From NCBI GenBank assembly GCA_945868435.1, contig CAMBLG010000001.1, forward strand, positions 186,001-250,000: 64,000 nt of DNA, read 5' to 3'. This document shows, one piece after another, positions 1 to 64,000 of this stretch. The stretch comes from an uncultured Lachnospiraceae bacterium (GTDB lineage: Bacteria; Bacillota; Clostridia; Lachnospirales; Lachnospiraceae). The position numbers were made by a program, and so were the translations under genes. Each line of letters opens with the position of its first letter. Within the stretch, counting starts at the first letter, position 1. The notes below the pieces were generated by a model. It was not told where the DNA came from. It saw only the letters and a program-made list of their open reading frames with translations, and made no database searches.

Positions 1-705
1 ATGCAGTTGAGAGAAGGCGGCAATCCGGCAAAGAAGGAAGACTGGTCAAGACCAAGGCGAGTGGTAAAAAAAGACGGAAGCGAGCTTTGCGAAGCCGGAA
101 AAGAGATTACTCTGGATATGACCTGTTTTGAATGGCAGGGAGAGTATTATGTGGTCTGGTCGCAGCGTCAGTTTTTACCGAAGGATTTAGGCGCGTGGCT
201 TTATATTGCAAAACTGAATCCCGAGGAACCATGGAAATTACTGAGTGATCCGGTCCTGCTTTCCAAACCGGAGTATGGATGGGCAAATAATCATACATTT
301 GTCGACGAAGGTCCGTTTTCGTTGATTGCAGGTGATACCTTATATCTGACTTTTTCCAGTGCCGCAGTTGATTCCTCTTACGTTGTGGGGCTTTTGCAAA
401 TTGAGAAGGGTAAAGATTTATTGGTGAGAGAAAACTGGAAGAAAACCAATTATCCGCTTCTGACATCCCGGAGTGTGGCAGGGGAGTTTGGAACAGGGCA
501 TAACGCGTATGTGACGGATGAGGATGGTTTGGTGTGGAATACCTATCATGCAAGACCTGGGGTTGATGGTGTGCGCAGTAGTGGAATCCGCAGAGTACAT
601 TTTGATATCGACGGTGCGCCAATGCTGGATGTGACAGAAGAACTGGATGTGGCGGAACAATACAAATCAGTTGAAACGGTACTGGTTGTAAAAAAGAAAA
701 AATGA
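1..705 (+). CDS. GH43-like glycosidase, C-terminal part (cut by window start)
   Basis: The frame is open from base 1, so the gene most likely begins upstream and the ATG at base 1 is probably internal. The 234 visible residues resemble the later blades of a GH43-type five-bladed beta-propeller, as in alpha-L-arabinofuranosidases. VDEGPF (near residue 101) is a plausible catalytic-acid segment, and GTGHNAY, NTYHARPG and SGIRRVHFDIDG follow in the order known from such enzymes. The first blade with the catalytic base Asp is not in the window. The gene ends 58 bases before the next GH43 start and is probably in the same transcript. A role in removing arabinose or xylose from oligosaccharides is inferred from family and neighbours. 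Confidence 0.7.
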   Translation: MQLREGGNPAKKEDWSRPRRVVKKDGSELCEAGKEITLDMTCFEWQGEYYVVWSQRQFLPKDLGAWLYIAKLNPEEPWKLLSDPVLLSKPEYGWANNHTFVDEGPFSLIAGDTLYLTFSSAAVDSSYVVGLLQIEKGKDLLVRENWKKTNYPLLTSRSVAGEFGTGHNAYVTDEDGLVWNTYHARPGVDGVRSSGIRRVHFDIDGAPMLDVTEELDVAEQYKSVETVLVVKKKK

Positions 706-763
706 ACCGTCAGCGAATGAAAACCTGCGATGGATACAAGTGATAGAAAAAATGGAGGTGTTT

Positions 764-2335
764 ATGGAACAGATCAATCCTATCATCAAAGCAGATTTCC
801 CGGATCCGGATGTGATACGGGTTGGGGATACTTATTATATGATCAGTACCACCATGCATTTTTTTCCCGGAGGAATCATTCTGCGTTCCTATGACCTGGT
901 GCACTGGGAATTTGTATCCTATGTATTTGACAGATTGGAAAGTACGGATGCCGAGTGCCTGCAGGGGGAACAGAGTATTTATGGAAAAGGTATGTGGGCG
1001 GCAAGCCTGCGTTATCATAGCAATAAATTTTATGTATGCTTTTCTGCCTATGATGTTGGAAAGACATATCTGTTTACCGCAGATGAGATTATCGGTCCGT
1101 GGAAAAGGCATTATATAGAGGGCGTATATCATCATAATTCGTTGTTGTTTGATGATGACGGAAGAACGTATGTCACCTGGGGGATGGATCAGATTCATCT
1201 GACGGAACTGAATGAGGAACTTACGGCACCCCGGCAGGGTGGGCTGGATCGGATCATTGTGGAAGAAAAGAAGGATGTGTATCTTGGGTATGAAGGGTCT
1301 CATTTTTATAAGATTAACGGCAGGTATTATCTGTTTTTGATTCATTGGCCCAAGCAGGGAAAAGGAAGAAGAACCCAGGCATGCTTTTATGCAGATCACC
1401 TGACAGATACATTTGTCGGAGGTGATGTCTTTGAAGATGATAATGGCTATTCATATCAGGGCATTCCACAGGGGATAGCACAGGGAGGAATTGTGGAGAC
1501 GCCGGAGGGAAAATGGTATTCCGTCATGTTTCAGGATCATGGGGCCGCGGGGCGGATGCCGGTTTTGGTGCCGATCACATGGATACAGGATGAGAACAGT
1601 CCGGAGGGAAAATTGCTTCCGGTATTTGGAGAGAATGGGAAGCAGCCAAAGCAGATAGAAGTCGTAAGTACAAGACCGAATTACCGATATGAACCGTTAT
1701 TTTCATCGGATATTTTTGAGAAAGAAGATGAAAAGGCGAAAATTCATCCCGCCTGGCAGTGGAATCACGAACCTGACGATACTCTGTGGAACAAAACAGA
1801 AGATGGTGGTCTGGCAATGAAAACAGATAAAATCTGTGTCAATGTTGTACAGGCCGTCAATACACTGACACAGCGCATGATGTATCCCACAAGCTCCTTT
1901 AAGGTAAGGGTTGATGCATCGAAAATAAATAATGGAGATTATGCAGGAGTATGTGCGCTTCAGGGATGTTATGGCTGGATTGGCATTGCCAAGGAGATGG
2001 GGCGCTATTTCATTGTGATGTACAGCAGAAAAATGGAGGATACCTCTATGCGTGATATTTCCGCAGACTATATGCCCGGAACGGAGGTATTTCGAGCGCC
2101 CTTTGATGGGAATTGTGTAGAATTCAAAGTGAGGGGAGATTTTACGGAAGGGCGGGATGTCGCAGAGTTTTATTACCGAAGAAATCGCAGATGGATAAAA
2201 GCGGGGGAACAAAAACTGGTCTTTAAACTGGATCATTTTATGGGTTGCCGCTATGGAATGTTTTTATATTCCACGGTGAAATCCGGTGGGGAAGCCGTTT
2301 TCTGGGACTGTGAGTATCGCTGTCTGGATGAATAA
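764..2335 (+). CDS. GH43 beta-xylosidase / alpha-L-arabinofuranosidase-like
   Basis: A 523-residue GH43 glycosidase. The start at 764 is preferred over an in-frame GTG at 740 because GGAGG lies at 754-758, five bases ahead. The beta-propeller carries PDPDVIRVGDTYYM with the likely catalytic base Asp14, FDDDGRTYVTWG near residues 129-140 with the pKa-tuning Asp, and GYEGSHFY with the likely acid Glu177. Residues from about 320 form a C-terminal beta-sandwich of the kind that follows many GH43 beta-xylosidase domains. No signal peptide is visible, so the enzyme should act on imported oligosaccharides. It follows another GH43 gene and converges with the AraC-type regulator. The exact sugar specificity cannot be read from the sequence. 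Confidence 0.88.
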   Translation: MEQINPIIKADFPDPDVIRVGDTYYMISTTMHFFPGGIILRSYDLVHWEFVSYVFDRLESTDAECLQGEQSIYGKGMWAASLRYHSNKFYVCFSAYDVGKTYLFTADEIIGPWKRHYIEGVYHHNSLLFDDDGRTYVTWGMDQIHLTELNEELTAPRQGGLDRIIVEEKKDVYLGYEGSHFYKINGRYYLFLIHWPKQGKGRRTQACFYADHLTDTFVGGDVFEDDNGYSYQGIPQGIAQGGIVETPEGKWYSVMFQDHGAAGRMPVLVPITWIQDENSPEGKLLPVFGENGKQPKQIEVVSTRPNYRYEPLFSSDIFEKEDEKAKIHPAWQWNHEPDDTLWNKTEDGGLAMKTDKICVNVVQAVNTLTQRMMYPTSSFKVRVDASKINNGDYAGVCALQGCYGWIGIAKEMGRYFIVMYSRKMEDTSMRDISADYMPGTEVFRAPFDGNCVEFKVRGDFTEGRDVAEFYYRRNRRWIKAGEQKLVFKLDHFMGCRYGMFLYSTVKSGGEAVFWDCEYRCLDE

Positions 2336-2399
2336 GATATGGAACGTATGAGAAACTCGTGGAAATTCCGGATGGGATTTATACGAAAATGACACAAGC

Positions 2400-2431
2400 A
2401 CAGGCGCAGCATGATACATGACTGCGCCTGT
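2400..2431. terminator. Hairpin between convergent genes
   Basis: Perfect 10-base-pair stem (ACAGGCGCAG with CTGCGCCTGT) and a 12-base loop between the GH43 gene and the converging AraC-type regulator. The U-tract is poor on both strands, so it may be a weak bidirectional terminator or an mRNA 3'-end stabiliser. Confidence 0.5.
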
Positions 2432-2466
2432 ATTGATGGTGAAATACTGGTTCAGATATGCCGGTT

Positions 2467-3384
2467 CTAGGAATACAGAGACCGATATTCGCTTGGCGTA
2501 CATCCCTTCTTTTGCTTAAAAATGCGGTTGAAGGTCGAAATACTTGAAAAACCGGATTGCAGTGCAATCTCGGTGATGGACAGCTCAGGTTTGGCCAGCA
2601 GTTCTTCAGCAGACTTGATCCTTCTGAAACTCAGATAGTCGTAAAATGTAGAATCGGTGTATTGCTTAAAGAGTCTGGTAAAGTGGTATTTTGAAAAACC
2701 GCTGAAATCGGCGATATCGTCCAAAGTCAATTCTTCAGTATAGTGAGAATCAATGTAGTCTAAAACGTCGTTAAATTTCTGCAGATACTCTTGCTGTTTA
2801 TAACTTTTTGTATTGGGGAATAAATCCATATCATTAATATGGTTCCTGCCAATGGAAACAAACAGATTGATCAGATGAGAATAAATTGCAAGTTCCCGAA
2901 ATTCATTCGAACTGAAATATTCGTTTCTTATTTGAATCAGTATCTGATAAATATCACCATAAATCTGCGGAAAAGATAATTTGGTAATGTGTAGACAGCT
3001 TGTCATAAGGGACTGGATGCTTGTATACCCCTTCATTTGTGAAATACCGGACACATCGAACTGAAAAATAAATCGTTTTCCTGTTTCCGGGGCGTAGAGT
3101 GCATGCATTTCGCCGGAAGGAATGATTAGTATTTCACCGGGTAAGAGGTGATAGCTCTGACCGGATGCGTCCACGTCATAATGGTTTTCCACCGGCATGA
3201 TAATCTCAAGAGCATTATGCCAATGTTTATCATAGTTGTGATTCTGCTCGTTGTACCATATGCGAATCGAGGAGTCTTTTTGAAAATTTACTTTCTCAAA
3301 CGAATCTACGACAGTGCGTCCTTCCCAATCACTGTTTTGCAGGTAGAAATCCAGATAGTTTTCTTTTATTTGTTTCTCCGCCAT
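2467..3384 (-). CDS. AraC-family transcriptional regulator
   Basis: A 305-residue regulator. The N-terminal half has the cupin-like sugar-sensing fold of AraC proteins (WHNALEIIMPVENHYD near residues 56-71, then LLPGEILIIPSGEMHALY). The C-terminal 100 residues hold two helix-turn-helix units (LTLDDIADFSGFSKYHFTRLFKQ and LSITEIALQSGFSSISTFNRIFKQ) ending in the typical GCTPSEYR. It is divergent from the large binding-protein operon starting at 3730, and the 345-base gap between them contains a perfect dyad. It therefore probably controls that operon, and perhaps its own gene, in response to an imported sugar. AAGGGA lies just ahead of the start. Confidence 0.9.
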   Translation of the reverse strand: MAEKQIKENYLDFYLQNSDWEGRTVVDSFEKVNFQKDSSIRIWYNEQNHNYDKHWHNALEIIMPVENHYDVDASGQSYHLLPGEILIIPSGEMHALYAPETGKRFIFQFDVSGISQMKGYTSIQSLMTSCLHITKLSFPQIYGDIYQILIQIRNEYFSSNEFRELAIYSHLINLFVSIGRNHINDMDLFPNTKSYKQQEYLQKFNDVLDYIDSHYTEELTLDDIADFSGFSKYHFTRLFKQYTDSTFYDYLSFRRIKSAEELLAKPELSITEIALQSGFSSISTFNRIFKQKKGCTPSEYRSLYS

Positions 3385-3545
3385 AGGAATCCCTTCTTAA
3401 AAAATGAAAAGTAAAAAAACAATGCTCAATTATTGCCTTTTTTTAGATGGTATATGCACTAAAAATAACAATTCAGGTAATAAAATAAGCAAAAATATGC
3501 ATGTATCCACATAAATAAAGATATCATAAACAAAATAAAAAGTAA

Positions 3546-3591
3546 ATATTGCCCAAAAACAATATCTTTGATAAGGAAAATTGGGCAATAT
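3546..3591. promoter_or_regulatory. Perfect dyad in AraC/transporter divergent region (operator candidate)
   Basis: The 345-base stretch 3385-3729 without a gene is very AT-rich. Its one striking element is an 11-base perfect inverted repeat: ATATTGCCCAA at 3546-3556 and TTGGGCAATAT at 3581-3591, centres 35 bases apart. A related partial site (ATTATTGCC) lies near 3429-3437. Position and spacing fit an operator for the adjacent AraC-type protein (inference). No convincing sigma-A promoter was identified on either strand. Confidence 0.5.
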
Positions 3592-3729
3592 GTGAACAGT
3601 AACGCGCAATAAATGAGAAGCGAGTGAAATACAAAAATACTAAGATTGTATATGTAAAGTAAAAACAGTCGGGGAATGATTTTTCAATGTGGAGTATGCA
3701 GAAAATGCGAGATGTTAAATGGAGGCATT

Positions 3730-6639
3730 ATGAATAAGACTGGTAAAAGAATTTTATTAATAGCAGGAGCAATTGTTTTGATTGTCATTTTGTGTTTTGT
3801 GTTGAGTAACACATCGAAGAATGAGAATTATGCAGAAAAATATGAAGGAACGGATCTGTCGGAGGAAGTGGAAGGTCTGAACCGGGAGGGGACGTATTCG
3901 GAATACCTGAAACAATATGCGGCTGAGAGCTGTCCACAAAAAGATGTGGAGATCGATGTTTGCAATTATACCGCCGGAGAAGATGTGGCTGTTTATGAGT
4001 CTTATGAAGGGGTGGAACAGGCGCTTTATACAGGAGATAAATCTTCTGTGACATGGAAGGTGGATGTCCCGGAAGCCGGATTATATCAGGTGAGTCTTAA
4101 GTACATGACGGTAGAATCCAGAGGCGTGGCAATTGAGAGAAAGCTGTATGTGAATGGAGAGCTTCCGTTTGAGGATGCAGCAAACATTACCTTCGGACGT
4201 CTTTGGAAGGATGGCGGAGATGTCAGAGTAGATAACCAGGGCAATGAAATCAGACCGACGCAGGTAGAGGAATATCAATGGCAGACGGCATTCTGCCGGG
4301 ATGACATGGGGTATGAGACGGAGCCTTATAAGTTTTATTTTGAAAAAGGTGAGAACACTCTGACCCTGGAAACGGTCAATGAACCGATGGTAATTGGGGA
4401 GATCAAGCTGGCTGCGGCTGTTGAGCTGGATGATTACGCAGAGTACAGTCAGAAACATAATGAGGCAGGAAAACAGCCCGAAGATTATGTTGAGATTATT
4501 CAGGGTGAAGCTGCAACACTTCGATCTGAGCCTTCTCTTTATGCAAAATATGACAGATCCTCTCCGACAACAGTACCCAACAGTGTGACCAAAACTGTTC
4601 TGAATTATAGCGGCGGAGACGCATGGAATTCTGCAGGACAGTGGATTGAATGGGACGTTGAAGTGCCGGAGGATGGATATTATAACATTACGATCAAAGG
4701 CAGGCAGAATTATGCGCGTGGAAGCGTGTCAAGTAGAAGCCTTTACATTGATGGAGAAATACCTTTTCAGGAAGTATCAGTTATATCGTTTGAATATGAC
4801 AATGACTGGAATATGCTGACGTTGTCAGATGATGAAGGGGTTCCTTATGAGTTTTATCTGGAAAAGGGAACACATACAGTCCGATTGGAAGCAACGCTGG
4901 GAGGTATGGGAGAAATCCTTGAAGAATTAGAAGATTCTACCTACCGGTTGAATCAGATCTATCGAAAAGTTTTGGTGTATACCGGTGCGGATCCGGATGA
5001 TTACAGAGATTATCATATTGAACAGGTATATCCGGAAACGATTGAAGCAATGGATTTGGAAGCTAAGAGACTATACAAAATCATTGATGATGTAGTGATG
5101 TATACCGGACAGAAGGCAGAAAAAATTGCAATGGCGCAGACGCTTGCCCAGCAGTTGGAGCGCTTTGTAGAACGGCCGGATAAAATTACAGTAGAGTTTA
5201 CTACGTTCAAGGAGAATATTACGGCACTCGGCACTGCAATCCTAAACATGAGCGAGACAAAGCTGGATGTGGACTATATTGTGGTAAGCAGTACCGGAAG
5301 CAAGGTGCCGGAGGACAAGGCTGGCGGTTTTGCAAAGGCGTGGCATGAAATAAAGTCTTTCGTAGCATCCTTTGTTGTGGATTATGATGCAGTTGGAGAT
5401 GTGTATGAAGATGAGGATGATGTTGTAAAGGTATGGATTGTAACCGGCCGGGATCAGGGTACAATTCTAAAAACAATGGTGGATGATACTTTCACTCCGG
5501 AAACCGGAATTAAGGTTAATGTTGAGATTGTAGATCCGACGGCTTTGCTCAATGCGGTTGTTGCCGGAAAAGGACCGGACGTTGTGCTCTCAGTGGGAGC
5601 GGATCAGCCTGTAAACTATGCACTGAGAAATGCTGCTGAGGATTTGACTCAGTTTGAGGATTACGAGGAAGTGCTGGATGTATTTTATCCAAGTGCATAC
5701 AGAGCTTATGAATATGATGATGGGCTGTATGCAATCCCGGAGACACAGACCTATAATGTCATGTTTTACAGGAAGGATATTCTTGAGGAGCTGGAGATAG
5801 AGGTACCGCAGACATGGGAGGATCTCATTAACCTGCTTCCAACGATTCAGGGAAATAACATGGAAGTGGGAATTCCTTCTCCTACCAATACGACACTGCC
5901 GGATATTTCGCTCTATTATACGTTGCTGTATCAGAACGGAACAGATATCTATAATGAAAAGGCAACCGGTACAATTATTGACAATGAGGAAGGCGTCAAC
6001 GCATTCTCCTTCTACACAAGCTTTTTTGTAGATTATGGTATGCCGACGGAATATGATTTTGTGAGCCGTTTCCGTTCCGGACAGATGCCGATCGGAATTT
6101 CATCCTACAGTACATATAACACGCTGGTGGTTTCTGCACCGGAGATCAGAGGTTTGTGGGATTTTACCCTGGTGCCGGGAACAGTGCGGACAGATGAAAC
6201 GGGAAAAGAGTATGTTGATCGTTCCGTATATTCGACCGGAACCTGTTCGATGATGATTCATACTGAAGATGAAGAAAAGAAGCAGCGCTCATGGGAATTC
6301 ATGAAATGGTGGGCACAGACAGATACCCAGGTGCGATTTGGACGAGAACTGGAAGCTCTGTTAGGATCATCTGCAAGATATGCAACCGCTAACACGGAGG
6401 CATTCAGCCAGTTGGCGTGGAGTGCGGATGATGTTGAAGTCCTGGAAGAACAGTGGAAGTCAACCGTTGGTTTCCGTGAGGTTGCAGGTGGATATTATAC
6501 CGGACGTCATATTATCAACGCGGTCAGAAAAGTAATTAATGAAAAGCAGGATCCGAGGGAAACGATTCTGGACTATGCAATTACAATCAACGATGAGTTG
6601 ATCAAGAAGAGAAAAGAATTTGGACTGCCAATTGACTGA
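3730..6639 (+). CDS. Giant membrane-anchored sugar-binding protein with two CBM-like domains
   Basis: A 969-residue protein. GGAGG at 3721-3725 selects the start at 3730 over an upstream ATG at 3676. Residues 8-26 form a transmembrane anchor. There is no lipobox cysteine, unlike usual Gram-positive binding proteins. Two related beta-sandwich segments follow (about 85-232 and 255-416). Each has a W-[KD]-V-[DE]-VPE-x-G-x-Y core, then a L-Y-[VI]-[ND]-GE-[LI]-PF strand and a FYxEKGxxTxxLE strand, as in carbohydrate-binding modules. A helical linker (about 430-515) leads to a family 1 extracellular solute-binding domain from about 565 (DVVKVWIVTGRDQGT, then GPDVVLSVGADQP). Typical binding proteins have 400-570 residues. 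Two permease genes follow directly. The ligand is probably a hemicellulose oligosaccharide. Confidence 0.85.
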   Translation: MNKTGKRILLIAGAIVLIVILCFVLSNTSKNENYAEKYEGTDLSEEVEGLNREGTYSEYLKQYAAESCPQKDVEIDVCNYTAGEDVAVYESYEGVEQALYTGDKSSVTWKVDVPEAGLYQVSLKYMTVESRGVAIERKLYVNGELPFEDAANITFGRLWKDGGDVRVDNQGNEIRPTQVEEYQWQTAFCRDDMGYETEPYKFYFEKGENTLTLETVNEPMVIGEIKLAAAVELDDYAEYSQKHNEAGKQPEDYVEIIQGEAATLRSEPSLYAKYDRSSPTTVPNSVTKTVLNYSGGDAWNSAGQWIEWDVEVPEDGYYNITIKGRQNYARGSVSSRSLYIDGEIPFQEVSVISFEYDNDWNMLTLSDDEGVPYEFYLEKGTHTVRLEATLGGMGEILEELEDSTYRLNQIYRKVLVYTGADPDDYRDYHIEQVYPETIEAMDLEAKRLYKIIDDVVMYTGQKAEKIAMAQTLAQQLERFVERPDKITVEFTTFKENITALGTAILNMSETKLDVDYIVVSSTGSKVPEDKAGGFAKAWHEIKSFVASFVVDYDAVGDVYEDEDDVVKVWIVTGRDQGTILKTMVDDTFTPETGIKVNVEIVDPTALLNAVVAGKGPDVVLSVGADQPVNYALRNAAEDLTQFEDYEEVLDVFYPSAYRAYEYDDGLYAIPETQTYNVMFYRKDILEELEIEVPQTWEDLINLLPTIQGNNMEVGIPSPTNTTLPDISLYYTLLYQNGTDIYNEKATGTIIDNEEGVNAFSFYTSFFVDYGMPTEYDFVSRFRSGQMPIGISSYSTYNTLVVSAPEIRGLWDFTLVPGTVRTDETGKEYVDRSVYSTGTCSMMIHTEDEEKKQRSWEFMKWWAQTDTQVRFGRELEALLGSSARYATANTEAFSQLAWSADDVEVLEEQWKSTVGFREVAGGYYTGRHIINAVRKVINEKQDPRETILDYAITINDELIKKRKEFGLPID

Positions 6640-6650
6640 GGGGGATAGCG

Positions 6651-7589
6651 ATGAAAGAGTATTTGAAAAAATATTTTGTATTACGACGGCACAACATGCA
6701 GGTCACATGGAAAAAAATGAAACAGAGCAAGGGATGTTATCTGTTTTTGGCACCGTATGCGATCCTGTTTCTAGCATTTTACATACTGCCTGTTTGTTCG
6801 TCTATTTGTCTTAGCTTTACTTATTATAATATTTTGGAACCGCCCAAATTTATTGGCTTACAGAACTATATCAACTTGATTTTGCAGGATGATATATTCC
6901 TTACCGGAATTAAAAACACATTTTTGATTGCAGTGATAACCGGACCACTTGGGTATATCATGTCATTCCTGTTTGCATGGCTGATTAACGAATTGCCAAG
7001 ATGGATTCGAACGATTGCGGTTATTATCTTTTATGCTCCTTCGATAGCGGGAAATGTGTTTGTAATCTTTTCCGTCTTCTTCCGAGGTGACGCATATGGA
7101 TATGTAAATGCCTTTTTGATGAATTTGGGAATTATAGATGCACCCATTTTATGGCTGACCAATCCGGACTATATGCTTCCGATCTGTATGATCGTAATCC
7201 TCTGGATGAGCCTTGGAACCGGCTTCCTGTCCTTTGTGGCAGGACTTCAGGGGGTGGATCGGTCTCAGTTTGAAGCAGGTTATATGGATGGCGTGAAAAA
7301 CCGCTGGCAGGAGTTGTGGTATATTACATTGCCAAATATGAAGCCAATGTTGATGTTCGGTGCGGTTATGGCGATTACACAATCCTTTGGAGTTTGTGAT
7401 GTGACTATGGCATTGTGTGGTTACCCAAGTACCGATTATGCAGCCAGAACAGTCGTAACACATTTGTTTGACTACGGTTTTTCGAGATTTGAAATGGGAT
7501 ATGCATCAGCAATTGCAACCCTGTTGTTCTTAATTATGATTTTATGTAACAAGGCAATTCAGCGTTTGTTAGGAAGAGTAGGAACTTGA
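6651..7589 (+). CDS. ABC sugar transporter permease (MalF/UgpA type)
   Basis: A 312-residue integral membrane protein with about six hydrophobic helices, the first being CYLFLAPYAILFLAFYILPV. The cytoplasmic EAA loop reads EAGYMDGVKNRWQELWYITLPNMKP and is the docking site for the ATPase. The gene starts 11 bases after the giant binding-protein gene and is followed after one base by its partner permease, so the three are co-transcribed. No ATPase gene is in the operon; a shared MsmX-type ATPase encoded elsewhere is the usual solution in this group. The ligand is inferred to be an oligosaccharide. Confidence 0.9.
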   Translation: MKEYLKKYFVLRRHNMQVTWKKMKQSKGCYLFLAPYAILFLAFYILPVCSSICLSFTYYNILEPPKFIGLQNYINLILQDDIFLTGIKNTFLIAVITGPLGYIMSFLFAWLINELPRWIRTIAVIIFYAPSIAGNVFVIFSVFFRGDAYGYVNAFLMNLGIIDAPILWLTNPDYMLPICMIVILWMSLGTGFLSFVAGLQGVDRSQFEAGYMDGVKNRWQELWYITLPNMKPMLMFGAVMAITQSFGVCDVTMALCGYPSTDYAARTVVTHLFDYGFSRFEMGYASAIATLLFLIMILCNKAIQRLLGRVGT

Positions 7590-7590
7590 T

Positions 7591-8490
7591 ATGAAAAAGA
7601 AAAAAGAGATAATAAAGGAAAAACCATACAAAAAGAAATTGATAAAGAGAAGAAAACCCAATCGTTCCATTATTGGTGACATTTTTATCTATTTTATGCT
7701 GGCATTGATTGCAGTGGCAATGGCATTTCCGTTGGTTTATGCAATCAATAGTTCCTTGAAACCCTTAGATGAGTTGTTCCTTTTCCCACCCAGGGTATTT
7801 GCACAGAATCCAACGTTAGATAATTTTCAGGATTTATTTGTAACAATGGGAAAATCCTGGGTTACATTTTCGAGATACATCTTTAACACAGTATTTATTA
7901 CGGTCGTTGGAACCTTTGGACATTTGATTATCGCATCAATGGGAGCGTTTGTGCTTGCAAAGTATAACTTCCCCGGTGGACAGTTGTTCTTCAATATCGT
8001 AGTAGTTGCATTGATGTTTAACGGTTATGTAACGGCAATTCCTAACTACCTGATCATCAGCAAGCTTGGATGGATTGATACATACTGGGCAATCATTGTG
8101 CCGGCGTTTGCTGCTCCGATGGGCTTGTTCTTAATGAAACAGTTCATGGAAGGAATTCCAATGTCTCTGATAGAGGCAGCAAAGATTGACGGGGCAAGTC
8201 AATGGAAAATCTTCATCCGTATTGTTATGCCGAATGTAAAGCCGGCATGGCTGACGCTGATTATCTTTTCCGTGCAGAATTTATGGAATAATAAGGCTGC
8301 AACCTTTATCTATTCGGAAGAGAAGAAGACACTCGTCTATGCATTACAGCAGATTCAGAGTGGAGGTATTGCAAGAACCGGACAGGCAGCAGCGGTAACG
8401 GTTATTGTAATGATTGTTCCGATTGTGATTTTTATTCTGTCTGAGAGTCAGATCCTTGAAACGATGGCAAGCTCTGGTTTGAAGGATTAG
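7591..8490 (+). CDS. ABC sugar transporter permease (MalG type)
   Basis: A 299-residue permease with a very basic N-terminus, six predicted membrane helices and the EAA loop EAAKIDGASQWKIFIRIVMP. It starts one base after the stop of the first permease, which indicates translational coupling, and should form the heterodimeric channel with it. The NHL-repeat protein follows 14 bases later, which ties that protein to the transporter. No start other than the ATG at 7591 is convincing. Confidence 0.9.
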   Translation: MKKKKEIIKEKPYKKKLIKRRKPNRSIIGDIFIYFMLALIAVAMAFPLVYAINSSLKPLDELFLFPPRVFAQNPTLDNFQDLFVTMGKSWVTFSRYIFNTVFITVVGTFGHLIIASMGAFVLAKYNFPGGQLFFNIVVVALMFNGYVTAIPNYLIISKLGWIDTYWAIIVPAFAAPMGLFLMKQFMEGIPMSLIEAAKIDGASQWKIFIRIVMPNVKPAWLTLIIFSVQNLWNNKAATFIYSEEKKTLVYALQQIQSGGIARTGQAAAVTVIVMIVPIVIFILSESQILETMASSGLKD

Positions 8491-8504
8491 GGAGGGAATA
8501 CAAA

Positions 8505-10022
8505 ATGAAGAGGAGATGGAAAAATCTGATAGCGGCAGCTGTTGGTATGTGTTTTATATTGTGCATACCTCAGAATGCCATGGCGGATGATGGTTCGCAG
8601 AGAGGTTATACCTACAATTATGATTACTGGGAGGATGTTCAGTATTCTCCAGACGCATATACGACAGCAGGGATATATACTTCCATTGAGCTTGGGCTTG
8701 ATCAGGGCTTCAGTTCGGCGGAAGGAATGTATGTATCAGAAAACCAGGTCTATATTTGCGACACTGGAAATAACAGAATTGTTGAACTGGAGTGGACAGA
8801 TCAGAATACCTTTAGATTGGTGAGAGTTATTGATGAAATAAAGGGAAATACAGAGGTGAAGAGTCTTTCGGGGCCAACGGATATCTGTGTGACGGACGAA
8901 AAAGATATTTACATCTGTGATAAGGGTAATCATCGCATTTTGAAACTGGATTCCGATTTGAATTATCTGATGGAATTTACAAAGCCGACAGATGCAACCT
9001 TTGATCAGTCTACCGATTTTCTTCCGGACAAACTGGAAGTAGATGATGTGGGCAGAGTATTCTGTATCGCAGATAACGTAAATAAAGGAATGATCAAGTA
9101 TGAATCGGATGGTTCTTTTACCGGTTTTTATGGCGCAAGTCCGGTAAAGTATGACTGGTCGGATTATATTTGGAAAAAACTTGCGACCAAGGAACAGAGA
9201 AGTGCAATGGAATCCTTTGTTCCAACGGAGTATGACAATTTATACAGAGACAGTGAGGGTTTTATTTTCGCATGCACAACCAATGTGAGTGAGCATGGTG
9301 TGGACAGTGGTGAGGATGAACCGATTCGCCGACTCAATATGCTTGGAAGCAATATCCTGATCGAGAATGGCAATTTCGGTGTTATTGGAGATATTTACTG
9401 GGGCAATGCCGGGGGCTACAAGGGCCCGTCTCTGATTGCAGACGTTACCGCCCTGGACAGTGGAATCTATTTTGCTCTGGACAGAGTGCGCGGCCGAATT
9501 TTCGGCTATGATACGCAGGGTAATATGCTTTACGCGTTTGGCGGTAATGGAAATATGGATGGCTATTTTAAATTGCCGAGCGCATTGGAACACATGGGAA
9601 ATAATTTGCTGGTGCTGGATTCCCAGGATGCAAGCATAACTGTCTTTACCCCGACTGAATACGGGGAACTTATATATCAGGCAATCGCTGAATATGATGC
9701 CGGAGATTATGATGCATCCGGAGAGACATGGAGAGAGGTTATGGCTCTCAATGGCAATTATGATATGGCTTATATCGGTATCGGACGTGCGTTGATGCGG
9801 CAGGGCGAATATAAAGAGGCAATGAAATATTTCAAACTGAAATGGGATACAACAAATTATTCCAAAGCATTCAAGCAGTATCGTAAGGCGTGGGTGGAAG
9901 AACACATCGGGTGGATTTTTCTGGTAATCTTTTTGCTCTTCATTTTACCAATGCTGGTGGATAAGATAAAGAAGATTAAATGGGAAATCGATACGGCAGA
10001 CATATTTAAGGCTGAAAAATAG
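8505..10022 (+). CDS. Secreted NHL-repeat/TPR protein with C-terminal membrane anchor
   Basis: A 505-residue protein with an N-terminal signal peptide ending near NAMADD (residue 27). Residues about 60-370 contain repeated NHL-type blades such as GMYVSENQVYICDTGNNRIVE and GPTDICVTDEKDIYICDKGNHRI, predicting a beta-propeller outside the cell. Residues about 385-450 are helical and TPR-like (YDAGDYDASGETWREVMALN, then MRQGEYKEAMKYFKLKW). A single membrane helix (IGWIFLVIFLLFILPML) and a basic tail end the protein, so the propeller sits on the outer face of the membrane. AGGGAGG precedes the start. It lies inside an ABC transporter operon, and a scaffolding or sugar-binding role is inferred. Confidence 0.8.
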   Translation: MKRRWKNLIAAAVGMCFILCIPQNAMADDGSQRGYTYNYDYWEDVQYSPDAYTTAGIYTSIELGLDQGFSSAEGMYVSENQVYICDTGNNRIVELEWTDQNTFRLVRVIDEIKGNTEVKSLSGPTDICVTDEKDIYICDKGNHRILKLDSDLNYLMEFTKPTDATFDQSTDFLPDKLEVDDVGRVFCIADNVNKGMIKYESDGSFTGFYGASPVKYDWSDYIWKKLATKEQRSAMESFVPTEYDNLYRDSEGFIFACTTNVSEHGVDSGEDEPIRRLNMLGSNILIENGNFGVIGDIYWGNAGGYKGPSLIADVTALDSGIYFALDRVRGRIFGYDTQGNMLYAFGGNGNMDGYFKLPSALEHMGNNLLVLDSQDASITVFTPTEYGELIYQAIAEYDAGDYDASGETWREVMALNGNYDMAYIGIGRALMRQGEYKEAMKYFKLKWDTTNYSKAFKQYRKAWVEEHIGWIFLVIFLLFILPMLVDKIKKIKWEIDTADIFKAEK

Positions 10023-10036
10023 GAATGGAGGCAGGC

Positions 10037-10693
10037 ATGTTAGCTTCGTTAAAGAAAAAAGAAACATACACTCATTACTTCGCAACATTAAAATATGCAA
10101 TGTATGTCATTACACACCCGCTGGATGGTTTCTGGGATCTGACACATGAAAAGCGTGGTTCTCTTGCGGCTGCGAATACGATCGTCTTTCTGACTGTGCT
10201 GGCAAGAATTATGAGTCTCCAGTATACAAGCTTTGTGTTTATGCAGGTGTATTGGGAAGGAATCAATATTTTTCTGTATATTGCAAGTATTCTGTTTCCG
10301 TTGGCACTTTTCTGCGTAGGCAACTGGGGATTGACCACCCTGTTTGATGGAAAGGGAAGACTGTATCAGATTTATATGGGAACGGCCTATGCGCTGACCC
10401 CGTATCCTCTGATTCAGTTTCCGATGATTATTTTCAGTAATTTTGTGACGGAAGAGGAAGGAGCGTTTTATAGCTTTGCGGTTGTATTTTCCATTTTCTG
10501 GGCAGCAATTTTAATTATTTGTGCCATGATGGAAATACATGAGTACAGCCTCAGCAAAACACTTCTTTTCATGGTTGCATCAGCCTTTGCAATGCTGGTA
10601 ATGGTATTTATATTGTTGTTATTCTTTTCCATGATCAGCCAGGGTGTTGCATATTTTGTTTCCTTGTTTAAGGAAATTATGTTCCGAATGTAG
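10037..10693 (+). CDS. YIP1-family integral membrane protein
   Basis: A 218-residue membrane protein with about five hydrophobic helices. It opens with LKYAMYVITHPLDGFWDLTHEKRGS, the short amphipathic stretch typical of bacterial YIP1-domain proteins, and contains GTAYALTPYPLIQFP between helices. The start at 10037 is preferred over an ATG at 10025 because GGAGG lies at 10027-10031. It is tightly linked to the NHL gene upstream and the DUF5696-type gene downstream. The function is unknown; an accessory role in the surrounding transporter or surface complex is inferred from position only. Confidence 0.8.
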   Translation: MLASLKKKETYTHYFATLKYAMYVITHPLDGFWDLTHEKRGSLAAANTIVFLTVLARIMSLQYTSFVFMQVYWEGINIFLYIASILFPLALFCVGNWGLTTLFDGKGRLYQIYMGTAYALTPYPLIQFPMIIFSNFVTEEEGAFYSFAVVFSIFWAAILIICAMMEIHEYSLSKTLLFMVASAFAMLVMVFILLLFFSMISQGVAYFVSLFKEIMFRM

Positions 10694-10713
10694 AATTCAA
10701 GGGAGGTGAGGGT

Positions 10714-13326
10714 ATGAGGACAGATAAAACGGCAGGCACGGGAAAACGTTCCGGAAAATTTTGGGCTGCCTTTACAAAAAAAATAAAAAGTCTTTTGGTA
10801 CCTATTCTGATCCTTCTTGTGATTGCAATCGGAGTATTGATTGTTGTGTTTTGGAAGGAAGAGGAAGTACCGGAGGAAGTAGTAAGAATCAATGCTTACG
10901 AAGGAAGTAGTCAGGATATTGTATTGGAAAATGATAAATTAAAACTGGTTATGGATCCTGAGACAACACAGTTTACTGTGACTCAGAAATCTTCAGGTGC
11001 GGTATGGTATTCGAATCCACAGGATGCGGATTCCGATCCCATTGCTTTAAAGCCGGATATCGAGAATTTGAAGTCTACATTATTGCTGACGTACAGCAAC
11101 CTTAACGGTGTGGATACACTGTATAACAATTACAAATACAGCATTGCTTCTAAAATATATAATATTGAAGCCTCTGAGGATAGTATAAAGGTATTGTATT
11201 CGATTGGTGAAGTGGAAAAGGAATATATCGTTCCATTGGCAATAGAGGAGGAGCGCATGGAAGAGCTTCTGTCTGCCATGACTACCGGAAATGCCTCTAT
11301 GGTCGGTGATTACTATAAGAAATACGATATCAATAATCTGGGACAGAAGGATAACAAGGAAGAGTTGCTGGCCCAGTATCCGGCTCTGGCAGAAAAAGTC
11401 CTTTATGTACTGCGTGATAATGTGAAGGATAATTTGAAGAAAAAGTTCGAGCAGTATTTTGAGGAAGCGGGATATACGGTAGAAGAGTATGCTGCGGAAA
11501 AGGAACTGTATGGATTTGATAATTCGTCAGATAAACCGGTGTTTAATGTGACTATGGAATACAGACTGGAAGGTGACGATCTCATCGTGACGGTTCCCTT
11601 ATCGGAAATCGAATACAAGGAAAATGCACCAATTGTCAGCATGACGATATTGCCGTATTTCGGAGCCGGAAGTACCCAGGAAGATGGATATATGCTCGTC
11701 CCGGAAGGGGGTGGATCCATCATTCGTTTTAATAATGGAAAGCTTGCACAAAACAGCTACTATTCAGACATTTATGGCTGGGACATGGCTCAGGGACGAG
11801 ACTATGTAGTGCATGAGACAAGAGCTTACTATGGCGCATATGGTATTTCAAAGGCAGATGCTTCTGTTTTATGTATTTTGGAGGATGGAGCACCGTATGC
11901 TTCCGTAGCTGCCGATATCAGCGGAAGAACGAACAGCTACAATTATGTGAACGCGAATTTCAGTATTTTGCATCGGGAACAATGTGATGTTGCAGAAATG
12001 TATAATGGTGAAATGTTCATGTATGAACAAGAAATACCGGATGAGAATCTGGTCGAGCGTTTCCGGTTTGTGGACAGTGATGATTACGTAGACATGGCAA
12101 ATGCTTATCACGATTATCTGGGTACAAAGTTTGGAGATGAGTTTTCAAAATCAACCGATGAGAGTGTTCCGGTAGCGGTAGAGATTGTTGGAGCTGTTGA
12201 CAAAATGGAACAGGTACTTGGGGTACCGGTTTCAGAACCGTTAAAATTGACATCTTATCAGGAGGCACAGGAGATCTTGGCGGATCTGCAGGAAAACGGA
12301 GTTTCCAACCTGTCTGTAAAACTGAGCGGCTGGATGAACCATGGAGTTCAGCAGAGAATGTTATCGGATGTAAAATTGATTTCCGATCTTGGCAGCAAAA
12401 AGGATTTGAAAAATTTATTGAGCTATGCAAAAGAGAATAATGTCAATATCTATCTGGATGGAGTTACCAACTATGCTTATGACAGTAACCTTCTGAATGG
12501 ATTTTCCGTATTCTCAGATACTGCAAGACTGGTCAATAAAGAAAAAGTAGAATTGTTGGAATATGATCCTGTCTATTATGGGGAACAGGATTGGAAGGAT
12601 TATTACTATTTGCTGAAGCCTTCAGAAATCAGTAAGATGATTGATAATCTTGGGGACGCCGCTGGTAAATACGGTGCGTACGGCGTATCCTTCCGCGATA
12701 TAGGATATCAGCTTTCGGCAGACTATAACCAGAAGGCGCTGGTAACCCGCCAGACTGCGCTTAACATGCAACTGGAAAGCGTAGAGCAGATGAAAGATGA
12801 CGGACTGGGGATCATGGTCAATATGGGAAATGATTACATGCTCGGAGCTGCGGATTTCATCACGAACATGGATTTGAATGGTTCTGTATATACCATTATC
12901 GATGAAACGGTACCGTTCTATCAGATTGCAATTCACGGCTATGTGGATTATGCAGGAAAAGCGCTAAATCTGTCCGGAGACTGTCAGGAAGAACTCCTTA
13001 AATCTGCTGAATACGGAGCGGGTCTGTATTTTACCTTTGCAGATGCGGAACCTACGGTTTTGCAAAATACATACTATACACAGTATTTTGGCGCAAATTA
13101 CGATTCCTGGAAAGAACGCATGATGGAGATTTACAGCAGGTATAATGCGGAACTCGGAGACATATATGCAGAGCGTATTGTCGATCATGAGATTTTAGAG
13201 GATGGAGTTGCCCGGACAACTTATGAAAATGGTACCAATGTATATGTCAATTACAATGTGACAGATTACAGGACGAATGATGGAATAGTGATTCCTGCCA
13301 GAGATTATCTGGTAACTCATGAATAG
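10714..13326 (+). CDS. DUF5696-type membrane-anchored protein, possible glycosidase-like barrel
   Basis: An 870-residue protein. A basic N-terminus and one membrane helix (about 27-46) place the rest outside the cell. Residues about 60-470 are beta-rich. Residues about 480-800 read like a (beta/alpha)8 barrel, with alternating units such as ILADLQENGVSNLSVKLSGW, LLSYAKENNVNIYLDGV and YGAYGVSFRDIGYQ. A C-terminal strand-rich piece follows. Conserved-looking acidic positions at barrel strand ends (FRDIG, IIDETVPF, TFADAEPT) could be catalytic. I recall the family as DUF5696 in Firmicutes sugar loci, with no known activity. GGGAGGTGAGGGT precedes the start. The enzyme activity is a hypothesis from fold and context. 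Confidence 0.7.
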   Translation: MRTDKTAGTGKRSGKFWAAFTKKIKSLLVPILILLVIAIGVLIVVFWKEEEVPEEVVRINAYEGSSQDIVLENDKLKLVMDPETTQFTVTQKSSGAVWYSNPQDADSDPIALKPDIENLKSTLLLTYSNLNGVDTLYNNYKYSIASKIYNIEASEDSIKVLYSIGEVEKEYIVPLAIEEERMEELLSAMTTGNASMVGDYYKKYDINNLGQKDNKEELLAQYPALAEKVLYVLRDNVKDNLKKKFEQYFEEAGYTVEEYAAEKELYGFDNSSDKPVFNVTMEYRLEGDDLIVTVPLSEIEYKENAPIVSMTILPYFGAGSTQEDGYMLVPEGGGSIIRFNNGKLAQNSYYSDIYGWDMAQGRDYVVHETRAYYGAYGISKADASVLCILEDGAPYASVAADISGRTNSYNYVNANFSILHREQCDVAEMYNGEMFMYEQEIPDENLVERFRFVDSDDYVDMANAYHDYLGTKFGDEFSKSTDESVPVAVEIVGAVDKMEQVLGVPVSEPLKLTSYQEAQEILADLQENGVSNLSVKLSGWMNHGVQQRMLSDVKLISDLGSKKDLKNLLSYAKENNVNIYLDGVTNYAYDSNLLNGFSVFSDTARLVNKEKVELLEYDPVYYGEQDWKDYYYLLKPSEISKMIDNLGDAAGKYGAYGVSFRDIGYQLSADYNQKALVTRQTALNMQLESVEQMKDDGLGIMVNMGNDYMLGAADFITNMDLNGSVYTIIDETVPFYQIAIHGYVDYAGKALNLSGDCQEELLKSAEYGAGLYFTFADAEPTVLQNTYYTQYFGANYDSWKERMMEIYSRYNAELGDIYAERIVDHEILEDGVARTTYENGTNVYVNYNVTDYRTNDGIVIPARDYLVTHE

Positions 13327-13340
13327 AAAGGACTAGGGAT

Positions 13341-14246
13341 ATGAAGAAGGTAAAGAAATTAAAAGGTCTTCGAAAGAGAAATGCAATATCGGGATATCTG
13401 TTTATACTTCCTTTTATTGTCGGATTCCTGGCATTTATGGTAAAGCCTTTTTTCCAGTCACTCTATATGAGTTTTTGCAACGTTGAACTTGGCGCAGGAA
13501 GCTTTAAGATGGGATTCGCCGGAATTGCAAATTATCTCAGGGCGTTTACGGTGGACACAGAGTTTAACCGTCTGCTTGCAGAAGAAATATGGCGTATGTC
13601 ATATAATGCACTGGCAATTATGGTGTTTAGTTTCTTCGTTGCACTGGTTTTAAATCAGAAGTTTAAAGGGCGTGCGTTTGTGCGTGCAGTATTTTTCCTC
13701 CCGGTTATTCTGTCCTCCGGTGTTATTCTCGGAATTGAATATGACAATTCGCTGCTGGCAAGTGTTCAGGATACGATTCAGCAGTCTACCGGAAATGCGA
13801 GTATCACCGGCGTCATTGAGGAAATTTTGATGACCAGTGGTATTGGTGGAGAAGTCTTTGATATTGTTTTTGAAATTGTGGATGGTGTTTATGACGTGGC
13901 CATTGCATCCGGTATTCAGATTATTATCTTTTTGTCCGGACTGCAGACGATTTCAGCAAGTATGTATGAGGCCGCCGAAATCGATGGATGTACCAAGTGG
14001 GAGAGCTTGTGGAAAATCACATTCCCCATGATCAGCCCCCTGTTTCTTGTAAACTGGATTTACACCATTGTGGATTTCTGTATGAGATCCGATAATGCGG
14101 TAATAGAAAAAATCAGTGATACCATGATTGTGGATTTGAATTATGGATTTGCTTCGGCTATGTCCTGGATTTATTTCCTGGTAGTAATTCTGATTATCGG
14201 AATAAGCTCATTGATTATTTCAAAGGGGGTTTATTACTATGACTAA
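13341..14246 (+). CDS. ABC sugar transporter permease (MalF/UgpA type), second pair
   Basis: A 301-residue permease with about six helices and the EAA loop EAAEIDGCTKWESLWKITFPMISP. A segment between the third and fourth helices (about residues 140-190) carries long extra acidic and hydrophobic stretches. The gene begins 14 bases after the DUF5696-type gene and overlaps the next permease by eight bases, so the two are translated together. It forms a second channel distinct from the 6651-8490 pair. The likely partner binding protein is the lipoprotein at 15320. Confidence 0.9.
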   Translation: MKKVKKLKGLRKRNAISGYLFILPFIVGFLAFMVKPFFQSLYMSFCNVELGAGSFKMGFAGIANYLRAFTVDTEFNRLLAEEIWRMSYNALAIMVFSFFVALVLNQKFKGRAFVRAVFFLPVILSSGVILGIEYDNSLLASVQDTIQQSTGNASITGVIEEILMTSGIGGEVFDIVFEIVDGVYDVAIASGIQIIIFLSGLQTISASMYEAAEIDGCTKWESLWKITFPMISPLFLVNWIYTIVDFCMRSDNAVIEKISDTMIVDLNYGFASAMSWIYFLVVILIIGISSLIISKGVYYYD

Positions 14247-15240
14247 GAATACAGCAGTAATAAGGGAAAATTTCTGGGAAAGAAATAAAAAATCCGGTGG
14301 ATTTCTATTAAAAAAGCAGGCAAAAAAAGTCTCTGTCAGCGTGATTCGGGCAGTGTTGCTTTTCGGAATGTGTTTTATGATTTTGCAACCGATTCTGAAC
14401 AAGATATCTATCAGCTTTATGGCGGAAGAAGATTTGTATAACTCGATGGTTATCTCTATTCCGGAGCATTTTACAACGGCAAATTACCAGTTGGCAAATC
14501 AGTTCATGGATTATTGGAAGACATTGGGAAATACAACTCTGATTTCCATAACAATTGCCTTTTTACAGATTTTAGTCTGCACGGTTGTAGGATATGGATT
14601 TGCAAGATTTGAGTTTCCATTTAAGAAATTCTGGTTTGCATGTGTGATGTTAACCATTATCATTCCACCACAGACCATATCGACATCTCTGTATCTGCAT
14701 TTCAGATTTTTTGATATATTGGGCATTTTCAAGCTTTTGACAGGCAATACGCTGAATCTGCGAGGATCGGTTCTGCCATATTATCTGATGAGTGCAGGAT
14801 GTATGGGGTTAAAGAACGGGTTATATATTTATATGATTCGTCAGTTCTTCAGAAATATTCCAAAGGACATTGAGGAAGCTGCTTACGTAGATGGGTGTGG
14901 TACGCTGAGAACCTTTTTACAGATTATGCTTCCGGATGCAAAACCTATCTTAACGTCCTGTTTCCTGTTTGCTTTTGTATGGCAGTGGACCGATGGTGTT
15001 TACAGCAAGATGTTCCTTGGAAATATGAAACTTCTCTCTACACAGCTGACGCAGATTGGAGAGAAATTAAGTAATTACCTGATGTATACACTCGGAGAAC
15101 CTTCCGGTGCTTCGGTGGGATATACGCAATGTATTGTTTCAACAGGTACCCTGATGGTCATTCTGCCTCTCTTGGTTCTTTATCTGTTTGCACAGAAGGG
15201 ATTTGTGGAGAGTTTGAGCAGTACGGGTATTAAAATGTAG
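14239..15240 (+). CDS. ABC sugar transporter permease (MalG type), second pair
   Basis: A 333-residue permease whose start lies inside the end of the preceding permease gene (eight-base overlap), with AAAGGGGG upstream as ribosome-binding site. The N-terminal 45 residues are basic and cytoplasmic, then about six helices follow. The EAA loop is EEAAYVDGCGTLRTFLQIMLP. It completes the second channel. The binding-protein gene starts 79 bases later, beyond a small hairpin. Confidence 0.9.
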   Translation: MTKNTAVIRENFWERNKKSGGFLLKKQAKKVSVSVIRAVLLFGMCFMILQPILNKISISFMAEEDLYNSMVISIPEHFTTANYQLANQFMDYWKTLGNTTLISITIAFLQILVCTVVGYGFARFEFPFKKFWFACVMLTIIIPPQTISTSLYLHFRFFDILGIFKLLTGNTLNLRGSVLPYYLMSAGCMGLKNGLYIYMIRQFFRNIPKDIEEAAYVDGCGTLRTFLQIMLPDAKPILTSCFLFAFVWQWTDGVYSKMFLGNMKLLSTQLTQIGEKLSNYLMYTLGEPSGASVGYTQCIVSTGTLMVILPLLVLYLFAQKGFVESLSSTGIKM

Positions 15241-15248
15241 TATATACT

Positions 15249-15274
15249 TTCACGACATGTGCGGGTGTTGTGAA
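15249..15274 (+). other. Hairpin between permease and binding-protein genes
   Basis: TTCACGACA at 15249-15257 pairs with TGTTGTGAA at 15266-15274 (nine pairs, one G-U) around an eight-base loop. It lies in the 79-base gap before the lipoprotein gene at 15320. It could be an RNA processing site that raises binding-protein mRNA, or a protein-binding dyad. There is no U-tract, so termination is unlikely. Confidence 0.4.
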
Positions 15275-15319
15275 TCTATATAAATAAAAAGAAAAAGCAA
15301 TGTTTAAAGGAGGAAAAAA

Positions 15320-16753
15320 ATGAAAAAAAGAACTCGTGTGTTATCAGTATTGTTAGCAGCTACTATGGCATTTTCAGCTGTAGGTTGTGGAGCTAAGGAG
15401 TCCGGAGGAGAGAATGCAAACACCGGTACAGAAGGGGATGTAGCAGGGGTAGACGAAACAGGCTCAGAGGACAGTGAAGTAGGACAGTATACGGTGCTGA
15501 CCGATGAGAACGGCAATCCGTATGATCTTGGCGGTATGGAAATTATTATTGCTGACTGGTTTACTTCTGAAGATCAGGAGATTTCCAGTGCATACGATGA
15601 AGCGCGTCAGGACTACCTTGACTGGATTCAGTCAACTTACAATTTCACCATCAAACAGCAGGCTGTAACCGATTGGGGCAGCTCTCCGGAAGAGTTTGTT
15701 AACTATGCAACTACCGGCGGAGATGAGAACTATGTGTTCACTCTGTATCAGGGAAGTGCTCTGACTTCAGCGCTTTCCAGTGGATTGATGTATGATCTGT
15801 CTACACTGGACTGCCTGGATTTCTCAGAGTCAAAATGGGATCCCGTTATAAAAGACGCTATGTCTAACGGAGATTCTGTTTATGCTATGAGAGCAATGGA
15901 TCATGAGCCGACTGCAGGTATTTTCTTCAACAAGAGATTACTGGAGGATGCCGGAATTGATCCGGAGTCCATCTATGAGATGCAGAGAAACAATGAGTGG
16001 ACCTGGGATAAGTTTGAGGAGCTGTGCCAGCAGGTTCAGAAGGATACCAATAACGATGGTGTCATTGATCAGTATGCGATGACAAACTTTACCAGTGTAC
16101 TGTATCCGGCAGCTGTATACTCAAACGGTGGAGAGTTTATCGGCAAGGATGAGAACGGTTTCTACAATGCATTGGAGTCAGATGCTACTATGGAGGCTCT
16201 GAACTGGGCTCTTGAGATGTTAACAAAATATGAGATGGTATATCCGGAAGATGCAGCATGGGATTATACGTTTACCGCTTTCAAGAACGGCGAAGCCGCA
16301 TTCACCTGTGCAGAATCTTATAATGCAGGCCAGACATGGGGTGATATGGAAGACGATTTTGGATTCGTATGCTTCCCAATGGGACCAAGAATGGATCATT
16401 ATGTAAACTATGCGCAGGATAATGTATTTGTTATCCCATCCTGCTATGACGCAGAGAAGGCATGGAAGATTGCATTTGCATTCAACCTGTGGAGCGATCC
16501 GGTTCCTGGATACGAAGATCATGAGTCATGGAAAGACAATTACTACAAGTCATTCCGCGATACAGAAGCTGTTGATGAGACACTTGCAATCATGGTAGAC
16601 AGCGGTGTAGTTATGAACGAGAAACTGGTAAACGGAATTGATATGGGTCCGGATTTATACTGGGGTATCAACAAGGACAACACACCTGCACAGCAGGCAG
16701 AAGCAATTCGAAATACATGGCAGTCCTATATTGATACTGCAAACGGCAAGTAA
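15320..16753 (+). CDS. Sugar-binding lipoprotein of ABC transporter
   Basis: A 477-residue family 1 extracellular solute-binding protein. The signal peptide ends in the lipobox SAVGC (Cys23), followed by a Gly/Glu/Asn-rich linker. The core contains ESIYEMQRNNEWTWDKFEELCQ, common in oligosaccharide-binding proteins, and a calcium-loop-like DTNNDGVIDQYAM segment near residues 236-248. AAAGGAGG precedes the start. It follows the second permease pair and should deliver sugar to it. A stable hairpin without a U-tract follows the gene, consistent with high, stabilised expression. Confidence 0.9.
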   Translation: MKKRTRVLSVLLAATMAFSAVGCGAKESGGENANTGTEGDVAGVDETGSEDSEVGQYTVLTDENGNPYDLGGMEIIIADWFTSEDQEISSAYDEARQDYLDWIQSTYNFTIKQQAVTDWGSSPEEFVNYATTGGDENYVFTLYQGSALTSALSSGLMYDLSTLDCLDFSESKWDPVIKDAMSNGDSVYAMRAMDHEPTAGIFFNKRLLEDAGIDPESIYEMQRNNEWTWDKFEELCQQVQKDTNNDGVIDQYAMTNFTSVLYPAAVYSNGGEFIGKDENGFYNALESDATMEALNWALEMLTKYEMVYPEDAAWDYTFTAFKNGEAAFTCAESYNAGQTWGDMEDDFGFVCFPMGPRMDHYVNYAQDNVFVIPSCYDAEKAWKIAFAFNLWSDPVPGYEDHESWKDNYYKSFRDTEAVDETLAIMVDSGVVMNEKLVNGIDMGPDLYWGINKDNTPAQQAEAIRNTWQSYIDTANGK

Positions 16754-16774
16754 ATAGGTACGAAACTCAGAAGT

Positions 16775-16799
16775 GGGATAGCAGATTGTCTGCTATCCC
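16775..16799 (+). other. Stable hairpin after binding-protein gene
   Basis: GGGATAGCAGA at 16775-16785 pairs perfectly with TCTGCTATCCC at 16789-16799, loop TTG. No U-tract follows, so an mRNA 3'-end stabiliser or leaky terminator within the operon is more likely than a full stop. Confidence 0.6.
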
Positions 16800-16902
16800 A
16801 TGCTTCTACTCAGATTTGATAAAAACGGCTCCATGTGGGCAGCTTTTATGAAGTCTGAGTACTGCTATACACATGTGTACGATTACACAGAAAGGAAAAA
16901 CT

Positions 16903-17568
16903 ATGGAGAGATTATTTAGCCCGGATGGCGGATTTATGCATTTTTTATCAAAACTGTCGGATATATGCATCATCAGTATTTTATGGCTGATGTGTTGTAT
17001 TCCGGTTGTGACGATTGGCGCTTCTACCACGGCAGCTTATTATGCCATGGTGAAGGTGGTTAAAAAGGAGAGGGGAACATTATTGCGTGAGTTTTGGAGT
17101 TCCTTCAAGCGGAATCTGAAGGATTCGATAATCATTAACGCAATTTATCTTTTGATAGTAGGGATTCTGGTTTTTAATATTTATTCCATGTATCAGCAGA
17201 TTGGAAATCCCCAAAACAGTATGGCATTTCAGATGCTTTTTATCTATGTTGCTTTGCTATTTGTCATGCTTGCACTGTGTATCTATACCTATCCGGTACT
17301 GTCCCGGTTTGAAATGAAAAAAACTGCGTTGGTGAAGTTTTCGGTGATGATTATGTTTCGTCATTTTTTTATAACACTGTTATTGCTGGCTGTGTTTATG
17401 CTTTCGTTTATTGCAATTCTGGTATTTCCGCTGGTGGCAATTTTGGTGCCGGGAGTATGCCTGTATTTGTATAGTTTTTTTATGGAAAAGATTTTAAGGA
17501 AATACATGTCAGAAGAAATGCTGGAAGCCTGGGATGGCGAAGCAGAAGAGAATCAGGAAATCGCCTGA
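16903..17568 (+). CDS. YesL-like (DUF624) membrane protein
   Basis: A 221-residue membrane protein of the YesL/DUF624 family. It begins MERLFSPDGGFMHFLSKLSDICIIS and continues LWLMCCIPVVTIGASTTAAYYAM, the family's signature. About five hydrophobic helices follow and the tail is acidic. The start at 16903 is chosen over an ATG at 16873 because GAAAGGA lies at a suitable distance. YesL-type genes are found next to YesM/YesN and sugar transporters in Firmicutes; the function is not established. Here it sits between a binding-protein gene and a GH27 gene. Confidence 0.85.
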   Translation: MERLFSPDGGFMHFLSKLSDICIISILWLMCCIPVVTIGASTTAAYYAMVKVVKKERGTLLREFWSSFKRNLKDSIIINAIYLLIVGILVFNIYSMYQQIGNPQNSMAFQMLFIYVALLFVMLALCIYTYPVLSRFEMKKTALVKFSVMIMFRHFFITLLLLAVFMLSFIAILVFPLVAILVPGVCLYLYSFFMEKILRKYMSEEMLEAWDGEAEENQEIA

Positions 17569-17597
17569 AATCGAAATTGAAGTGAGAGGAACAGGGT

Positions 17598-19385
17598 ATG
17601 CAGAATAAACCAACACCAATTCCTGATAAGGAGTACAGATACGATGCTTTTGATAATGGCTGTGTACTGTTAAATAAAAAGAAAAACCATCTTCCTGTCA
17701 TGGGATGGAACAGCTGGAATGCTTTTGGAAGCGGAAATACAGAACGTCTGACGAAGGACATGGCGGATGCTCTGGTTGAACTGGGGTTAGCTCAACTGGG
17801 ATATCAGTATGTCGTATTGGATGATGGTTGTTACAAGTCGGAACGTGTAGATGGAAAGCTTTCCAATGAAGCAATGAAATTTCCAGGTGGTTTTAAAGCA
17901 CTGGCAGATTATGTCCATGCCAAAGGGTTGAAATTCGGTATGTATAATGATATTGGAACAAACCTCTGTGCAGGAGCAGCGGTGGGAACCTGTGGGCATG
18001 AGATGACGGATGCAAGGTCTTATATGGACTGGGGAGTAGATTTCCTTAAGGTGGATAATTGCTATTATCTGTGGGATAATGCCACTTTTTCGGATGCGGC
18101 AAATGTGAAGTATGTTTATACCCCTAATATTCGGAGTATTCGTATAGTTGGGGATGCGTATGATGGCTCTTTTCAGGCGGTCACGGATGGAATTCTGACT
18201 GGCAGGAGCGGAGAAAAAAGGGACACTTATGTAACCGGCATTGGTACGATTGACGGAACCGGACCGCAGCCTTCCCCGGTGGGAACCCAGAGCAGTGAGC
18301 TGGAATTTCGTGTCAATGTTCCAAAGTCAGGAGAGTATCTTGTGTATGTAACCTATGCCACAGGACAGGAGGATTGTGTGGGAAGCTGGCTGCAGATTGC
18401 GGTGGGAAACAAGAAGCAATCCAGGATATTCTATGATGATTTCTTACAATTGACAGAATCCGCAGAAGAGTTCCGCGAGTCTGATGGGATTCCTGTTTCA
18501 TTGGAGAAGGGCGAGAATTGTCTGCGTTTTATGAATCACAGAAGGCAGGAAAACACCTTAAATTCCTATGCAAAATTGTTGGAAGGCCTGAATCTGGTAA
18601 ATCCTGGACATGATGTAATTTTATCCATATGCGAATGGGGAAAGACACAGCCCCAGAATTGGGGATATAAGGTGGGAGATTCCTGGAGAATCTTAAATGA
18701 TATTACCTTCTGTGTGGGAGCTGATGGTGACCCCGGGACAGGCTCATGGTCGGACGATTACACGGCAAGTGTTACTTCCCAATACAATAAGGCTGTCATT
18801 ATGGATGAGTATGCGGGGTTAGATAAGGGATGGAATGACCCGGATATGTTGATGGTTGGAATGAACGGTCTGACTGATGTCATGTGCAAAACACATTTTA
18901 GTATGTGGTGTATGATGAATGCTCCGTTGATGCTGGGAATGGATTTGAGGCGTGTGAAAAAGGGAGACGGGATCTGGAAGATCATCTCGAATAAGGAGCT
19001 GATTGCACTTAATCAGGATTCATTGGGCATTCAGGCAAAGCGCGTTTTTTGCAGTCTGAATCCGGAAAACCCGGATACCAGTTATATCGTAGACAATAAC
19101 CGCGTGGATATTCTGGCAAAACCACTTGCGGACGGGAGTCTGGCTCTCTCTTTTATTAATCTGAGTGGGGAGAGAAAAGGGGAATATCGTGTTAATGCAA
19201 TGGACTTGATTCGAAAAATCGGGGATAAAATGATAAATCAGGACACGTTTGCCCAAGCTGAGGAATACCGGGTGTTGGATTTATGGTCGGAACAGGTTAC
19301 GGTCAATGCAACCGGCAGCTTTGGAGTCGATGAGCTGACGCCTTATGATAGTGTGACAATTCGTGTTACACCGGTTGTGAGATAG
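17598..19385 (+). CDS. GH27 alpha-galactosidase-like enzyme with inserted beta-sandwich domain
   Basis: A 595-residue GH27-type enzyme. MGWNSWNAFG (residues 35-44), YVVLDDGCY and DWGVDFLKVDNCYY mark the barrel; Asp153 is the expected nucleophile. The expected acid/base is Asp368 in GDSWRILNDI. About 170 residues (roughly 165-335) are inserted between these two, and the strand pattern (ELEFRVNVPKSGEYLVYVTY, then VSLEKGENCLRF) is that of a carbohydrate-binding module. GWNDPDMLMVG and MWCMMNAPLMLGMDLR follow, then a C-terminal beta-sandwich. No signal peptide is present, so it acts in the cytoplasm, probably releasing a terminal alpha-linked galactose (or beta-L-arabinopyranose) from oligosaccharides. 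Confidence 0.88.
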   Translation: MQNKPTPIPDKEYRYDAFDNGCVLLNKKKNHLPVMGWNSWNAFGSGNTERLTKDMADALVELGLAQLGYQYVVLDDGCYKSERVDGKLSNEAMKFPGGFKALADYVHAKGLKFGMYNDIGTNLCAGAAVGTCGHEMTDARSYMDWGVDFLKVDNCYYLWDNATFSDAANVKYVYTPNIRSIRIVGDAYDGSFQAVTDGILTGRSGEKRDTYVTGIGTIDGTGPQPSPVGTQSSELEFRVNVPKSGEYLVYVTYATGQEDCVGSWLQIAVGNKKQSRIFYDDFLQLTESAEEFRESDGIPVSLEKGENCLRFMNHRRQENTLNSYAKLLEGLNLVNPGHDVILSICEWGKTQPQNWGYKVGDSWRILNDITFCVGADGDPGTGSWSDDYTASVTSQYNKAVIMDEYAGLDKGWNDPDMLMVGMNGLTDVMCKTHFSMWCMMNAPLMLGMDLRRVKKGDGIWKIISNKELIALNQDSLGIQAKRVFCSLNPENPDTSYIVDNNRVDILAKPLADGSLALSFINLSGERKGEYRVNAMDLIRKIGDKMINQDTFAQAEEYRVLDLWSEQVTVNATGSFGVDELTPYDSVTIRVTPVVR

Positions 19386-20126
19386 ATGGATGTTCCGGAG
19401 ATGACGATGACGACAGAAGCATTTGTAACCATGATATGGAATCAGCTGAAGGTTGAAAATGGTATTGAAACGCCTTTGTCAACAAAACTGTCAGATTATG
19501 GATACCGCAGAGGCTGGTTGTCGGATCAGGATGTTATTGCGTGGGAGAAAAATATTCAGCGCAGAACCATAGCCAGAATTGTTCATGAGATACTTCGGAT
19601 TGAAAGAGGGGAAAAAGACGAAAAGAACTGGCAGGGGGCAAAGTATTTAAAGGATTTATATGACTGTCATACCTGTGTGAATCATGTGGCGCAGGTTTAT
19701 GTAAAGGGAATCATGGAATCCTTGGATGGCGGTGAAATCTTTGGAATGCGTGAAACAATATCGTGCAAAGAGGGCGAAGAAATTGTATTACGCATGTTTT
19801 CGAAACAAAATAGAATCCCGAAGGCTGGGACAGATCAGAGTAAGGGAGCAGTAAAGCTTTCTTTTGAAGAGGCAGTAAAACATCTTTCGGAAGAGAACAA
19901 TACATGCGTCATTGATGTGAGGACAAGGGAAGAATATGAAGAAAACCATTTGCAGGATGCCAAATGGATTCCTATGGCAGATATTGTGAAAGCCCCTTAT
20001 TGTATTAATGAAGAGAATGGAACAATTCTGTATTTTTATTGTCAGAAAGGGTATCAAAGTGAAATTGCAGCAAAATGCGTAGCAGAAGCTGGTTACGAGC
20101 ATGTATATTATTTTGGAATGAAGTAA
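19386..20126 (+). CDS. SLH-like domains fused to a rhodanese domain
   Basis: A 246-residue protein starting directly after the GH27 stop codon. The N-terminal 140 residues contain two units resembling S-layer homology repeats: GYRRGWLSDQDV with NIQRRTIARIVHEIL, and LYDCHTCVNHVAQVYVKGIM with ISCKEGEEIVLRMF. No signal peptide is visible, which is odd for SLH domains. Residues about 155-246 are a rhodanese fold with VIDVRTREEYEENHL and the cysteine loop YFYCQKGYQSE, where Cys is the expected sulfur acceptor. A role in sulfur transfer or as a phosphatase-like sensor cannot be told apart. The link to the sugar genes is by co-transcription only. Confidence 0.65.
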   Translation: MDVPEMTMTTEAFVTMIWNQLKVENGIETPLSTKLSDYGYRRGWLSDQDVIAWEKNIQRRTIARIVHEILRIERGEKDEKNWQGAKYLKDLYDCHTCVNHVAQVYVKGIMESLDGGEIFGMRETISCKEGEEIVLRMFSKQNRIPKAGTDQSKGAVKLSFEEAVKHLSEENNTCVIDVRTREEYEENHLQDAKWIPMADIVKAPYCINEENGTILYFYCQKGYQSEIAAKCVAEAGYEHVYYFGMK

Positions 20127-20156
20127 TTGTAGATTGGTATTTGAAAAGGAGAAGCA

Positions 20157-21878
20157 ATGAGAGGACCAACAGCACCAAAGGACCCGGAAAAGAAGAAACC
20201 GTATTTTTATATTATGCGGGAAAAGGAAATATTTGGTTTGGAACAGCCGGATGGAAGGGGAGTTCAATTCCTTTATGAGGATGGCGGCAGGCTGATTAAC
20301 AGTGCCCAGATATCCGGAAATATTACAGATCAGGAACTGTTAGATCTGTTAAAAACGACGGAGGGATTCCGGAAACTGGTACACAGTATAGGTGTAAGCG
20401 TAGAGACAGAAGATCCGGATGAACCGGTTGATTTTGTGTTTCAGATGTATGGAAAGACGGATCCATACAAAGGCGGGACAAACATTGTCCGAAACATGCA
20501 GGGAAACGGAGCCGAAAGCAGAATTCTCTTAGATGAAGTAGACTGGTCCGAGGATGACAGGGAGCCGGGACAGATACGGTTTGAGTTTGAAAAGCCTGGG
20601 GTTCTTGGGCATGTTAACGTGAGATTTTTCTTAAACGATGGGTTTGATGCACCGGAAGCGGCAGAAGAAAAAGAGGTGGATGTAACCTCGAAAGAGTATG
20701 CGGATATGATCGGACATTCTCTGCTGAATCTCGGGAATACGGCTCGGTTGGAACAGGCAATTCAGAAAGCAAAGCGCGGTGAACAGGTAACGCTGGCATA
20801 TATTGGCGGTTCCATTACACAGGGGGCGGGAGCTATCCCCATCAATTCAGAGTGCTATGCCTATAAGTCCTATCGCAGTTTTGCAGATGCGTTTGGGACA
20901 GGAGATAATGTGAATTATATAAAAGCCGGGGTTGGCGGAACGCCATCCGAGCTTGGAATGCTCCGCTTCGACAGAGACATTCTGCGGGACGGAACGGTAG
21001 AGCCGGATGTTGTAATAGTGGAATTTGCGGTCAATGATGAGGGTGATGAAACAAAAGGGGATTGCTACGAGAGCCTTGTTAGAAAAATCTTAGCGCTTCC
21101 GAATCATCCGGCTGTTGTGCTTTTGTTTGCAGTATTTGCAAATGACTGGAATCTGCAGGATCGATTATCCGTCGTTGGAGAGCGTTACAATCTTCCGATG
21201 GTGAGTGTTATGGATGCTGTTACGCCGCAGTTTAAGCAGAAGATTGGAGAGGGGAGAGTGCTCTCAAAGAATCAGTTCTTCTATGATATTTTCCACCCGA
21301 CTAACATCGGGCATACGATTATGGCAGACTGTCTGACACATCTTTTAATGCAGGTAGATGCGTGTCTGCAGGATACTGGTGACATGTCATTAGATATGAC
21401 AGATCATCTTCTGGCGCAGAAACCGGCCATTGGAAGTACATTTGAGAATGTAAGGCTTTTGGATCGAAGCACGGACGGCATCGCAGAAATTGATTGTGGG
21501 GCATTCTCAGAAAAAGACGAACTGCTTCAATGCGTGGAATTGGATGAAGATTTGCACGGAACACCTGAGTTCCCATACAACTGGATGTATCAGGGAACAA
21601 AAGAATCTGTGAATCCGTATTTTGAAATGAAAATATCCTGTAAGGCGCTGCTTCTGATCTTCAAGGATGCAGGAGAATTGTCCGTTGGAAAAGCGGATGT
21701 ATATGTGGATGGACAGAAAGTTCTGACTGCGGATCCTCATGTAAACGGATGGATACATTGTAATCCGGTTATTTTATTTGCGGAAGATACCGTAAAGAAT
21801 CACATTGTGAAAATACAGATGGTTGAAGGTGACGAGGATAAATTCTTCACGATTCTGGGATTTGGGTATGTGGCATAG
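20157..21878 (+). CDS. SGNH-hydrolase family esterase, probably carbohydrate deacetylase
   Basis: A 573-residue protein with three parts. The N-terminal 165 residues are beta-rich without a recognised family. Residues about 180-400 are an SGNH hydrolase: IGGSITQG (Ser219 nucleophile), the glycine-rich GVGGTPSE, VEFAVND (oxyanion Asn) and YDIFHPTNIGH (Asp377, His380). The last 150 residues form another beta-sandwich. There is no signal peptide. AAAAGGAG lies just ahead of the start. Next to GH115 and GH43 genes, removal of acetyl groups from xylo-oligosaccharides is the likely job (inference). Confidence 0.8.
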   Translation: MRGPTAPKDPEKKKPYFYIMREKEIFGLEQPDGRGVQFLYEDGGRLINSAQISGNITDQELLDLLKTTEGFRKLVHSIGVSVETEDPDEPVDFVFQMYGKTDPYKGGTNIVRNMQGNGAESRILLDEVDWSEDDREPGQIRFEFEKPGVLGHVNVRFFLNDGFDAPEAAEEKEVDVTSKEYADMIGHSLLNLGNTARLEQAIQKAKRGEQVTLAYIGGSITQGAGAIPINSECYAYKSYRSFADAFGTGDNVNYIKAGVGGTPSELGMLRFDRDILRDGTVEPDVVIVEFAVNDEGDETKGDCYESLVRKILALPNHPAVVLLFAVFANDWNLQDRLSVVGERYNLPMVSVMDAVTPQFKQKIGEGRVLSKNQFFYDIFHPTNIGHTIMADCLTHLLMQVDACLQDTGDMSLDMTDHLLAQKPAIGSTFENVRLLDRSTDGIAEIDCGAFSEKDELLQCVELDEDLHGTPEFPYNWMYQGTKESVNPYFEMKISCKALLLIFKDAGELSVGKADVYVDGQKVLTADPHVNGWIHCNPVILFAEDTVKNHIVKIQMVEGDEDKFFTILGFGYVA

Positions 21879-22042
21879 TGGGAACAGACATTTTTGCAGT
21901 AATGATTTACCACAATTATTGCTGCATTTTTGTTTTCCGGCATGATCGTTAAATAAATATTTTGACAGAAATTAAATCTGGTATTGCCGAGGGAAATCAT
22001 TGAAATTTTATGTGTGTAGATGTGGAAAAAGGAGACAGGAAA

Positions 22043-24925
22043 ATGTATTTAAAACAGGAAGAGCATTTAATTCCAATTCTAGTGGAGGATGAGGCCTGGC
22101 CGGGGGTAAAGCGCATTGCGGAGAAAGTGGCGGATGATTTTGCGCTTGTTTTCGATGTACGCCCTGCTGTTCTCACACGTCACCAAGCTAAAAAAGAAAA
22201 AGCAGACCATGTCATACTTTTTGCAACCATTGGTTGCAGTCCACTGCTTGAAGAGCTGGTGCAAAACGGAAAACTGAATGTGACAGAGGTGGAACATAAG
22301 TGGGAGGTGTTTGGACTTCGTCTGATTGAGAATCCATGGGATGGCGTAAAGGCGGCTCTGGTAATTTTCGGAAGTGATAAGAGGGGAACTATCTATGGCA
22401 TGTTTCATCTCTCAGAGCTGATTGGTGTGAGTCCGCTGGTATACTGGGGCGATGCGCAGCCCCAAAAGAGAGAGAATCAGAATATCGGACCGGAGGAAGA
22501 GATGATTTCCAAGGAGCCCTCTGTGCGTTACCGAGGCTTTTTCATAAATGATGAGTGGCCGTGTTTTGGCAACTGGTGTATGGAGAAGTTTGGCGGCTTT
22601 ACTGCGGAAATGTATGATAAGGTGTTCGAACTGCTTCTTCGCCTGAAAGGAAATTATTTGTGGCCGGCGATGTGGACATCATCCTTCGCGCTGGATGGAC
22701 CGGGGCTGGCCAGCGCGGAGTTGGCGGACTGCTATGGGGTCATTATGGGAAATTCCCATCATGAGCCATGTCTGAGGGCCGGAGAAGAGTGGGATATTGT
22801 AAGAGGGCCTCAGTCCATATATGGAAACGAGTGGAACTATCTGGTAAACAGAGAAGGATTGCTGCACTACTGGGAGGACAGCCTGCGGGAGCGCGGACAT
22901 TTTGATTCCATCATAACGGTTGGCATGCGCGGCGAGCGGGACAGCATGCTGGAAGGACCGTCCACGCTTGCGGACAACATCAACATTCTAAAAGATATTA
23001 TTACGGAGCAGAAAAAGCGGATCTCGGCAGAGGATATGAAAAACGGGAAGACGTCTCCTATGCTGCTTGCCATCTACAAGGAGGTAGAGCGATACTTCTA
23101 TGGAGATCACAAAACACCGGGACTCAAGGATTGGGAAGGCATTGAGGATGTGATTCTCATGTTCTGTGAAGACAACTTCGGTCATATGCGCTTTTTGCCG
23201 CAGGAGGACTGGCCGAAGCATGAGGCCGGCTATGGAATGTATTATCACCTGGATTATCACGGAGGACCGGTTTCCTATGAGTGGATCAACAGCACACCGC
23301 TGTCGCAAATTTGGGAGCAAATGACAGTAGCCTACGAACATGGAATCCGTGAGGTGTGGATGGTGAACGTGGGCGATCTGAAGGGAAATGAATTTCCGTT
23401 GTCCTATTTCATGGAGCTTGCATACGACTATGAAAAATGGGGAGGTTCTAATGCGGACAGTCCTCGTAAATATACCGAATGCTGGGTTCGAACACAGTTT
23501 GGGGATGACTTGGAAAAGACAAAGCTTTGCAATCTTCTTACGGAGACCATCGGATTGATTGCCAAACGGCGACCGGAGGCACTCTCTTCCACAACCTATC
23601 ATCCATATCATTTCCGTGAGGCAGACCGTATGATCATGCAGGCAGAACGTCTGGATCAACAGTTGGAAGAATTCAGGAAGCTGGCCACGAAGAAAGCGCA
23701 GACGGCCTATGAGAGCATGGTTTACTATCCGCTGAAGCTGGGATTGAACCTGCTCTTAATGCAGCTTTATTCCGGGAAAAATGCGCACTATGCAATGCAG
23801 CACAAGGGGATTGCCAACCACTATGCAGATTTAGTGAAGGAGAAGCTGCGGGAGGACAATCGACTTGTGGAGGAGTTTGGTCGGTGGAATGAGGAAAAAT
23901 GGAAATACATGGCCAGTGGTGCACATATCGGGTTTTCCAAGTGGAACGAAGATGGGTGTGCCTATCCGCTGCGAACCTATGTGGAGCCGTTTGGGAGACC
24001 ACGCCTGGGGGTGTCCCGGGCGGATGGAAGCAGAATGCTCTGTAAGAACTATGGGGTACCGGACACCATGGAAATCTATGATTTTATGAGCCCGGGAGCA
24101 GAGCCGGTTGTGTTGGAACTGGCCAATACCGGAATCGGAGCGCTGCATTGTGAGGTGACAAGCACACCGTGCAGCTGGCTGAACATAAAACTGAGCAACA
24201 GCAGGATTACCGTGCAGGAGACTTTGACGATTTCCTGTATTCCGCAATTTCTTCCCCGGGAGGAGGAAATCTGCGAGGTGAAAATTAAAGATGGCGAGAC
24301 GACAATCAGACTTATGATTCACGGCAGATTTGTAGACACGGAGTCTGCGCCGGAGTTTACATTTTACCCGAGGGACGGTGTGATTGCCATCGATTCAGCG
24401 CATTTTGCCTGGACAAGATATTCCGAGCAGTTGTTGGTTCTGAAGGATTATGGATTGTGTGACATAGCAGTGAAAGCCACGCCATCCACGCTTAAGGCAG
24501 AGGTAGAAAATGCGCCTGCAGCAGGATATCGCTTTTTCTGTGAGGAGAGCGGCATCTATGAGGTGGAACTTTGGTCTGCACCGACCAATCCGCTCTGGCC
24601 GGAAAGCTGCATGGAATTTGCTGTCGGGGTGAAGAACGAGGGGGCAGATTTTATATGGCGGACTTACGCGGCAGTCGGCGAGGATTATCAGGCCGGAGAA
24701 CCGGAGAATATCGAGTGGGCAAAAGGGGCCGTGGAGCAGCATCACAGCACACGTTTTCGCGTGACCCTGACAAGGGGAGTCTGTGAGCTGGAAGTGGGAT
24801 TCCTTGAGGGCTCCTTTGTGCTGGAACGCCTTTTAATATATCCGCTGGGACTAAGAGCGAAGTATTCCTGTTTGGGAACACCGGAGAGCTGGTATAGTAA
24901 AAACGAGGAATTTGTGATAAGATAA
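22043..24925 (+). CDS. GH115 alpha-glucuronidase
   Basis: A 960-residue enzyme matching GH115, which removes (4-O-methyl-)glucuronic acid from xylan and its oligosaccharides. The N-terminal domain includes IFGSDKRGTIYGMFHLSELI. The barrel region follows with VRYRGFFINDEWPCFGNW, LKGNYLWPAMWTSSFALDG, GIREVWMVNVGDLKGNEFPLSYFMEL and SSTTYHPYHFREADRM. The C-terminal third is beta-rich. Length is normal for the family. AAGGAG at 22029-22034 selects the start at 22043 over an ATG at 22010. No signal peptide is present, so it is probably cytoplasmic, acting with the neighbouring GH43 and esterase gene products. The 164-base gap upstream shows no clear promoter. Confidence 0.92.
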   Translation: MYLKQEEHLIPILVEDEAWPGVKRIAEKVADDFALVFDVRPAVLTRHQAKKEKADHVILFATIGCSPLLEELVQNGKLNVTEVEHKWEVFGLRLIENPWDGVKAALVIFGSDKRGTIYGMFHLSELIGVSPLVYWGDAQPQKRENQNIGPEEEMISKEPSVRYRGFFINDEWPCFGNWCMEKFGGFTAEMYDKVFELLLRLKGNYLWPAMWTSSFALDGPGLASAELADCYGVIMGNSHHEPCLRAGEEWDIVRGPQSIYGNEWNYLVNREGLLHYWEDSLRERGHFDSIITVGMRGERDSMLEGPSTLADNINILKDIITEQKKRISAEDMKNGKTSPMLLAIYKEVERYFYGDHKTPGLKDWEGIEDVILMFCEDNFGHMRFLPQEDWPKHEAGYGMYYHLDYHGGPVSYEWINSTPLSQIWEQMTVAYEHGIREVWMVNVGDLKGNEFPLSYFMELAYDYEKWGGSNADSPRKYTECWVRTQFGDDLEKTKLCNLLTETIGLIAKRRPEALSSTTYHPYHFREADRMIMQAERLDQQLEEFRKLATKKAQTAYESMVYYPLKLGLNLLLMQLYSGKNAHYAMQHKGIANHYADLVKEKLREDNRLVEEFGRWNEEKWKYMASGAHIGFSKWNEDGCAYPLRTYVEPFGRPRLGVSRADGSRMLCKNYGVPDTMEIYDFMSPGAEPVVLELANTGIGALHCEVTSTPCSWLNIKLSNSRITVQETLTISCIPQFLPREEEICEVKIKDGETTIRLMIHGRFVDTESAPEFTFYPRDGVIAIDSAHFAWTRYSEQLLVLKDYGLCDIAVKATPSTLKAEVENAPAAGYRFFCEESGIYEVELWSAPTNPLWPESCMEFAVGVKNEGADFIWRTYAAVGEDYQAGEPENIEWAKGAVEQHHSTRFRVTLTRGVCELEVGFLEGSFVLERLLIYPLGLRAKYSCLGTPESWYSKNEEFVIR

Positions 24926-24946
24926 ACACAGTGCAAAGGGAAAGGA

Positions 24947-26740
24947 ATGGGAGATACAGAAATGCGGGAATGGCTGGTGAAGCTGGAACGATGGATGAAC
25001 AATTACAAGCTGAAGAAAAAGCTGTTGTTTTTGTATGTCGTTTGTGTGTTACTTCCTTTGATCGTGACAGACAGCGTGGTCATTTACATTGCGCTTCACA
25101 CCGAGGAAGTCAAGCAGCAGCACATGATGGAGAATGATGTGAATGCGGTACAGTTTTCCCTTTCAAACAGTATCGAGTCCGCGGCATCTGTTGCAAAAGC
25201 TGCAGATACCAATGAATATATTGACGACTTCTTGAACGAGCAATATGAATCACCGCTCTCCTATTTTGTCGCTTACTATGAGGCAAAAAATCTTTTGTTT
25301 AACAACAACATTGGGGGAGACAGCTCCCAGCTGACAATCTATGCAGACAACGAGACACTCACGAACGGAGGCGAATTCAGCAGACTCTCTTCGATCAAAG
25401 ATGAGGAGTGGTATCAGTATATGGTGCAGACCGGGTGTAACACCTGTGTCTATACCTACTATGATCAGAGCAGAAGTCCGGTGGTGGAAGCCAAGCGCAA
25501 GATTCTGTTTCTGCGCAGAATGAATTATTATGGGGCAGGCTGTGAGAAGGTTGTGAAGATTGAACTGGATTACAGTGCTCTGGTGAGAGGTCTGGTGAAG
25601 ATGAACTACGAGTCCCCAATCTACATATGCAGTGACGGTAAAATATTGTGTTCCAATGATGGAAAAAGCAGCAGTACCGGAGTGGACTTCCTTCCGTTTG
25701 TCTATGAGGATCAGGTGGGGTATGAGAAGGAGATGACCGTTTACGGAAAGACGTTGCAGATTTATGCACTGAAATCGAAGACAAATATTGTGGACAGCAT
25801 GTTGCAAAACGCGCCTCTGATTTTACTTCTTGTGTTGATCAATGCGGTATTTCCGCTGACCTTCATGGTGGCAATCAACCGGTCGCTGACCACGAGAATC
25901 CAGGAACTGGGGCAGGCCTTTGAGAGTGTGGATCAGGATTGCCTGGTACCCATTGCGTATGTCCGGGGAAAGGATGAGATCGGTGCGCTGATGCAGAATT
26001 ATAACCGTATGGTGGACCGAACCAACGAACTGATTCAGACGGTGTATAAGGAGCGGTTGAAGGAGCAGGAGATGGATATCGCCAAGCAGCATGCAGAGCT
26101 TCTTGCACTCCACAGCCAGATTAACCCGCATTTTCTGTTCAATGCGCTGGAGAGCATCCGCATGCACAGCATTATCAAACAGGAATATGAGACGGCAGAC
26201 ATGGTGTCAAAGCTTGCGGTAATGACACGGCAGAATGTGGACTGGGGAGAGGATTTGGTGGAAATCCGTCGGGAGATGGAATTCGTGGAAGCGTACCTTG
26301 GTCTGCAGAAGTATCGGTTCGGAGATCGGTTATCCTACCAATTAGATGTCGCGGAGGATTGCAGGGAGCTTCGTCTGCCCAAGCTGACAGTTGTTACCTT
26401 TGTGGAAAATGCGTGTGTGCATGGAATCGAGAGCAAGACGACACCGGGCTGGATTTTTGTGAGAATCAGCCGAGATGAGGAGGAACTGTGCATAGAGGTG
26501 GAGGATACCGGAGATGGAATGGATGAGCAGACGGTGGAGACACTCAATGAGAAGCTGCAGAATCCGTCCATTGAGCAGTTGAAGGATAAGAGCAGGGTCG
26601 GTATGCTTAATGCCAGCCTGCGCATCAAAATGCTGACATCGGGAAATTACCGCATCAGCATTGAGAGCGAGCAGGGAGTGGGAACGATGATACAACTGAG
26701 ACTGTCTTTAGAGGCTTTGATGAATAGTACGGGGATATAG
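24947..26740 (+). CDS. YesM-type sensor histidine kinase
   Basis: A 597-residue membrane kinase of the LytS/YesM type. One helix near residues 25-46 and a second near 284-305 enclose an extracellular sensor domain of about 240 residues. A HAMP segment follows. The His_kinase motif HSQINPHFLFNALESIRM holds the phosphorylated His395. A HATPase domain has VENACVHGIESK, VEDTGDGMD and VGMLNASLRIKM. An alternative ATG at 24962 also has a good ribosome-binding site. The gene ends 18 bases before the YesN-type regulator, its evident partner. The pair probably senses extracellular sugar and controls the binding-protein operon downstream. Confidence 0.9.
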   Translation: MGDTEMREWLVKLERWMNNYKLKKKLLFLYVVCVLLPLIVTDSVVIYIALHTEEVKQQHMMENDVNAVQFSLSNSIESAASVAKAADTNEYIDDFLNEQYESPLSYFVAYYEAKNLLFNNNIGGDSSQLTIYADNETLTNGGEFSRLSSIKDEEWYQYMVQTGCNTCVYTYYDQSRSPVVEAKRKILFLRRMNYYGAGCEKVVKIELDYSALVRGLVKMNYESPIYICSDGKILCSNDGKSSSTGVDFLPFVYEDQVGYEKEMTVYGKTLQIYALKSKTNIVDSMLQNAPLILLLVLINAVFPLTFMVAINRSLTTRIQELGQAFESVDQDCLVPIAYVRGKDEIGALMQNYNRMVDRTNELIQTVYKERLKEQEMDIAKQHAELLALHSQINPHFLFNALESIRMHSIIKQEYETADMVSKLAVMTRQNVDWGEDLVEIRREMEFVEAYLGLQKYRFGDRLSYQLDVAEDCRELRLPKLTVVTFVENACVHGIESKTTPGWIFVRISRDEEELCIEVEDTGDGMDEQTVETLNEKLQNPSIEQLKDKSRVGMLNASLRIKMLTSGNYRISIESEQGVGTMIQLRLSLEALMNSTGI

Positions 26741-26758
26741 AGAAAGAGGAGAAGATAT

Positions 26759-28348
26759 ATGCTTCAGGTATTGTTGGTAGATGATGAACCTTTTATCCTG
26801 CAAGGATTGCAGGTGTTGATCGACTGGAAAAGCGAGGGCTTTGAGATCGCGGGGGCAGTCAGTGACGGGCAGGAGGCATATGAATTCCTGCAAAAGAATA
26901 AGGTGGATCTCATCATTGCGGATATCAAGATGCCGCGGATGAGTGGAATTGAACTGTTGAAGACGATACGCAGGGAGAAAATTTCGGATGCATACTATGT
27001 GATCTTGAGTGGATACAGCGATTTTTCATTTGCCCAGCAGGCAATGCGCTGTTGTTGTACCGACTATATCCTAAAGCCGGTGGATCAGCAGGAACTGAAG
27101 GCAATTCTGGCGCATGTGGCAGAACTGTCGGAGACCACCAGGCGGGATGCACAGAAGCAGAAAAAGCTGGAGTATGCATATCTGGCTCGCAATATCCTTG
27201 CGCTACTGTTTGGAAAATATGATGAGATCAATCTGGAATATGTCAAAAACCATATGCGGCTGTCCGAGGGAGTTAGATATATTGATATCGAGTTCCATGA
27301 TCTGTCTCATCTGGAGGACGGGGACGAGGGAGAATTGCGGGGAGCACAGCGAAAGCTGTACCAGAGCTGCCTCGAATATCTGAAGGAGGACGGATCCCAC
27401 TGTATTTTCGATGTGTCGCAGGATGAGAAACAGTATGATGTCGGCTTTATTTACTGCGATTATATGTCGGAGAGCTGTGGTTGCAGTGAGAAGGAATATC
27501 TGGAGCGGATGCGGGATGTGCTGGCAGCGGGTTCGAATTATCCGGTGCGAATGCTGGTAGGGAAAAAAGTGCATGATATCGGCGCAGTCGCAAAATCCTA
27601 TACCACTGCCTGTATCCTGAATTCTCTTCAGGCGTTCCGGGAAAAAAGGGATATCTATCTGTATGAGGAAGAAATACAGGTCAACAACGGGGGGATTGTT
27701 CTGTGTAAGAATGGGCTGGATGGACTTATCGCTTCCATTGAACAGAACGATAATACTCGAATCCGTCAGAGTGTGGAGCAATTGTATGAAGAAATGCAGC
27801 AGATGGGGGTGTCCGGGGATACGGTGAATCTCAACATCAACTATCTGCTGTTCCAGCTTATTCATCTGGCGGCAGAACAGGATGATGGTGTCAACCAGGA
27901 GGAAATCCTGCAGTTTATCAGTGAGAGCTCCTTTGAGGAGGGAATCATGCGCGGAAGTAAGGCGCATTTGTGTCAGTTTGCGCTGGATTACGCAGAGTAT
28001 CTGGCACAGCTCAGAAAGAATGTGTCCAGAGGGGTGTTGGCTGAAGTGGAGCGTGAAGTGCGTGAGCACTATGCGGAAAATCTTACACTTCGGGAACTGA
28101 GTCAGAAGTATTATGTGAACAGTGCCTATCTGGGACAGCTGTTCCGCAAGAAATACGGGCAGACCTTTAAGGATTATTTGAACAGTTATCGTATGGAACA
28201 GGCAGCAGCGCTGCTGTTGCGAACAGACGATAAGATATACGATATTGCGCAGAAGGTCGGGTATCACGATCTGGATTATTTTATCAATCGCTTTATTGCA
28301 GCCAAGGGCTGTACGCCGGCGAAGTTCCGGAAACAGCTGGGGCGATAG
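26759..28348 (+). CDS. YesN-type response regulator with AraC DNA-binding domain
   Basis: A 529-residue regulator. The receiver domain (1-120) has the acidic pair in LLVDDEPF, phospho-acceptor Asp55 in LIIADIKMPRMSG and Lys in YILKPVD. A long middle region of about 300 residues has no clear motif, as usual for YesN proteins. The last 100 residues hold two helix-turn-helix units (LTLRELSQKYYVNSAYLGQLFRK, then DIAQKVGYHDLDYFINRF) ending in KGCTPAKFRKQ. AGGAG lies eight bases ahead of the start. It is co-transcribed with the kinase and followed by a strong terminator. Confidence 0.92.
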   Translation: MLQVLLVDDEPFILQGLQVLIDWKSEGFEIAGAVSDGQEAYEFLQKNKVDLIIADIKMPRMSGIELLKTIRREKISDAYYVILSGYSDFSFAQQAMRCCCTDYILKPVDQQELKAILAHVAELSETTRRDAQKQKKLEYAYLARNILALLFGKYDEINLEYVKNHMRLSEGVRYIDIEFHDLSHLEDGDEGELRGAQRKLYQSCLEYLKEDGSHCIFDVSQDEKQYDVGFIYCDYMSESCGCSEKEYLERMRDVLAAGSNYPVRMLVGKKVHDIGAVAKSYTTACILNSLQAFREKRDIYLYEEEIQVNNGGIVLCKNGLDGLIASIEQNDNTRIRQSVEQLYEEMQQMGVSGDTVNLNINYLLFQLIHLAAEQDDGVNQEEILQFISESSFEEGIMRGSKAHLCQFALDYAEYLAQLRKNVSRGVLAEVEREVREHYAENLTLRELSQKYYVNSAYLGQLFRKKYGQTFKDYLNSYRMEQAAALLLRTDDKIYDIAQKVGYHDLDYFINRFIAAKGCTPAKFRKQLGR

Positions 28349-28364
28349 AGATGGATACCAAAAG

Positions 28365-28412
28365 CAGGGTAAAGTATAGAAATGGATTTCTATACTTTGC
28401 CCTGTTTTTATA
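28365..28412 (+). terminator. Rho-independent terminator after kinase/regulator operon
   Basis: An 18-base-pair stem (28365-28382 with 28387-28404, one G-U pair) with loop TGGA, followed by TTTTTATAT. It separates the two-component genes from the LplA-like operon, which must therefore have its own promoter in 28413-28540; I could not identify a convincing one. Confidence 0.85.
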
Positions 28413-28553
28413 TATTCTTTCTCGGGTTTTATAAAGGGGGACAAGAAAGTACAATAATCATGTAACTAATACTGATATCCATTCGAAGCAGAAAACTGTG
28501 GAGAGGACCATAATGGATGTCGAAGTGATATGTATATTAAGGGAGGAAACAAA

Positions 28554-30251
28554 GTGAAAGCAAAAAAAGTAGTATCAGCATTGCTTGTAGCTTCCATGGC
28601 GGCAGGGTTACTTGCAGGCTGTGGCGGAGATTCAGGCGCAGGCAGCAACAATGCAGGTGGAACACAGAGTTCAGGAAACGATGGTGAAATTAAAGAGTTT
28701 ACCGCATTTTTCGCTGTACCGGGATCTGAGATCAATGATGACAATGAAATTCAGCAGAAGATCGCAGAGATTACCGGAGCTAAGTTGAAAGAGACCTGGC
28801 TGACCGGACAGACAGCACAGGAGGCTGTCGGAACACTGATCGCCGGAGGGGAGTATCCGGATATGATCGATGGTGGTGACGGTATGGCACAGCTGTATGA
28901 CGCAGGTGCGCTCATTCCTTTGGATGATTATATTGACAAGTATCCAAACATTAAGGAGTTCCTGACCGAGGAGGAGTGGGATAAGCTCCGCCAGGATGAT
29001 GGGCATATCTACTGGATTAATCAGTTTGGTAACATCTATGGCGAGGAAAAGGCAACCACACACAACGACGAGGCATTCTGGATTCAGACCCGTGTACTGG
29101 AGTGGGCGGGATATCCGGAAGTACATACCATGGATCAGTATTTTGATCTGATTGAGTCTTATAATGAGGCAAATCCGACCATGGAGGATGGTACAGAGAA
29201 TATTCCTTACACTATCCTGTGTGAGGATTGGAGATACTTCTGCCTGGAGAATGCACCGGAGTTCCTAGATGGATATCCAAACGATGGATCTGTTATTGTT
29301 GATCCTGATACTCTGACGGTTATTGATTATAATACAACACCAACCGCCAAGAGATATTTCCAGAAGCTGAATGAGGAGTTCCAGAAAGGAATCGTAGATC
29401 CGGAGTCCTTTACTCAGACATATGATGAGTACATTGCAAAGCTTTCTACCGGACGTGTTCTTGGAATGATCGATCAGTGGTGGGATTTTGCATATAGCGT
29501 AAACGATGCATTAAAGCAGCAGGGGCTGGATACACAGGGTTGTAACTATGTTCCGCTTCCGATTACCATTGAGGAGGGTATGAAGAATCAGTGGCACAAT
29601 TCCGGCGGAACACTCAATGTTGCCAGCGGAATTGCAATTACTACAAGCTGTGAGGATGTAGAGGGTGCACTTCAGTTTATCAATGACTGTCTCGACCAGG
29701 AAGTATTAGATCTTCGTTTCTGGGGAGAAAAGGGCGTGGACTATGATGTAGACGAAAATGGTATGTACTACCGCACCGAGGATATGAGAACGCAGGCATC
29801 TGATACCGCATACAAGGCATCTCATATGTGTACATATTCTTATTTGCCACAGTATTCCGGAACAAGCAAAGATGGTGTTAATGCAATGAAGCCGGAGTAT
29901 CAGCCACAGGAGTTCTATGACAGCTTGAGCAAGGATGTACAGGAGTGCTTCGCCGCATACGGGGCAGAGACTTATGTAGATATGCTCGGAACCAGCGAGG
30001 CACCGGGACCATGGTATCCAATGTACTCCTTCTCCAACAACATGACTACCGCAACTGAGGGTGGTATGGCATGGACCAAGATGGGCGAGATCAAGCATGA
30101 GTACCTGCCAAAGGTTGTTATGGCGGATGATTTCGAGAGTGCATGGAATGAATACATGGGTGTATACAGCGACTGCAATCCGGAGGCATTTATTGCAGAG
30201 ATGCAGGCGGAGTTAGAGCGCCGTGTAGAGGCAGCAGCAAAATACCAGTAA
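28554..30251 (+). CDS. LplA-like sugar-binding lipoprotein
   Basis: A 565-residue lipoprotein. The GTG at 28554 is chosen because GGGAGG lies at 28541-28546 and it gives a clean signal peptide ending in LLAGC; the ATG at 28530 lacks both. A Gly/Ser/Asn linker is followed by KEFTAFFAVPG, typical of the LplA/YtcQ-type binding proteins of Firmicutes. The C-terminus reads MGEIKHEYLPKVVMADDFESAWNEYM. Two permease genes follow. An internally deleted relative lies at 36023. It is preceded by YesM/YesN, its probable regulators, and a hairpin follows its stop. Confidence 0.92.
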   Translation: MKAKKVVSALLVASMAAGLLAGCGGDSGAGSNNAGGTQSSGNDGEIKEFTAFFAVPGSEINDDNEIQQKIAEITGAKLKETWLTGQTAQEAVGTLIAGGEYPDMIDGGDGMAQLYDAGALIPLDDYIDKYPNIKEFLTEEEWDKLRQDDGHIYWINQFGNIYGEEKATTHNDEAFWIQTRVLEWAGYPEVHTMDQYFDLIESYNEANPTMEDGTENIPYTILCEDWRYFCLENAPEFLDGYPNDGSVIVDPDTLTVIDYNTTPTAKRYFQKLNEEFQKGIVDPESFTQTYDEYIAKLSTGRVLGMIDQWWDFAYSVNDALKQQGLDTQGCNYVPLPITIEEGMKNQWHNSGGTLNVASGIAITTSCEDVEGALQFINDCLDQEVLDLRFWGEKGVDYDVDENGMYYRTEDMRTQASDTAYKASHMCTYSYLPQYSGTSKDGVNAMKPEYQPQEFYDSLSKDVQECFAAYGAETYVDMLGTSEAPGPWYPMYSFSNNMTTATEGGMAWTKMGEIKHEYLPKVVMADDFESAWNEYMGVYSDCNPEAFIAEMQAELERRVEAAAKYQ

Positions 30252-30272
30252 GAAAACGCATGGTGAGAAAGG

Positions 30273-30300
30273 GGCAGGCAGGGAATCCTGCCTGCCTCTT
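30273..30300 (+). terminator. GC-rich hairpin after LplA-like gene
   Basis: GGCAGGCAGG pairs with CCTGCCTGCC around GAAT, followed by only a short pyrimidine tract (TCTTATC). It probably protects the binding-protein mRNA or terminates part of transcription ahead of the permease genes. Confidence 0.65.
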
Positions 30301-30369
30301 ATCATTTCAAGAATAGCATAGAATAGAATCGACCGCAGACCTCTGGGCGTGGTCGAGCGGAGGTTGTAT

Positions 30370-31326
30370 ATGGCGTTAGGAGTAGTTAGAAAAAAAGAGA
30401 AGATCAAAGAGCCGAAAGTAAAGCTCACATGGAAGGAAGTTAAAAGACAGAAGGTATTGCTCTTCTGGGCAGCAATCATTGTTGTATATGGAATTATATT
30501 TTATTATCTGCCTCTCGGCGGATGGGCAATGGCCTTTCAGAACTACAGGCCGAAGGATGGTCTGTTCCATTCCCAGTTTGTAGGATTGGCCAAATTCCAG
30601 CAGTTGTTTGCGGATGATACTTTTATCCGGGTTATTCGCAATACGCTGGCCATGGGTGTCATCAATCTTGTGGTGACCTTTGTGATGGCAATCGTATTTG
30701 CCATTTTGTTGAATGAAGTAAAATCAAAAGGTGGAAAAAAGGTGGTACAGACGATTTCGTATCTGCCACACTTTTTGTCCTGGATTATCGTTACCGGAAT
30801 TCTTCACGATGCACTTTCCGGAACGGGAATCGTAAATGAACTTTTATTGAAACTGGGAATTTTATCACAGCCGTTAAACTTTTTTGCATATCCGAAATAC
30901 TTTTGGGCAATTGTCGCTTTTGCCAATGTCTGGAAGGAAACCGGATGGAATGCAATCATTTATTTGTCGGCAATCACAGCAATCGATCCGTCCTTGTATG
31001 AGGCTGCCAACATTGATGGCGCAGGCAGATGGGCGCGGATCAAATATGTAACACTGCCGGGAATCAAGCCAACAATCATGATTTTGCTGTTGATGAATGT
31101 CGGAAATGTTTTGAACGCCGGATTTGAAATTCAGTATCTGTTAGGAAACGGACTGGTGCAGAGCGTTTCACAGACAATTGATATCTATGTATTAAAGTGG
31201 GGTATCAGTCAGAACGACTTTGCAATCGGAACAGCTGCCGGTATCTTCAAGAGTCTGGTAAGTATCGTACTGATTGTAATTGCGAACCAGATTGCAAAGC
31301 ACAATGGCGAGGAACGTCTGTTTTAA
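30370..31326 (+). CDS. LplB-like ABC transporter permease
   Basis: A 318-residue permease. GGAGG at 30359-30363 selects the ATG at 30370 over a GTG at 30349. The basic N-terminus leads into a first helix followed by LPLGGWAMAFQNYRPKDG, which is characteristic of LplB/YtcP-neighbour permeases. The EAA loop is EAANIDGAGRWARIKYVTLPGIKP. It pairs with the next gene and with the lipoprotein upstream. No ATPase is encoded nearby. Confidence 0.92.
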   Translation: MALGVVRKKEKIKEPKVKLTWKEVKRQKVLLFWAAIIVVYGIIFYYLPLGGWAMAFQNYRPKDGLFHSQFVGLAKFQQLFADDTFIRVIRNTLAMGVINLVVTFVMAIVFAILLNEVKSKGGKKVVQTISYLPHFLSWIIVTGILHDALSGTGIVNELLLKLGILSQPLNFFAYPKYFWAIVAFANVWKETGWNAIIYLSAITAIDPSLYEAANIDGAGRWARIKYVTLPGIKPTIMILLLMNVGNVLNAGFEIQYLLGNGLVQSVSQTIDIYVLKWGISQNDFAIGTAAGIFKSLVSIVLIVIANQIAKHNGEERLF

Positions 31327-31348
31327 TGTGTTTGGTAGATTAAGAGAA

Positions 31349-31362
31349 AGGAAACGGTTACA
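31349..31362 (+). promoter_or_regulatory. cre-like site (CcpA binding candidate)
   Basis: AGGAAACGGTTACA matches the catabolite-responsive element pattern TGNAANCGNWNNCA except at its first base. It lies directly ahead of the LplC-like start, inside the operon, where CcpA binding could act as a roadblock. A short degenerate site such as this can occur by chance. Confidence 0.35.
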
Positions 31363-31365
31363 TAT

Positions 31366-32268
31366 ATGGAAGCTGTAGTAAAAACAAAAAAGAAAAAATC
31401 CGGATGGGATATGGCGTTTACCATCTTCAATACGATCTTCATGATACTGTTTGTGGTGATCACACTCTATCCGGTTCTCAATACTCTGGCAATATCATTT
31501 AATGATGGAACGGATGCGCTGCGTGGCGGCATCTATTTGTGGCCAAGAAAATGGACGCTGAAGAATTACATTACCGTGCTGCAAAAGGACAATCTGATTA
31601 CAGGTGCGATTGTATCCGTTGCACGTACCGTAATCGGAACCATACTGTCCCTGGTTGCCAATGCGATTCTTGCTTTTATCGTCAGCAGAAAGAGATTCCT
31701 GTTTAAGAAACAGCTTTCTCTGTTCTGGGTAATTACCATGTACGTTAACGGAGGAATGATTCCAACCTTTTTGCTTTACAAGAATCTGCATTTGACCAAC
31801 AGCTTCTGGGTATACGTTGTCCCGGGTATGATCAGTGCCTTTAACATGCTTGTAATCCGAACTTATATGAATGGTATTCCGGACAGTCTGGAGGAGTCAG
31901 CACAGCTGGACGGCGCAGGTTACACAACGATTTTTGTCAAGATTATCTCTCCGCTCTGCAAGCCGGTGTACGCAACGGTTGCACTGTTCGTTGCAGTCGG
32001 TCAGTGGAACTCCTGGTTTGATGCCATGCTGTACAACCGTATGAGCGACAAGCTGACAACACTGCAGTACGAGTTGATGAAGCTGTTGTCTTCTGTTACG
32101 AATCAGGGTAATTCGGCAGAGGCAATGAAAAACGCGTTAGGTACGGTTACACCGACTTCTGTCCGCGCGGCGGCAACCATTCTTACAATGCTGCCGATCG
32201 TCTGTCTGTATCCATTCCTGCAGCGGTACTTTGTTACAGGACTTACCATCGGAGGTGTTAAGGAATAA
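31366..32268 (+). CDS. LplC/YtcP-like ABC transporter permease
   Basis: A 300-residue permease with six predicted helices. NTLAISFNDGTDALRGGIYLWP and the loop MYVNGGMIPTFLLYKNLHL are typical of the LplC/YtcP type. The EAA loop reads EESAQLDGAGYTTIFVKIISP and the C-terminus is LQRYFVTGLTIGGVKE, conserved in the family. Its stop codon overlaps the start of the following GH43 gene (TAATG), so transport and cleavage of the sugar are translationally coupled. Confidence 0.93.
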   Translation: MEAVVKTKKKKSGWDMAFTIFNTIFMILFVVITLYPVLNTLAISFNDGTDALRGGIYLWPRKWTLKNYITVLQKDNLITGAIVSVARTVIGTILSLVANAILAFIVSRKRFLFKKQLSLFWVITMYVNGGMIPTFLLYKNLHLTNSFWVYVVPGMISAFNMLVIRTYMNGIPDSLEESAQLDGAGYTTIFVKIISPLCKPVYATVALFVAVGQWNSWFDAMLYNRMSDKLTTLQYELMKLLSSVTNQGNSAEAMKNALGTVTPTSVRAAATILTMLPIVCLYPFLQRYFVTGLTIGGVKE

Positions 32269-33827
32269 TGGGATATTTAGTGCAGAATCCGATCCTGCCG
32301 GGCTTCCGGCCGGATCCTTCCATCTGCAGGGTGGGAGAGGATTATTACATTGTTACTTCGACCTTTGCGTATTTCCCGGGAGTGCCAATTTATCACAGTC
32401 GGGATCTGGCACACTGGGAACAGATCGGGAATGTCTTAGACCGACCATCCCAGCTGCAGCTGGCAGGCTGCAGTCATTCGCAGGGAATTTATGCACCTAC
32501 CATCCGTTTTCATGACGGAACCTATTATATGATTACCACCAATATTACCGGGGGCGGAAACTTTATTGTGACTGCAAACACACCGGAGGGACCGTGGTCG
32601 GAACCGTATTATCTGGGAGAGAACGCGCAGGGAATTGATCCAAGTCTGTTTTTTGATGAGGCGCACGATGGCCGCTGCTATTATATCGGGACCAGACCCA
32701 ATCAAAAGGGAGTACGCTATAACGGTGACTGGGAAATCTGGGTGCAGGAGTTGGATTTAGATACCATGCAGCTGACGGGGGAAAGTCACAAGGTATGGAA
32801 AGGTGCCATGCATCATGGAATCTGGCCTGAGGGACCGCATCTGTATTGGAAGGACGGTTATTATTATATCCTGCATGCCGAGGGTGGAACTGCCGAAAAC
32901 CACAGTGTGATGGTTGCGAGAAGTCGTGATTTGCTGGGACCTTACGAGGGATGCCCGAATAATCCGATCCTGACCCATCGCCATCTGGGAAAAGAGTATC
33001 CCGTGACTGCTGTGGGACATGGGGATCTGGTGGAGGATGGTCACGGAAACTGGTACATGGTTATGTTGGCTTCCCGTATGTGTGAAGGGTGCGTGAATAC
33101 CGGAAGGGATACATGGCTTGCCAGAGTTGTATGGGAAAATGGCTGGCCTGTGGTGAATCCGGGTGTGGGGCGGTTGGAGAATACCCTTGTGATGGAGGGA
33201 GAACCCAAGCCGTGGAAACCACAGAACCATTTGATCACATTTGAGGAAAATAAATTCCCGGAGAAGCTGTTGATGCTCCGTAGCCGGGATGAAGGAAAAG
33301 TCAATGCGTCAGACCGACGCGGGTATTTGCGGCTTTACACCTGTCCGGAAATGCTATATGAAAAGACAACACCGGCTTATGCTGCCGTGCGTCAGGAGCA
33401 GTACGATTATCAGGCGGCGGTATACATGGAGTTTGCGCCAAAGAAAAGTGGAGAGATGGCTGGTATGGCACTGGTCTGCGACGAAGAGAATCAGATTCAT
33501 TTTGTGGAAACGATGCTGGAAGGAAAGCTTTGTGTATGTGTTTATCAATGCATCAAAGGAAAGGAAGCCTGCCTTGCACATGCCTCCCTCACGGAAGGCC
33601 ACGCATTGGAGCTTCGTATGATATGCAATGGTCAGCATGCGGATTTCTGGTATCGCGAGGAACACACAAAGTGGAGCTGTCTTATTCAACATGTGGGACT
33701 GCGTGCACTTAGCACAGAAGAGGCCGGAGGATTTACCGGCTGCACAGTTGGAATGTATGCAACTTCCAATGGACAACCGTCAGATAATTATGCGGATTTC
33801 CGTTGGTTTTCCATGGAATCGATTTGA
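32268..33827 (+). CDS. GH43 beta-xylosidase (XynB-like)
   Basis: A 519-residue GH43 enzyme of the XynB type. RPDPSICRVGEDYYIVTS carries the catalytic base Asp16, GIDPSLFFDE the modulating Asp124, and WPEGPHLYWKDGYYY the acid Glu188. The propeller ends near residue 310 and a concanavalin-like beta-sandwich closes the protein, as in characterised beta-xylosidases where it helps shape the active site. No signal peptide is visible. The start codon overlaps the stop of the permease gene, so the enzyme probably hydrolyses the xylo-oligosaccharides imported by that transporter. Confidence 0.92.
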   Translation: MGYLVQNPILPGFRPDPSICRVGEDYYIVTSTFAYFPGVPIYHSRDLAHWEQIGNVLDRPSQLQLAGCSHSQGIYAPTIRFHDGTYYMITTNITGGGNFIVTANTPEGPWSEPYYLGENAQGIDPSLFFDEAHDGRCYYIGTRPNQKGVRYNGDWEIWVQELDLDTMQLTGESHKVWKGAMHHGIWPEGPHLYWKDGYYYILHAEGGTAENHSVMVARSRDLLGPYEGCPNNPILTHRHLGKEYPVTAVGHGDLVEDGHGNWYMVMLASRMCEGCVNTGRDTWLARVVWENGWPVVNPGVGRLENTLVMEGEPKPWKPQNHLITFEENKFPEKLLMLRSRDEGKVNASDRRGYLRLYTCPEMLYEKTTPAYAAVRQEQYDYQAAVYMEFAPKKSGEMAGMALVCDEENQIHFVETMLEGKLCVCVYQCIKGKEACLAHASLTEGHALELRMICNGQHADFWYREEHTKWSCLIQHVGLRALSTEEAGGFTGCTVGMYATSNGQPSDNYADFRWFSMESI

Positions 33828-33850
33828 TTAGACTGGAGGTAAGATAATCT

Positions 33851-35899
33851 GTGAAAAATCAAAAGATGAGTACTGTGATTACCGCGATTATTTCCGTGGT
33901 AACGGCAGTTTGTATATTGTTGCTTTTTATGACGGCAAGTAACAATACGATGAACAATATGAGGGATACTGCTATGAACAATATGCAGACTTCGCTGGAA
34001 TCAAGAGCCGTTATTATCAGTGAGTATGTAGATCAGGCAGAAAATCTTTTGACTGCTTTCAGTGAAGCTTCTGTGGTGGCTGAATTGTTGAAGAACCCTG
34101 ATGACCCTGCCGTGACAGCAGAGGCTCAGGAGTATACGAAAAATTTTTTTGATAACCTCGAAGGATGGGAAGGAATCTATATATCAGAGTGGAATACGCA
34201 TGTATTGACGCACTCAAACGAGGGCGCGATTGGTATGGTCATGAGAGAGGGGGATTCTTTGAAAAGTCTTCAGAATTCCCTTCAGACTACAGAAGGCGTA
34301 TACAACACCGGTATTATTGTTTCTCCTGCCTCTCAAAAGCTGGTATTATCTCTGTATTGCCCTGTCTATGATCGTGATGAAAAGACTATTCTGGGTTTTG
34401 TCGGAGGTGCACAATTCGCAGAGAATCTAAAAGTACTGCTGGATAGTATGACTATAGAGGGCATGGAATGTGCACAGGATTATATGATTAATATTACAAA
34501 TGGGCAGTACATCTTTGCTGAGAACAGCGAGCTTATGGGAACACCTGTAGAAGATGCTGTTCTGTTGTCTTTGATGGAGGATATAAAGAACAATCCTAAT
34601 GAGGTAATAGGAAATAAGGAATTTGTGTCTGAAGAGGGGATAAAAGGGATCGAAACATATCAGCTCATTCCTGAAAGAGGGTGGCTGGTTGTGCTTTCGG
34701 ACACAAAGGATGAAATCTTCGCAAAGGCGTATTCAAGCAGAAATGTACTGGCTTTGATTTGTCTGTTATCTTATATTCTGATTACAGTTCTGTCATGGAT
34801 TTCTGTGAGAAAATGTGTGAAACCACTAGAAACTGTTGAACACGCGATTATCAAGCTTAAGAATCTAGAACTGGATTCACCTAAGGATATGCAGAAATAC
34901 ATCGGAGGTAAGAGTGAGACCGGAAAGATTGCTACGGCGATGGATTCCCTGTATGTAACCTTGCGAAATATCGTAGTAACACTTCATGGATGTACAGAAT
35001 CCTTGGAAAAATCGACCGGTACGGTGAATGATGCAACCTGTACTTTGATAGAGTCGGTAGGAGATAATTCGGCGACTACAGAGCAACTGGCTGCAAGCAT
35101 AACAACCACAAATGATGCCATCTCCAGTGTGGTCAGTGAGATTGAAGCAATTTCTGTTCTGGTAAGCCGTGTGGAGAACAAAGTAAAGGTTGGAGACGAA
35201 AAGAGCATACAACTGCTTCAAACCGCAGATAATATGAAAAACATGGCGGGAAGATCTATGAATGAGGCACAGACAAAAATTGAAATGAACAGAAAAAGTG
35301 TGCAGATTGCCATGTCGAACTTGCAATCTCTTACCCGCATTAACGACATGGCAAAGCAGATATTGGAGATTGCCAACCAGACAAATTTACTGTCATTGAA
35401 TGCCTCGATAGAAGCGGCGAGAGCAGGGGAACAGGGAAGAGGATTTGCGGTTGTTGCACAGGAAATCGGAACACTTGCAGCAAATTCGTCCGCAACAGCA
35501 ATACAGATATCTGACATTTGTGAAGAAATCAATACAAATATCAAGAATGTGCAGACCTGTGTCGATGATGTAATCAGCTTTATGGAGAGTGATATCTCTC
35601 CGTTATTTGCGGAGTTTGCAGATATCGCAAATGTGTATAGTAATTCCGTTTCGGATATCAGGGATGTTATTGGAGAAATTGAAGAGAGCTCCGAGGGTTT
35701 TGTAGACTCTGTTATGAACATTCGCGAGCGTATGTCAGTAATTCAGTCTGCATCCAGGGAAAATGAAATTGGTGTTAGTGAAATTGTAAATAAGATTGAG
35801 CGAACCAATACAACTGCGGAAGAATTACAGAATGTGAGCCTGACAAATCAGGAAAATGCAAAGGAAATCAGTGCAGTGGTGGAGCAGTTTACAGAATAG
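33851..35899 (+). CDS. Methyl-accepting chemotaxis protein
   Basis: A 682-residue chemoreceptor starting with GTG; GGAGG is at 33835-33839, slightly far (11 bases). A membrane helix (about 7-28) is followed by a dCache-like extracellular sensor (about 35-295) and a second helix ([18 protein letters not shown]). The long cytoplasmic signalling domain has the conserved tip [20 protein letters not shown] followed by [15 protein letters not shown]. The gene lies between the GH43 gene and the truncated binding-protein relative, suggesting taxis towards a hemicellulose-derived sugar. It also implies that the organism, or a close ancestor, is motile. Confidence 0.93.
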
Positions 35900-35926
35900 C
35901 AGAAGCAGACAACCTCAAGTACCGGC

Positions 35927-35955
35927 TTGAAGAAATGTGATACACTTATTATAAT
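35927..35955 (+). promoter_or_regulatory. Sigma-A promoter for truncated binding-protein gene
   Basis: TTGAAG at 35927-35932 and TATAAT at 35950-35955 are 17 bases apart. Transcription would start near 35962, ahead of a hairpin and the gene at 36023. Confidence 0.7.
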
Positions 35956-35968
35956 GGGATTAAGAATG

Positions 35969-35994
35969 GCAGGCGTCTGACAGGCGCCTGCTTA
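35969..35994 (+). terminator. Leader hairpin ahead of truncated binding-protein gene
   Basis: GCAGGCG at 35969-35975 pairs with CGCCTGC at 35985-35991, then TTATTA. It may end the chemoreceptor transcript or act as an attenuator in the leader of the gene at 36023. Confidence 0.5.
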
Positions 35995-36022
35995 TTACAT
36001 AAGGCAGATGAGGTGTATACAC

Positions 36023-36445
36023 ATGAGAAAACGTATCGCAGCGGCAGGGTTAACGATTGTTTTGATGTTTGGTCTGATTGCTGGAGCAGGAAGGCAGATT
36101 GCAGAAGAGTCGGAGAGGGATATAAAGGAGTTCACAGCCTTTTTTACGACGCCGGGAGAGGAAATGCATACTGACAATGAGATTCAGAATCTGATTGCAC
36201 GGAAGATTGGGGCAAAATGCACCGAATACTGGCTGAACGGACAGACGGTGGACGAGGCAGCATGGGATAATATGGGAAAAGTCAAGCATACCTATCTTCC
36301 GCAAGTGATTATGAGTGATGATTTTGAGAGCACATGGCAGGAATATATGACACAGTATGAAAATTGTCATCCGGAGGCGTTCCTTGCGGAAATGCAGCGT
36401 GAGTTAGAGAGACGGATTTCGTCTGCAAAGCATGCGATACTTTGA
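36023..36445 (+). CDS. Internally deleted LplA-like binding protein (remnant or mini-protein)
   Basis: A 140-residue open frame. Residues about 33-79 match the N-terminal core of the LplA-like protein at 28554 (KEFTAFFTTPG, DNEIQNLIARKIGAK, YWLNGQTVDEA). Residues about 80-137 match that protein's C-terminus (MGKVKHTYLPQVIMSDDFES, then CHPEAFLAEMQRELERR). About 414 residues in between are missing, with the frame kept. The signal-peptide region remains but the lipobox cysteine is lost (LIAGAG instead of LLAGC). GAGGTG at 36010-36015 favours the start at 36023. It probably lacks a ligand pocket. A decayed duplicate is the simplest view, yet the promoter, ribosome site and frame are intact. Confidence 0.75.
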   Translation: MRKRIAAAGLTIVLMFGLIAGAGRQIAEESERDIKEFTAFFTTPGEEMHTDNEIQNLIARKIGAKCTEYWLNGQTVDEAAWDNMGKVKHTYLPQVIMSDDFESTWQEYMTQYENCHPEAFLAEMQRELERRISSAKHAIL

Positions 36446-36470
36446 CTTTTTTAATATGAGATGGTACGAT
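36442..36470 (+). promoter_or_regulatory. Sigma-A promoter for nudix gene
   Basis: TTGACT at 36442-36447 and TACGAT at 36465-36470, 17-base spacer, between the truncated binding-protein gene (overlapping its stop) and the nudix gene. Confidence 0.55.
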
Positions 36471-36513
36471 TGGGAATATATAATATATGGAAGTTTAGGA
36501 AGGGGTCTTGGAT

Positions 36514-37059
36514 ATGGAACGAATGAAACGACTCAAACGGGAACTGATGTACAAAGGAGCCATATTGGATATCTACAAGGATACGATGCAGTTTGCCAAC
36601 GGTAAGACGGAAGAATGGGATTTTGTGTCACATCGTATGGGAGCAGCGGCAGTTTTACCTGTGTTGCCGGATGGAAGAATCATTATGGTGAGACAGTATC
36701 GTAACGCTTTGGAGAGGGAGACCTTGGAGATTCCTGCCGGATGCAGGGACAATCTGGATGAAGATACCAGTCTGTGCGCAAAGAGGGAACTGGAGGAGGA
36801 GACCGGATACACCACCAATCGCATTGAAAAACTTCTGGCGCTTCGGACAACCATCGCTTTTTGCGATGAGTTTGTGGATGTGTATCTTGCACGGGATTTG
36901 GTAAAATGCAGTGACCAGCATCTGGATGATGGAGAGTCCATTGATGTGGAGATTCATACATTGGAAGAATTGTGTGACATGATTTACAGCGGAAAGCTTC
37001 AGGATGGGAAGACGGTGTCGGCAATTCTGGCTTACAGTAATATGATTCATCAAAAATGA
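36514..37059 (+). CDS. nudF: Nudix hydrolase, ADP-ribose pyrophosphatase-like
   Basis: A 181-residue nudix protein close to ADP-ribose pyrophosphatases, which split ADP-ribose into AMP and ribose 5-phosphate. MVRQYRNALERETLEIPAG precedes the nudix box. The box has REL-E-EETGY in the correct place, but six rather than five residues separate its first Gly from the first Glu. The start at 36514 is preferred to a TTG at 36508 because AGGAAGGGG lies upstream. It is followed by a SpoIIM-like gene, an arrangement also known near nudF in Bacillus subtilis. Confidence 0.85.
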   Translation: MERMKRLKRELMYKGAILDIYKDTMQFANGKTEEWDFVSHRMGAAAVLPVLPDGRIIMVRQYRNALERETLEIPAGCRDNLDEDTSLCAKRELEEETGYTTNRIEKLLALRTTIAFCDEFVDVYLARDLVKCSDQHLDDGESIDVEIHTLEELCDMIYSGKLQDGKTVSAILAYSNMIHQK

Positions 37060-37128
37060 TGGAAGCTGACTGACATAAATGGGCAGGCATGGACATATCT
37101 TATTTAGAAAAGATGTTCTGGATGAGAT

Positions 37129-37671
37129 ATGAGAAAAGAAATTGTAATTGGAGCCTGCTTCTTCCTGGCCGGAGTACTGTGTGCCTGTCTGTTTGGATAT
37201 GACTATTTTTCGACCTATGGATTTCTGAATGAATATCATGTGAAAACTTTTGCCGAGGCAACGCTGGATGTGCCCACGCTTCTCGGCAGTATTGTCTGGG
37301 AGAGAGGAAAGTTTTTCATCGTTTTGTGGCTTATAGCGTACACACCGGCAAGAAAGCTTGCTCCGCTTATATTGAGATGTGGTCTGTTTTTTACCGGCGG
37401 TGTATTTGCTGGGGCATGCATGATCAATATGGGGATTTATGGCCTTGTGGTTTTTCTGGGCTCATGGTTTCCGCATGGAATTTTGTATCTTTTGGCAATT
37501 GTTTTGATTCTGCGCAGAGATGTGCATTTGAGTTATGGAGGAAAGCGACCGGTTGGAAAACGTGTCCTTTTCACAGTCAGCATTATTTCGTTGATATTGT
37601 TGGGATGCCTGTCTGAAGCAACTGTGGGAACCTGGATCTTACAGCAATTGTTTATGCATACAATCAAATAA
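37129..37671 (+). CDS. SpoIIM-like membrane protein
   Basis: A 180-residue protein with about five hydrophobic helices. VFLGSWFPHGILYLLAIVLILRRDV near residues 110-134 resembles the FPHGxxE-type helix of stage II sporulation protein M, which works with SpoIID and SpoIIP in engulfment. It is shorter and more divergent than Bacillus SpoIIM. Synteny with the nudix gene supports the call. A strong terminator follows its stop. No sporulation sigma promoter was recognised ahead of it. Confidence 0.65.
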   Translation: MRKEIVIGACFFLAGVLCACLFGYDYFSTYGFLNEYHVKTFAEATLDVPTLLGSIVWERGKFFIVLWLIAYTPARKLAPLILRCGLFFTGGVFAGACMINMGIYGLVVFLGSWFPHGILYLLAIVLILRRDVHLSYGGKRPVGKRVLFTVSIISLILLGCLSEATVGTWILQQLFMHTIK

Positions 37672-37735
37672 TCCCGGTAAGAGCAACGATTCGGGCGGTA
37701 TAAAACCGAATTGTTGTTTTTACCGGGATTTTTTG
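37670..37735. terminator. Long bidirectional terminator
   Basis: AATCCCGGTAA at 37670-37680 pairs with TTACCGGGATT at 37720-37730, with a second inner hairpin (CGATTCGG with CCGAATTG) in the loop and TTTT on the plus side. On the minus strand it directly follows the DAHP synthase stop, so it probably serves both convergent genes. Confidence 0.85.
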
Positions 37736-37741
37736 TTGAAT

Positions 37742-38776
37742 TTATCTGGCATTCATTTCTGCAATGTCATAAATCAGCTTCTTGGAATCCTCCCATCCCA
37801 GACATGGATCTGTGATGGATTTTCCGTATACATGATCGCCGATGGACTGACAGCCTTCTTCGATGTAGCTCTCGATCATCAGACCCTTGACAAGAGAACG
37901 AATGTCAGAGGAAAGCTGACGGTTGTGCATGACTTCCTTGGCGATACGGATCTGCTCCTTGAACTTCTTGCCGGAATTGGAGTGGTTGGTATCAATGATT
38001 GCTGCTGGATTTACCACATCCATTTTGCCATACATCTCATGAAGACGAATTAGATCTTCATAATGGTAGTTTGTTGTAGTGTTTCCATGCTTGCTGACAG
38101 CACCACGGAGAACCACATGGGTGAGTGGATTTCCGGTGGTCTCAACCTCGTAGCCGCGATATACAAAATGATGCGGATGCTGGGCTGCGTAAACCGAATT
38201 CAGCATGACGGAAAAGTCGCCGCTGGTCGGGTTCTTCATGCCGGAAGCCACGTCAAAGCCGCTGACGGTCAGACGATGCTGCTGGTCTTCAACGGAACGG
38301 GCACCGATTGCAACATAGGAGAGCAGATCTTCTACATAGCCCCAGTTTTCCGGATATAACATTTCGTCAGCGCAGGTAAGTCCGCTTTCGGCAATTGCGC
38401 GGATATGCATTTTGCGCATGGCAATCAGACCTTCTACCATATCAGGCGCTTTTTCCGGATCCGGTTGAGAGGCAATTCCTTTATAGCCTTCGCCGGTGGT
38501 ACGCGGTTTGTTGGTGTATATGCGCGGAATGATGATGATCTGATCTTTGACATCTTCCTGAATGCGTGTCAGCCGGCTGACATAGTCACACACGGAATCT
38601 TCATTGTCCGCAGAACAGGGACCAATAATGACCAGAAAGCGCGAATCCTTTCCGGTGATAACATCCGAGATACTGGCATCCCGCTGTCTTTTTAATGCCG
38701 TAAGCTCCGGAGACAGCGGATAATCTCTCTTAATCTCTTCCGGAGAAGGCAGTTGATTTAAAAATGAAAAACTCAT
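37742..38776 (-). CDS. aroF: DAHP synthase, class I (first step of shikimate pathway)
   Basis: A 344-residue 3-deoxy-7-phosphoheptulonate synthase of the AroF/G/H type, which joins phosphoenolpyruvate and erythrose 4-phosphate. IIGPCSADNED, YTNKPRTTGEGYKG, QHRLTVSGFDVASGMKNPTSGD and DTNHSNSGK are conserved binding segments. The start at 38776 is chosen because the mRNA has AAGGAG eight bases before it, while the longer reading frame to 38848 would run into the promoter. It is divergent from the dehydroquinate dehydratase gene of the same pathway. The family allosteric mode (Tyr, Phe or Trp) cannot be told. Confidence 0.95.
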   Translation of the reverse strand: MSFSFLNQLPSPEEIKRDYPLSPELTALKRQRDASISDVITGKDSRFLVIIGPCSADNEDSVCDYVSRLTRIQEDVKDQIIIIPRIYTNKPRTTGEGYKGIASQPDPEKAPDMVEGLIAMRKMHIRAIAESGLTCADEMLYPENWGYVEDLLSYVAIGARSVEDQQHRLTVSGFDVASGMKNPTSGDFSVMLNSVYAAQHPHHFVYRGYEVETTGNPLTHVVLRGAVSKHGNTTTNYHYEDLIRLHEMYGKMDVVNPAAIIDTNHSNSGKKFKEQIRIAKEVMHNRQLSSDIRSLVKGLMIESYIEEGCQSIGDHVYGKSITDPCLGWEDSKKLIYDIAEMNAR

Positions 38777-38819
38777 AACGGTACTCCTTATAAGTGAAAT
38801 ATAAATAGACACAAGGCAT

Positions 38820-38848
38820 ATCTTAATTGAAAACATAGAAAAAGTCAA
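38820..38848 (-). promoter_or_regulatory. Sigma-A promoter for DAHP synthase
   Basis: On the minus strand TTGACT (38848-38843) and TAAGAT (38825-38820) are 17 bases apart. Transcription would start near 38813, leaving a leader of about 37 bases. Confidence 0.75.
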
Positions 38849-38898
38849 ATTTTTGAGGAAATGCGGGATAGAAATTTCTTTTTTTTTATATAGTAAGA

Positions 38899-38907
38899 TG
38901 ATATAAT
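38899..38907 (+). promoter_or_regulatory. Extended -10 promoter candidate for aroD
   Basis: TGATATAAT is a full extended -10 element about 100 bases before the aroD start; no good -35 is visible upstream in the T-rich tract. Confidence 0.45.
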
Positions 38908-39008
38908 TACAGCATATATATATTCATATGTCTGCTTGGGGAAAGGTGGATGTGTATCAGAAACAGAAAGACAAAAGTGATAGATTGTGGATCAGGAGAC
39001 AGGGATAG

Positions 39009-39773
39009 ATGGATGCAGTATTGTGTGTAAAAGGAAAACGAATCGGAACAGGGAGACCGCTTGTGTGTGTGCCGGTTATGGAGCAGACAAGAGAGGCTAT
39101 TGTGGCGGAAGTTCAGCGGCTTGTTCAGTTGCATGTAGACATGGTGGAATGGAGAGTGGATGCCTTCGCAGGTATTGAAAGTCTCAATGCGATCCGGGAG
39201 GTGCTTGCAGATCTTGCGCCGATGGTGGAACATACAATTTTGGTGTATACCTTCCGTTCCAAACAGCAAGGAGGTCTGCTGGAGCTGGATGCGGAACGGG
39301 TATATGATATTCATCAGGTGGCGGCAGAATCTCATGTGGTAGATTTTATTGACCTTGAGATGTTTGAGACCAGAAAGCCGGAGCGAGAAATCCGGAAACT
39401 GCAGGAGATGGGAACCCATGTCATTGCTTCGCATCATGATTTTGACGAGACACCGGAGAAGACTGTGATCCGAATGCTGTTGGAACAGATCAATGAGAGC
39501 GGAGCTGATATTGTAAAGCTTGCCCTGATGCCACAGTGCATGCAGGATGTATGGAATCTGTTGGAGGAAACGGAACGCTTTCACACAAAGTATCCGAACC
39601 GTCCAGTCATTACCATGTCCATGGGGGCCCTGGGAGGAATATCCCGCGTGGCAGGTGAGTTCGATGGATCCTGCGTAAGCTTCGGAGCCGGAAAGACTGC
39701 CAGCGCGCCGGGACAGCTGGAGATGGGAAAGCTTACAGAAGTGCTGGATATCCTGCATGAAAGTTTAAAATAA
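39009..39773 (+). CDS. aroD: Type I 3-dehydroquinate dehydratase
   Basis: A 254-residue class I enzyme of the shikimate pathway, which dehydrates 3-dehydroquinate through a Schiff base. MVEWRVDAF holds the substrate-binding Glu/Arg, VIASHHDFDETP the catalytic His, and GADIVKLALMPQ the Schiff-base Lys. The C-terminal SMGALGGISRVAGEFDGSCVSFG is typical, followed by SAPGQLEM. Length matches the family. It is divergent from DAHP synthase, two non-consecutive steps of one pathway sharing a control region. Confidence 0.95.
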   Translation: MDAVLCVKGKRIGTGRPLVCVPVMEQTREAIVAEVQRLVQLHVDMVEWRVDAFAGIESLNAIREVLADLAPMVEHTILVYTFRSKQQGGLLELDAERVYDIHQVAAESHVVDFIDLEMFETRKPEREIRKLQEMGTHVIASHHDFDETPEKTVIRMLLEQINESGADIVKLALMPQCMQDVWNLLEETERFHTKYPNRPVITMSMGALGGISRVAGEFDGSCVSFGAGKTASAPGQLEMGKLTEVLDILHESLK

Positions 39774-39783
39774 TATTTTGACC

Positions 39784-39805
39784 ACGCCGGATTAACGCCG
39801 GATTA
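39784..39805 (+). repeat. Tandem duplication of an 11-base unit
   Basis: ACGCCGGATTA occurs twice head to tail directly after the aroD stop. Confidence 0.85.
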
Positions 39806-39820
39806 GAAAAAATCCCTATA

Positions 39821-39849
39821 TTGACGATTATAGGGAAGTGTGTTATATT
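39821..39849 (+). promoter_or_regulatory. Sigma-A promoter for tRNA-Arg, -35 inside a dyad
   Basis: TTGACG (39821-39826) and TATATT (39844-39849), 17-base spacer. The -35 lies in the eight-base loop of a perfect dyad, CCCTATA (39814-39820) with TATAGGG (39829-39835), which could be an operator. Confidence 0.65.
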
Positions 39850-39850
39850 T

Positions 39851-39884
39851 AAAAACGCGTTAAGATTCTGTGACGCGTTTTTTT
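39851..39884 (+). terminator. Terminator-like hairpin abutting the tRNA
   Basis: AAAAACGCGT at 39851-39860 pairs with ACGCGTTTTT from 39873, followed by more T to 39884. The next base is the first of tRNA-Arg. It probably ends the aroD transcript, but it lies downstream of the tRNA promoter. Confidence 0.75.
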
Positions 39885-39956
39885 GCGGCCGTAGTATAAT
39901 GGATAGAACGTAGGACTCCGACTCCTGAGATGCGGGTTCGATTCCCGCCGGGCGCA
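39885..39956 (+). tRNA. tRNA-Arg (anticodon CCG)
   Basis: A 72-base cloverleaf. The anticodon loop CTCCGAC carries CCG, closed by AGGA/TCCT plus a G-U pair. The T-arm is GCGGG-TTCGATT-CCCGC. The acceptor arms GCGGCCG and CGGGCGC pair at six of seven positions, with G4 facing G69. The D-stem has an A-A mismatch. CCA is not encoded (CTCC follows). Confidence 0.85.
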
Positions 39957-40013
39957 CTCCTTTTTTCTAAGAATGCAGTAAAGAAAATTTTGCACGTATA
40001 GGGAGATTCCGTT

Positions 40014-41114
40014 TTGAATAAATATATTGATAAGATCAAAGAATTTTGTATCAAATATAAGCGCTATTTTGGCGCGGCGGCACTTTTAGTCGTATTGATT
40101 GTTGTTCTTGTACAGTGTGCAGGACCGGCGACAACGCAGGAAGGAAGTCAGGGCACGGAGCCGGCAGGCAGTGAGACAAATGTACCGGCAGATTCCGAGA
40201 TTGTAGAGCTGGAGGGCACGCTGGAGAAGGATGCGGATCCGGAGCTGGTCAGCCTGATTGAAAATTACTATCAGGCATATGCGGACGCAGATATTGAAAC
40301 TCTGGAGATGCTTGCACCTGCCATGACAGAGAATGAGAAGAGTTATATCGCAATGCTTTCCACCTATTATGAGAACTTCCAGAATCTGGAGTGCTATTCC
40401 ATGAAAGTGGAGGATGAAGTATATTTTGTCTCTGCATGCTTTGATCTGAAATTTTATGATGTGGATACTGTGGCACCGGGCATGGATTTCTTCTATGTAG
40501 AGAGAGACGGCAAGGGTAATCTGTGTATTAACAGTGTGTATGCATCCTATAATTTTAGTTTCCGGGAAAAGAGCTTCGATGAGACGGTTTATGAGAAGAT
40601 TCTTGCCTATGAGCAGTTGGATGAGGTGACATCTTTACAACAGGCAGTGCAGGCCAGATATGATGAGGCGGTTACCAGTGATGAGAAGCTTGCTGCAATG
40701 ATCGAGACAACGCTTCGCAGTGCAATTACCCAGTGGAGAGATTCTGTTATGGTTCAGGATACGCCAAACACCGAAGGGACAGAAGAAACTACTGAGCAGG
40801 ATACACAGGTGACGGATACTGAGAACACAGACAAGCCGGAAGATGCTGACAGCGAGAAGCCAAAGGATGATGAGAACTCAGAGGATGCCGAAGCGGACGC
40901 TGAGGAAGAAGATGACGGCACGTATCAGGTCAAGACGAAGGATGTGTGCAATATCCGTGCCTCTGCCAGCAAGGATTCCGATGTGATTGGTCAGGTAAGC
41001 AAGGGTGCAAAGCTGACTGCGCTTGGAGAAGATGGCGACTGGACCAAGATTCAGTTCAGCGGTGGTGAAGGCTATATCCGAAGTGATCTTCTTAAGAAGG
41101 TAAAAAAGAAATAG
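40014..41114 (+). CDS. Membrane-anchored SH3b-domain protein
   Basis: A 366-residue protein starting with TTG; GGGAG at 40001-40005 lies eight bases ahead. A membrane helix near residues 20-35 ends in VLVQC, a possible though weak lipobox. Residues about 70-245 form an extracellular domain without a recognised family, predicted to be NTF2-like from the ENYYQAYADADIETLEMLAP opening. An acidic Glu/Asp/Thr-rich linker (about 248-300) leads to a C-terminal bacterial SH3 domain (NIRASASKDSDVIGQVSKGAK), usually a cell-wall binding unit. A terminator follows. Role unknown, probably at the cell surface. Confidence 0.8.
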   Translation: MNKYIDKIKEFCIKYKRYFGAAALLVVLIVVLVQCAGPATTQEGSQGTEPAGSETNVPADSEIVELEGTLEKDADPELVSLIENYYQAYADADIETLEMLAPAMTENEKSYIAMLSTYYENFQNLECYSMKVEDEVYFVSACFDLKFYDVDTVAPGMDFFYVERDGKGNLCINSVYASYNFSFREKSFDETVYEKILAYEQLDEVTSLQQAVQARYDEAVTSDEKLAAMIETTLRSAITQWRDSVMVQDTPNTEGTEETTEQDTQVTDTENTDKPEDADSEKPKDDENSEDAEADAEEEDDGTYQVKTKDVCNIRASASKDSDVIGQVSKGAKLTALGEDGDWTKIQFSGGEGYIRSDLLKKVKKK

Positions 41115-41139
41115 AAGAATATTTTTGATCATAAGGAGA

Positions 41140-41168
41140 GCGGAGGCTTATACAAGCCTCCGCATTTT
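41140..41168 (+). terminator. Rho-independent terminator
   Basis: GCGGAGGCTT pairs perfectly with AAGCCTCCGC around ATAC, followed by ATTTTCT, after the SH3b gene. Confidence 0.85.
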
Positions 41169-41195
41169 CTAGTCTAAACATGGAGAGGAATATCT

Positions 41196-41951
41196 ATGGA
41201 AGGTAATGCAGAAGGTATTCGAATTAATAAATTTCTGAGTGAAGCCGGCGTGTGTTCGCGCAGAGAGGCAGACCGGCAGATTGAGGCGCAGAATGTGACG
41301 ATTGACGGGCGCATTGCGGTGACCGGAGACCGGGTTTTGCCGGGGCAGACGGTACTGTTTTGCGGAAAACCGGTGACGAAGGAGGAGGAAATGATCCTTC
41401 TTGCTTTCCACAAACCGGTAGGGATTGTCTGTACTGCTGAGAAGCGTGAAAAGAATAACGTCATTGATTATATCAACTATCCGAAACGGATTTATCCGGT
41501 TGGCAGATTGGACAAGGATTCGGAGGGACTGTTGCTTCTCACCAATAACGGTGACATTGTCAATAAAATGATGCGTGCCGGGAACCGGCATGAGAAAGAA
41601 TATATTGTAACGGTCAATAAACCGGTGACGGATTTCTTTGTCCGTGGTCTTTCCGGCGGTGTACCGTTAGTCGAGCTTGGAACTACAACGCGCCCATGTC
41701 AGGTGGAGCGGATCGGAAAGAAGCAGTTTCGGATTGTGCTGACACAGGGATTGAACCGGCAGATTCGTCGGATGTGTGAGTATTTTGGCTATCGTGTAGA
41801 GAAACTGGTGCGCGTGCGTATTATGAATATCCGGCTGGGTGATTTGCCGGTTGGAACCTATCGGAATATAACAGAAGAAGAATACGCACAATTAAAGAAA
41901 CTGACTGCGCATTCTTCGAACCAACCGATTCGGAATAAAAAGCACAGCTAG
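41196..41951 (+). CDS. RluF/RluB-family pseudouridine synthase
   Basis: A 251-residue rRNA pseudouridine synthase. The N-terminal S4 RNA-binding domain reads IRINKFLSEAGVCSRREADR. The catalytic segment is PVGRLDKDSEGLLLLTNNGD with Asp106, and LTQGLNRQIRRMCEYFGYRV is the second family motif. The combination with NRHEKEYIVTV is closest to RluF, which acts on 23S rRNA, but RluB is not excluded. The Gly/Asn-rich start has AGGA upstream. It precedes the ligase gene. Confidence 0.9.
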   Translation: MEGNAEGIRINKFLSEAGVCSRREADRQIEAQNVTIDGRIAVTGDRVLPGQTVLFCGKPVTKEEEMILLAFHKPVGIVCTAEKREKNNVIDYINYPKRIYPVGRLDKDSEGLLLLTNNGDIVNKMMRAGNRHEKEYIVTVNKPVTDFFVRGLSGGVPLVELGTTTRPCQVERIGKKQFRIVLTQGLNRQIRRMCEYFGYRVEKLVRVRIMNIRLGDLPVGTYRNITEEEYAQLKKLTAHSSNQPIRNKKHS

Positions 41952-42004
41952 CCCATTTGCCCAAGGCAAAGGATGCACGGACGGAGGTTCAAAGAGAGGA
42001 TATC

Positions 42005-43993
42005 ATGATGGAAGACAAGACAATGATTGAGCGGATTGATGCGCTGGTGGAACGATTGAATGAAGCATCGGCCGCATACTATAACGGACAGGATGAGATT
42101 ATGTCCAACTATGAGTGGGACAGTATGTTTGATGAGCTGACTGCATTGGAGCAGGAGAGCGGATATGTGCGTGGGGACAGCCCGACGCAGAATGCCGGTT
42201 ATGAAGCGGAGAGCGGTGAGAAGGAAGCCCACGAATATCCGGCCCTCTCCCTGGCCAAAACCAAGCAGGTAAGCGAACTTCAGGAGTGGGCTGGGGAACG
42301 GCCAATCTGGCTGTCCTGGAAGCTGGATGGACTTACGCTGGTACTGACCTATGACAATGGCAGACTGGTGAAAATCCTTACAAGAGGGAACGGAACCGTA
42401 GGAACCAATATCACTTTTTTGAGACAGGCAATCGGTGGCTTTCCACAGACGATTGCGTACAAGGGGCATATGGTTGTCCGTGGTGAGGCGGCCATATCCT
42501 ACACGGATTTTGCCCTGATCAATGATACCATAGAAGATGATGACGAGAAATATGCCAATCCCCGCAACCTGGCTTCCGGTACATTGAATCTGGATGATCC
42601 GGCCGAAGTAAAGGAACGGCATGTGCAGTTTCACGCCTTTACCCTCGTACATGTGGATGAGGATATGGAGGCGGAACTTCGTTCCTGGGGAGCTCGGATG
42701 GACTATCTGGAGAAGCTTGGCTTTACAGTGGTGGACAGGGAGGAGACGGATGCGGCGGCACTCCCGGAAGTGATTGAGAAGTGGACTCACCGTGTGGAAA
42801 GCGGGCAAATGGATATTCCGGTGGATGGTCTGGTCATCTGCTATGATGATACCGAATATGCGGCTTCCGGAAGCGTGACCGGACATCATGCAACGCGGGC
42901 CGGGTATGCCTTCAAGTGGCAGGATGAGTCCGTGGAGACGAAGCTTTCTTATATTGAGTGGTCCTGTGCCGTGTCCACCATCTCTCCGGTGGCGGTGTTT
43001 GAGCCTGTACAGCTGGAGGGAACGACCGTGAGCCGGGCGTCGCTGTGTAATCTGAGTGAAATTGAGCGCTTGGGGCTGGGCAGAGAATGTACGCTTGAAG
43101 TCATTAAGGCCAACAAAATTATTCCAAAATGCATTGGGGTCAAAGATGCGGTAGGTGAGGTGGAGATTCCAACGCAATGCCCGGTGTGCCACGCGGCCAC
43201 GGAAATCCATGTCAGCAGGAAGAGTGGGACAAGAACGCTGCATTGCACGAACCCGGACTGTACTGCCAAGAATGTTAAGAAATTCACGCGTTTTGTCAGC
43301 AAGAATGGAATGGACATTGATGGACTTTCTATTCAGACAATGGTAAAATTTATAAATGACGGCTATATCCATGAATTCGCGGACATTTATCATCTGAAGG
43401 AACACTATGATGAGATTCGCGGGCAGGAGGGCTTCGGCGATAAATCTGTTGCCAACATGGATAAATCCATTGAAAAAAGCAGAGATGTACATCCGGTGAA
43501 TTTTATTTTTGCGCTCTGCATTCCGCTTATCGGCATAGATGCCGCAAAAAAGATTGTAAATTCCATCGGCTTTGATGCCTTTTTACAGCGAATGCAGAAA
43601 GGGGAAGGCTTTGAAGATGTTGATGGAATCGGTGCGGAGCGTTCCAACTCAATATTAAAATGGTACGAAAATGAGCATAACCGCACGGGTCTTTCTCATT
43701 TGTTGGAAGAACTTCATATCCGTCAGGTCGAGGTCAAGGATACTTCAGGCGGAACCTGCGCGGGACTTACGTTTGTCATTACCGGTGATGTGCATCACTA
43801 TAAGAACCGCGATGAGTTTAAAGCCTATGTGGAGAGCCAGGGCGGCAAGGTGGCGGGAAGCGTGTCGGGCAAGACCAGCTATCTGGTGAACAATGACGCG
43901 GAGTCCGCGTCTTCCAAGAACCGCAAAGCAAAGGAACTTGGAATTCCGATTCTGACAGAGGATATGTTTATCCAGAAGTTTGGCGGGCTGTGA
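42005..43993 (+). CDS. ligA: NAD-dependent DNA ligase, divergent type
   Basis: A 662-residue ligase. The start is set at 42005 (42008 equally possible) by AGAGAGGA; an upstream TTG at 41957 lacks a site. The adenylation domain holds LSWKLDG with the catalytic Lys, and YANPRNLASGTLNLDDP. An OB-fold follows, then a four-Cys zinc finger (CPVC, then CTNPDC), helix-hairpin-helix units and a C-terminal BRCT domain (LTFVITGDVHHYKNRDEF). The usual QVGRTG motif of the OB-fold is replaced by EWSCAVSTISP, and RAGDVIP by KANKIIP. Length is normal. It may be a second, specialised ligase of the cell rather than the replicative one. Confidence 0.88.
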   Translation: MMEDKTMIERIDALVERLNEASAAYYNGQDEIMSNYEWDSMFDELTALEQESGYVRGDSPTQNAGYEAESGEKEAHEYPALSLAKTKQVSELQEWAGERPIWLSWKLDGLTLVLTYDNGRLVKILTRGNGTVGTNITFLRQAIGGFPQTIAYKGHMVVRGEAAISYTDFALINDTIEDDDEKYANPRNLASGTLNLDDPAEVKERHVQFHAFTLVHVDEDMEAELRSWGARMDYLEKLGFTVVDREETDAAALPEVIEKWTHRVESGQMDIPVDGLVICYDDTEYAASGSVTGHHATRAGYAFKWQDESVETKLSYIEWSCAVSTISPVAVFEPVQLEGTTVSRASLCNLSEIERLGLGRECTLEVIKANKIIPKCIGVKDAVGEVEIPTQCPVCHAATEIHVSRKSGTRTLHCTNPDCTAKNVKKFTRFVSKNGMDIDGLSIQTMVKFINDGYIHEFADIYHLKEHYDEIRGQEGFGDKSVANMDKSIEKSRDVHPVNFIFALCIPLIGIDAAKKIVNSIGFDAFLQRMQKGEGFEDVDGIGAERSNSILKWYENEHNRTGLSHLLEELHIRQVEVKDTSGGTCAGLTFVITGDVHHYKNRDEFKAYVESQGGKVAGSVSGKTSYLVNNDAESASSKNRKAKELGIPILTEDMFIQKFGGL

Positions 43994-44055
43994 ATAATAA
44001 CAAATAATTTGACGGAATAGAATGACGGAGTTTGACAGGAAGGAGGGCAAGTTAC

Positions 44056-44988
44056 ATGCCTATTAAAACGCAAAGCGATCTGCCTGCAAAGGAGATATTA
44101 GAGAGAGAAAATATATTTGTGATGGACGAGAATCGTGCAATGCATCAGGATATCCGTCCCATCAGTATCGCGATTGTGAATCTCATGCCACTAAAGGAGG
44201 AGACGGAGCTTCAGATACTTCGTTCCCTCTCCAACACGCCGCTCCAGATTGATGTGGTGTTTGTTGCGCTGGAATCCCATGAATCCACCCACACGTCACT
44301 GAGTCATCTCAACAAGTTTTATATGTCGTTTGCAGATATCAAGGAACAGAATTTCGATGGATTGATCATCACGGGTGCTCCGGTGGAGCAGATGGAATAT
44401 GAGGAAGTAGACTACTGGCCGGAGATCTCCCGGATTATGGAGTGGTCTAAGACCCATGTGACTTCCACACTGCATTTGTGCTGGGGAGCACAGGCGGGGC
44501 TCTATTATCACTACGGAATCCCGAAGCGAGCCCTGGATAAGAAAATGTTTGGCGTGTATCGGCATAAGGTGATGAATCGCAAGATTCCGTTGGTGCGAGG
44601 CTTTGATGATTATTTCTACGCGCCGCATTCCCGGCACACGGAGGTGCGCAGGGAGGATATTGAGAAGCATCCGGGATTGACGATTCTGGCAGAATCAAAA
44701 GAGGCAGGCGTATTTCTTGTGATCAATGAGGACGGAAGTCAGATCTTCGTGATGGGCCATCCGGAGTATGACAGGGTGACTTTGCACAAGGAGTATATGC
44801 GTGATAAGGAAAAGGGGCTGTCCATCGAGAAGCCGGTCAATTACTATCCCGATGATGATGAGAATCAAAAGCCATTGCTGCAGTGGCGCTCCCACGGCAA
44901 TATCCTTTACGCCAATTGGTTAAATTATTATGTGTATCAGCAGACTCCGTATGAATTCATTCATACGGCTGAAATCATAGGAAAATGA
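44056..44988 (+). CDS. metAA: Homoserine O-acyltransferase MetA (predicted acetyl-CoA dependent)
   Basis: A 310-residue MetA-family enzyme that activates homoserine for methionine synthesis. AGGAGGG at 44041-44047 selects the start at 44056. Catalytic Cys142 lies in [10 protein letters not shown], and HPEYDR supplies the later His/Glu. Residue 111 is Glu in [15 protein letters not shown]; in characterised members Glu111 favours acetyl-CoA and Gly111 succinyl-CoA (established for this family), so homoserine O-acetyltransferase is predicted. It stands alone between ligA and glgC. No SAM riboswitch is visible in the short upstream gap. Confidence 0.93.
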
Positions 44989-45118
44989 ATATGGTAAAAT
45001 TTGATAAAAATTTGTGGAAATATGCCTTTGGTACTAGTAAAAATGATTCCGTTGTGGTAGGATAAATGTAAGTATAAATTTAAAATATACAAATATCTTG
45101 CAAGGGGGATAATCTTAT

Positions 45119-46330
45119 ATGGCGAAAGAACTAGTTGCAATGTTACTTGCCGGAGGCCAGGGATCCAGACTTTACGCTTTAACCCAGAAGCTTGCAAAGC
45201 CAGCGGTACCTTTTGGCGGCAAATACCGGATTATCGACTTCCCACTTTCAAACTGTGTGAATTCGGGAATTGATACGGTAGGAATTCTGACCCAGTATCA
45301 GCCGTTTGTCCTGAATGAATATATCGGAAACGGACAGCCGTGGGATCTGGATCGTCTGTATGGAGGCGTACATGTGCTTCCACCATACCAGAAGGCATCC
45401 GGTTCCGACTGGTACAAGGGCACAGCAAACGCAATTTATCAGAATATTGCTTTTATTGAACGCTACGACCCGCAATATGTTATCATTTTGTCCGGCGATC
45501 AGATCTGTAAGCAGGATTACAGCGATTTTCTTGAGTTCCATAAGAAGAAGGGAGCTGAGTTTTCCGTTGCGGTTATGGAGGTTCCGTGGGAGGAGGCTTC
45601 CCGTTTTGGCCTGATGGTGGCAGACGAGAATGATAAGATCACAGAATTTCAGGAGAAGCCGAAGGAGCCGAAGTCCAATCTGGCATCCATGGGTATCTAC
45701 ATATTTAACTGGGATGTTCTGCGCAAGTATCTGATCGAGGATGAGCAGGATCCGAACTCCGAGAATGATTTTGGTAATAACATTATTCCGAATCTGTTGA
45801 AAGACGGTCGTGATATGTACGCTTACCATTTTGACGGCTACTGGAAGGACGTAGGAACCATTCCGTCTCTGTGGGAGGCAAACATGGAGGTATTGGATCC
45901 GGAGCACAGCGGAATCAATCTGTTTGACGAGAACTGGAAGATATACAGTCGTAACAGCGGTAAGACCGGTCACCGTATTGGCAAGAATGCACAGGTCATT
46001 GACTCTATGATCACAGACGGATGCAATATTCAGGGTACGGTTAAGCATTCCATTCTCTTCTCCGGTGTGACGGTGGAAGAGGGCGCAATCGTGGAGGATG
46101 CTGTTGTTATGGGTAACACCGTCGTCAAGTCGGGCTCGGTGGTCAAGCATTGTATCATCGCGGAGAATGTTACTGTCGGTGAGAATGCAATTGTCGGTGC
46201 ACAGCCGGAGAATGGCGGAGTCGGCGAGGTGGCGACAGTTGCTTCAGGAGTAGTGATCGGTGCCGGAGCCAAGGTCGGACCGAATGCAATGGTATACGAT
46301 GATGTGAAGGAGGGTGAGGAGCAATGGTAA
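45119..46330 (+). CDS. glgC: Glucose-1-phosphate adenylyltransferase, catalytic subunit
   Basis: A 403-residue ADP-glucose pyrophosphorylase. [38 protein letters not shown]-type opening (residues 8-42) holds the nucleotide loop, and [16 protein letters not shown] the Lys for the effector/sugar site. The C-terminal third is a left-handed beta-helix with hexapeptide repeats. It makes ADP-glucose for glycogen. The gene overlaps glgD by seven bases, and in Firmicutes the two products form one enzyme. AAGGGGGA lies upstream. Confidence 0.95.
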
Positions 46331-47466
46331 ATTCAAAGGCAGAAGCATTAGGAATTATCTTCCCGAATAGTTATGACTCCCTGGTGCCGGAGCTGGTGTC
46401 AGAGCGTCTGATGGCATCTATTCCGTTCGGCAGCAGATACCGTATGTGTGACTTCCTTATTTCCAGTATGGTACACTGTGGCATTGACAATATTTCCATC
46501 ATTGTCCGCAAGAATTATCATTCTCTTATGGATCATCTTGGAAATGGCCGCGAGTGGGATTTGAGCCGTAAGAAAGGTGGATTGAACATCGTACCGCCTT
46601 TTGCCCAAAAGCAGGTTAAGATGTTTGCCGGTCGCATTGAGGCGCTGGAGAGCATCAAGGGCTATCTGAAAAAGCAGACAGAAAAGTATGTAATCATGAG
46701 TGATGCCAATATTGCAGTCAATTTTGATTTCAACGATCTTTTGAATGCACATATCAAGAGCGGCGCGGACGTAACGATGGTATACCGCAAGCAGGAGATT
46801 CCGAAGGCACTGATCCGTCAGAGCACAGAGGCGATGGATCTGTATTATGCGCTTGGAATGAATGGGGATCGCGTCAGCAAGATCTACATCAATCCGAGTG
46901 AGGATGGCGAGATGAATTTCAGCCTGAATATTTACGTGATTGAGCGTGAGAATCTGATCCGTCTGATCGATGAAGCCTATGTGCATGGTTATACATACTT
47001 TGTGCGCGATATTCTGGAAAAGCAGATAGATCAGTTGGATATTCGTGGTTATTGCTATGATGGTTATGTGGCACATATCCACGATATGAAGAGTTATTTT
47101 GAGGAGAACATGAAACTTCTCGAGGAGGAAAACTTAGATGCGTTGTTCTCCGGCAACCAGATCTACACCAAGATCAGAGACGATAACCCGACACGTTACA
47201 TCAATGGCTCCACAGCAAAGAATGTTATGGTGGCAGATGGATGCGTGATCGAGGGTGAAGTTGAGAACAGCATCCTGTTCCGTGGTGTCAAGATTGGCAA
47301 AGGTGCAAAGGTGAAGAACTGTGTGCTGATGCAGGATACGATTGTGGAAGATGGTGCCAGCGTAGAATATGTAATCACAGATAAGGATGTAACCATAAGC
47401 TCGGGCAAGCTTTTGACCGGCAATGATTCCTTCCAGGTATATGTCTCCAAGGGTCAGACCGTATAA
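46324..47466 (+). CDS. glgD: GlgD, regulatory-type ADP-glucose pyrophosphorylase subunit
   Basis: A 380-residue GlgC paralogue. The glycine-rich nucleotide loop of GlgC is replaced by [29 protein letters not shown], and [19 protein letters not shown] stands where GlgC has its sugar-site Lys. This matches GlgD proteins, which lack their own strong activity and increase that of GlgC. AGGAG in the end of glgC precedes the start. The C-terminal beta-helix repeats are retained. Confidence 0.94.
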
Positions 47467-47475
47467 ATTATTTCT

Positions 47476-47503
47476 TTGCAAAAGGGGTAGAATATGCTAT
47501 AAT
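47476..47503 (+). promoter_or_regulatory. Sigma-A promoter for the asp23 gene
   Basis: TTGCAA (47476-47481) and TATAAT (47498-47503), 16-base spacer, directly after the glgD stop. Confidence 0.7.
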
Positions 47504-47563
47504 AGTCCCATTATCAATGATGAAAAAGATATGCAAAGAATATAATTTAGGAGGCACTGTGTT

Positions 47564-47941
47564 ATGGCAGATAACAGAAAGACATTCAAGATAAAGTCCG
47601 ATAGCGTCGGGGATGTTCGCATTGCGGATGAGGTTGTCGCAATTATTGCCGGACTTGCAGCTACGGAAGTCGAAGGTGTAAGCTCCATGGCCGGGAACAT
47701 CACCAATGAGATTGTCAGCAGACTTGGAATGAAGAATCTGTCCAAAGGAATCGTCGTAGAAGTGTTGGACGAGGAAGTCAAGGTAGATGTTGCAATCAAT
47801 ATCGCGTATGGCTTCAGCATTCCGGAGGTTTCTTCCAAGGTACAGGACAAGGTTAAGAACGCAATCGAGAATATGACTGGTCTGAATGTGGCAGTTGTCA
47901 ATGTCCGTATCGCAAGCGTAGATATGGAGAGCGATAGCTAA
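47564..47941 (+). CDS. Asp23/Gls24 family protein
   Basis: A 125-residue protein of the Asp23/Gls24 (DUF322) family, YqhY-like. VRIADEVVAIIAGLAATEVEGVSSM and KGIVVEVLDEEVKVDVAINIAYG are its typical parts. AGGAGG precedes the start. Its position before nusB is conserved in Clostridia and Bacilli. YqhY-type proteins have been linked to control of lipid synthesis; the role here is not known. A terminator follows. Confidence 0.92.
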   Translation: MADNRKTFKIKSDSVGDVRIADEVVAIIAGLAATEVEGVSSMAGNITNEIVSRLGMKNLSKGIVVEVLDEEVKVDVAINIAYGFSIPEVSSKVQDKVKNAIENMTGLNVAVVNVRIASVDMESDS

Positions 47942-47978
47942 TTAGTACTTTATAATTATTCATAACTGTAGTATAATT

Positions 47979-48013
47979 AAGGACATCTAAGAGAATTAGG
48001 TGTCCTTTGTTTT
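47979..48013 (+). terminator. Rho-independent terminator after asp23
   Basis: AAGGACATCTAA pairs with TTAGGTGTCCTT (12 pairs, one G-U) around GAGAA, followed by TGTTTT. Confidence 0.85.
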
Positions 48014-48061
48014 GCGCTGTCAGCGGAAGATGAGGAACAAAGATTAAGACGAGGGAATAGT

Positions 48062-48472
48062 ATGACACGACGAGAGTTACGCGACAATGTATTTAAGATG
48101 CTTTTTCGTATTGAATTTCACGAAGCTGAGGAGATGCCGGAGCAGCTCGCGCTGTTTGAGGACGAGCTGGACACGCTCTTTGACGGAAAGCAGGGGCAGG
48201 AGAACCGAGAGTATCTGACGAACAAATGCAACGACATCTTTTCACATATTACAGAACTGGATGAGGCAATCAATGAAGTTTCTTCCGGGTGGAAGACCAG
48301 TCGAATGAGTAAGGTAGACCTGACGATCATACGTCTTGCAGTCTATGAGATGCGTTATGAGGAGGACATTCCGGTTGCGGTGTCCATCAACGAGGCAGTG
48401 GAACTCGCCAAAAAATACGGAACGGATGATTCTGCGTCCTTTGTGAACGGAATCTTAGCGAAGCTTGCATGA
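48062..48472 (+). CDS. nusB: Transcription antitermination factor NusB
   Basis: A 136-residue NusB, all-helical, which binds boxA RNA with S10 to prevent early termination of rRNA transcripts. MTRRELRDNVFKMLFRIEF opens it and PVAVSINEAVELAKKYGTDDSASFVNGILAKLA is the conserved end. GAGGG is upstream. Its stop overlaps the xseA start (ATGA), beginning a tightly packed operon. Confidence 0.95.
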   Translation: MTRRELRDNVFKMLFRIEFHEAEEMPEQLALFEDELDTLFDGKQGQENREYLTNKCNDIFSHITELDEAINEVSSGWKTSRMSKVDLTIIRLAVYEMRYEEDIPVAVSINEAVELAKKYGTDDSASFVNGILAKLA

Positions 48473-49716
48473 CACGCAATGTATATTCTGTAGGACAGGT
48501 TAATAACTATATTAAGAATATGTTCGCGCAGGACTTTATGCTTCACCAGATCAGCATCAAAGGAGAGGTCTCTAACTGTAAGTATCATTCCAGCGGACAT
48601 ATTTATTTTAAGCTCAAGGACCAGACCGGCACCATAAACGCCATCATGTTTGCGGGAAACCGTAAGGGACTCTCTTTCCAGATGAAAGAAGGAGACAAGG
48701 TGGTGGTGACCGGATCCGTGGAGGTGTACGAGCGGGACGGCAGGTATCAGATCTATGCCAGGGAAATCGAATTGGACGGAGCAGGTGGATTGTATCTGAA
48801 GTTCGAGGCGTTGAAACGGGAACTGGAAGAGATGGGGATGTTTGCCGAGGAGTACAAGCAGCCCATTCCTCAGTTTGCCAGACGAATCGGTATCGTCACA
48901 GCCCCTACCGGAGCGGCGGTGCAGGATATTCGCAATATTGCCGCCCGCAGGAATCCCTATGTGCAGCTCATTTTGTACCCGGCGCTGGTGCAGGGCGAGG
49001 GAGCGGCGGCTTCTATCGTAAACGGAATTCATGCCTTAGAGCAGCTTGGTGTTGACGTGATGATCGTTGGGCGTGGCGGTGGCTCCATCGAGGATTTGTG
49101 GGCGTTTAACGAAGAGATTGTGGCGCGGGCTATTTTTGAATGTACAGTACCTGTTATTTCAGCGGTGGGACACCAGACGGACTGGACCATTGCAGACTAT
49201 GTGGCGGATCTTCGGGCACCGACCCCGTCTGCGGCGGCGGAACTGGCCGTGTTCGACTATGTGCAGGCAAAGCATATGCTGGCGGAATTAAAACACCGGA
49301 TGGATATGCGGCTGAAGCAGAGGATAGAAGGAATGCGTGCTGTGTTGGAGCAGTACAAGCTGCGTATGCGATATCTGAGTCCCCAGAGCCGGTTGAATGA
49401 GAACCGCAGAAAAGCAGTAGACTATGAAGAGCGTATGCAGACAATCCTGCGTGATAAGCTGAAGGATCGCAGACATCGGCTTTCCCTTCTGGCGGGAAGC
49501 CTTGAGAGTTATTCTCCGGCAAGAAAGCTGAGTCAGGGATATGCATATGTAGAGGGAACGAACGGGAAGGCGCTGCGCAGTGTGGATCAGGTGAAGGTGG
49601 ATGACACACTTACCATTCATTTGCTGGACGGCAGCCTGAAGGCCTGTGTCACGGAACGCAGTTTCAGTGCGAGCGGGAAGAATGAGGGGATTCAAAACGA
49701 TGAGGCTGATTCGTAG
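48469..49716 (+). CDS. xseA: Exodeoxyribonuclease VII large subunit
   Basis: A 415-residue XseA. The N-terminal OB-fold reads YSVGQVNNYIKNMFAQDFMLHQISIKGEVSN. The catalytic region has GIVTAPTGAAVQDIRNIAARRNP, DVMIVGRGGGSIEDLWAFNEE and SAVGHQTDWTIADYVADLRAPTPSAAAE. A long coiled coil (about 270-370) follows. It overlaps nusB by four bases and is followed by the small subunit gene, with which it degrades single-stranded DNA. Confidence 0.95.
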   Translation: MTRNVYSVGQVNNYIKNMFAQDFMLHQISIKGEVSNCKYHSSGHIYFKLKDQTGTINAIMFAGNRKGLSFQMKEGDKVVVTGSVEVYERDGRYQIYAREIELDGAGGLYLKFEALKRELEEMGMFAEEYKQPIPQFARRIGIVTAPTGAAVQDIRNIAARRNPYVQLILYPALVQGEGAAASIVNGIHALEQLGVDVMIVGRGGGSIEDLWAFNEEIVARAIFECTVPVISAVGHQTDWTIADYVADLRAPTPSAAAELAVFDYVQAKHMLAELKHRMDMRLKQRIEGMRAVLEQYKLRMRYLSPQSRLNENRRKAVDYEERMQTILRDKLKDRRHRLSLLAGSLESYSPARKLSQGYAYVEGTNGKALRSVDQVKVDDTLTIHLLDGSLKACVTERSFSASGKNEGIQNDEADS

Positions 49717-49746
49717 AATAGAATGATAGCGGGAGCAGGAAGTAAC

Positions 49747-49977
49747 ATGAGTAAGATAGAACAAGAGCAAACAGAGAGAACTCCGGGGTTGGAGGAACGG
49801 TTCGAGGCAATTGAGCAGATCCTGGATCAGATGGAGGATGCGGATGTGACGCTGGAGGATTCCTTTGCCCTGTACAAGAAGGGCTTGGAGGAGCTTGGGG
49901 CTGCAAATGCCATGCTGGACGAAATGGAGTCTGCCATGCTTGTGATGGCTGAGGATGGGGCATTAGAGGAATTTTGA
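49747..49977 (+). CDS. xseB: Exodeoxyribonuclease VII small subunit
   Basis: A 76-residue helical XseB. GLEERFEAIEQILDQMEDADVTLEDSFALYKKGLEEL is the family core. The start at 49747 (CAGGA six bases ahead) is preferred to an ATG at 49723. It lies between xseA and ispA, as in most Firmicutes. Confidence 0.92.
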   Translation: MSKIEQEQTERTPGLEERFEAIEQILDQMEDADVTLEDSFALYKKGLEELGAANAMLDEMESAMLVMAEDGALEEF

Positions 49978-50000
49978 AAGCAGGAAAGAGGAGCAGCCCG

Positions 50001-50927
50001 ATGGATATTGAAAAAGAGATGTCAGACCGCGCAGAGCGGATTGAGAAAATCATCCGTTCGTTTCTTCCGGAGGAAAACGAACAGAATTACTATGATAATA
50101 CAGTGCGGCTTGCAATGAACTACAGTGTGCTGGCAGGTGGTAAAAGGCTTCGCCCAATGCTGATGGAGGCCAGCTTTCTGCTGTTTGGAGGACAGGGGGA
50201 AGCGGTCTGGCCGTTTATGGCAGCCATGGAGATGATACATACCTACTCGCTGGTACACGATGATCTGCCGGCTATGGACAATGATGAGTACCGTAGGGGC
50301 AAGAAGACTACCCATGCGGTATATGGCGAGGCGATGGGGATTCTCGCCGGTGACGGACTATTGAATTACGCTTACGAGACCGTTGCAAAGGCCATTTCTG
50401 ATGCGGCATGCGGTCAGCCGGACGGCGGGCAGGTATCCCACATGGCGAGAGCATTTGCCGTTCTGTCTACCTATGCGGGAATTGACGGCATGGTAGGCGG
50501 TCAGGTGGTTGATGTGGAAAGTGAGAATCTGGATCCGTCGGAGATGACGGAGGAGAAGCTTGCGTTTATCTATGAGAAGAAGACAGGTGCACTGATCCAG
50601 GCGTCCCTGATGATCGGAGCAATTCTGGCCGGAGCGGACGATACTTCTGTGGAACAGATGCGGGAAGCCGGGAGTCTTCTTGGAAGGGCGTTCCAGATAC
50701 AGGATGATATATTGGATATGACCAGTTCACTGGAAGTACTGGGCAAGCCAATTGGCAGTGATGAGCGCAATCATAAGGTTACGTATGTAACCCTGTGGGG
50801 TATGGAGCATGCAGTGGATGAGGTGAAACGTCTGTCCCAGGAGGCTGTCCGTCTGTTGGACGGTTTTTCGGGAGACAGTACGTTTTTGCGGGAGCTGTTC
50901 TGCTATCTGATTCATAGGGAGCGTTAA
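50001..50927 (+). CDS. ispA: Polyprenyl (farnesyl/geranylgeranyl) diphosphate synthase
   Basis: A 308-residue trans-prenyl transferase, all-helical. VHDDLPAMDND is the first and FQIQDDILDM the second Asp-rich motif binding magnesium-diphosphate. GGKRLRPML and YEKKTGALIQASL are further family marks. AGAGGAG selects the start at 50001 over a TTG at 49974. It makes short-chain prenyl diphosphates and is followed by dxs of the same isoprenoid pathway. Confidence 0.94.
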   Translation: MDIEKEMSDRAERIEKIIRSFLPEENEQNYYDNTVRLAMNYSVLAGGKRLRPMLMEASFLLFGGQGEAVWPFMAAMEMIHTYSLVHDDLPAMDNDEYRRGKKTTHAVYGEAMGILAGDGLLNYAYETVAKAISDAACGQPDGGQVSHMARAFAVLSTYAGIDGMVGGQVVDVESENLDPSEMTEEKLAFIYEKKTGALIQASLMIGAILAGADDTSVEQMREAGSLLGRAFQIQDDILDMTSSLEVLGKPIGSDERNHKVTYVTLWGMEHAVDEVKRLSQEAVRLLDGFSGDSTFLRELFCYLIHRER

Positions 50928-50931
50928 TGGA

Positions 50932-52812
50932 ATGGTGCTTGATCAAATACAAAAAGAAAATGATATAAAAAAGCTGAGTGATGAGGAACTGGAAGAACTG
51001 CGTGTGGAATTGCGGGAATTCCTGATTCAGAACATTGCCAAAACCGGGGGACACCTGGCGTCAAATCTGGGTGTGGTCGAGCTTACCATGGCATTGCATC
51101 TGACCTTTACATTGCCGCAGGATAAGATTATCTGGGATGTCGGACATCAGTCCTACACCCACAAGATTCTGACCGGACGAAAAGAAGCGTTTGCGACGCT
51201 TCGGCAGTTCGGAGGAATCAGCGGTTTTCCGAAGGGCAGTGAGAGTGCTTCGGACAGCTTTGATACGGGGCACAGCTCTACATCGATTTCTGCCGGGCTT
51301 GGACTGGCTAAGGCAAGAGAGATCACGGGAGAGGACTACTCGGTTGTGTCTGTCATCGGCGACGGAGCATTGACCGGAGGAATGGCCTTCGAGGGTCTGA
51401 ACAACGCCTCTGATATGAAAACAAATTTTATTATCGTTCTGAATGACAATAATATGTCCATTTCGGAAAATGTGGGCGGTATGAACCGTTATCTGAGCAA
51501 TTTCCGGACGGCGGATGCCTATATGGACCTGAAGCTGAATGTCATGAATTCCCTGAACCGGATTCCGGTGTACGGCGAGCGAATGGTAAAAAGGATTCGC
51601 AATGCCAAGAGCGGCATCAAGCAGCTGTTTGTGCCGGGCATGTATTTTGAGGAGATGGGAATCATTTATCTCGGACCGGTGGACGGCAGCGACATCAAGG
51701 CGATGTGCAAGGCGTTTTCCGAGGCTAGGCGTGTGCGTGGACCGGTGCTCGTTCATGTGATCACGAAAAAAGGCGATGGATATTTGCCGGCGGAGCAGCA
51801 CCCTGCCAGATTCCACGGTACGGAGCCCTTTGATATTAAGACCGGAGAGCCGCTTACCAGGCGAACGAAGCCAAATTATACGGATGTATTTTCGGCTGTA
51901 ATGAAGAAATTGGGGGAGAGAGAGCCGCAGCTTGTGGCAATCACAGCGGCCATGGCAGATGGAACCGGGCTTACGCGTTTTGCAAGGCTGTATCCCAACC
52001 GGTTCTTTGACGTGGGAATTGCGGAGGGACACGGAGTGACCTTTGCGGCAGGACTTGCGAAGGCTGGACTGGTGCCGGTGGTGGCAGTCTATTCTTCTTT
52101 CCTGCAGAGAGCATTTGACCAGATTCTCCACGACGTGTGTCAGCAGAAGCTGCATGTCGTGTTTGCGGTGGACCGCGCGGGACTGGTGGGAAGCGACGGT
52201 GCGACACATCAGGGAATCTTTGATCTGTCCTACCTTTCGTCGATTCCGGGGCTTACGGTCATGGCACCGAAGAACCGGTGGGAGCTTTCGGATATGCTGC
52301 GTTTTGCCATTCGGTTTGATGGACCGATTGCGGTGCGCTATCCGAGAGGGGAAGCGTATGACGGTTTGCGGGAATTTCGTGCACCCATTGAGACCGGGCG
52401 CAGTGAGATGCTCTATGAGGAGTCGCAGATTGCGCTTTTTGCGTTGGGCAGCATGGTGAGCATTGCAGAAAAGGTGCGGGCTGTGCTGAAAGAGCAGGGC
52501 TATTCTGTCACTCTGGTTAACGCCAGATTTGCAGCACCGCTGGATGCGGCGTGCATCCGGAGACTGGCGGATACGCATGAACTCATTGTAACCATGGAAG
52601 AAAACGTGGCCAGTGGAGGTCTGGGTGAGCATGTGGCGGCTATTGTCTGCAGGGAGAAGCTTCCGGTACAGCTGCTTGCTGTTTCCGTGCCGGATCAGTT
52701 TGTGGAGCATGGAAGTGTGGGCGAGCTCTATGAGATGCTGGGGCTGGATGCGGCATCTGTGGCGGAGCGCATCAAGTGTGCCTGCGAAGAACAAGAACAG
52801 CCAAAGAATTAG
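50932..52812 (+). CDS. dxs: 1-deoxy-D-xylulose-5-phosphate synthase
   Basis: A 626-residue thiamine-diphosphate enzyme, first step of the MEP isoprenoid pathway. GGHLASNLGVVELTMALH, WDVGHQSYTHKILTGR and the cofactor motif GDGALTGGMAFEGLNNA with LNDNNMSIS lie in the first domain. DVGIAEGHGVTFAAGLA holds the catalytic Glu of the second domain, and DRAGLVGSDGATHQG is the typical binding loop. It starts four bases after ispA; AGGGAG is ten bases ahead. Confidence 0.95.
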   Translation: MVLDQIQKENDIKKLSDEELEELRVELREFLIQNIAKTGGHLASNLGVVELTMALHLTFTLPQDKIIWDVGHQSYTHKILTGRKEAFATLRQFGGISGFPKGSESASDSFDTGHSSTSISAGLGLAKAREITGEDYSVVSVIGDGALTGGMAFEGLNNASDMKTNFIIVLNDNNMSISENVGGMNRYLSNFRTADAYMDLKLNVMNSLNRIPVYGERMVKRIRNAKSGIKQLFVPGMYFEEMGIIYLGPVDGSDIKAMCKAFSEARRVRGPVLVHVITKKGDGYLPAEQHPARFHGTEPFDIKTGEPLTRRTKPNYTDVFSAVMKKLGEREPQLVAITAAMADGTGLTRFARLYPNRFFDVGIAEGHGVTFAAGLAKAGLVPVVAVYSSFLQRAFDQILHDVCQQKLHVVFAVDRAGLVGSDGATHQGIFDLSYLSSIPGLTVMAPKNRWELSDMLRFAIRFDGPIAVRYPRGEAYDGLREFRAPIETGRSEMLYEESQIALFALGSMVSIAEKVRAVLKEQGYSVTLVNARFAAPLDAACIRRLADTHELIVTMEENVASGGLGEHVAAIVCREKLPVQLLAVSVPDQFVEHGSVGELYEMLGLDAASVAERIKCACEEQEQPKN

Positions 52813-52849
52813 AAGCTTTTAGGAAGAGAACAGGAATCGGAACAGAGAC

Positions 52850-53653
52850 ATGAAAGAGAGACTGGATGTCCTGCTGGTGCAGAGAGGACTTGCCCCCTCG
52901 CGGGAAAAGGCAAAGACCATGATCATGGCAGGCAATGTATTTGTGAATAATAACAGAGAGGACAAAGCAGGTGCAACCTTTGCAAAGGACTGTCAGATTG
53001 AAATACACGGCAGCACTTTAAAATACGTGAGCCGTGGCGGTCTGAAGCTGGAAAAAGCCATGACACACTGGAACATCAGCCTTGCGGGCAAGGTGTGCAT
53101 GGATATCGGCGCCTCCACCGGCGGTTTTACCGACTGTATGCTGCAAAATGATGCAGCCAAGGTTTATGCGGTGGATGTGGGATACGGGCAGTTTGCCTGG
53201 AAGCTGCGCCAGGATCCACGGGTTGTGTGCATGGAGAAGACCAACATCCGTTATGTGACACCGGAGGATATCGGGGATGCATTGGATTTTGCGTCGGTAG
53301 ACGTGTCCTTTATTTCTCTGACGAAGGTGCTGGAACCTGCAAGAGCGCTTTTAAAGGACGGAGGACAGATGGTGTGTCTCATCAAGCCACAGTTTGAGGC
53401 GGGGAGAGAGAAAGTCGGAAAGAAGGGAGTCGTGAGAGACAAGGCTGTACACGAGGAGGTCATTGACCGCGTGATTGATTTTGCTCTGGAAACAGGCTTC
53501 TCTGTTCACAACCTGGAGTATTCCCCCATCAAAGGTCCGGAAGGAAATATCGAGTATCTTGTGTATATTGAGAAAACAGATGATCCTATAAAGGAGGAAA
53601 ACGTGGATGTGCATGCAGTAGTGGAAGCCGCCCACGGAGAATTGGATAAGTAA
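52850..53653 (+). CDS. tlyA: TlyA-family rRNA methyltransferase
   Basis: A 267-residue protein of the TlyA/FtsJ family, annotated as hemolysin A in older work but shown in other bacteria to 2'-O-methylate rRNA. The N-terminal S4 domain reads RLDVLLVQRGLAPSREKAKTMI. The methyltransferase fold carries the SAM motif DIGASTGGFTDCMLQ and later VDVSFISLTKVL and LIKPQFEAGREKVGKKGVV. It is joined end to end with nadK. Confidence 0.93.
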   Translation: MKERLDVLLVQRGLAPSREKAKTMIMAGNVFVNNNREDKAGATFAKDCQIEIHGSTLKYVSRGGLKLEKAMTHWNISLAGKVCMDIGASTGGFTDCMLQNDAAKVYAVDVGYGQFAWKLRQDPRVVCMEKTNIRYVTPEDIGDALDFASVDVSFISLTKVLEPARALLKDGGQMVCLIKPQFEAGREKVGKKGVVRDKAVHEEVIDRVIDFALETGFSVHNLEYSPIKGPEGNIEYLVYIEKTDDPIKEENVDVHAVVEAAHGELDK

Positions 53654-54502
53654 ATGCGCAAATTTATGTTGATCACCAATTTCTATAAGGATAGAGACCT
53701 TGCCCTGTCCAAACGCATTGCAGGTTACATACGGGAGAAAGGCGGAACTGTTGGTATCTGCACCAATAACATGGACGAAGGAGACGGGCAGGTGTTTGAT
53801 CTGTCGGAGATTCCCCGGGATACCGAGTGTATTCTTGTGCTGGGAGGGGATGGAACGCTGATCCGGGCGGCTACAGGGACGCAGGAGCTTCAGATTCCGC
53901 TGATCGGCGTGAACATGGGGACATTGGGGTATCTGTGTGAACTGGAGGAAGCCACGGTGTTCGATGCGCTGGATCAGCTTTTCCAGGATAATTATACAAC
54001 GGAAGAGCGCATCATGCTGAGTGCCGCAAAGGTTGGAGGCGGCGAGGATGCGCGGCTTGCACTGAATGATATCGTGATCCACTGGACCGAATTCATGTCA
54101 CTATTGCGTCTGTATGTGTATGTCAACGGAAAGCCCTTAAACACCTATGAGGCGGACGGGATTCTCGTGGCAACACCCACAGGGTCTACCGGATATAACA
54201 TCTCGGCGGGAGGTCCGATTGTGGAACCGAAGGCCAGAATGCTTCTCCTCACACCGATTAACGCCCACGATCTGAATGCCCGCAGCATTGTCCTGGGGGA
54301 TGAGGACGTGATCGAGATCGAGATTGGGACCAGGCGTTATCAGGCGGATGAGAAGGCCTGTGTGAGCTTTGACGGAGACACGGTCATGCAGCTTCAGGTG
54401 GGCGATAAGGTGCGGATTACCAGGGCGTCCAACAGTATTCGAATCTGTAAACTGAACAATCAGAGCTTTTTGGAGATCCTTCGCAAGAAGATGCAACGAT
54501 AA
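53654..54502 (+). CDS. nadK: NAD kinase
   Basis: A 282-residue NAD kinase making NADP. LVLGGDGTLIRAA holds the GGDG motif and catalytic Asp, LNDIVIHW the Asn-Asp pair and ATPTGSTGYNISAGGPI the conserved loop. It starts directly after the tlyA stop with only weak purines upstream, so coupled translation is likely. Confidence 0.95.
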   Translation: MRKFMLITNFYKDRDLALSKRIAGYIREKGGTVGICTNNMDEGDGQVFDLSEIPRDTECILVLGGDGTLIRAATGTQELQIPLIGVNMGTLGYLCELEEATVFDALDQLFQDNYTTEERIMLSAAKVGGGEDARLALNDIVIHWTEFMSLLRLYVYVNGKPLNTYEADGILVATPTGSTGYNISAGGPIVEPKARMLLLTPINAHDLNARSIVLGDEDVIEIEIGTRRYQADEKACVSFDGDTVMQLQVGDKVRITRASNSIRICKLNNQSFLEILRKKMQR

Positions 54503-54512
54503 GGAGCGGACA

Positions 54513-54965
54513 ATGAAGACGAAAAGACAGACCAAAATATTGGAACTGATACAGAAACATGACATCGAGACACAGGAGGAGCTGTCTGCCTATCTGACCA
54601 GGGAGGGCTTTCAGGTGACTCAGGCCACTGTGTCCAGAGATATCCGTGAATTGAAGCTCACCAAGATTGCCATGGACAATGGACGGCAGCGTTACGCAGT
54701 GCTTTCCGATGCGGACACCGGCATGGCAGAGAAACTGGTAAGAGTCTTAAGAGAGGGCTTTGTGTCCATGGACTATGCTGGAAATATTCTGGTGATAAAG
54801 ACGGTGTCCGGTATGGCATCGGCAGTGGGGGCTGCAGTGGATGCCATCAAGCTGAGCGAGATCATAGGTTCCATCGCGGGAGACGATACGCTGATGTGCG
54901 TGATCCGGACGGAGGAGGACGCAGTGAATATTATGAATAAGCTGCGCAAAATCGTAGAAAAATAA
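54513..54965 (+). CDS. argR: Arginine repressor ArgR/AhrC
   Basis: A 150-residue ArgR. The N-terminal winged helix reads QEELSAYLTREGFQVTQATVSRDIRELKLTKI. The C-terminal oligomerisation and arginine-binding domain includes SAVGAAVDAIKLSEIIGSIAGDDT. AAGGAG lies close ahead of the start. Its place before recN is conserved; arginine genes are not in the window, so it acts in trans. Confidence 0.95.
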   Translation: MKTKRQTKILELIQKHDIETQEELSAYLTREGFQVTQATVSRDIRELKLTKIAMDNGRQRYAVLSDADTGMAEKLVRVLREGFVSMDYAGNILVIKTVSGMASAVGAAVDAIKLSEIIGSIAGDDTLMCVIRTEEDAVNIMNKLRKIVEK

Positions 54966-54980
54966 GGAAAGGTATACTAT

Positions 54981-56669
54981 ATGCTACAGAACTTACATGT
55001 GAAAAATCTGGCTCTGATCGATGAGGCGGAGGTCGAATTTGCCGAAGGACTCAATATCCTGTCGGGAGAGACCGGAGCCGGTAAATCCATCATAATCGGA
55101 TCCATCAATCTTGCTTTGGGGGAAAAAGTGCCAAAAGAACTTCTGCGGGACAACGACGATACGGCCTTTGTGGAGCTGGTATTCTATGTGGACAATCCAG
55201 AGGTGTTGGAGGCAATCCGCAGACTGGGAATCGAGGCCGAGGATGAGACAATTATATTAAATCGTAAAATAACTTCCGGAAGAGCAATTGCAAGAATTAA
55301 CGGTGAGGCTGTGTCTGCATCCAAACTCAAGGAAGTTGCGGCGTTGCTCATTGACATTCACGGACAGCATGAACATCAGTCCCTGCTCCATAAGAAAAAA
55401 CATCTGGAAATTCTTGACGCCTATGCCAAAGATGCTTTGGGGGATCGAATTGAGCGGCTTTCCCGCTGCTATCATGAGTATCGGAAGCTGGAAGAGGAAT
55501 GGGCGAATGCCAGTATGGACAGCGAGGAGCGAAGCAGAGAACTGTCCTTTCTCCAATATGAAGTAGACGAAATCGAACAGGCCTCCCTTCGGGTAGGAGA
55601 AGACGAGGAACTGGAACAGCTGTATCGCAAATTCTCCAATGGGAAAAAACTTATGGATGCCGTGAATATGGCATATGCTGCCGTGGGGGCGGAGGATGGC
55701 AACGCATCGGAACGGATCGGACGCGCGCTTCGGGAGCTTTCTGCAGTAGCGCAGTATGATGAGAAGGTGGCGGGATTGGAAGAGCAGCTAGCAGACATCG
55801 ATAATCTGCTGGCGGATGTCAGCCATGAGATGGCGGCCTATCTGTCGGATGAGGAGTTTGATGATGAAACTTATTTCGAGACAGAAAAGCGCCTGGATCT
55901 GATCAATCATCTGAAATCCAAGTATGGAACCACAATCGAAGCAATTCTTACAGCCTGTCAGGAAAAGACAGACCGAATCAATATTCTGAATGATTATGAC
56001 GAATACTTAAATCAGCTTTCAACAAAAAAGAATCAGAAAAGGCAGGAACTGGATGACTTGTGTGAGCAGGTGTCTAAGCTGCGGAAGAAGGAGAGTGTAA
56101 AGCTGTGCACTGCGATTCAGGAGTCACTGAAGGAATTAAACTTCCTGGATGTGCGCTTTACCATGGAATTTGTCAGAACGCAGGATTACACGGCACTGGG
56201 AACGGACGATGTAGAGTTTATGATCTCCACGAACCCGGGTGAACCGGTAAAACCGTTGGGGAAGGTGGCTTCTGGTGGAGAGCTGTCACGCATCATGCTG
56301 GCTATCAAGACAGTCATGGCGGAATCGGATGACATTGCCACGTTGATCTTTGATGAAATTGACAGCGGAATCAGCGGGCGCACGGCGCAGATGGTATCAG
56401 AAAAGATGAACCTGATCGCAAAGAATCACCAGATCATCTGCATTACACATCTGCCACAGATTGCAGCTATGGCCAATTCTCATTTCCTGATCGAGAAGTC
56501 GGTGGAGCATCAATCTACATACTCACGAATCAAGCGACTGAAAGAGGAGGAGAGCATCGAAGAGCTTGCACGTATGTTAGGAGGCGTAGAGATTACAGAT
56601 ACGGTTATGCAGAGTGCAAGAGAGATGAAACAGATGGCAGCCAGGGTTCGGGAAAACACCCGGGCGTAA
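54981..56669 (+). CDS. recN: DNA repair protein RecN
   Basis: A 562-residue SMC-like ATPase in double-strand break repair. Walker A is GETGAGKSIII (residues 30-40). Long coiled-coil arms follow from about 150 to 390. The C-terminal ATPase half has the signature KVASGGELSRIMLAIK and the Walker B strand LIFDEIDSGISGRTAQ. AAGGAAAGG is upstream. The hairpin at 56695-56752 probably ends its transcript. Confidence 0.96.
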   Translation: MLQNLHVKNLALIDEAEVEFAEGLNILSGETGAGKSIIIGSINLALGEKVPKELLRDNDDTAFVELVFYVDNPEVLEAIRRLGIEAEDETIILNRKITSGRAIARINGEAVSASKLKEVAALLIDIHGQHEHQSLLHKKKHLEILDAYAKDALGDRIERLSRCYHEYRKLEEEWANASMDSEERSRELSFLQYEVDEIEQASLRVGEDEELEQLYRKFSNGKKLMDAVNMAYAAVGAEDGNASERIGRALRELSAVAQYDEKVAGLEEQLADIDNLLADVSHEMAAYLSDEEFDDETYFETEKRLDLINHLKSKYGTTIEAILTACQEKTDRINILNDYDEYLNQLSTKKNQKRQELDDLCEQVSKLRKKESVKLCTAIQESLKELNFLDVRFTMEFVRTQDYTALGTDDVEFMISTNPGEPVKPLGKVASGGELSRIMLAIKTVMAESDDIATLIFDEIDSGISGRTAQMVSEKMNLIAKNHQIICITHLPQIAAMANSHFLIEKSVEHQSTYSRIKRLKEEESIEELARMLGGVEITDTVMQSAREMKQMAARVRENTRA

Positions 56670-56675
56670 GCAGCT

Positions 56676-56705
56676 GTATAGTTGTTGAAATTTTACCGCA
56701 TACTA
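56676..56705 (+). promoter_or_regulatory. Sigma-G-like promoter for spoIVB
   Basis: GTATA at 56676-56680 and CATACTA at 56699-56705, 18-base spacer, fit the forespore sigma-G pattern GHATR-N18-CATNHTA as known from Bacillus. Transcription would start near 56712. spoIVB is a sigma-G gene in Bacillus. Confidence 0.65.
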
Positions 56706-56752
56706 TTAGGAGTGTTCAAGCAATGGAACGGAGGAATAGTATGCGGTCTTTT
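56695..56752 (+). terminator. recN terminator hairpin overlapping the spoIVB start
   Basis: ACCGCATACTATT (56695-56707) pairs perfectly with AATAGTATGCGGT (56735-56747), then CTTTTT. The 27-base loop holds the spoIVB ribosome-binding site (56730-56734) and the 3' arm holds its ATG (56741-56743). Confidence 0.75.
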
Positions 56753-58048
56753 TATGCCCAGTTTTATAAAAATTTAATTTGGATTTATTTATGCGTACTT
56801 TGCTGCTTTGGATATAACAGTATGTTATCGGCCATTCCGGATCATGTCTATCTGAAGGAAGGAGATGACCTGAAGCTGGACTCTATGCTTCCGGTGGAAC
56901 TGGAGGTGGTAGATGCTTCCCAGACGGTTATGGCTGAGGTATTACCCGCGGAGCAGGAGACCAACTGTGACACCCTTGCTGTGGGGGAGCATGAGGTGGT
57001 GTGCTACCTGTTTGGCATCCTGCCTGTCAAAGAAGTGGAAGTGTCGGTTGTGGAGGGCACAAAAACTTATGCGGCGGGCCGGGTTGTGGGAATCTACGGT
57101 GCAACACAGGGCGTATTGGTTCTGGGAAGCAGCCCGGTGGAGACGACGGACGGCGTATACCGGGAACCCTCGGAAAATCTGGTGTTTGCCGGGGATTACA
57201 TCGTGGCGGTCAACGGGGAACCCATTGAGGAGAAGGAAGAACTGATCCAGCAGGTGAACGCCTTTGGCGCAGACAAGCTGACACTGACGCTGTGGCGGGG
57301 AGAGGAGCTGATCGATGTGTCTGTGCAGGCGGTTCGCGTGTCCAACGATCCAAAGAAAACGGATAGCAGGAATAAGACTGTGACAGAATCCGGGAGCAAT
57401 TCCTCAAATTATATGCTGGGCCTGTGGGTGAAGGATGACATGGCAGGAATCGGCACGTTGACCTACTATGATGAGAACGGCAATTTCGGTGCTTTGGGAC
57501 ACGGAATCGGAGACGGGGAGACCGGAGAACTGCTTCGGATCAAGCGGGGCTTGCTTTACGATGCCCAGATTCTTGACATTCAGAAAGGAAAGCGAGGCAC
57601 ACCGGGGGAACTGCAGGGGGCGGTGAACTATGGCAGATCCAATGAAATCGGCTCCGTTGCCAGCAACACAGACATCGGCATATATGGGACATTGAAGACT
57701 GCGCGGCTGGATGCCTTTTCCCAGGAAGACGACCTGTATCCGGTGGGCTATAAGCAGGATGTTAAGCTGGGAGATGCAGTGATGCTGTCGGACGCATCCG
57801 GCGAGCTTGGAACCTACCACATTACCATAGACTCATTGGATTATTCCCCGGCAGATACGAACAAAGGAATCCGGTTTCATGTGGATGATGCCAAACTTTT
57901 GGACTTGACCGGCGGCATCGTTCAGGGACTCAGCGGCTCTCCGATCATACAGAATGGGCGGATCGTCGGCGCTGTGACCCATGTGCTGGTGAATGAGCCG
58001 ACCCAGGGGTATGGAATTTTTATAGAGAATATGCTGGAGAATCATTGA
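56741..58048 (+). CDS. spoIVB: SpoIVB serine peptidase (sporulation)
   Basis: A 435-residue SpoIVB, the forespore signalling protease that in Bacillus triggers pro-sigma-K processing. GGAGG at 56730-56734 selects the ATG at 56741 over 56723. A membrane helix (about 11-30) is followed by a PDZ domain (GVLVLGSSPVETTDGVY and FAGDYIVAVNGEPIEEKEEL). The S55 peptidase has GALGHGIGD with the catalytic His and GIVQGLSGSPIIQNGRIVGAVTH with the catalytic Ser. All key residues are present. Downstream, where spo0A is usual, no spo0A is found. Confidence 0.95.
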   Translation: MRSFYAQFYKNLIWIYLCVLCCFGYNSMLSAIPDHVYLKEGDDLKLDSMLPVELEVVDASQTVMAEVLPAEQETNCDTLAVGEHEVVCYLFGILPVKEVEVSVVEGTKTYAAGRVVGIYGATQGVLVLGSSPVETTDGVYREPSENLVFAGDYIVAVNGEPIEEKEELIQQVNAFGADKLTLTLWRGEELIDVSVQAVRVSNDPKKTDSRNKTVTESGSNSSNYMLGLWVKDDMAGIGTLTYYDENGNFGALGHGIGDGETGELLRIKRGLLYDAQILDIQKGKRGTPGELQGAVNYGRSNEIGSVASNTDIGIYGTLKTARLDAFSQEDDLYPVGYKQDVKLGDAVMLSDASGELGTYHITIDSLDYSPADTNKGIRFHVDDAKLLDLTGGIVQGLSGSPIIQNGRIVGAVTHVLVNEPTQGYGIFIENMLENH

Positions 58049-58188
58049 ATTGGCAGGCGCTGCGTGCTTTTTGTTATATTGAAATAAGGATTCCGAATTT
58101 ATAGTAAAAGCGATGCAGAGGAGTTTGGAAATTCGCTGGGTAAAACCGAAAAAAGACGAAAAGGTTTTGGAAAATGTTCTTCGAACTA

Positions 58189-58217
58189 TTGTACTGAAAT
58201 GGAAAATAAGGTATAAT
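58189..58217 (+). promoter_or_regulatory. Sigma-A promoter for the pilus operon
   Basis: TTGTAC (58189-58194) and TATAAT (58212-58217), 17-base spacer, 66 bases before the pilB start. The rest of the 234-base gap from 58049 holds only a weak GC hairpin with a T-tract (58054-58075) after spoIVB. Confidence 0.75.
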
Positions 58218-58282
58218 ATACAAAAATAATTATCGTTTTGATGGAAAATTGGTCAAAATGATTAAGGTACAAGGAGCATCGC

Positions 58283-60001
58283 ATGGCAATCCGAGGAATG
58301 AAGAAGCGTATCGGAGATATGCTGATTGAAGAAAACTTAATTACGCAGGAACAGTTGGACAAAGCCTTGAAGCTTGCCAAGGAATCCGGCAAGAAGATCG
58401 GTGAGACCCTGGTGGAGAACGGTATGACAACGGATGCAGATATTATGAATGCACTGTCTCGCCAGCTTTCCATAGCGATTGTATCTCTGATCGGGGTCAA
58501 GATTCCAGAAGAGATGATCGGACTGGTGGATGCCGAGGTGCTGAGAAAGCACCGTATGGTTCCGTTGGGATATTTCCAGGGTAACATGAATGTGATACAG
58601 CTTGCAATGGTTGACCCCATGGATATGACGGCCATTGATGACTTTACCATTATCACGAATCTTCAGGTGGAGCCGGTGCTGGCTCTTCCCAATGAGATCA
58701 TGCTTACATTGGATCGCTATTTTGGAAATCATGAGACCATGGAGGCTGCTCAAAAGTACGCGGATGAGCGAAAGAAGATCGAGAAGGCTCAGCAGGACAC
58801 TGAGTATGAGGACAGTGTCAGCAATTCCCCGATTGTCAAGCTCGTCAATTCCATGATCGAGCAGGCAGCCAGACAGCGGGCTTCCGATATACATATAGAA
58901 GCACTGGAGCAGATGGTGCGTGTCCGGTTTCGTATTGACGGATCCCTCTATGAGAAATTTACTTACGATATTCACCTTCTTCCGGCAATCATTGCAAGAC
59001 TTAAGATCATCGGTGGAATGGATATCTCTGAGAAGCGTAAGCCGCAGGATGGACGTATCACGTATGTAGTGGATCATGTGGAATATGATATCCGCGCATC
59101 CATTCTTCCAACGGTGTACGGGGAAAAATGCGTAATGCGTCTTGCTCAGAAGAAGATGCTGACAAAGGATAAGAGCGAACTGGGCTTCAATGAGACGGAG
59201 ATGAAACAGTTCGATAACATTTTAAAGAACCCGAATGGAATTATTCTGGTTACAGGACCGACGGGAAGTGGTAAGTCCACCACATTGTATACGGCTCTCA
59301 GTGAGTTGAACAAAGAAGATGTAAACATTATCACTGTCGAGGACCCGGTTGAGGCGAACATCGACGGAATCAATCAGGTACAGACCAATGTCAAGGCAGA
59401 GCTTACCTTTGCGTCTGCCCTGCGTTCGATTTTGCGACAGGACCCGGATATCATCATGATCGGTGAGATCCGAGACACGGAGACGGCACAGATTGCAGTA
59501 CAGGCTTCCATCACGGGCCATCTGGTAGTAAGTACACTGCATACCAACAGTTCCGCCAGCACTCTGACCCGTCTCATGGACATGGGCATCGAGAGTTACC
59601 TTCTGGCAGATTCCATGGTTGGTGTTATTGCCCAGCGACTGGTGCGAAGACTCTGTCCGGTCTGCAAACAAGCCTATGAGGCCAGCGAAGACGAGAAACG
59701 TCTTCTGGGGGCACCGACAGATGAACCACTCACGATCTATAAACCCTGCGGCTGTGATCAATGCAGCGGCATCGGATATAAGGGGCGAATCGGTGTCTAC
59801 GAGATTATGACCATCACACCGGCCATCCGCCGAGTGATCAGCAAAAGAGGAAGCGCGGAGGAAATCAAGGATGTAGCCTTAAGTGAGGGGATGCATACGC
59901 TGCGAATGAGCGCATCCCGCATGGTTATGGAGGGGATCACTTCCTTCAATGAAATGATCAAGGTATCCTTTGATAATGATGCTATGGATATGGAAGAATA
60001 A
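58283..60001 (+). CDS. pilB: Type IV pilus / type II secretion assembly ATPase (PilB/GspE)
   Basis: A 572-residue assembly ATPase. The N-terminal MshEN-type domain has RIGDMLIEENLITQEQLDKAL. The ATPase core has RKPQDGRI, Walker A GPTGSGKSTTLYTAL, the Asp box with VEDPVE, Walker B DPDIIMIGEIRDTETAQIA and the His box TGHLVVSTLHTN. A four-Cys zinc site (LCPVC, then CGCDQC) precedes GRIGVYEI. AAGGAG lies six bases ahead of the start. It powers pilin polymerisation and heads the operon. Confidence 0.94.
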   Translation: MAIRGMKKRIGDMLIEENLITQEQLDKALKLAKESGKKIGETLVENGMTTDADIMNALSRQLSIAIVSLIGVKIPEEMIGLVDAEVLRKHRMVPLGYFQGNMNVIQLAMVDPMDMTAIDDFTIITNLQVEPVLALPNEIMLTLDRYFGNHETMEAAQKYADERKKIEKAQQDTEYEDSVSNSPIVKLVNSMIEQAARQRASDIHIEALEQMVRVRFRIDGSLYEKFTYDIHLLPAIIARLKIIGGMDISEKRKPQDGRITYVVDHVEYDIRASILPTVYGEKCVMRLAQKKMLTKDKSELGFNETEMKQFDNILKNPNGIILVTGPTGSGKSTTLYTALSELNKEDVNIITVEDPVEANIDGINQVQTNVKAELTFASALRSILRQDPDIIMIGEIRDTETAQIAVQASITGHLVVSTLHTNSSASTLTRLMDMGIESYLLADSMVGVIAQRLVRRLCPVCKQAYEASEDEKRLLGAPTDEPLTIYKPCGCDQCSGIGYKGRIGVYEIMTITPAIRRVISKRGSAEEIKDVALSEGMHTLRMSASRMVMEGITSFNEMIKVSFDNDAMDMEE

Positions 60002-60090
60002 CACAGAAGACACCATAGAATTATTTTGTTACAAGGGATTTGCATAGAACAAGAACGAAAATTGGACATAAAAAGGTTGAGAAGAAGGTT

Positions 60091-61170
60091 ATGGAATTAC
60101 TTACGGGAGAATTAACTGCACAGACGATCCTCTGTTACGCCAGCGAAAATCATGCATCGGATATCCATCTGGCCCCTATGAGTCCATTGATGGTGCGGGT
60201 GGACGGAGAACTGATTCCGGTGTCGGATCACATGTTGCAGCCTCAGGAGACCCTTGATATCATTCGCCCTATGATGAATGACAAGCAGTGGGAGGAGCTG
60301 GAACGGCTGGGAGAACTGGATTTCGCTTATTCATTCCCGGGATTTTCCCGTGTGCGTGTCAATGCATTCCGTCAGAGAGGCACCTACGGCATGGCAATGC
60401 GAATCCTTTCCTTTCAGATTCCGACCCCACAGCAACTGGGACTGCCCAGATCGGTGGTGGATCTGACCAACAGAAAGAGAGGATTGGTGCTGGTGACCGG
60501 AGCGACCGGTTCCGGAAAGTCTACCACGCTGGCATCTCTCATCAATGTGATTGCGGAGAATTATGCCAAGAACATTATTACCTTGGAGGATCCGATTGAG
60601 TATCTTCACAAGCACAAGAAGTCCATTGTCAATCAGCGTGAGGTGGGAAGCGATACCCAGAGCTACGCCAATGCGGTCCGCGCTGCATTACGGCAGGATC
60701 CGGATGTGATTCTGGTAGGAGAGATGCGAGATCTTGAGACGATTGCAACTGCCATTACAGCGGCGGAGACCGGACATCTGGTGTTCTCCACCTTACATAC
60801 CAACAGTGCGGCGGATGCCATTGATCGAATCATTGATGTGTTCCCGCCTCATCAGCAGCAACAGATTCGGATTCAGTTCGCATCGGTGATCGAGGGCGTG
60901 ATTGCCCAGCAGCTTCTGCCCAGAACGGACGGTGGGCGCGTGGCGGCGTTTGAAGTGCTTCTTGCGAATAATGCAGTGCGTAACCTGATTCGAGAGGGTA
61001 AGTCTTTCCAGATTCTCAGCATGATTCAGACGGGAAAGAAGGAAGGTATGCAGACCATGGATGATGCCATATTTGAACTTTTGTTGGCAAATTATATAAC
61101 CAGAGAGTCTGCCATTGGCTTTGCTCAGGATCAGGGAGCTATGATAGAGAAGACGGCAATGTTTATATAG
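60091..61170 (+). CDS. pilT: Twitching-type retraction ATPase PilT
   Basis: A 359-residue PilT-type ATPase. ASDIHLAPMSPLMVRVDGEL opens it, then Walker A GATGSGKSTTLASL, DPIEYLH, Walker B DPDVILVGEMRDLETI and the His box TGHLVFSTLHTN. AFEVLLANNAVRNLIREGKSFQI is characteristic of PilT. The ATG at 60091 is preferred to a TTG at 60040, though the upstream site is weak. Presence of a retraction ATPase argues for a dynamic type IV pilus rather than a pure secretion system. Confidence 0.93.
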   Translation: MELLTGELTAQTILCYASENHASDIHLAPMSPLMVRVDGELIPVSDHMLQPQETLDIIRPMMNDKQWEELERLGELDFAYSFPGFSRVRVNAFRQRGTYGMAMRILSFQIPTPQQLGLPRSVVDLTNRKRGLVLVTGATGSGKSTTLASLINVIAENYAKNIITLEDPIEYLHKHKKSIVNQREVGSDTQSYANAVRAALRQDPDVILVGEMRDLETIATAITAAETGHLVFSTLHTNSAADAIDRIIDVFPPHQQQQIRIQFASVIEGVIAQQLLPRTDGGRVAAFEVLLANNAVRNLIREGKSFQILSMIQTGKKEGMQTMDDAIFELLLANYITRESAIGFAQDQGAMIEKTAMFI

Positions 61171-61233
61171 GATGGGGCAAGTTAAGAAAAGTTTTGATAA
61201 AGCGGCAAAGCCGATAAAAAGGAGAAGAGTAGG

Positions 61234-62448
61234 GTGGCAGAGTTTACCTATAGGGCCATAGACAAATATGGCAAGGAGAGAAAAGGCAATATTACAATCG
61301 ATACCATGGAGGCAGCGTTTGAAAAGCTTCGCGCTGACGGACTGACTCCGGTGGAAGTGAAGAAGGCAAACATTTTTACCAAGGAGTTGGAAATCAGTAT
61401 TGGCAATCCAATTAAGCCCAGAGATCTGAGTGTGTTCTGCCGACAGTTTATCAGTATGATCAATGCCGGTGTCACCATTGTGGATGCCCTTGGTATGCTG
61501 GAGGAGCAGACGGAAAATAAGACGATGGCAAAGGCTATTGGCGGAGCCAAGGCAGAGATTGGAAAAGGCGAGACTTTATCCAACGCCCTTGGATTGTATC
61601 CCAAGGTGTTTCCCGATGTTATGGTGAAGATGGTAGCGGCCGGTGAGGCTTCCGGTAAACTGGATGTGGCCTTTGACCGTATGGCAAGTCACTTCGAGAA
61701 GAGCGCCAAGCTGAAAGCAATCATGAAGAAAGCGGCCATGTATCCGATGATGCTGGGATTGGTTGCCGTTGGCGTAGTTATCCTGATGTTGACGGTTGTT
61801 ATTCCAAAATATACGGAAATGTTTGATTCGATGGATATGGAGCTTCCGGGACTGACACTGGCGGTTGTGGGAGCAAGTGATTTTGTGGTGCATCGCTGGT
61901 ATATTCTGGTGGCAATTGTTGCGGTGGCGTATTTTGGTATCTCTTCTTTCAAGAAGTCTGAGACCGGACAAGTATTTTTTGCAACCATCGCAAGAAAAGC
62001 TCCTATCTTCGGAAAGCTGACCATCAAGAGTGCGGCGTCCAACTTTTCCAGGACCTTAAGTACACTGGTGTATTCCGGACTTCCGCTGGTGGAAGCGCTT
62101 GCCATCACCGCTGGAACCATGACCAATTATCTGTATAAGAAGAATCTGGAGGAAATCAAGGATGAAGTGGTAAGAGGTGTTCCTTTGTCGGAACCGTTGC
62201 TGCGCGATGGTCTGTATCCACCTATGGTTGGTCACATGACGAAGATCGGTGAGGAGACCGGTGATGTGGAGGGCATGTTAAACAAGCTGGCCGATTACTA
62301 TGACGAAGAGGTTGAGATGGCTACCCAGACGGTGCTGGCTGCTTTGGAACCCATGATTATCCTTGTCCTCGCAGGCTTGGTATGTGTGCTCATTGGATCC
62401 GTTATGGCACCGATGTTCTCCATGTACAATAATATGGATAACCTATAA
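61234..62448 (+). CDS. pilC: Type IV pilus inner membrane platform protein (PilC/GspF)
   Basis: A 404-residue GspF-family protein starting with GTG; AAGGAG lies about 11 bases ahead. FTYRAIDKYGKERKGNI is the typical opening. Two GspF domains (about 68-191 and 270-393) carry FCRQFISMINAGVTIVDALGMLEEQ and FSRTLSTLVYSGLPLVEAL, with three membrane helices. It anchors pilus assembly and contacts PilB and PilT. Confidence 0.94.
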   Translation: MAEFTYRAIDKYGKERKGNITIDTMEAAFEKLRADGLTPVEVKKANIFTKELEISIGNPIKPRDLSVFCRQFISMINAGVTIVDALGMLEEQTENKTMAKAIGGAKAEIGKGETLSNALGLYPKVFPDVMVKMVAAGEASGKLDVAFDRMASHFEKSAKLKAIMKKAAMYPMMLGLVAVGVVILMLTVVIPKYTEMFDSMDMELPGLTLAVVGASDFVVHRWYILVAIVAVAYFGISSFKKSETGQVFFATIARKAPIFGKLTIKSAASNFSRTLSTLVYSGLPLVEALAITAGTMTNYLYKKNLEEIKDEVVRGVPLSEPLLRDGLYPPMVGHMTKIGEETGDVEGMLNKLADYYDEEVEMATQTVLAALEPMIILVLAGLVCVLIGSVMAPMFSMYNNMDNL

Positions 62449-62455
62449 ATTAATA

Positions 62456-62507
62456 GTTCAGCCATGCAATTTGCTAAAAAGATTGTGCCATGCTGGCATG
62501 GCTGAAC
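62456..62507 (+). other. Leader with alternative hairpins ahead of the pilin gene
   Basis: GTTCAGCCATGC (62456-62467) pairs perfectly with GCATGGCTGAAC (62496-62507). A third copy, GCCATGC at 62487-62493, can pair with the same 3' arm instead, though with a very tight loop. It lies in the 143-base gap between pilC and the pilin gene. Confidence 0.6.
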
Positions 62508-62591
62508 GACATTAGCTACGAATTAAAATTCCCATTTGTAGGGAGTGGGGGTTTTAAGATATATATTTATAAAGAAAAGGAGACAAAAGGT

Positions 62592-63065
62592 ATGAAAAAC
62601 GAAATGAAAAAGAAAAACAACAAAGGCTTCTCTCTTGTAGAGTTGATCGTAGTTATTGCCATCATGGCAGTACTTATGGTAGTTCTTGCACCAGCTATGC
62701 TTCGCTATGTTGAGAAGACCAGAGTGCAGAAGGATGAGTCCGCAGTGTCTGAGGTAGCAAATGCAGCAGAGTTGGCATTGGCTGATGAGGCAATTTATGC
62801 TGCAGCAAATAGTGCAACAAAAATCACCGTTACTGTAGGAGACGATGCTGCTATTACAGCTAAAGCTGATACAACAGTATTTAAAGATCTGGCAGATGAT
62901 GTAAAAGCTACTGTTGGTGAAAAAATTGATTTTGTTTCAAAACAGCATGCTTCTGACGAAGCAACTATTACATTAGAGTATGATGGGAATAGGCAAGCTT
63001 ATGTTTTAAAAAGCACTACATGGAAGAATGATAAAACAACAACAACACCACCGGCAGGAAAATAA
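62592..63065 (+). CDS. Type IV prepilin
   Basis: A 157-residue prepilin. AAGGAG at 62577-62582 selects the ATG at 62592 over one at 62490. The short basic leader ends KKKNNKG, and cleavage before FSLVELIVVIAIMAVLMVV gives a mature pilin with Glu at position 5 and the methylatable Phe at 1. The N-terminal helix continues to about residue 75, then a small strand-rich head and a Thr/Pro tail (KTTTTPPAGK). No Cys is present, so the head has no disulfide loop. It is probably the major subunit. Confidence 0.93.
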   Translation: MKNEMKKKNNKGFSLVELIVVIAIMAVLMVVLAPAMLRYVEKTRVQKDESAVSEVANAAELALADEAIYAAANSATKITVTVGDDAAITAKADTTVFKDLADDVKATVGEKIDFVSKQHASDEATITLEYDGNRQAYVLKSTTWKNDKTTTTPPAGK

Positions 63066-63091
63066 AAAAGTGTTTTGATTTTTGAAGGACG

Positions 63092-63122
63092 GCATGTGGG
63101 ATATATAAAGTATCCCACATGC
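63092..63122 (+). other. Stable hairpin after the pilin gene
   Basis: GCATGTGGGATA pairs perfectly with TATCCCACATGC around a seven-base loop; no U-tract follows. It probably stabilises pilin mRNA or partly terminates, giving more pilin than peptidase. Confidence 0.65.
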
Positions 63123-63185
63123 TATTGCTCTAAAATTTCATGATTTTCGCATCCCCTACAGATGCAAGGAAAGGACACCGAAGAC

Positions 63186-63947
63186 ATGTTTCCAGAACTG
63201 ATTCCCATATTGATTATCGTGCTTTTATATGGCCTGGTCATAGGCAGCTTCCTAAATGTATGCATTTACCGTATACCGAAAGAGGAGACCATCGTGACCG
63301 AGCGTTCACATTGCATGAGTTGTGGGTATCAGCTTCGCTGGTTTGACATGATTCCGGTGGCAAGTTTCGTGGCGCTGCACGGCAAGTGCCGGAAATGCGG
63401 CTCAAAAATTTCCGCCCAGTATCCTCTTGTTGAGGCTCTGAACGGAATCTTGTATGTCATTGTCTTTCTTGTCAATGGCGTAAATTGGACAAGTGTAGTA
63501 TATTGTCTGCTTGTCTCAGCACTCATTGTACTGAGTGTGATTGACTTTCGAACCTATGAGATTCCATTTGGAATCAACTTGTTTATACTGGTGCTGGGAC
63601 TGATTCATACGATGCTGGATTATCACAACTGGCTGACCTATGTGATCGGTCTCCTGGCAATCAGTGTACCATTGGAATTGCTTTTGCTTATCAGTAAAGG
63701 CAGGGCAATCGGAGGCGGAGATGTGAAGCTGATGGCGGCGGCGGGGTTGCTGCTGGGGTGGAAGGGGATTATCCTTGCATTTGTAATTGGCTGCATTGTC
63801 GGCTCCGTGATTCATTTGATTCGAATTAAGGTATCCCATGCATCTCATGTATTGGCGCTGGGACCATATCTTGCAGTTGGTATTTTTGCGGCTGCATTAT
63901 GGGGAGAGACTATGATTGCAGCTTATTTGAATGTGCTGATGGGATAA
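63186..63947 (+). CDS. pilD: Prepilin peptidase
   Basis: A 253-residue A24-family peptidase/N-methyltransferase. GSFLNVCIYRIPKEE, two CxxC pairs (CMSC and CRKC) in the methylation domain, and catalytic Asp residues in VIDFRTYEIP and GGGDVKLMAAAGLLLG are all present. About seven membrane helices. The ATG at 63186 is favoured over one at 63162, which has no ribosome-binding site. It cleaves and methylates the prepilin encoded just upstream. Confidence 0.93.
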   Translation: MFPELIPILIIVLLYGLVIGSFLNVCIYRIPKEETIVTERSHCMSCGYQLRWFDMIPVASFVALHGKCRKCGSKISAQYPLVEALNGILYVIVFLVNGVNWTSVVYCLLVSALIVLSVIDFRTYEIPFGINLFILVLGLIHTMLDYHNWLTYVIGLLAISVPLELLLLISKGRAIGGGDVKLMAAAGLLLGWKGIILAFVIGCIVGSVIHLIRIKVSHASHVLALGPYLAVGIFAAALWGETMIAAYLNVLMG

Positions 63948-63949
63948 AA

Positions 63950-64000
63950 ATGGAACAATATGCATTTTCTTATGGACATATGATCGCGGGCATTACATGC
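63950..64000 (+). CDS. Start of a further gene (cut by window end)
   Basis: An open frame of 17 codons begins two bases after the pilD stop (MEQYAFSYGHMIAG) and runs off the window. Only a weak GATGGGA lies upstream. The position suggests another pilus component; nothing more can be said. Confidence 0.4.
   Translation, partial: MEQYAFSYGHMIAGITC

Follow-up and report, generated by a model that had tools for sequence, protein, structure and literature searches.

A hairpin between recN and spoIVB that may join a terminator, a translation lock and a forespore promoter in Lachnospiraceae

Within the window (the whole 64,000-nt stretch of DNA analyzed here), recN and spoIVB follow each other on the forward strand, with 71 nt between the end of recN and the spoIVB ATG at 56741. 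This region harbors the inverted repeat ACCGCATACTATT / AATAGTATGCGGT, whose arms form 13 of 13 Watson-Crick pairs and are separated by 27 nt, together with the elements GTATA and CATACTA at an 18-nt spacing. The features of the locus are:

54981..56669, + strand: recN (open reading frame; TIGR00634, E 2e-152); read-through RNA would carry both arms
56676..56680, + strand: GTATA, -35-like element of a sigma-G/F-type promoter (from sequence)
56695..56707, + strand: 5' arm of the hairpin, ACCGCATACTATT (inverted repeat, covariation)
56699..56705, + strand: -10 element CATACTA inside the 5' arm (from sequence; columns A10, T11, A12, T14 and A15 invariant in 26/26 aligned rows)
56708..56734, + strand: loop with predicted sigma-G start and Shine-Dalgarno sequence (from sequence and fold)
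56711..56713, + strand: predicted transcription start, about 7 nt past the -10 (from general promoter geometry)
56723..56725, + strand: alternative in-frame ATG in the loop (from open reading frame and sequence)
56730..56734, + strand: Shine-Dalgarno sequence GGAGG, 6 nt 5' of ATG 56741 (from sequence)
56735..56747, + strand: 3' arm with the spoIVB start codon, AATAGTATGCGGT (inverted repeat, covariation)
56741..56743, + strand: spoIVB start codon ATG, facing CAT in the -10 (no variation among the 26 rows, the ATG itself being their anchor)
56741..58048, + strand: spoIVB coding sequence (TIGR02860 equivalog, 325.6 bits, cut-off 305.25)
56748..56753, + strand: CTTTTT, U tract of the read-through RNA, spoIVB codons 3-5 (from sequence; T run in 20/26 anchored rows of the genus)

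This layout bears out a first-pass annotation of the same DNA, which had described a perfect 13-bp stem between the two genes. In that description, the -10 of a sigma-G-like promoter is part of the 5' arm and the spoIVB ATG is part of the 3' arm, with the ribosome-binding site in the loop and CTTTTT behind. GTATA and CATACTA provide a -35 and a -10 of sigma-G type at the 17-18 nt spacing of the consensus, and the promoter is presumed to belong to sigma G. Transcription is expected to start about 7 nt past a -10 in general promoter geometry, and it is by this predicted position that the 5' arm, with the -10 inside it, lies upstream of the promoter's own start site. The start codon (56741-56743) is held in the 3' arm, as expected of a start-codon hairpin that senses read-through. 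The 13-bp stem followed by CTTTTT resembles the stable stem and U tract of an intrinsic terminator, and the loop of 27 nt exceeds the short loop (~3-8 nt) of such elements. A stock sigma-70/terminator scan reported no terminator at the locus within its loop limit of 3-8 nt, and the three promoter-like sites that the promoter scan reported all lie on the opposite strand. Inspection by eye for an antisense sigma-G promoter reading from the 3' arm revealed no -35 at 17-18 nt, and no Rfam family matched the recN-spoIVB region up to E 1. The alternative ATG at 56723 is preceded by an SD-like AGGAG (56708-56712) that is largely outside the predicted sigma-G transcript and present mainly in read-through RNA; a start at this ATG would yield a SpoIVB protein six residues longer.

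The region 56660-56770 has a folding energy of -38.8 kcal/mol (z -4.64; 0/200 shuffles as low), and its repeat is the sole perfect repeat of at least 13 bp with a loop of 3-60 nt in the 64-kb window. Among 3000 first-order Markov resamples of a 91-nt region, none reached 13 bp, the best being 12. For read-through RNA, the AUG has a predicted probability of 0.001 of being unpaired, and the opening of the stretch from SD to start is predicted to cost 18.1 kcal/mol. For the predicted sigma-G RNA, the corresponding values are 0.12-0.17, so that the AUG would not be fully open, and 7.3-7.5 kcal/mol; this predicted opening cost serves here as the measure by which the long RNA would be poorly and the short RNA well translated. 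The loop ATG 56723 is predicted to be accessible in read-through RNA (0.955), which suggests that a translation lock may leak in the window's species. Genome-wide, the pattern GNATR-N17/18-CATAMTA is hardly enriched (21 matches vs 17 for the reversed pattern). The promoter call at spoIVB thus rests on conservation at the site, and the pattern yields no general list of sigma-G genes from the window's genome.

A mechanism can be proposed in which spoIVB would be expressed only when transcription begins at its own forespore promoter. Polymerase arriving from recN, a damage-inducible gene, would copy both arms, and the hairpin with its U residues would end most of this RNA. In any read-through RNA that escapes, the spoIVB AUG would be closed in the stem, where ribosomes could not start. 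The promoter GTATA-18-CATACTA would be used in the forespore by polymerase carrying sigma G, perhaps after an earlier phase with sigma F, and the resulting RNA, begun inside the loop and devoid of the 5' arm, would pass the T tract and be translated from AUG 56741. The likely benefit would be that SpoIVB is kept out of growing cells and of the mother cell. The start site, the sigma factor, termination, translation efficiency and the benefit against premature SpoIVB are inferred.

Comparison with related loci drew on two sets. Of 62 genomes of the window's genus, 53 yielded a spoIVB locus; a second set comprised the best 80 of 576 loci from named genomes, mostly labelled Lachnospiraceae or genera thereof and including Roseburia faecis and R. 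inulinivorans, and some of these duplicate the genus set. The 5' side was anchored on the -10 and the 3' side, separately, on the start codon, so that pairing played no part in the alignment. Rows for anchoring (sets of 16 and 26 rows) were chosen by eye for the compact layout. Among the 53 genus loci, 26 were anchored and 24 showed another layout, two were unreadable (L235 gave no alignment and L021 begins within spoIVB) and L216 was set aside as chimeric. The 26-row alignment consists of the anchored genus rows minus one identical row plus L069 from outside the genus, with stem-less rows kept. The set-aside locus L216 (G137:C64) is near-identical to the window through the end of recN and the first spoIVB codons; about 100 nt past the start of the 5' arm its identity drops abruptly, indicating either an assembly chimera or a recent recombination.

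Twenty of the 26 anchored genus rows keep at least 11 of the 13 register pairs (this count includes both L213 and L214, whose arms are identical), four keep 9 (L004, L219, L181, and L233) and two have lost the stem. The relatives share one register, in which the CAT of the -10 lies opposite the AUG: 87.9% of cells in the 26-row alignment are paired, as compared to 25-49% with slid partners. Two-sided changes occur at 7 of 13 pairs in 35 cells, a number reached in 2/500 shuffles, and covariation amounts to 0.298 vs 0.133 ± 0.017. The 16-row set gave similar values, with 88.5% of cells paired (slid 26-49%) and a covariation of 0.334 vs 0.165 ± 0.023; neither covariation value was reached in any shuffle, a result (0/500 each) that is not readable as a probability because the rows are related. 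The weak one among five measures in the 16-row set was the number of further pair types (41/500). At the two pairs just outside the CAT, the changes (GC to AU and CG to GC) stem chiefly from one lineage (L006, L213), two-sided changes at both helix ends are more varied among rows, and two of the 13 pairs are invariant. Both the covarying stem bases and the conserved -10 that the first-pass annotation had named as its check were thus recovered from the anchored rows, and the comparisons indicate that the pairing is under selection.

The -10 and the promoter spacing are kept in most anchored relatives, and most carry ACATG, GAATA, GAATG or GTATA as a -35 at 17-18 nt (exceptions are L023, L230, L233, and L069). 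In rows with at least 11 pairs the loop measures 12-28 nt, with 69 nt in L007, and the distance between the arms ranges from 12 to 101 nt across the anchored rows. Among the named relatives, Roseburia faecis M72 (L037) carries the hairpin. In a SpoIVB tree, which was built by a quick method and contains some long branches, the compact form of the genus falls in one starred clade of 20 rows (17 with the stem, two with the stem lost and one chimeric); L069, scored as having the stem, falls outside this clade.

The two losses differ in their genomic context. In G133 (L215), the upstream neighbor of spoIVB is a divergent gene; over 380 residues, its product and the pilB-like ATPase that adjoins the locus in the window are 56% identical. 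The recN gene of this genome lies about 1.5 kb downstream of spoIVB, in the opposite orientation, and has its own strong hairpin at its 3' side. Here, spoIVB retains GTATA-18-AATACTA and its start, and the stem is down to 7 of 13 scattered pairs (fold -8.0 kcal/mol vs -23.6 kcal/mol in the window). In L005 (G032), the order recN-spoIVB is kept, the stem is lost (8 of 13 scattered pairs) and the CAT has changed to GAT. A different hairpin was seen by eye directly behind the degenerate -10 of this locus and was rejected by the terminator scan. It had been expected that close relatives with the same gene order would keep the 5'-arm pairing. This holds for the 20 rows with at least 11 of 13 pairs and fails in L005, formally the refuting case, while the loss in G133 coincides with a moved recN.

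The role of the hairpin as a terminator of recN, as had been proposed, gains support from the distribution of T runs among these loci. A T run in spoIVB codons 2-7 is present in 20 of the 26 anchored genus rows. For three of the six rows without it (L004, L219, and L233), the scan detected a separate terminator, that of L004 being a hairpin and T tract that overlap the recN end; the others are L005, L215, which has no recN upstream, and L182, whose T run is broken. Among the 24 genus rows of other layout, a separate terminator was detected in 21 and a T run in three. One match of the terminator scan, in L003, falls within the recN coding sequence. The T tract is accordingly found mainly where a separate recN terminator is absent, which backs a terminator role of the compact hairpin. 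For stem and T run, independent pairs on the tree agree with the expected direction in 4/4 cases (p 0.125; only four such pairs exist).

Alternatively, the element could be a translation lock only, with read-through RNA continuing unterminated while its AUG or SD is sequestered. The length of the loop (12-28 nt, and 69 nt in L007), which is long for an intrinsic terminator, counts against the merged model and speaks for this alternative, as do the pairing of SD and start across the wider family described below and the precedent of B. subtilis sigG, in the text available of that study (PMC5942855). Set against these points are the T run in 20/26 anchored rows and the separate terminators in 21/24 genus rows of other layout, and a lock without termination is considered unlikely. 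The sequence CATA[ACT]TA was found within ~330 nt upstream of spoIVB in 74 of 96 distinct loci (22 lack it in the searched stretch), and 48 of the 74 exhibit a hairpin with a T tract. In 43 of these 48, the hairpin starts less than 7 nt past the end of the -10 (22 at 0-2 nt, 20 inside or before the -10), and in 41/48 an RNA start 7 nt past the -10 would cost the hairpin at least half of its energy. Consequently, promoter RNA of the wider family, too, would lack part of the 5' arm of the terminator.

A lock on translation during growth, the second role that had been claimed, is supported by the pairing of -10 and start region in loci that possess a separate terminator. The duplex energy of each locus's own 5' and 3' sides was compared with that of permuted partners; an ungapped-helix search over four bases of the -10 had missed bulged locks. 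Own partners were favored in all 74 loci (-13.53 vs -9.70 ± 0.27), in 15 compact loci (-19.05 vs -14.34 ± 0.83) and in 56 other loci (-11.81 vs -9.17 ± 0.28), each with 0/20000 permutations as good. When the 15 nt ending with the -10 were paired with the start region (-22 to +8), 55 non-compact loci gave -9.17 kcal/mol vs -6.91 ± 0.25 (0/20000), and the 30 of them in which a separate terminator abuts the -10 gave -8.83 vs -6.70 ± 0.36 (0/20000). In these 30 loci the pairing is thus kept where a further terminator seems unneeded, which backs the lock role. Windows overlapping the same stretch (-15 to +11) reached z -4.9 to -10.0. Displaced windows gave no signal (z -1.6 to +3.6), whether the 5' window was moved 20-60 nt upstream or set from +0 onward, or the 3' window was moved away from the start region. 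Across the wider family, G-U pairs and bulges occur in the pairing, which is uneven by locus: 24 of the 74 loci beat 95% of foreign partners. Among the 55 non-compact loci, 17 do so, and in 19 the own partner binds less strongly than foreign partners do on average. In three loci (L012, L013, and L014), the lock is formed by other sequences (ACAACC/GGTTGT, GCCGCA/TGCGGC) that are shifted upstream and still pair the neighborhood of the -10 with the start region.

The same data bear on the possibility that the hairpin is merely the recN terminator, packed for space onto the promoter and first codons of spoIVB, with the hiding of the AUG as a by-product. This would explain why the T tract accompanies the stem chiefly in loci for which another terminator was not detected, and why the spoIVB stem is gone in G133, whose recN has a separate hairpin. 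It does not account for the 30 loci that pair the -10 with the SD/start despite a separate terminator (0/20000), nor for the lack of such pairing in windows off the start region, and its probability is rated as slight. A role at the DNA level, with a regulator binding the repeat or a cruciform influencing the promoter, would fit a perfect dyad that overlaps the -10; it is highly improbable, given that the arm distance varies from 12 to 101 nt among anchored rows, that the half-sites change in compensating fashion and that the wider family pairs with G-U pairs and bulges. Finally, chance complementarity between the -10 (CATAC) and the start (GTATG), which is built in for CAT and AUG and would suit the two pairs that never vary, can practically be dismissed, as the flanking pairs covary, the permutation preserves the motifs and yet attains the observed value in 0/20000 cases, and displaced windows exhibit no such pairing.

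The reading to which we assign a probability of roughly three in four is that one sequence would act as terminator of recN, translation lock of spoIVB and promoter of spoIVB, and the mechanism given in the first-pass annotation is in this sense well supported by the comparison. The compact clade is best regarded as a merger of the terminator of the wider family with the translation lock. In this design, a promoter element would double as the complement of a start codon and a terminator would spare RNA that is begun inside it; the model predicts start and end positions within a few bases.

Fold-back inhibition is known from IS10 and IS50, where read-through RNA hides the transposase start and RNA from the internal promoter does not; that mechanism shields the transposon from outside transcription, and its arms derive from terminal repeats. 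An ordinary intrinsic terminator shares the G-C-containing stem and T tract at the recN end with the present element, which differs by its long, SD-containing loop, by a T tract that falls among the codons of the following gene and by a 5' arm that includes a promoter element. For B. subtilis sigG (spoIIIG), the accessible part of one study describes a hairpin of 20+ bp that cannot form in PsigG RNA and for which the proposed role is to prevent read-through transcripts from PspoIIG from being translated (PMC5942855). The likeness lies in a forespore gene behind a transcribed operon and a hairpin specific to read-through; the gene and its neighbors differ, and the text at hand describes a translation block rather than a terminator with -10 and AUG in its arms (PMC5942855). 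In contrast to sigG, the present lock is found at spoIVB and recurs in many Lachnospiraceae loci. In phage T4, long early RNAs of genes e, soc, 49, and I-TevI hide the SD or AUG, and late-promoter RNA without the 5' part of the structure is well translated, with a 100-fold effect for gene e; these are phage late promoters, and a terminator role is not among the descriptions in the sections available (PMC3014915).

A start-site study of C. phytofermentans reports, in its accessible portion, an antisense start opposing spoIVB, which is a separate matter (PMC5171806). The available parts of three further articles describe no comparable element (PMC3789829; PMC3890552; PMC12251134), and a literature search, from which most subscription journals were excluded, returned no account of a recN-spoIVB element in the text it covered. 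As far as these partial sources extend, the principle is already known from B. subtilis sigG and T4 gene e, and the merged form at spoIVB was not found in the literature searched. The features that appear to distinguish it are the union of terminator, lock and promoter and its wide recurrence. Release of sigma K is triggered from the forespore by SpoIVB. According to the part available of a further article, its production in B. subtilis is under the control of sigma G, and SpoIVB made in the wrong cell is able to activate pro-sigma-K there (PMC4383634). If it operates as proposed, the block on transcripts running in from recN would secure, at the level of the sequence itself, a developmental checkpoint of the spore-forming Lachnospiraceae.

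At the class level, a search of 60 genomes gave 30 readable loci, three of which have CATA[ACT]TA or CATATAATA upstream of spoIVB, and at the order level outside the genus this applies to 2 of 18; judged by these -10 variants only, the form seems mostly confined to Lachnospiraceae. In two order-level relatives (L163, L170) and in L110, CATAATA or CATACTA was seen by eye in the 5' arm of a terminator-like hairpin before spoIVB, suggesting that a promoter within a terminator may extend beyond the genus. In the window's genome, the same kind of lock was found at a second gene, which encodes a DUF1540 protein and follows a thrS-like gene. Across the genus, 12 of 21 such loci were testable (five had no start found and four no -10), yielding -8.78 vs -6.48 ± 0.70 with 10/20000 permutations as good, and the lock is clear in six of the 12.

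It is tentatively suggested, at somewhat less than even odds, that Lachnospiraceae possess a standing design in which forespore genes behind growth-phase genes have their promoter built into the upstream terminator and a lock on the start region, by which RNA not born at the spore promoter would be stopped and silenced. At spoIVB, this design would protect the sigma-K checkpoint from leakage in growing cells or the mother cell, and the clade to which the window's species belongs would have merged the three functions into a single hairpin, with a -10 complementary to the start codon. The DUF1540 lock, found in part of the genus, is put forward alongside this reading as a second case of the same kind of lock.

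Individual loci show variants of these layouts. The DUF1540 locus L112 lies outside the window, at G000:C1:116716-116744 and beyond in the downstream direction. Its GTTACATACT has GGTATGTGAC, at the SD, as its pairing partner, and a small terminator-like hairpin is located between the two. Differing versions of the DUF1540 layout occur in L142, L145, L157, and L162. Behind a glycogen-synthase-like gene (L116; G000:C1:336792), CATACTA was seen by eye to abut a strong terminator hairpin, AGAACGGATACC..GGTATCCGTTCT, followed by a T run; RNA from this promoter would not contain the hairpin fully.
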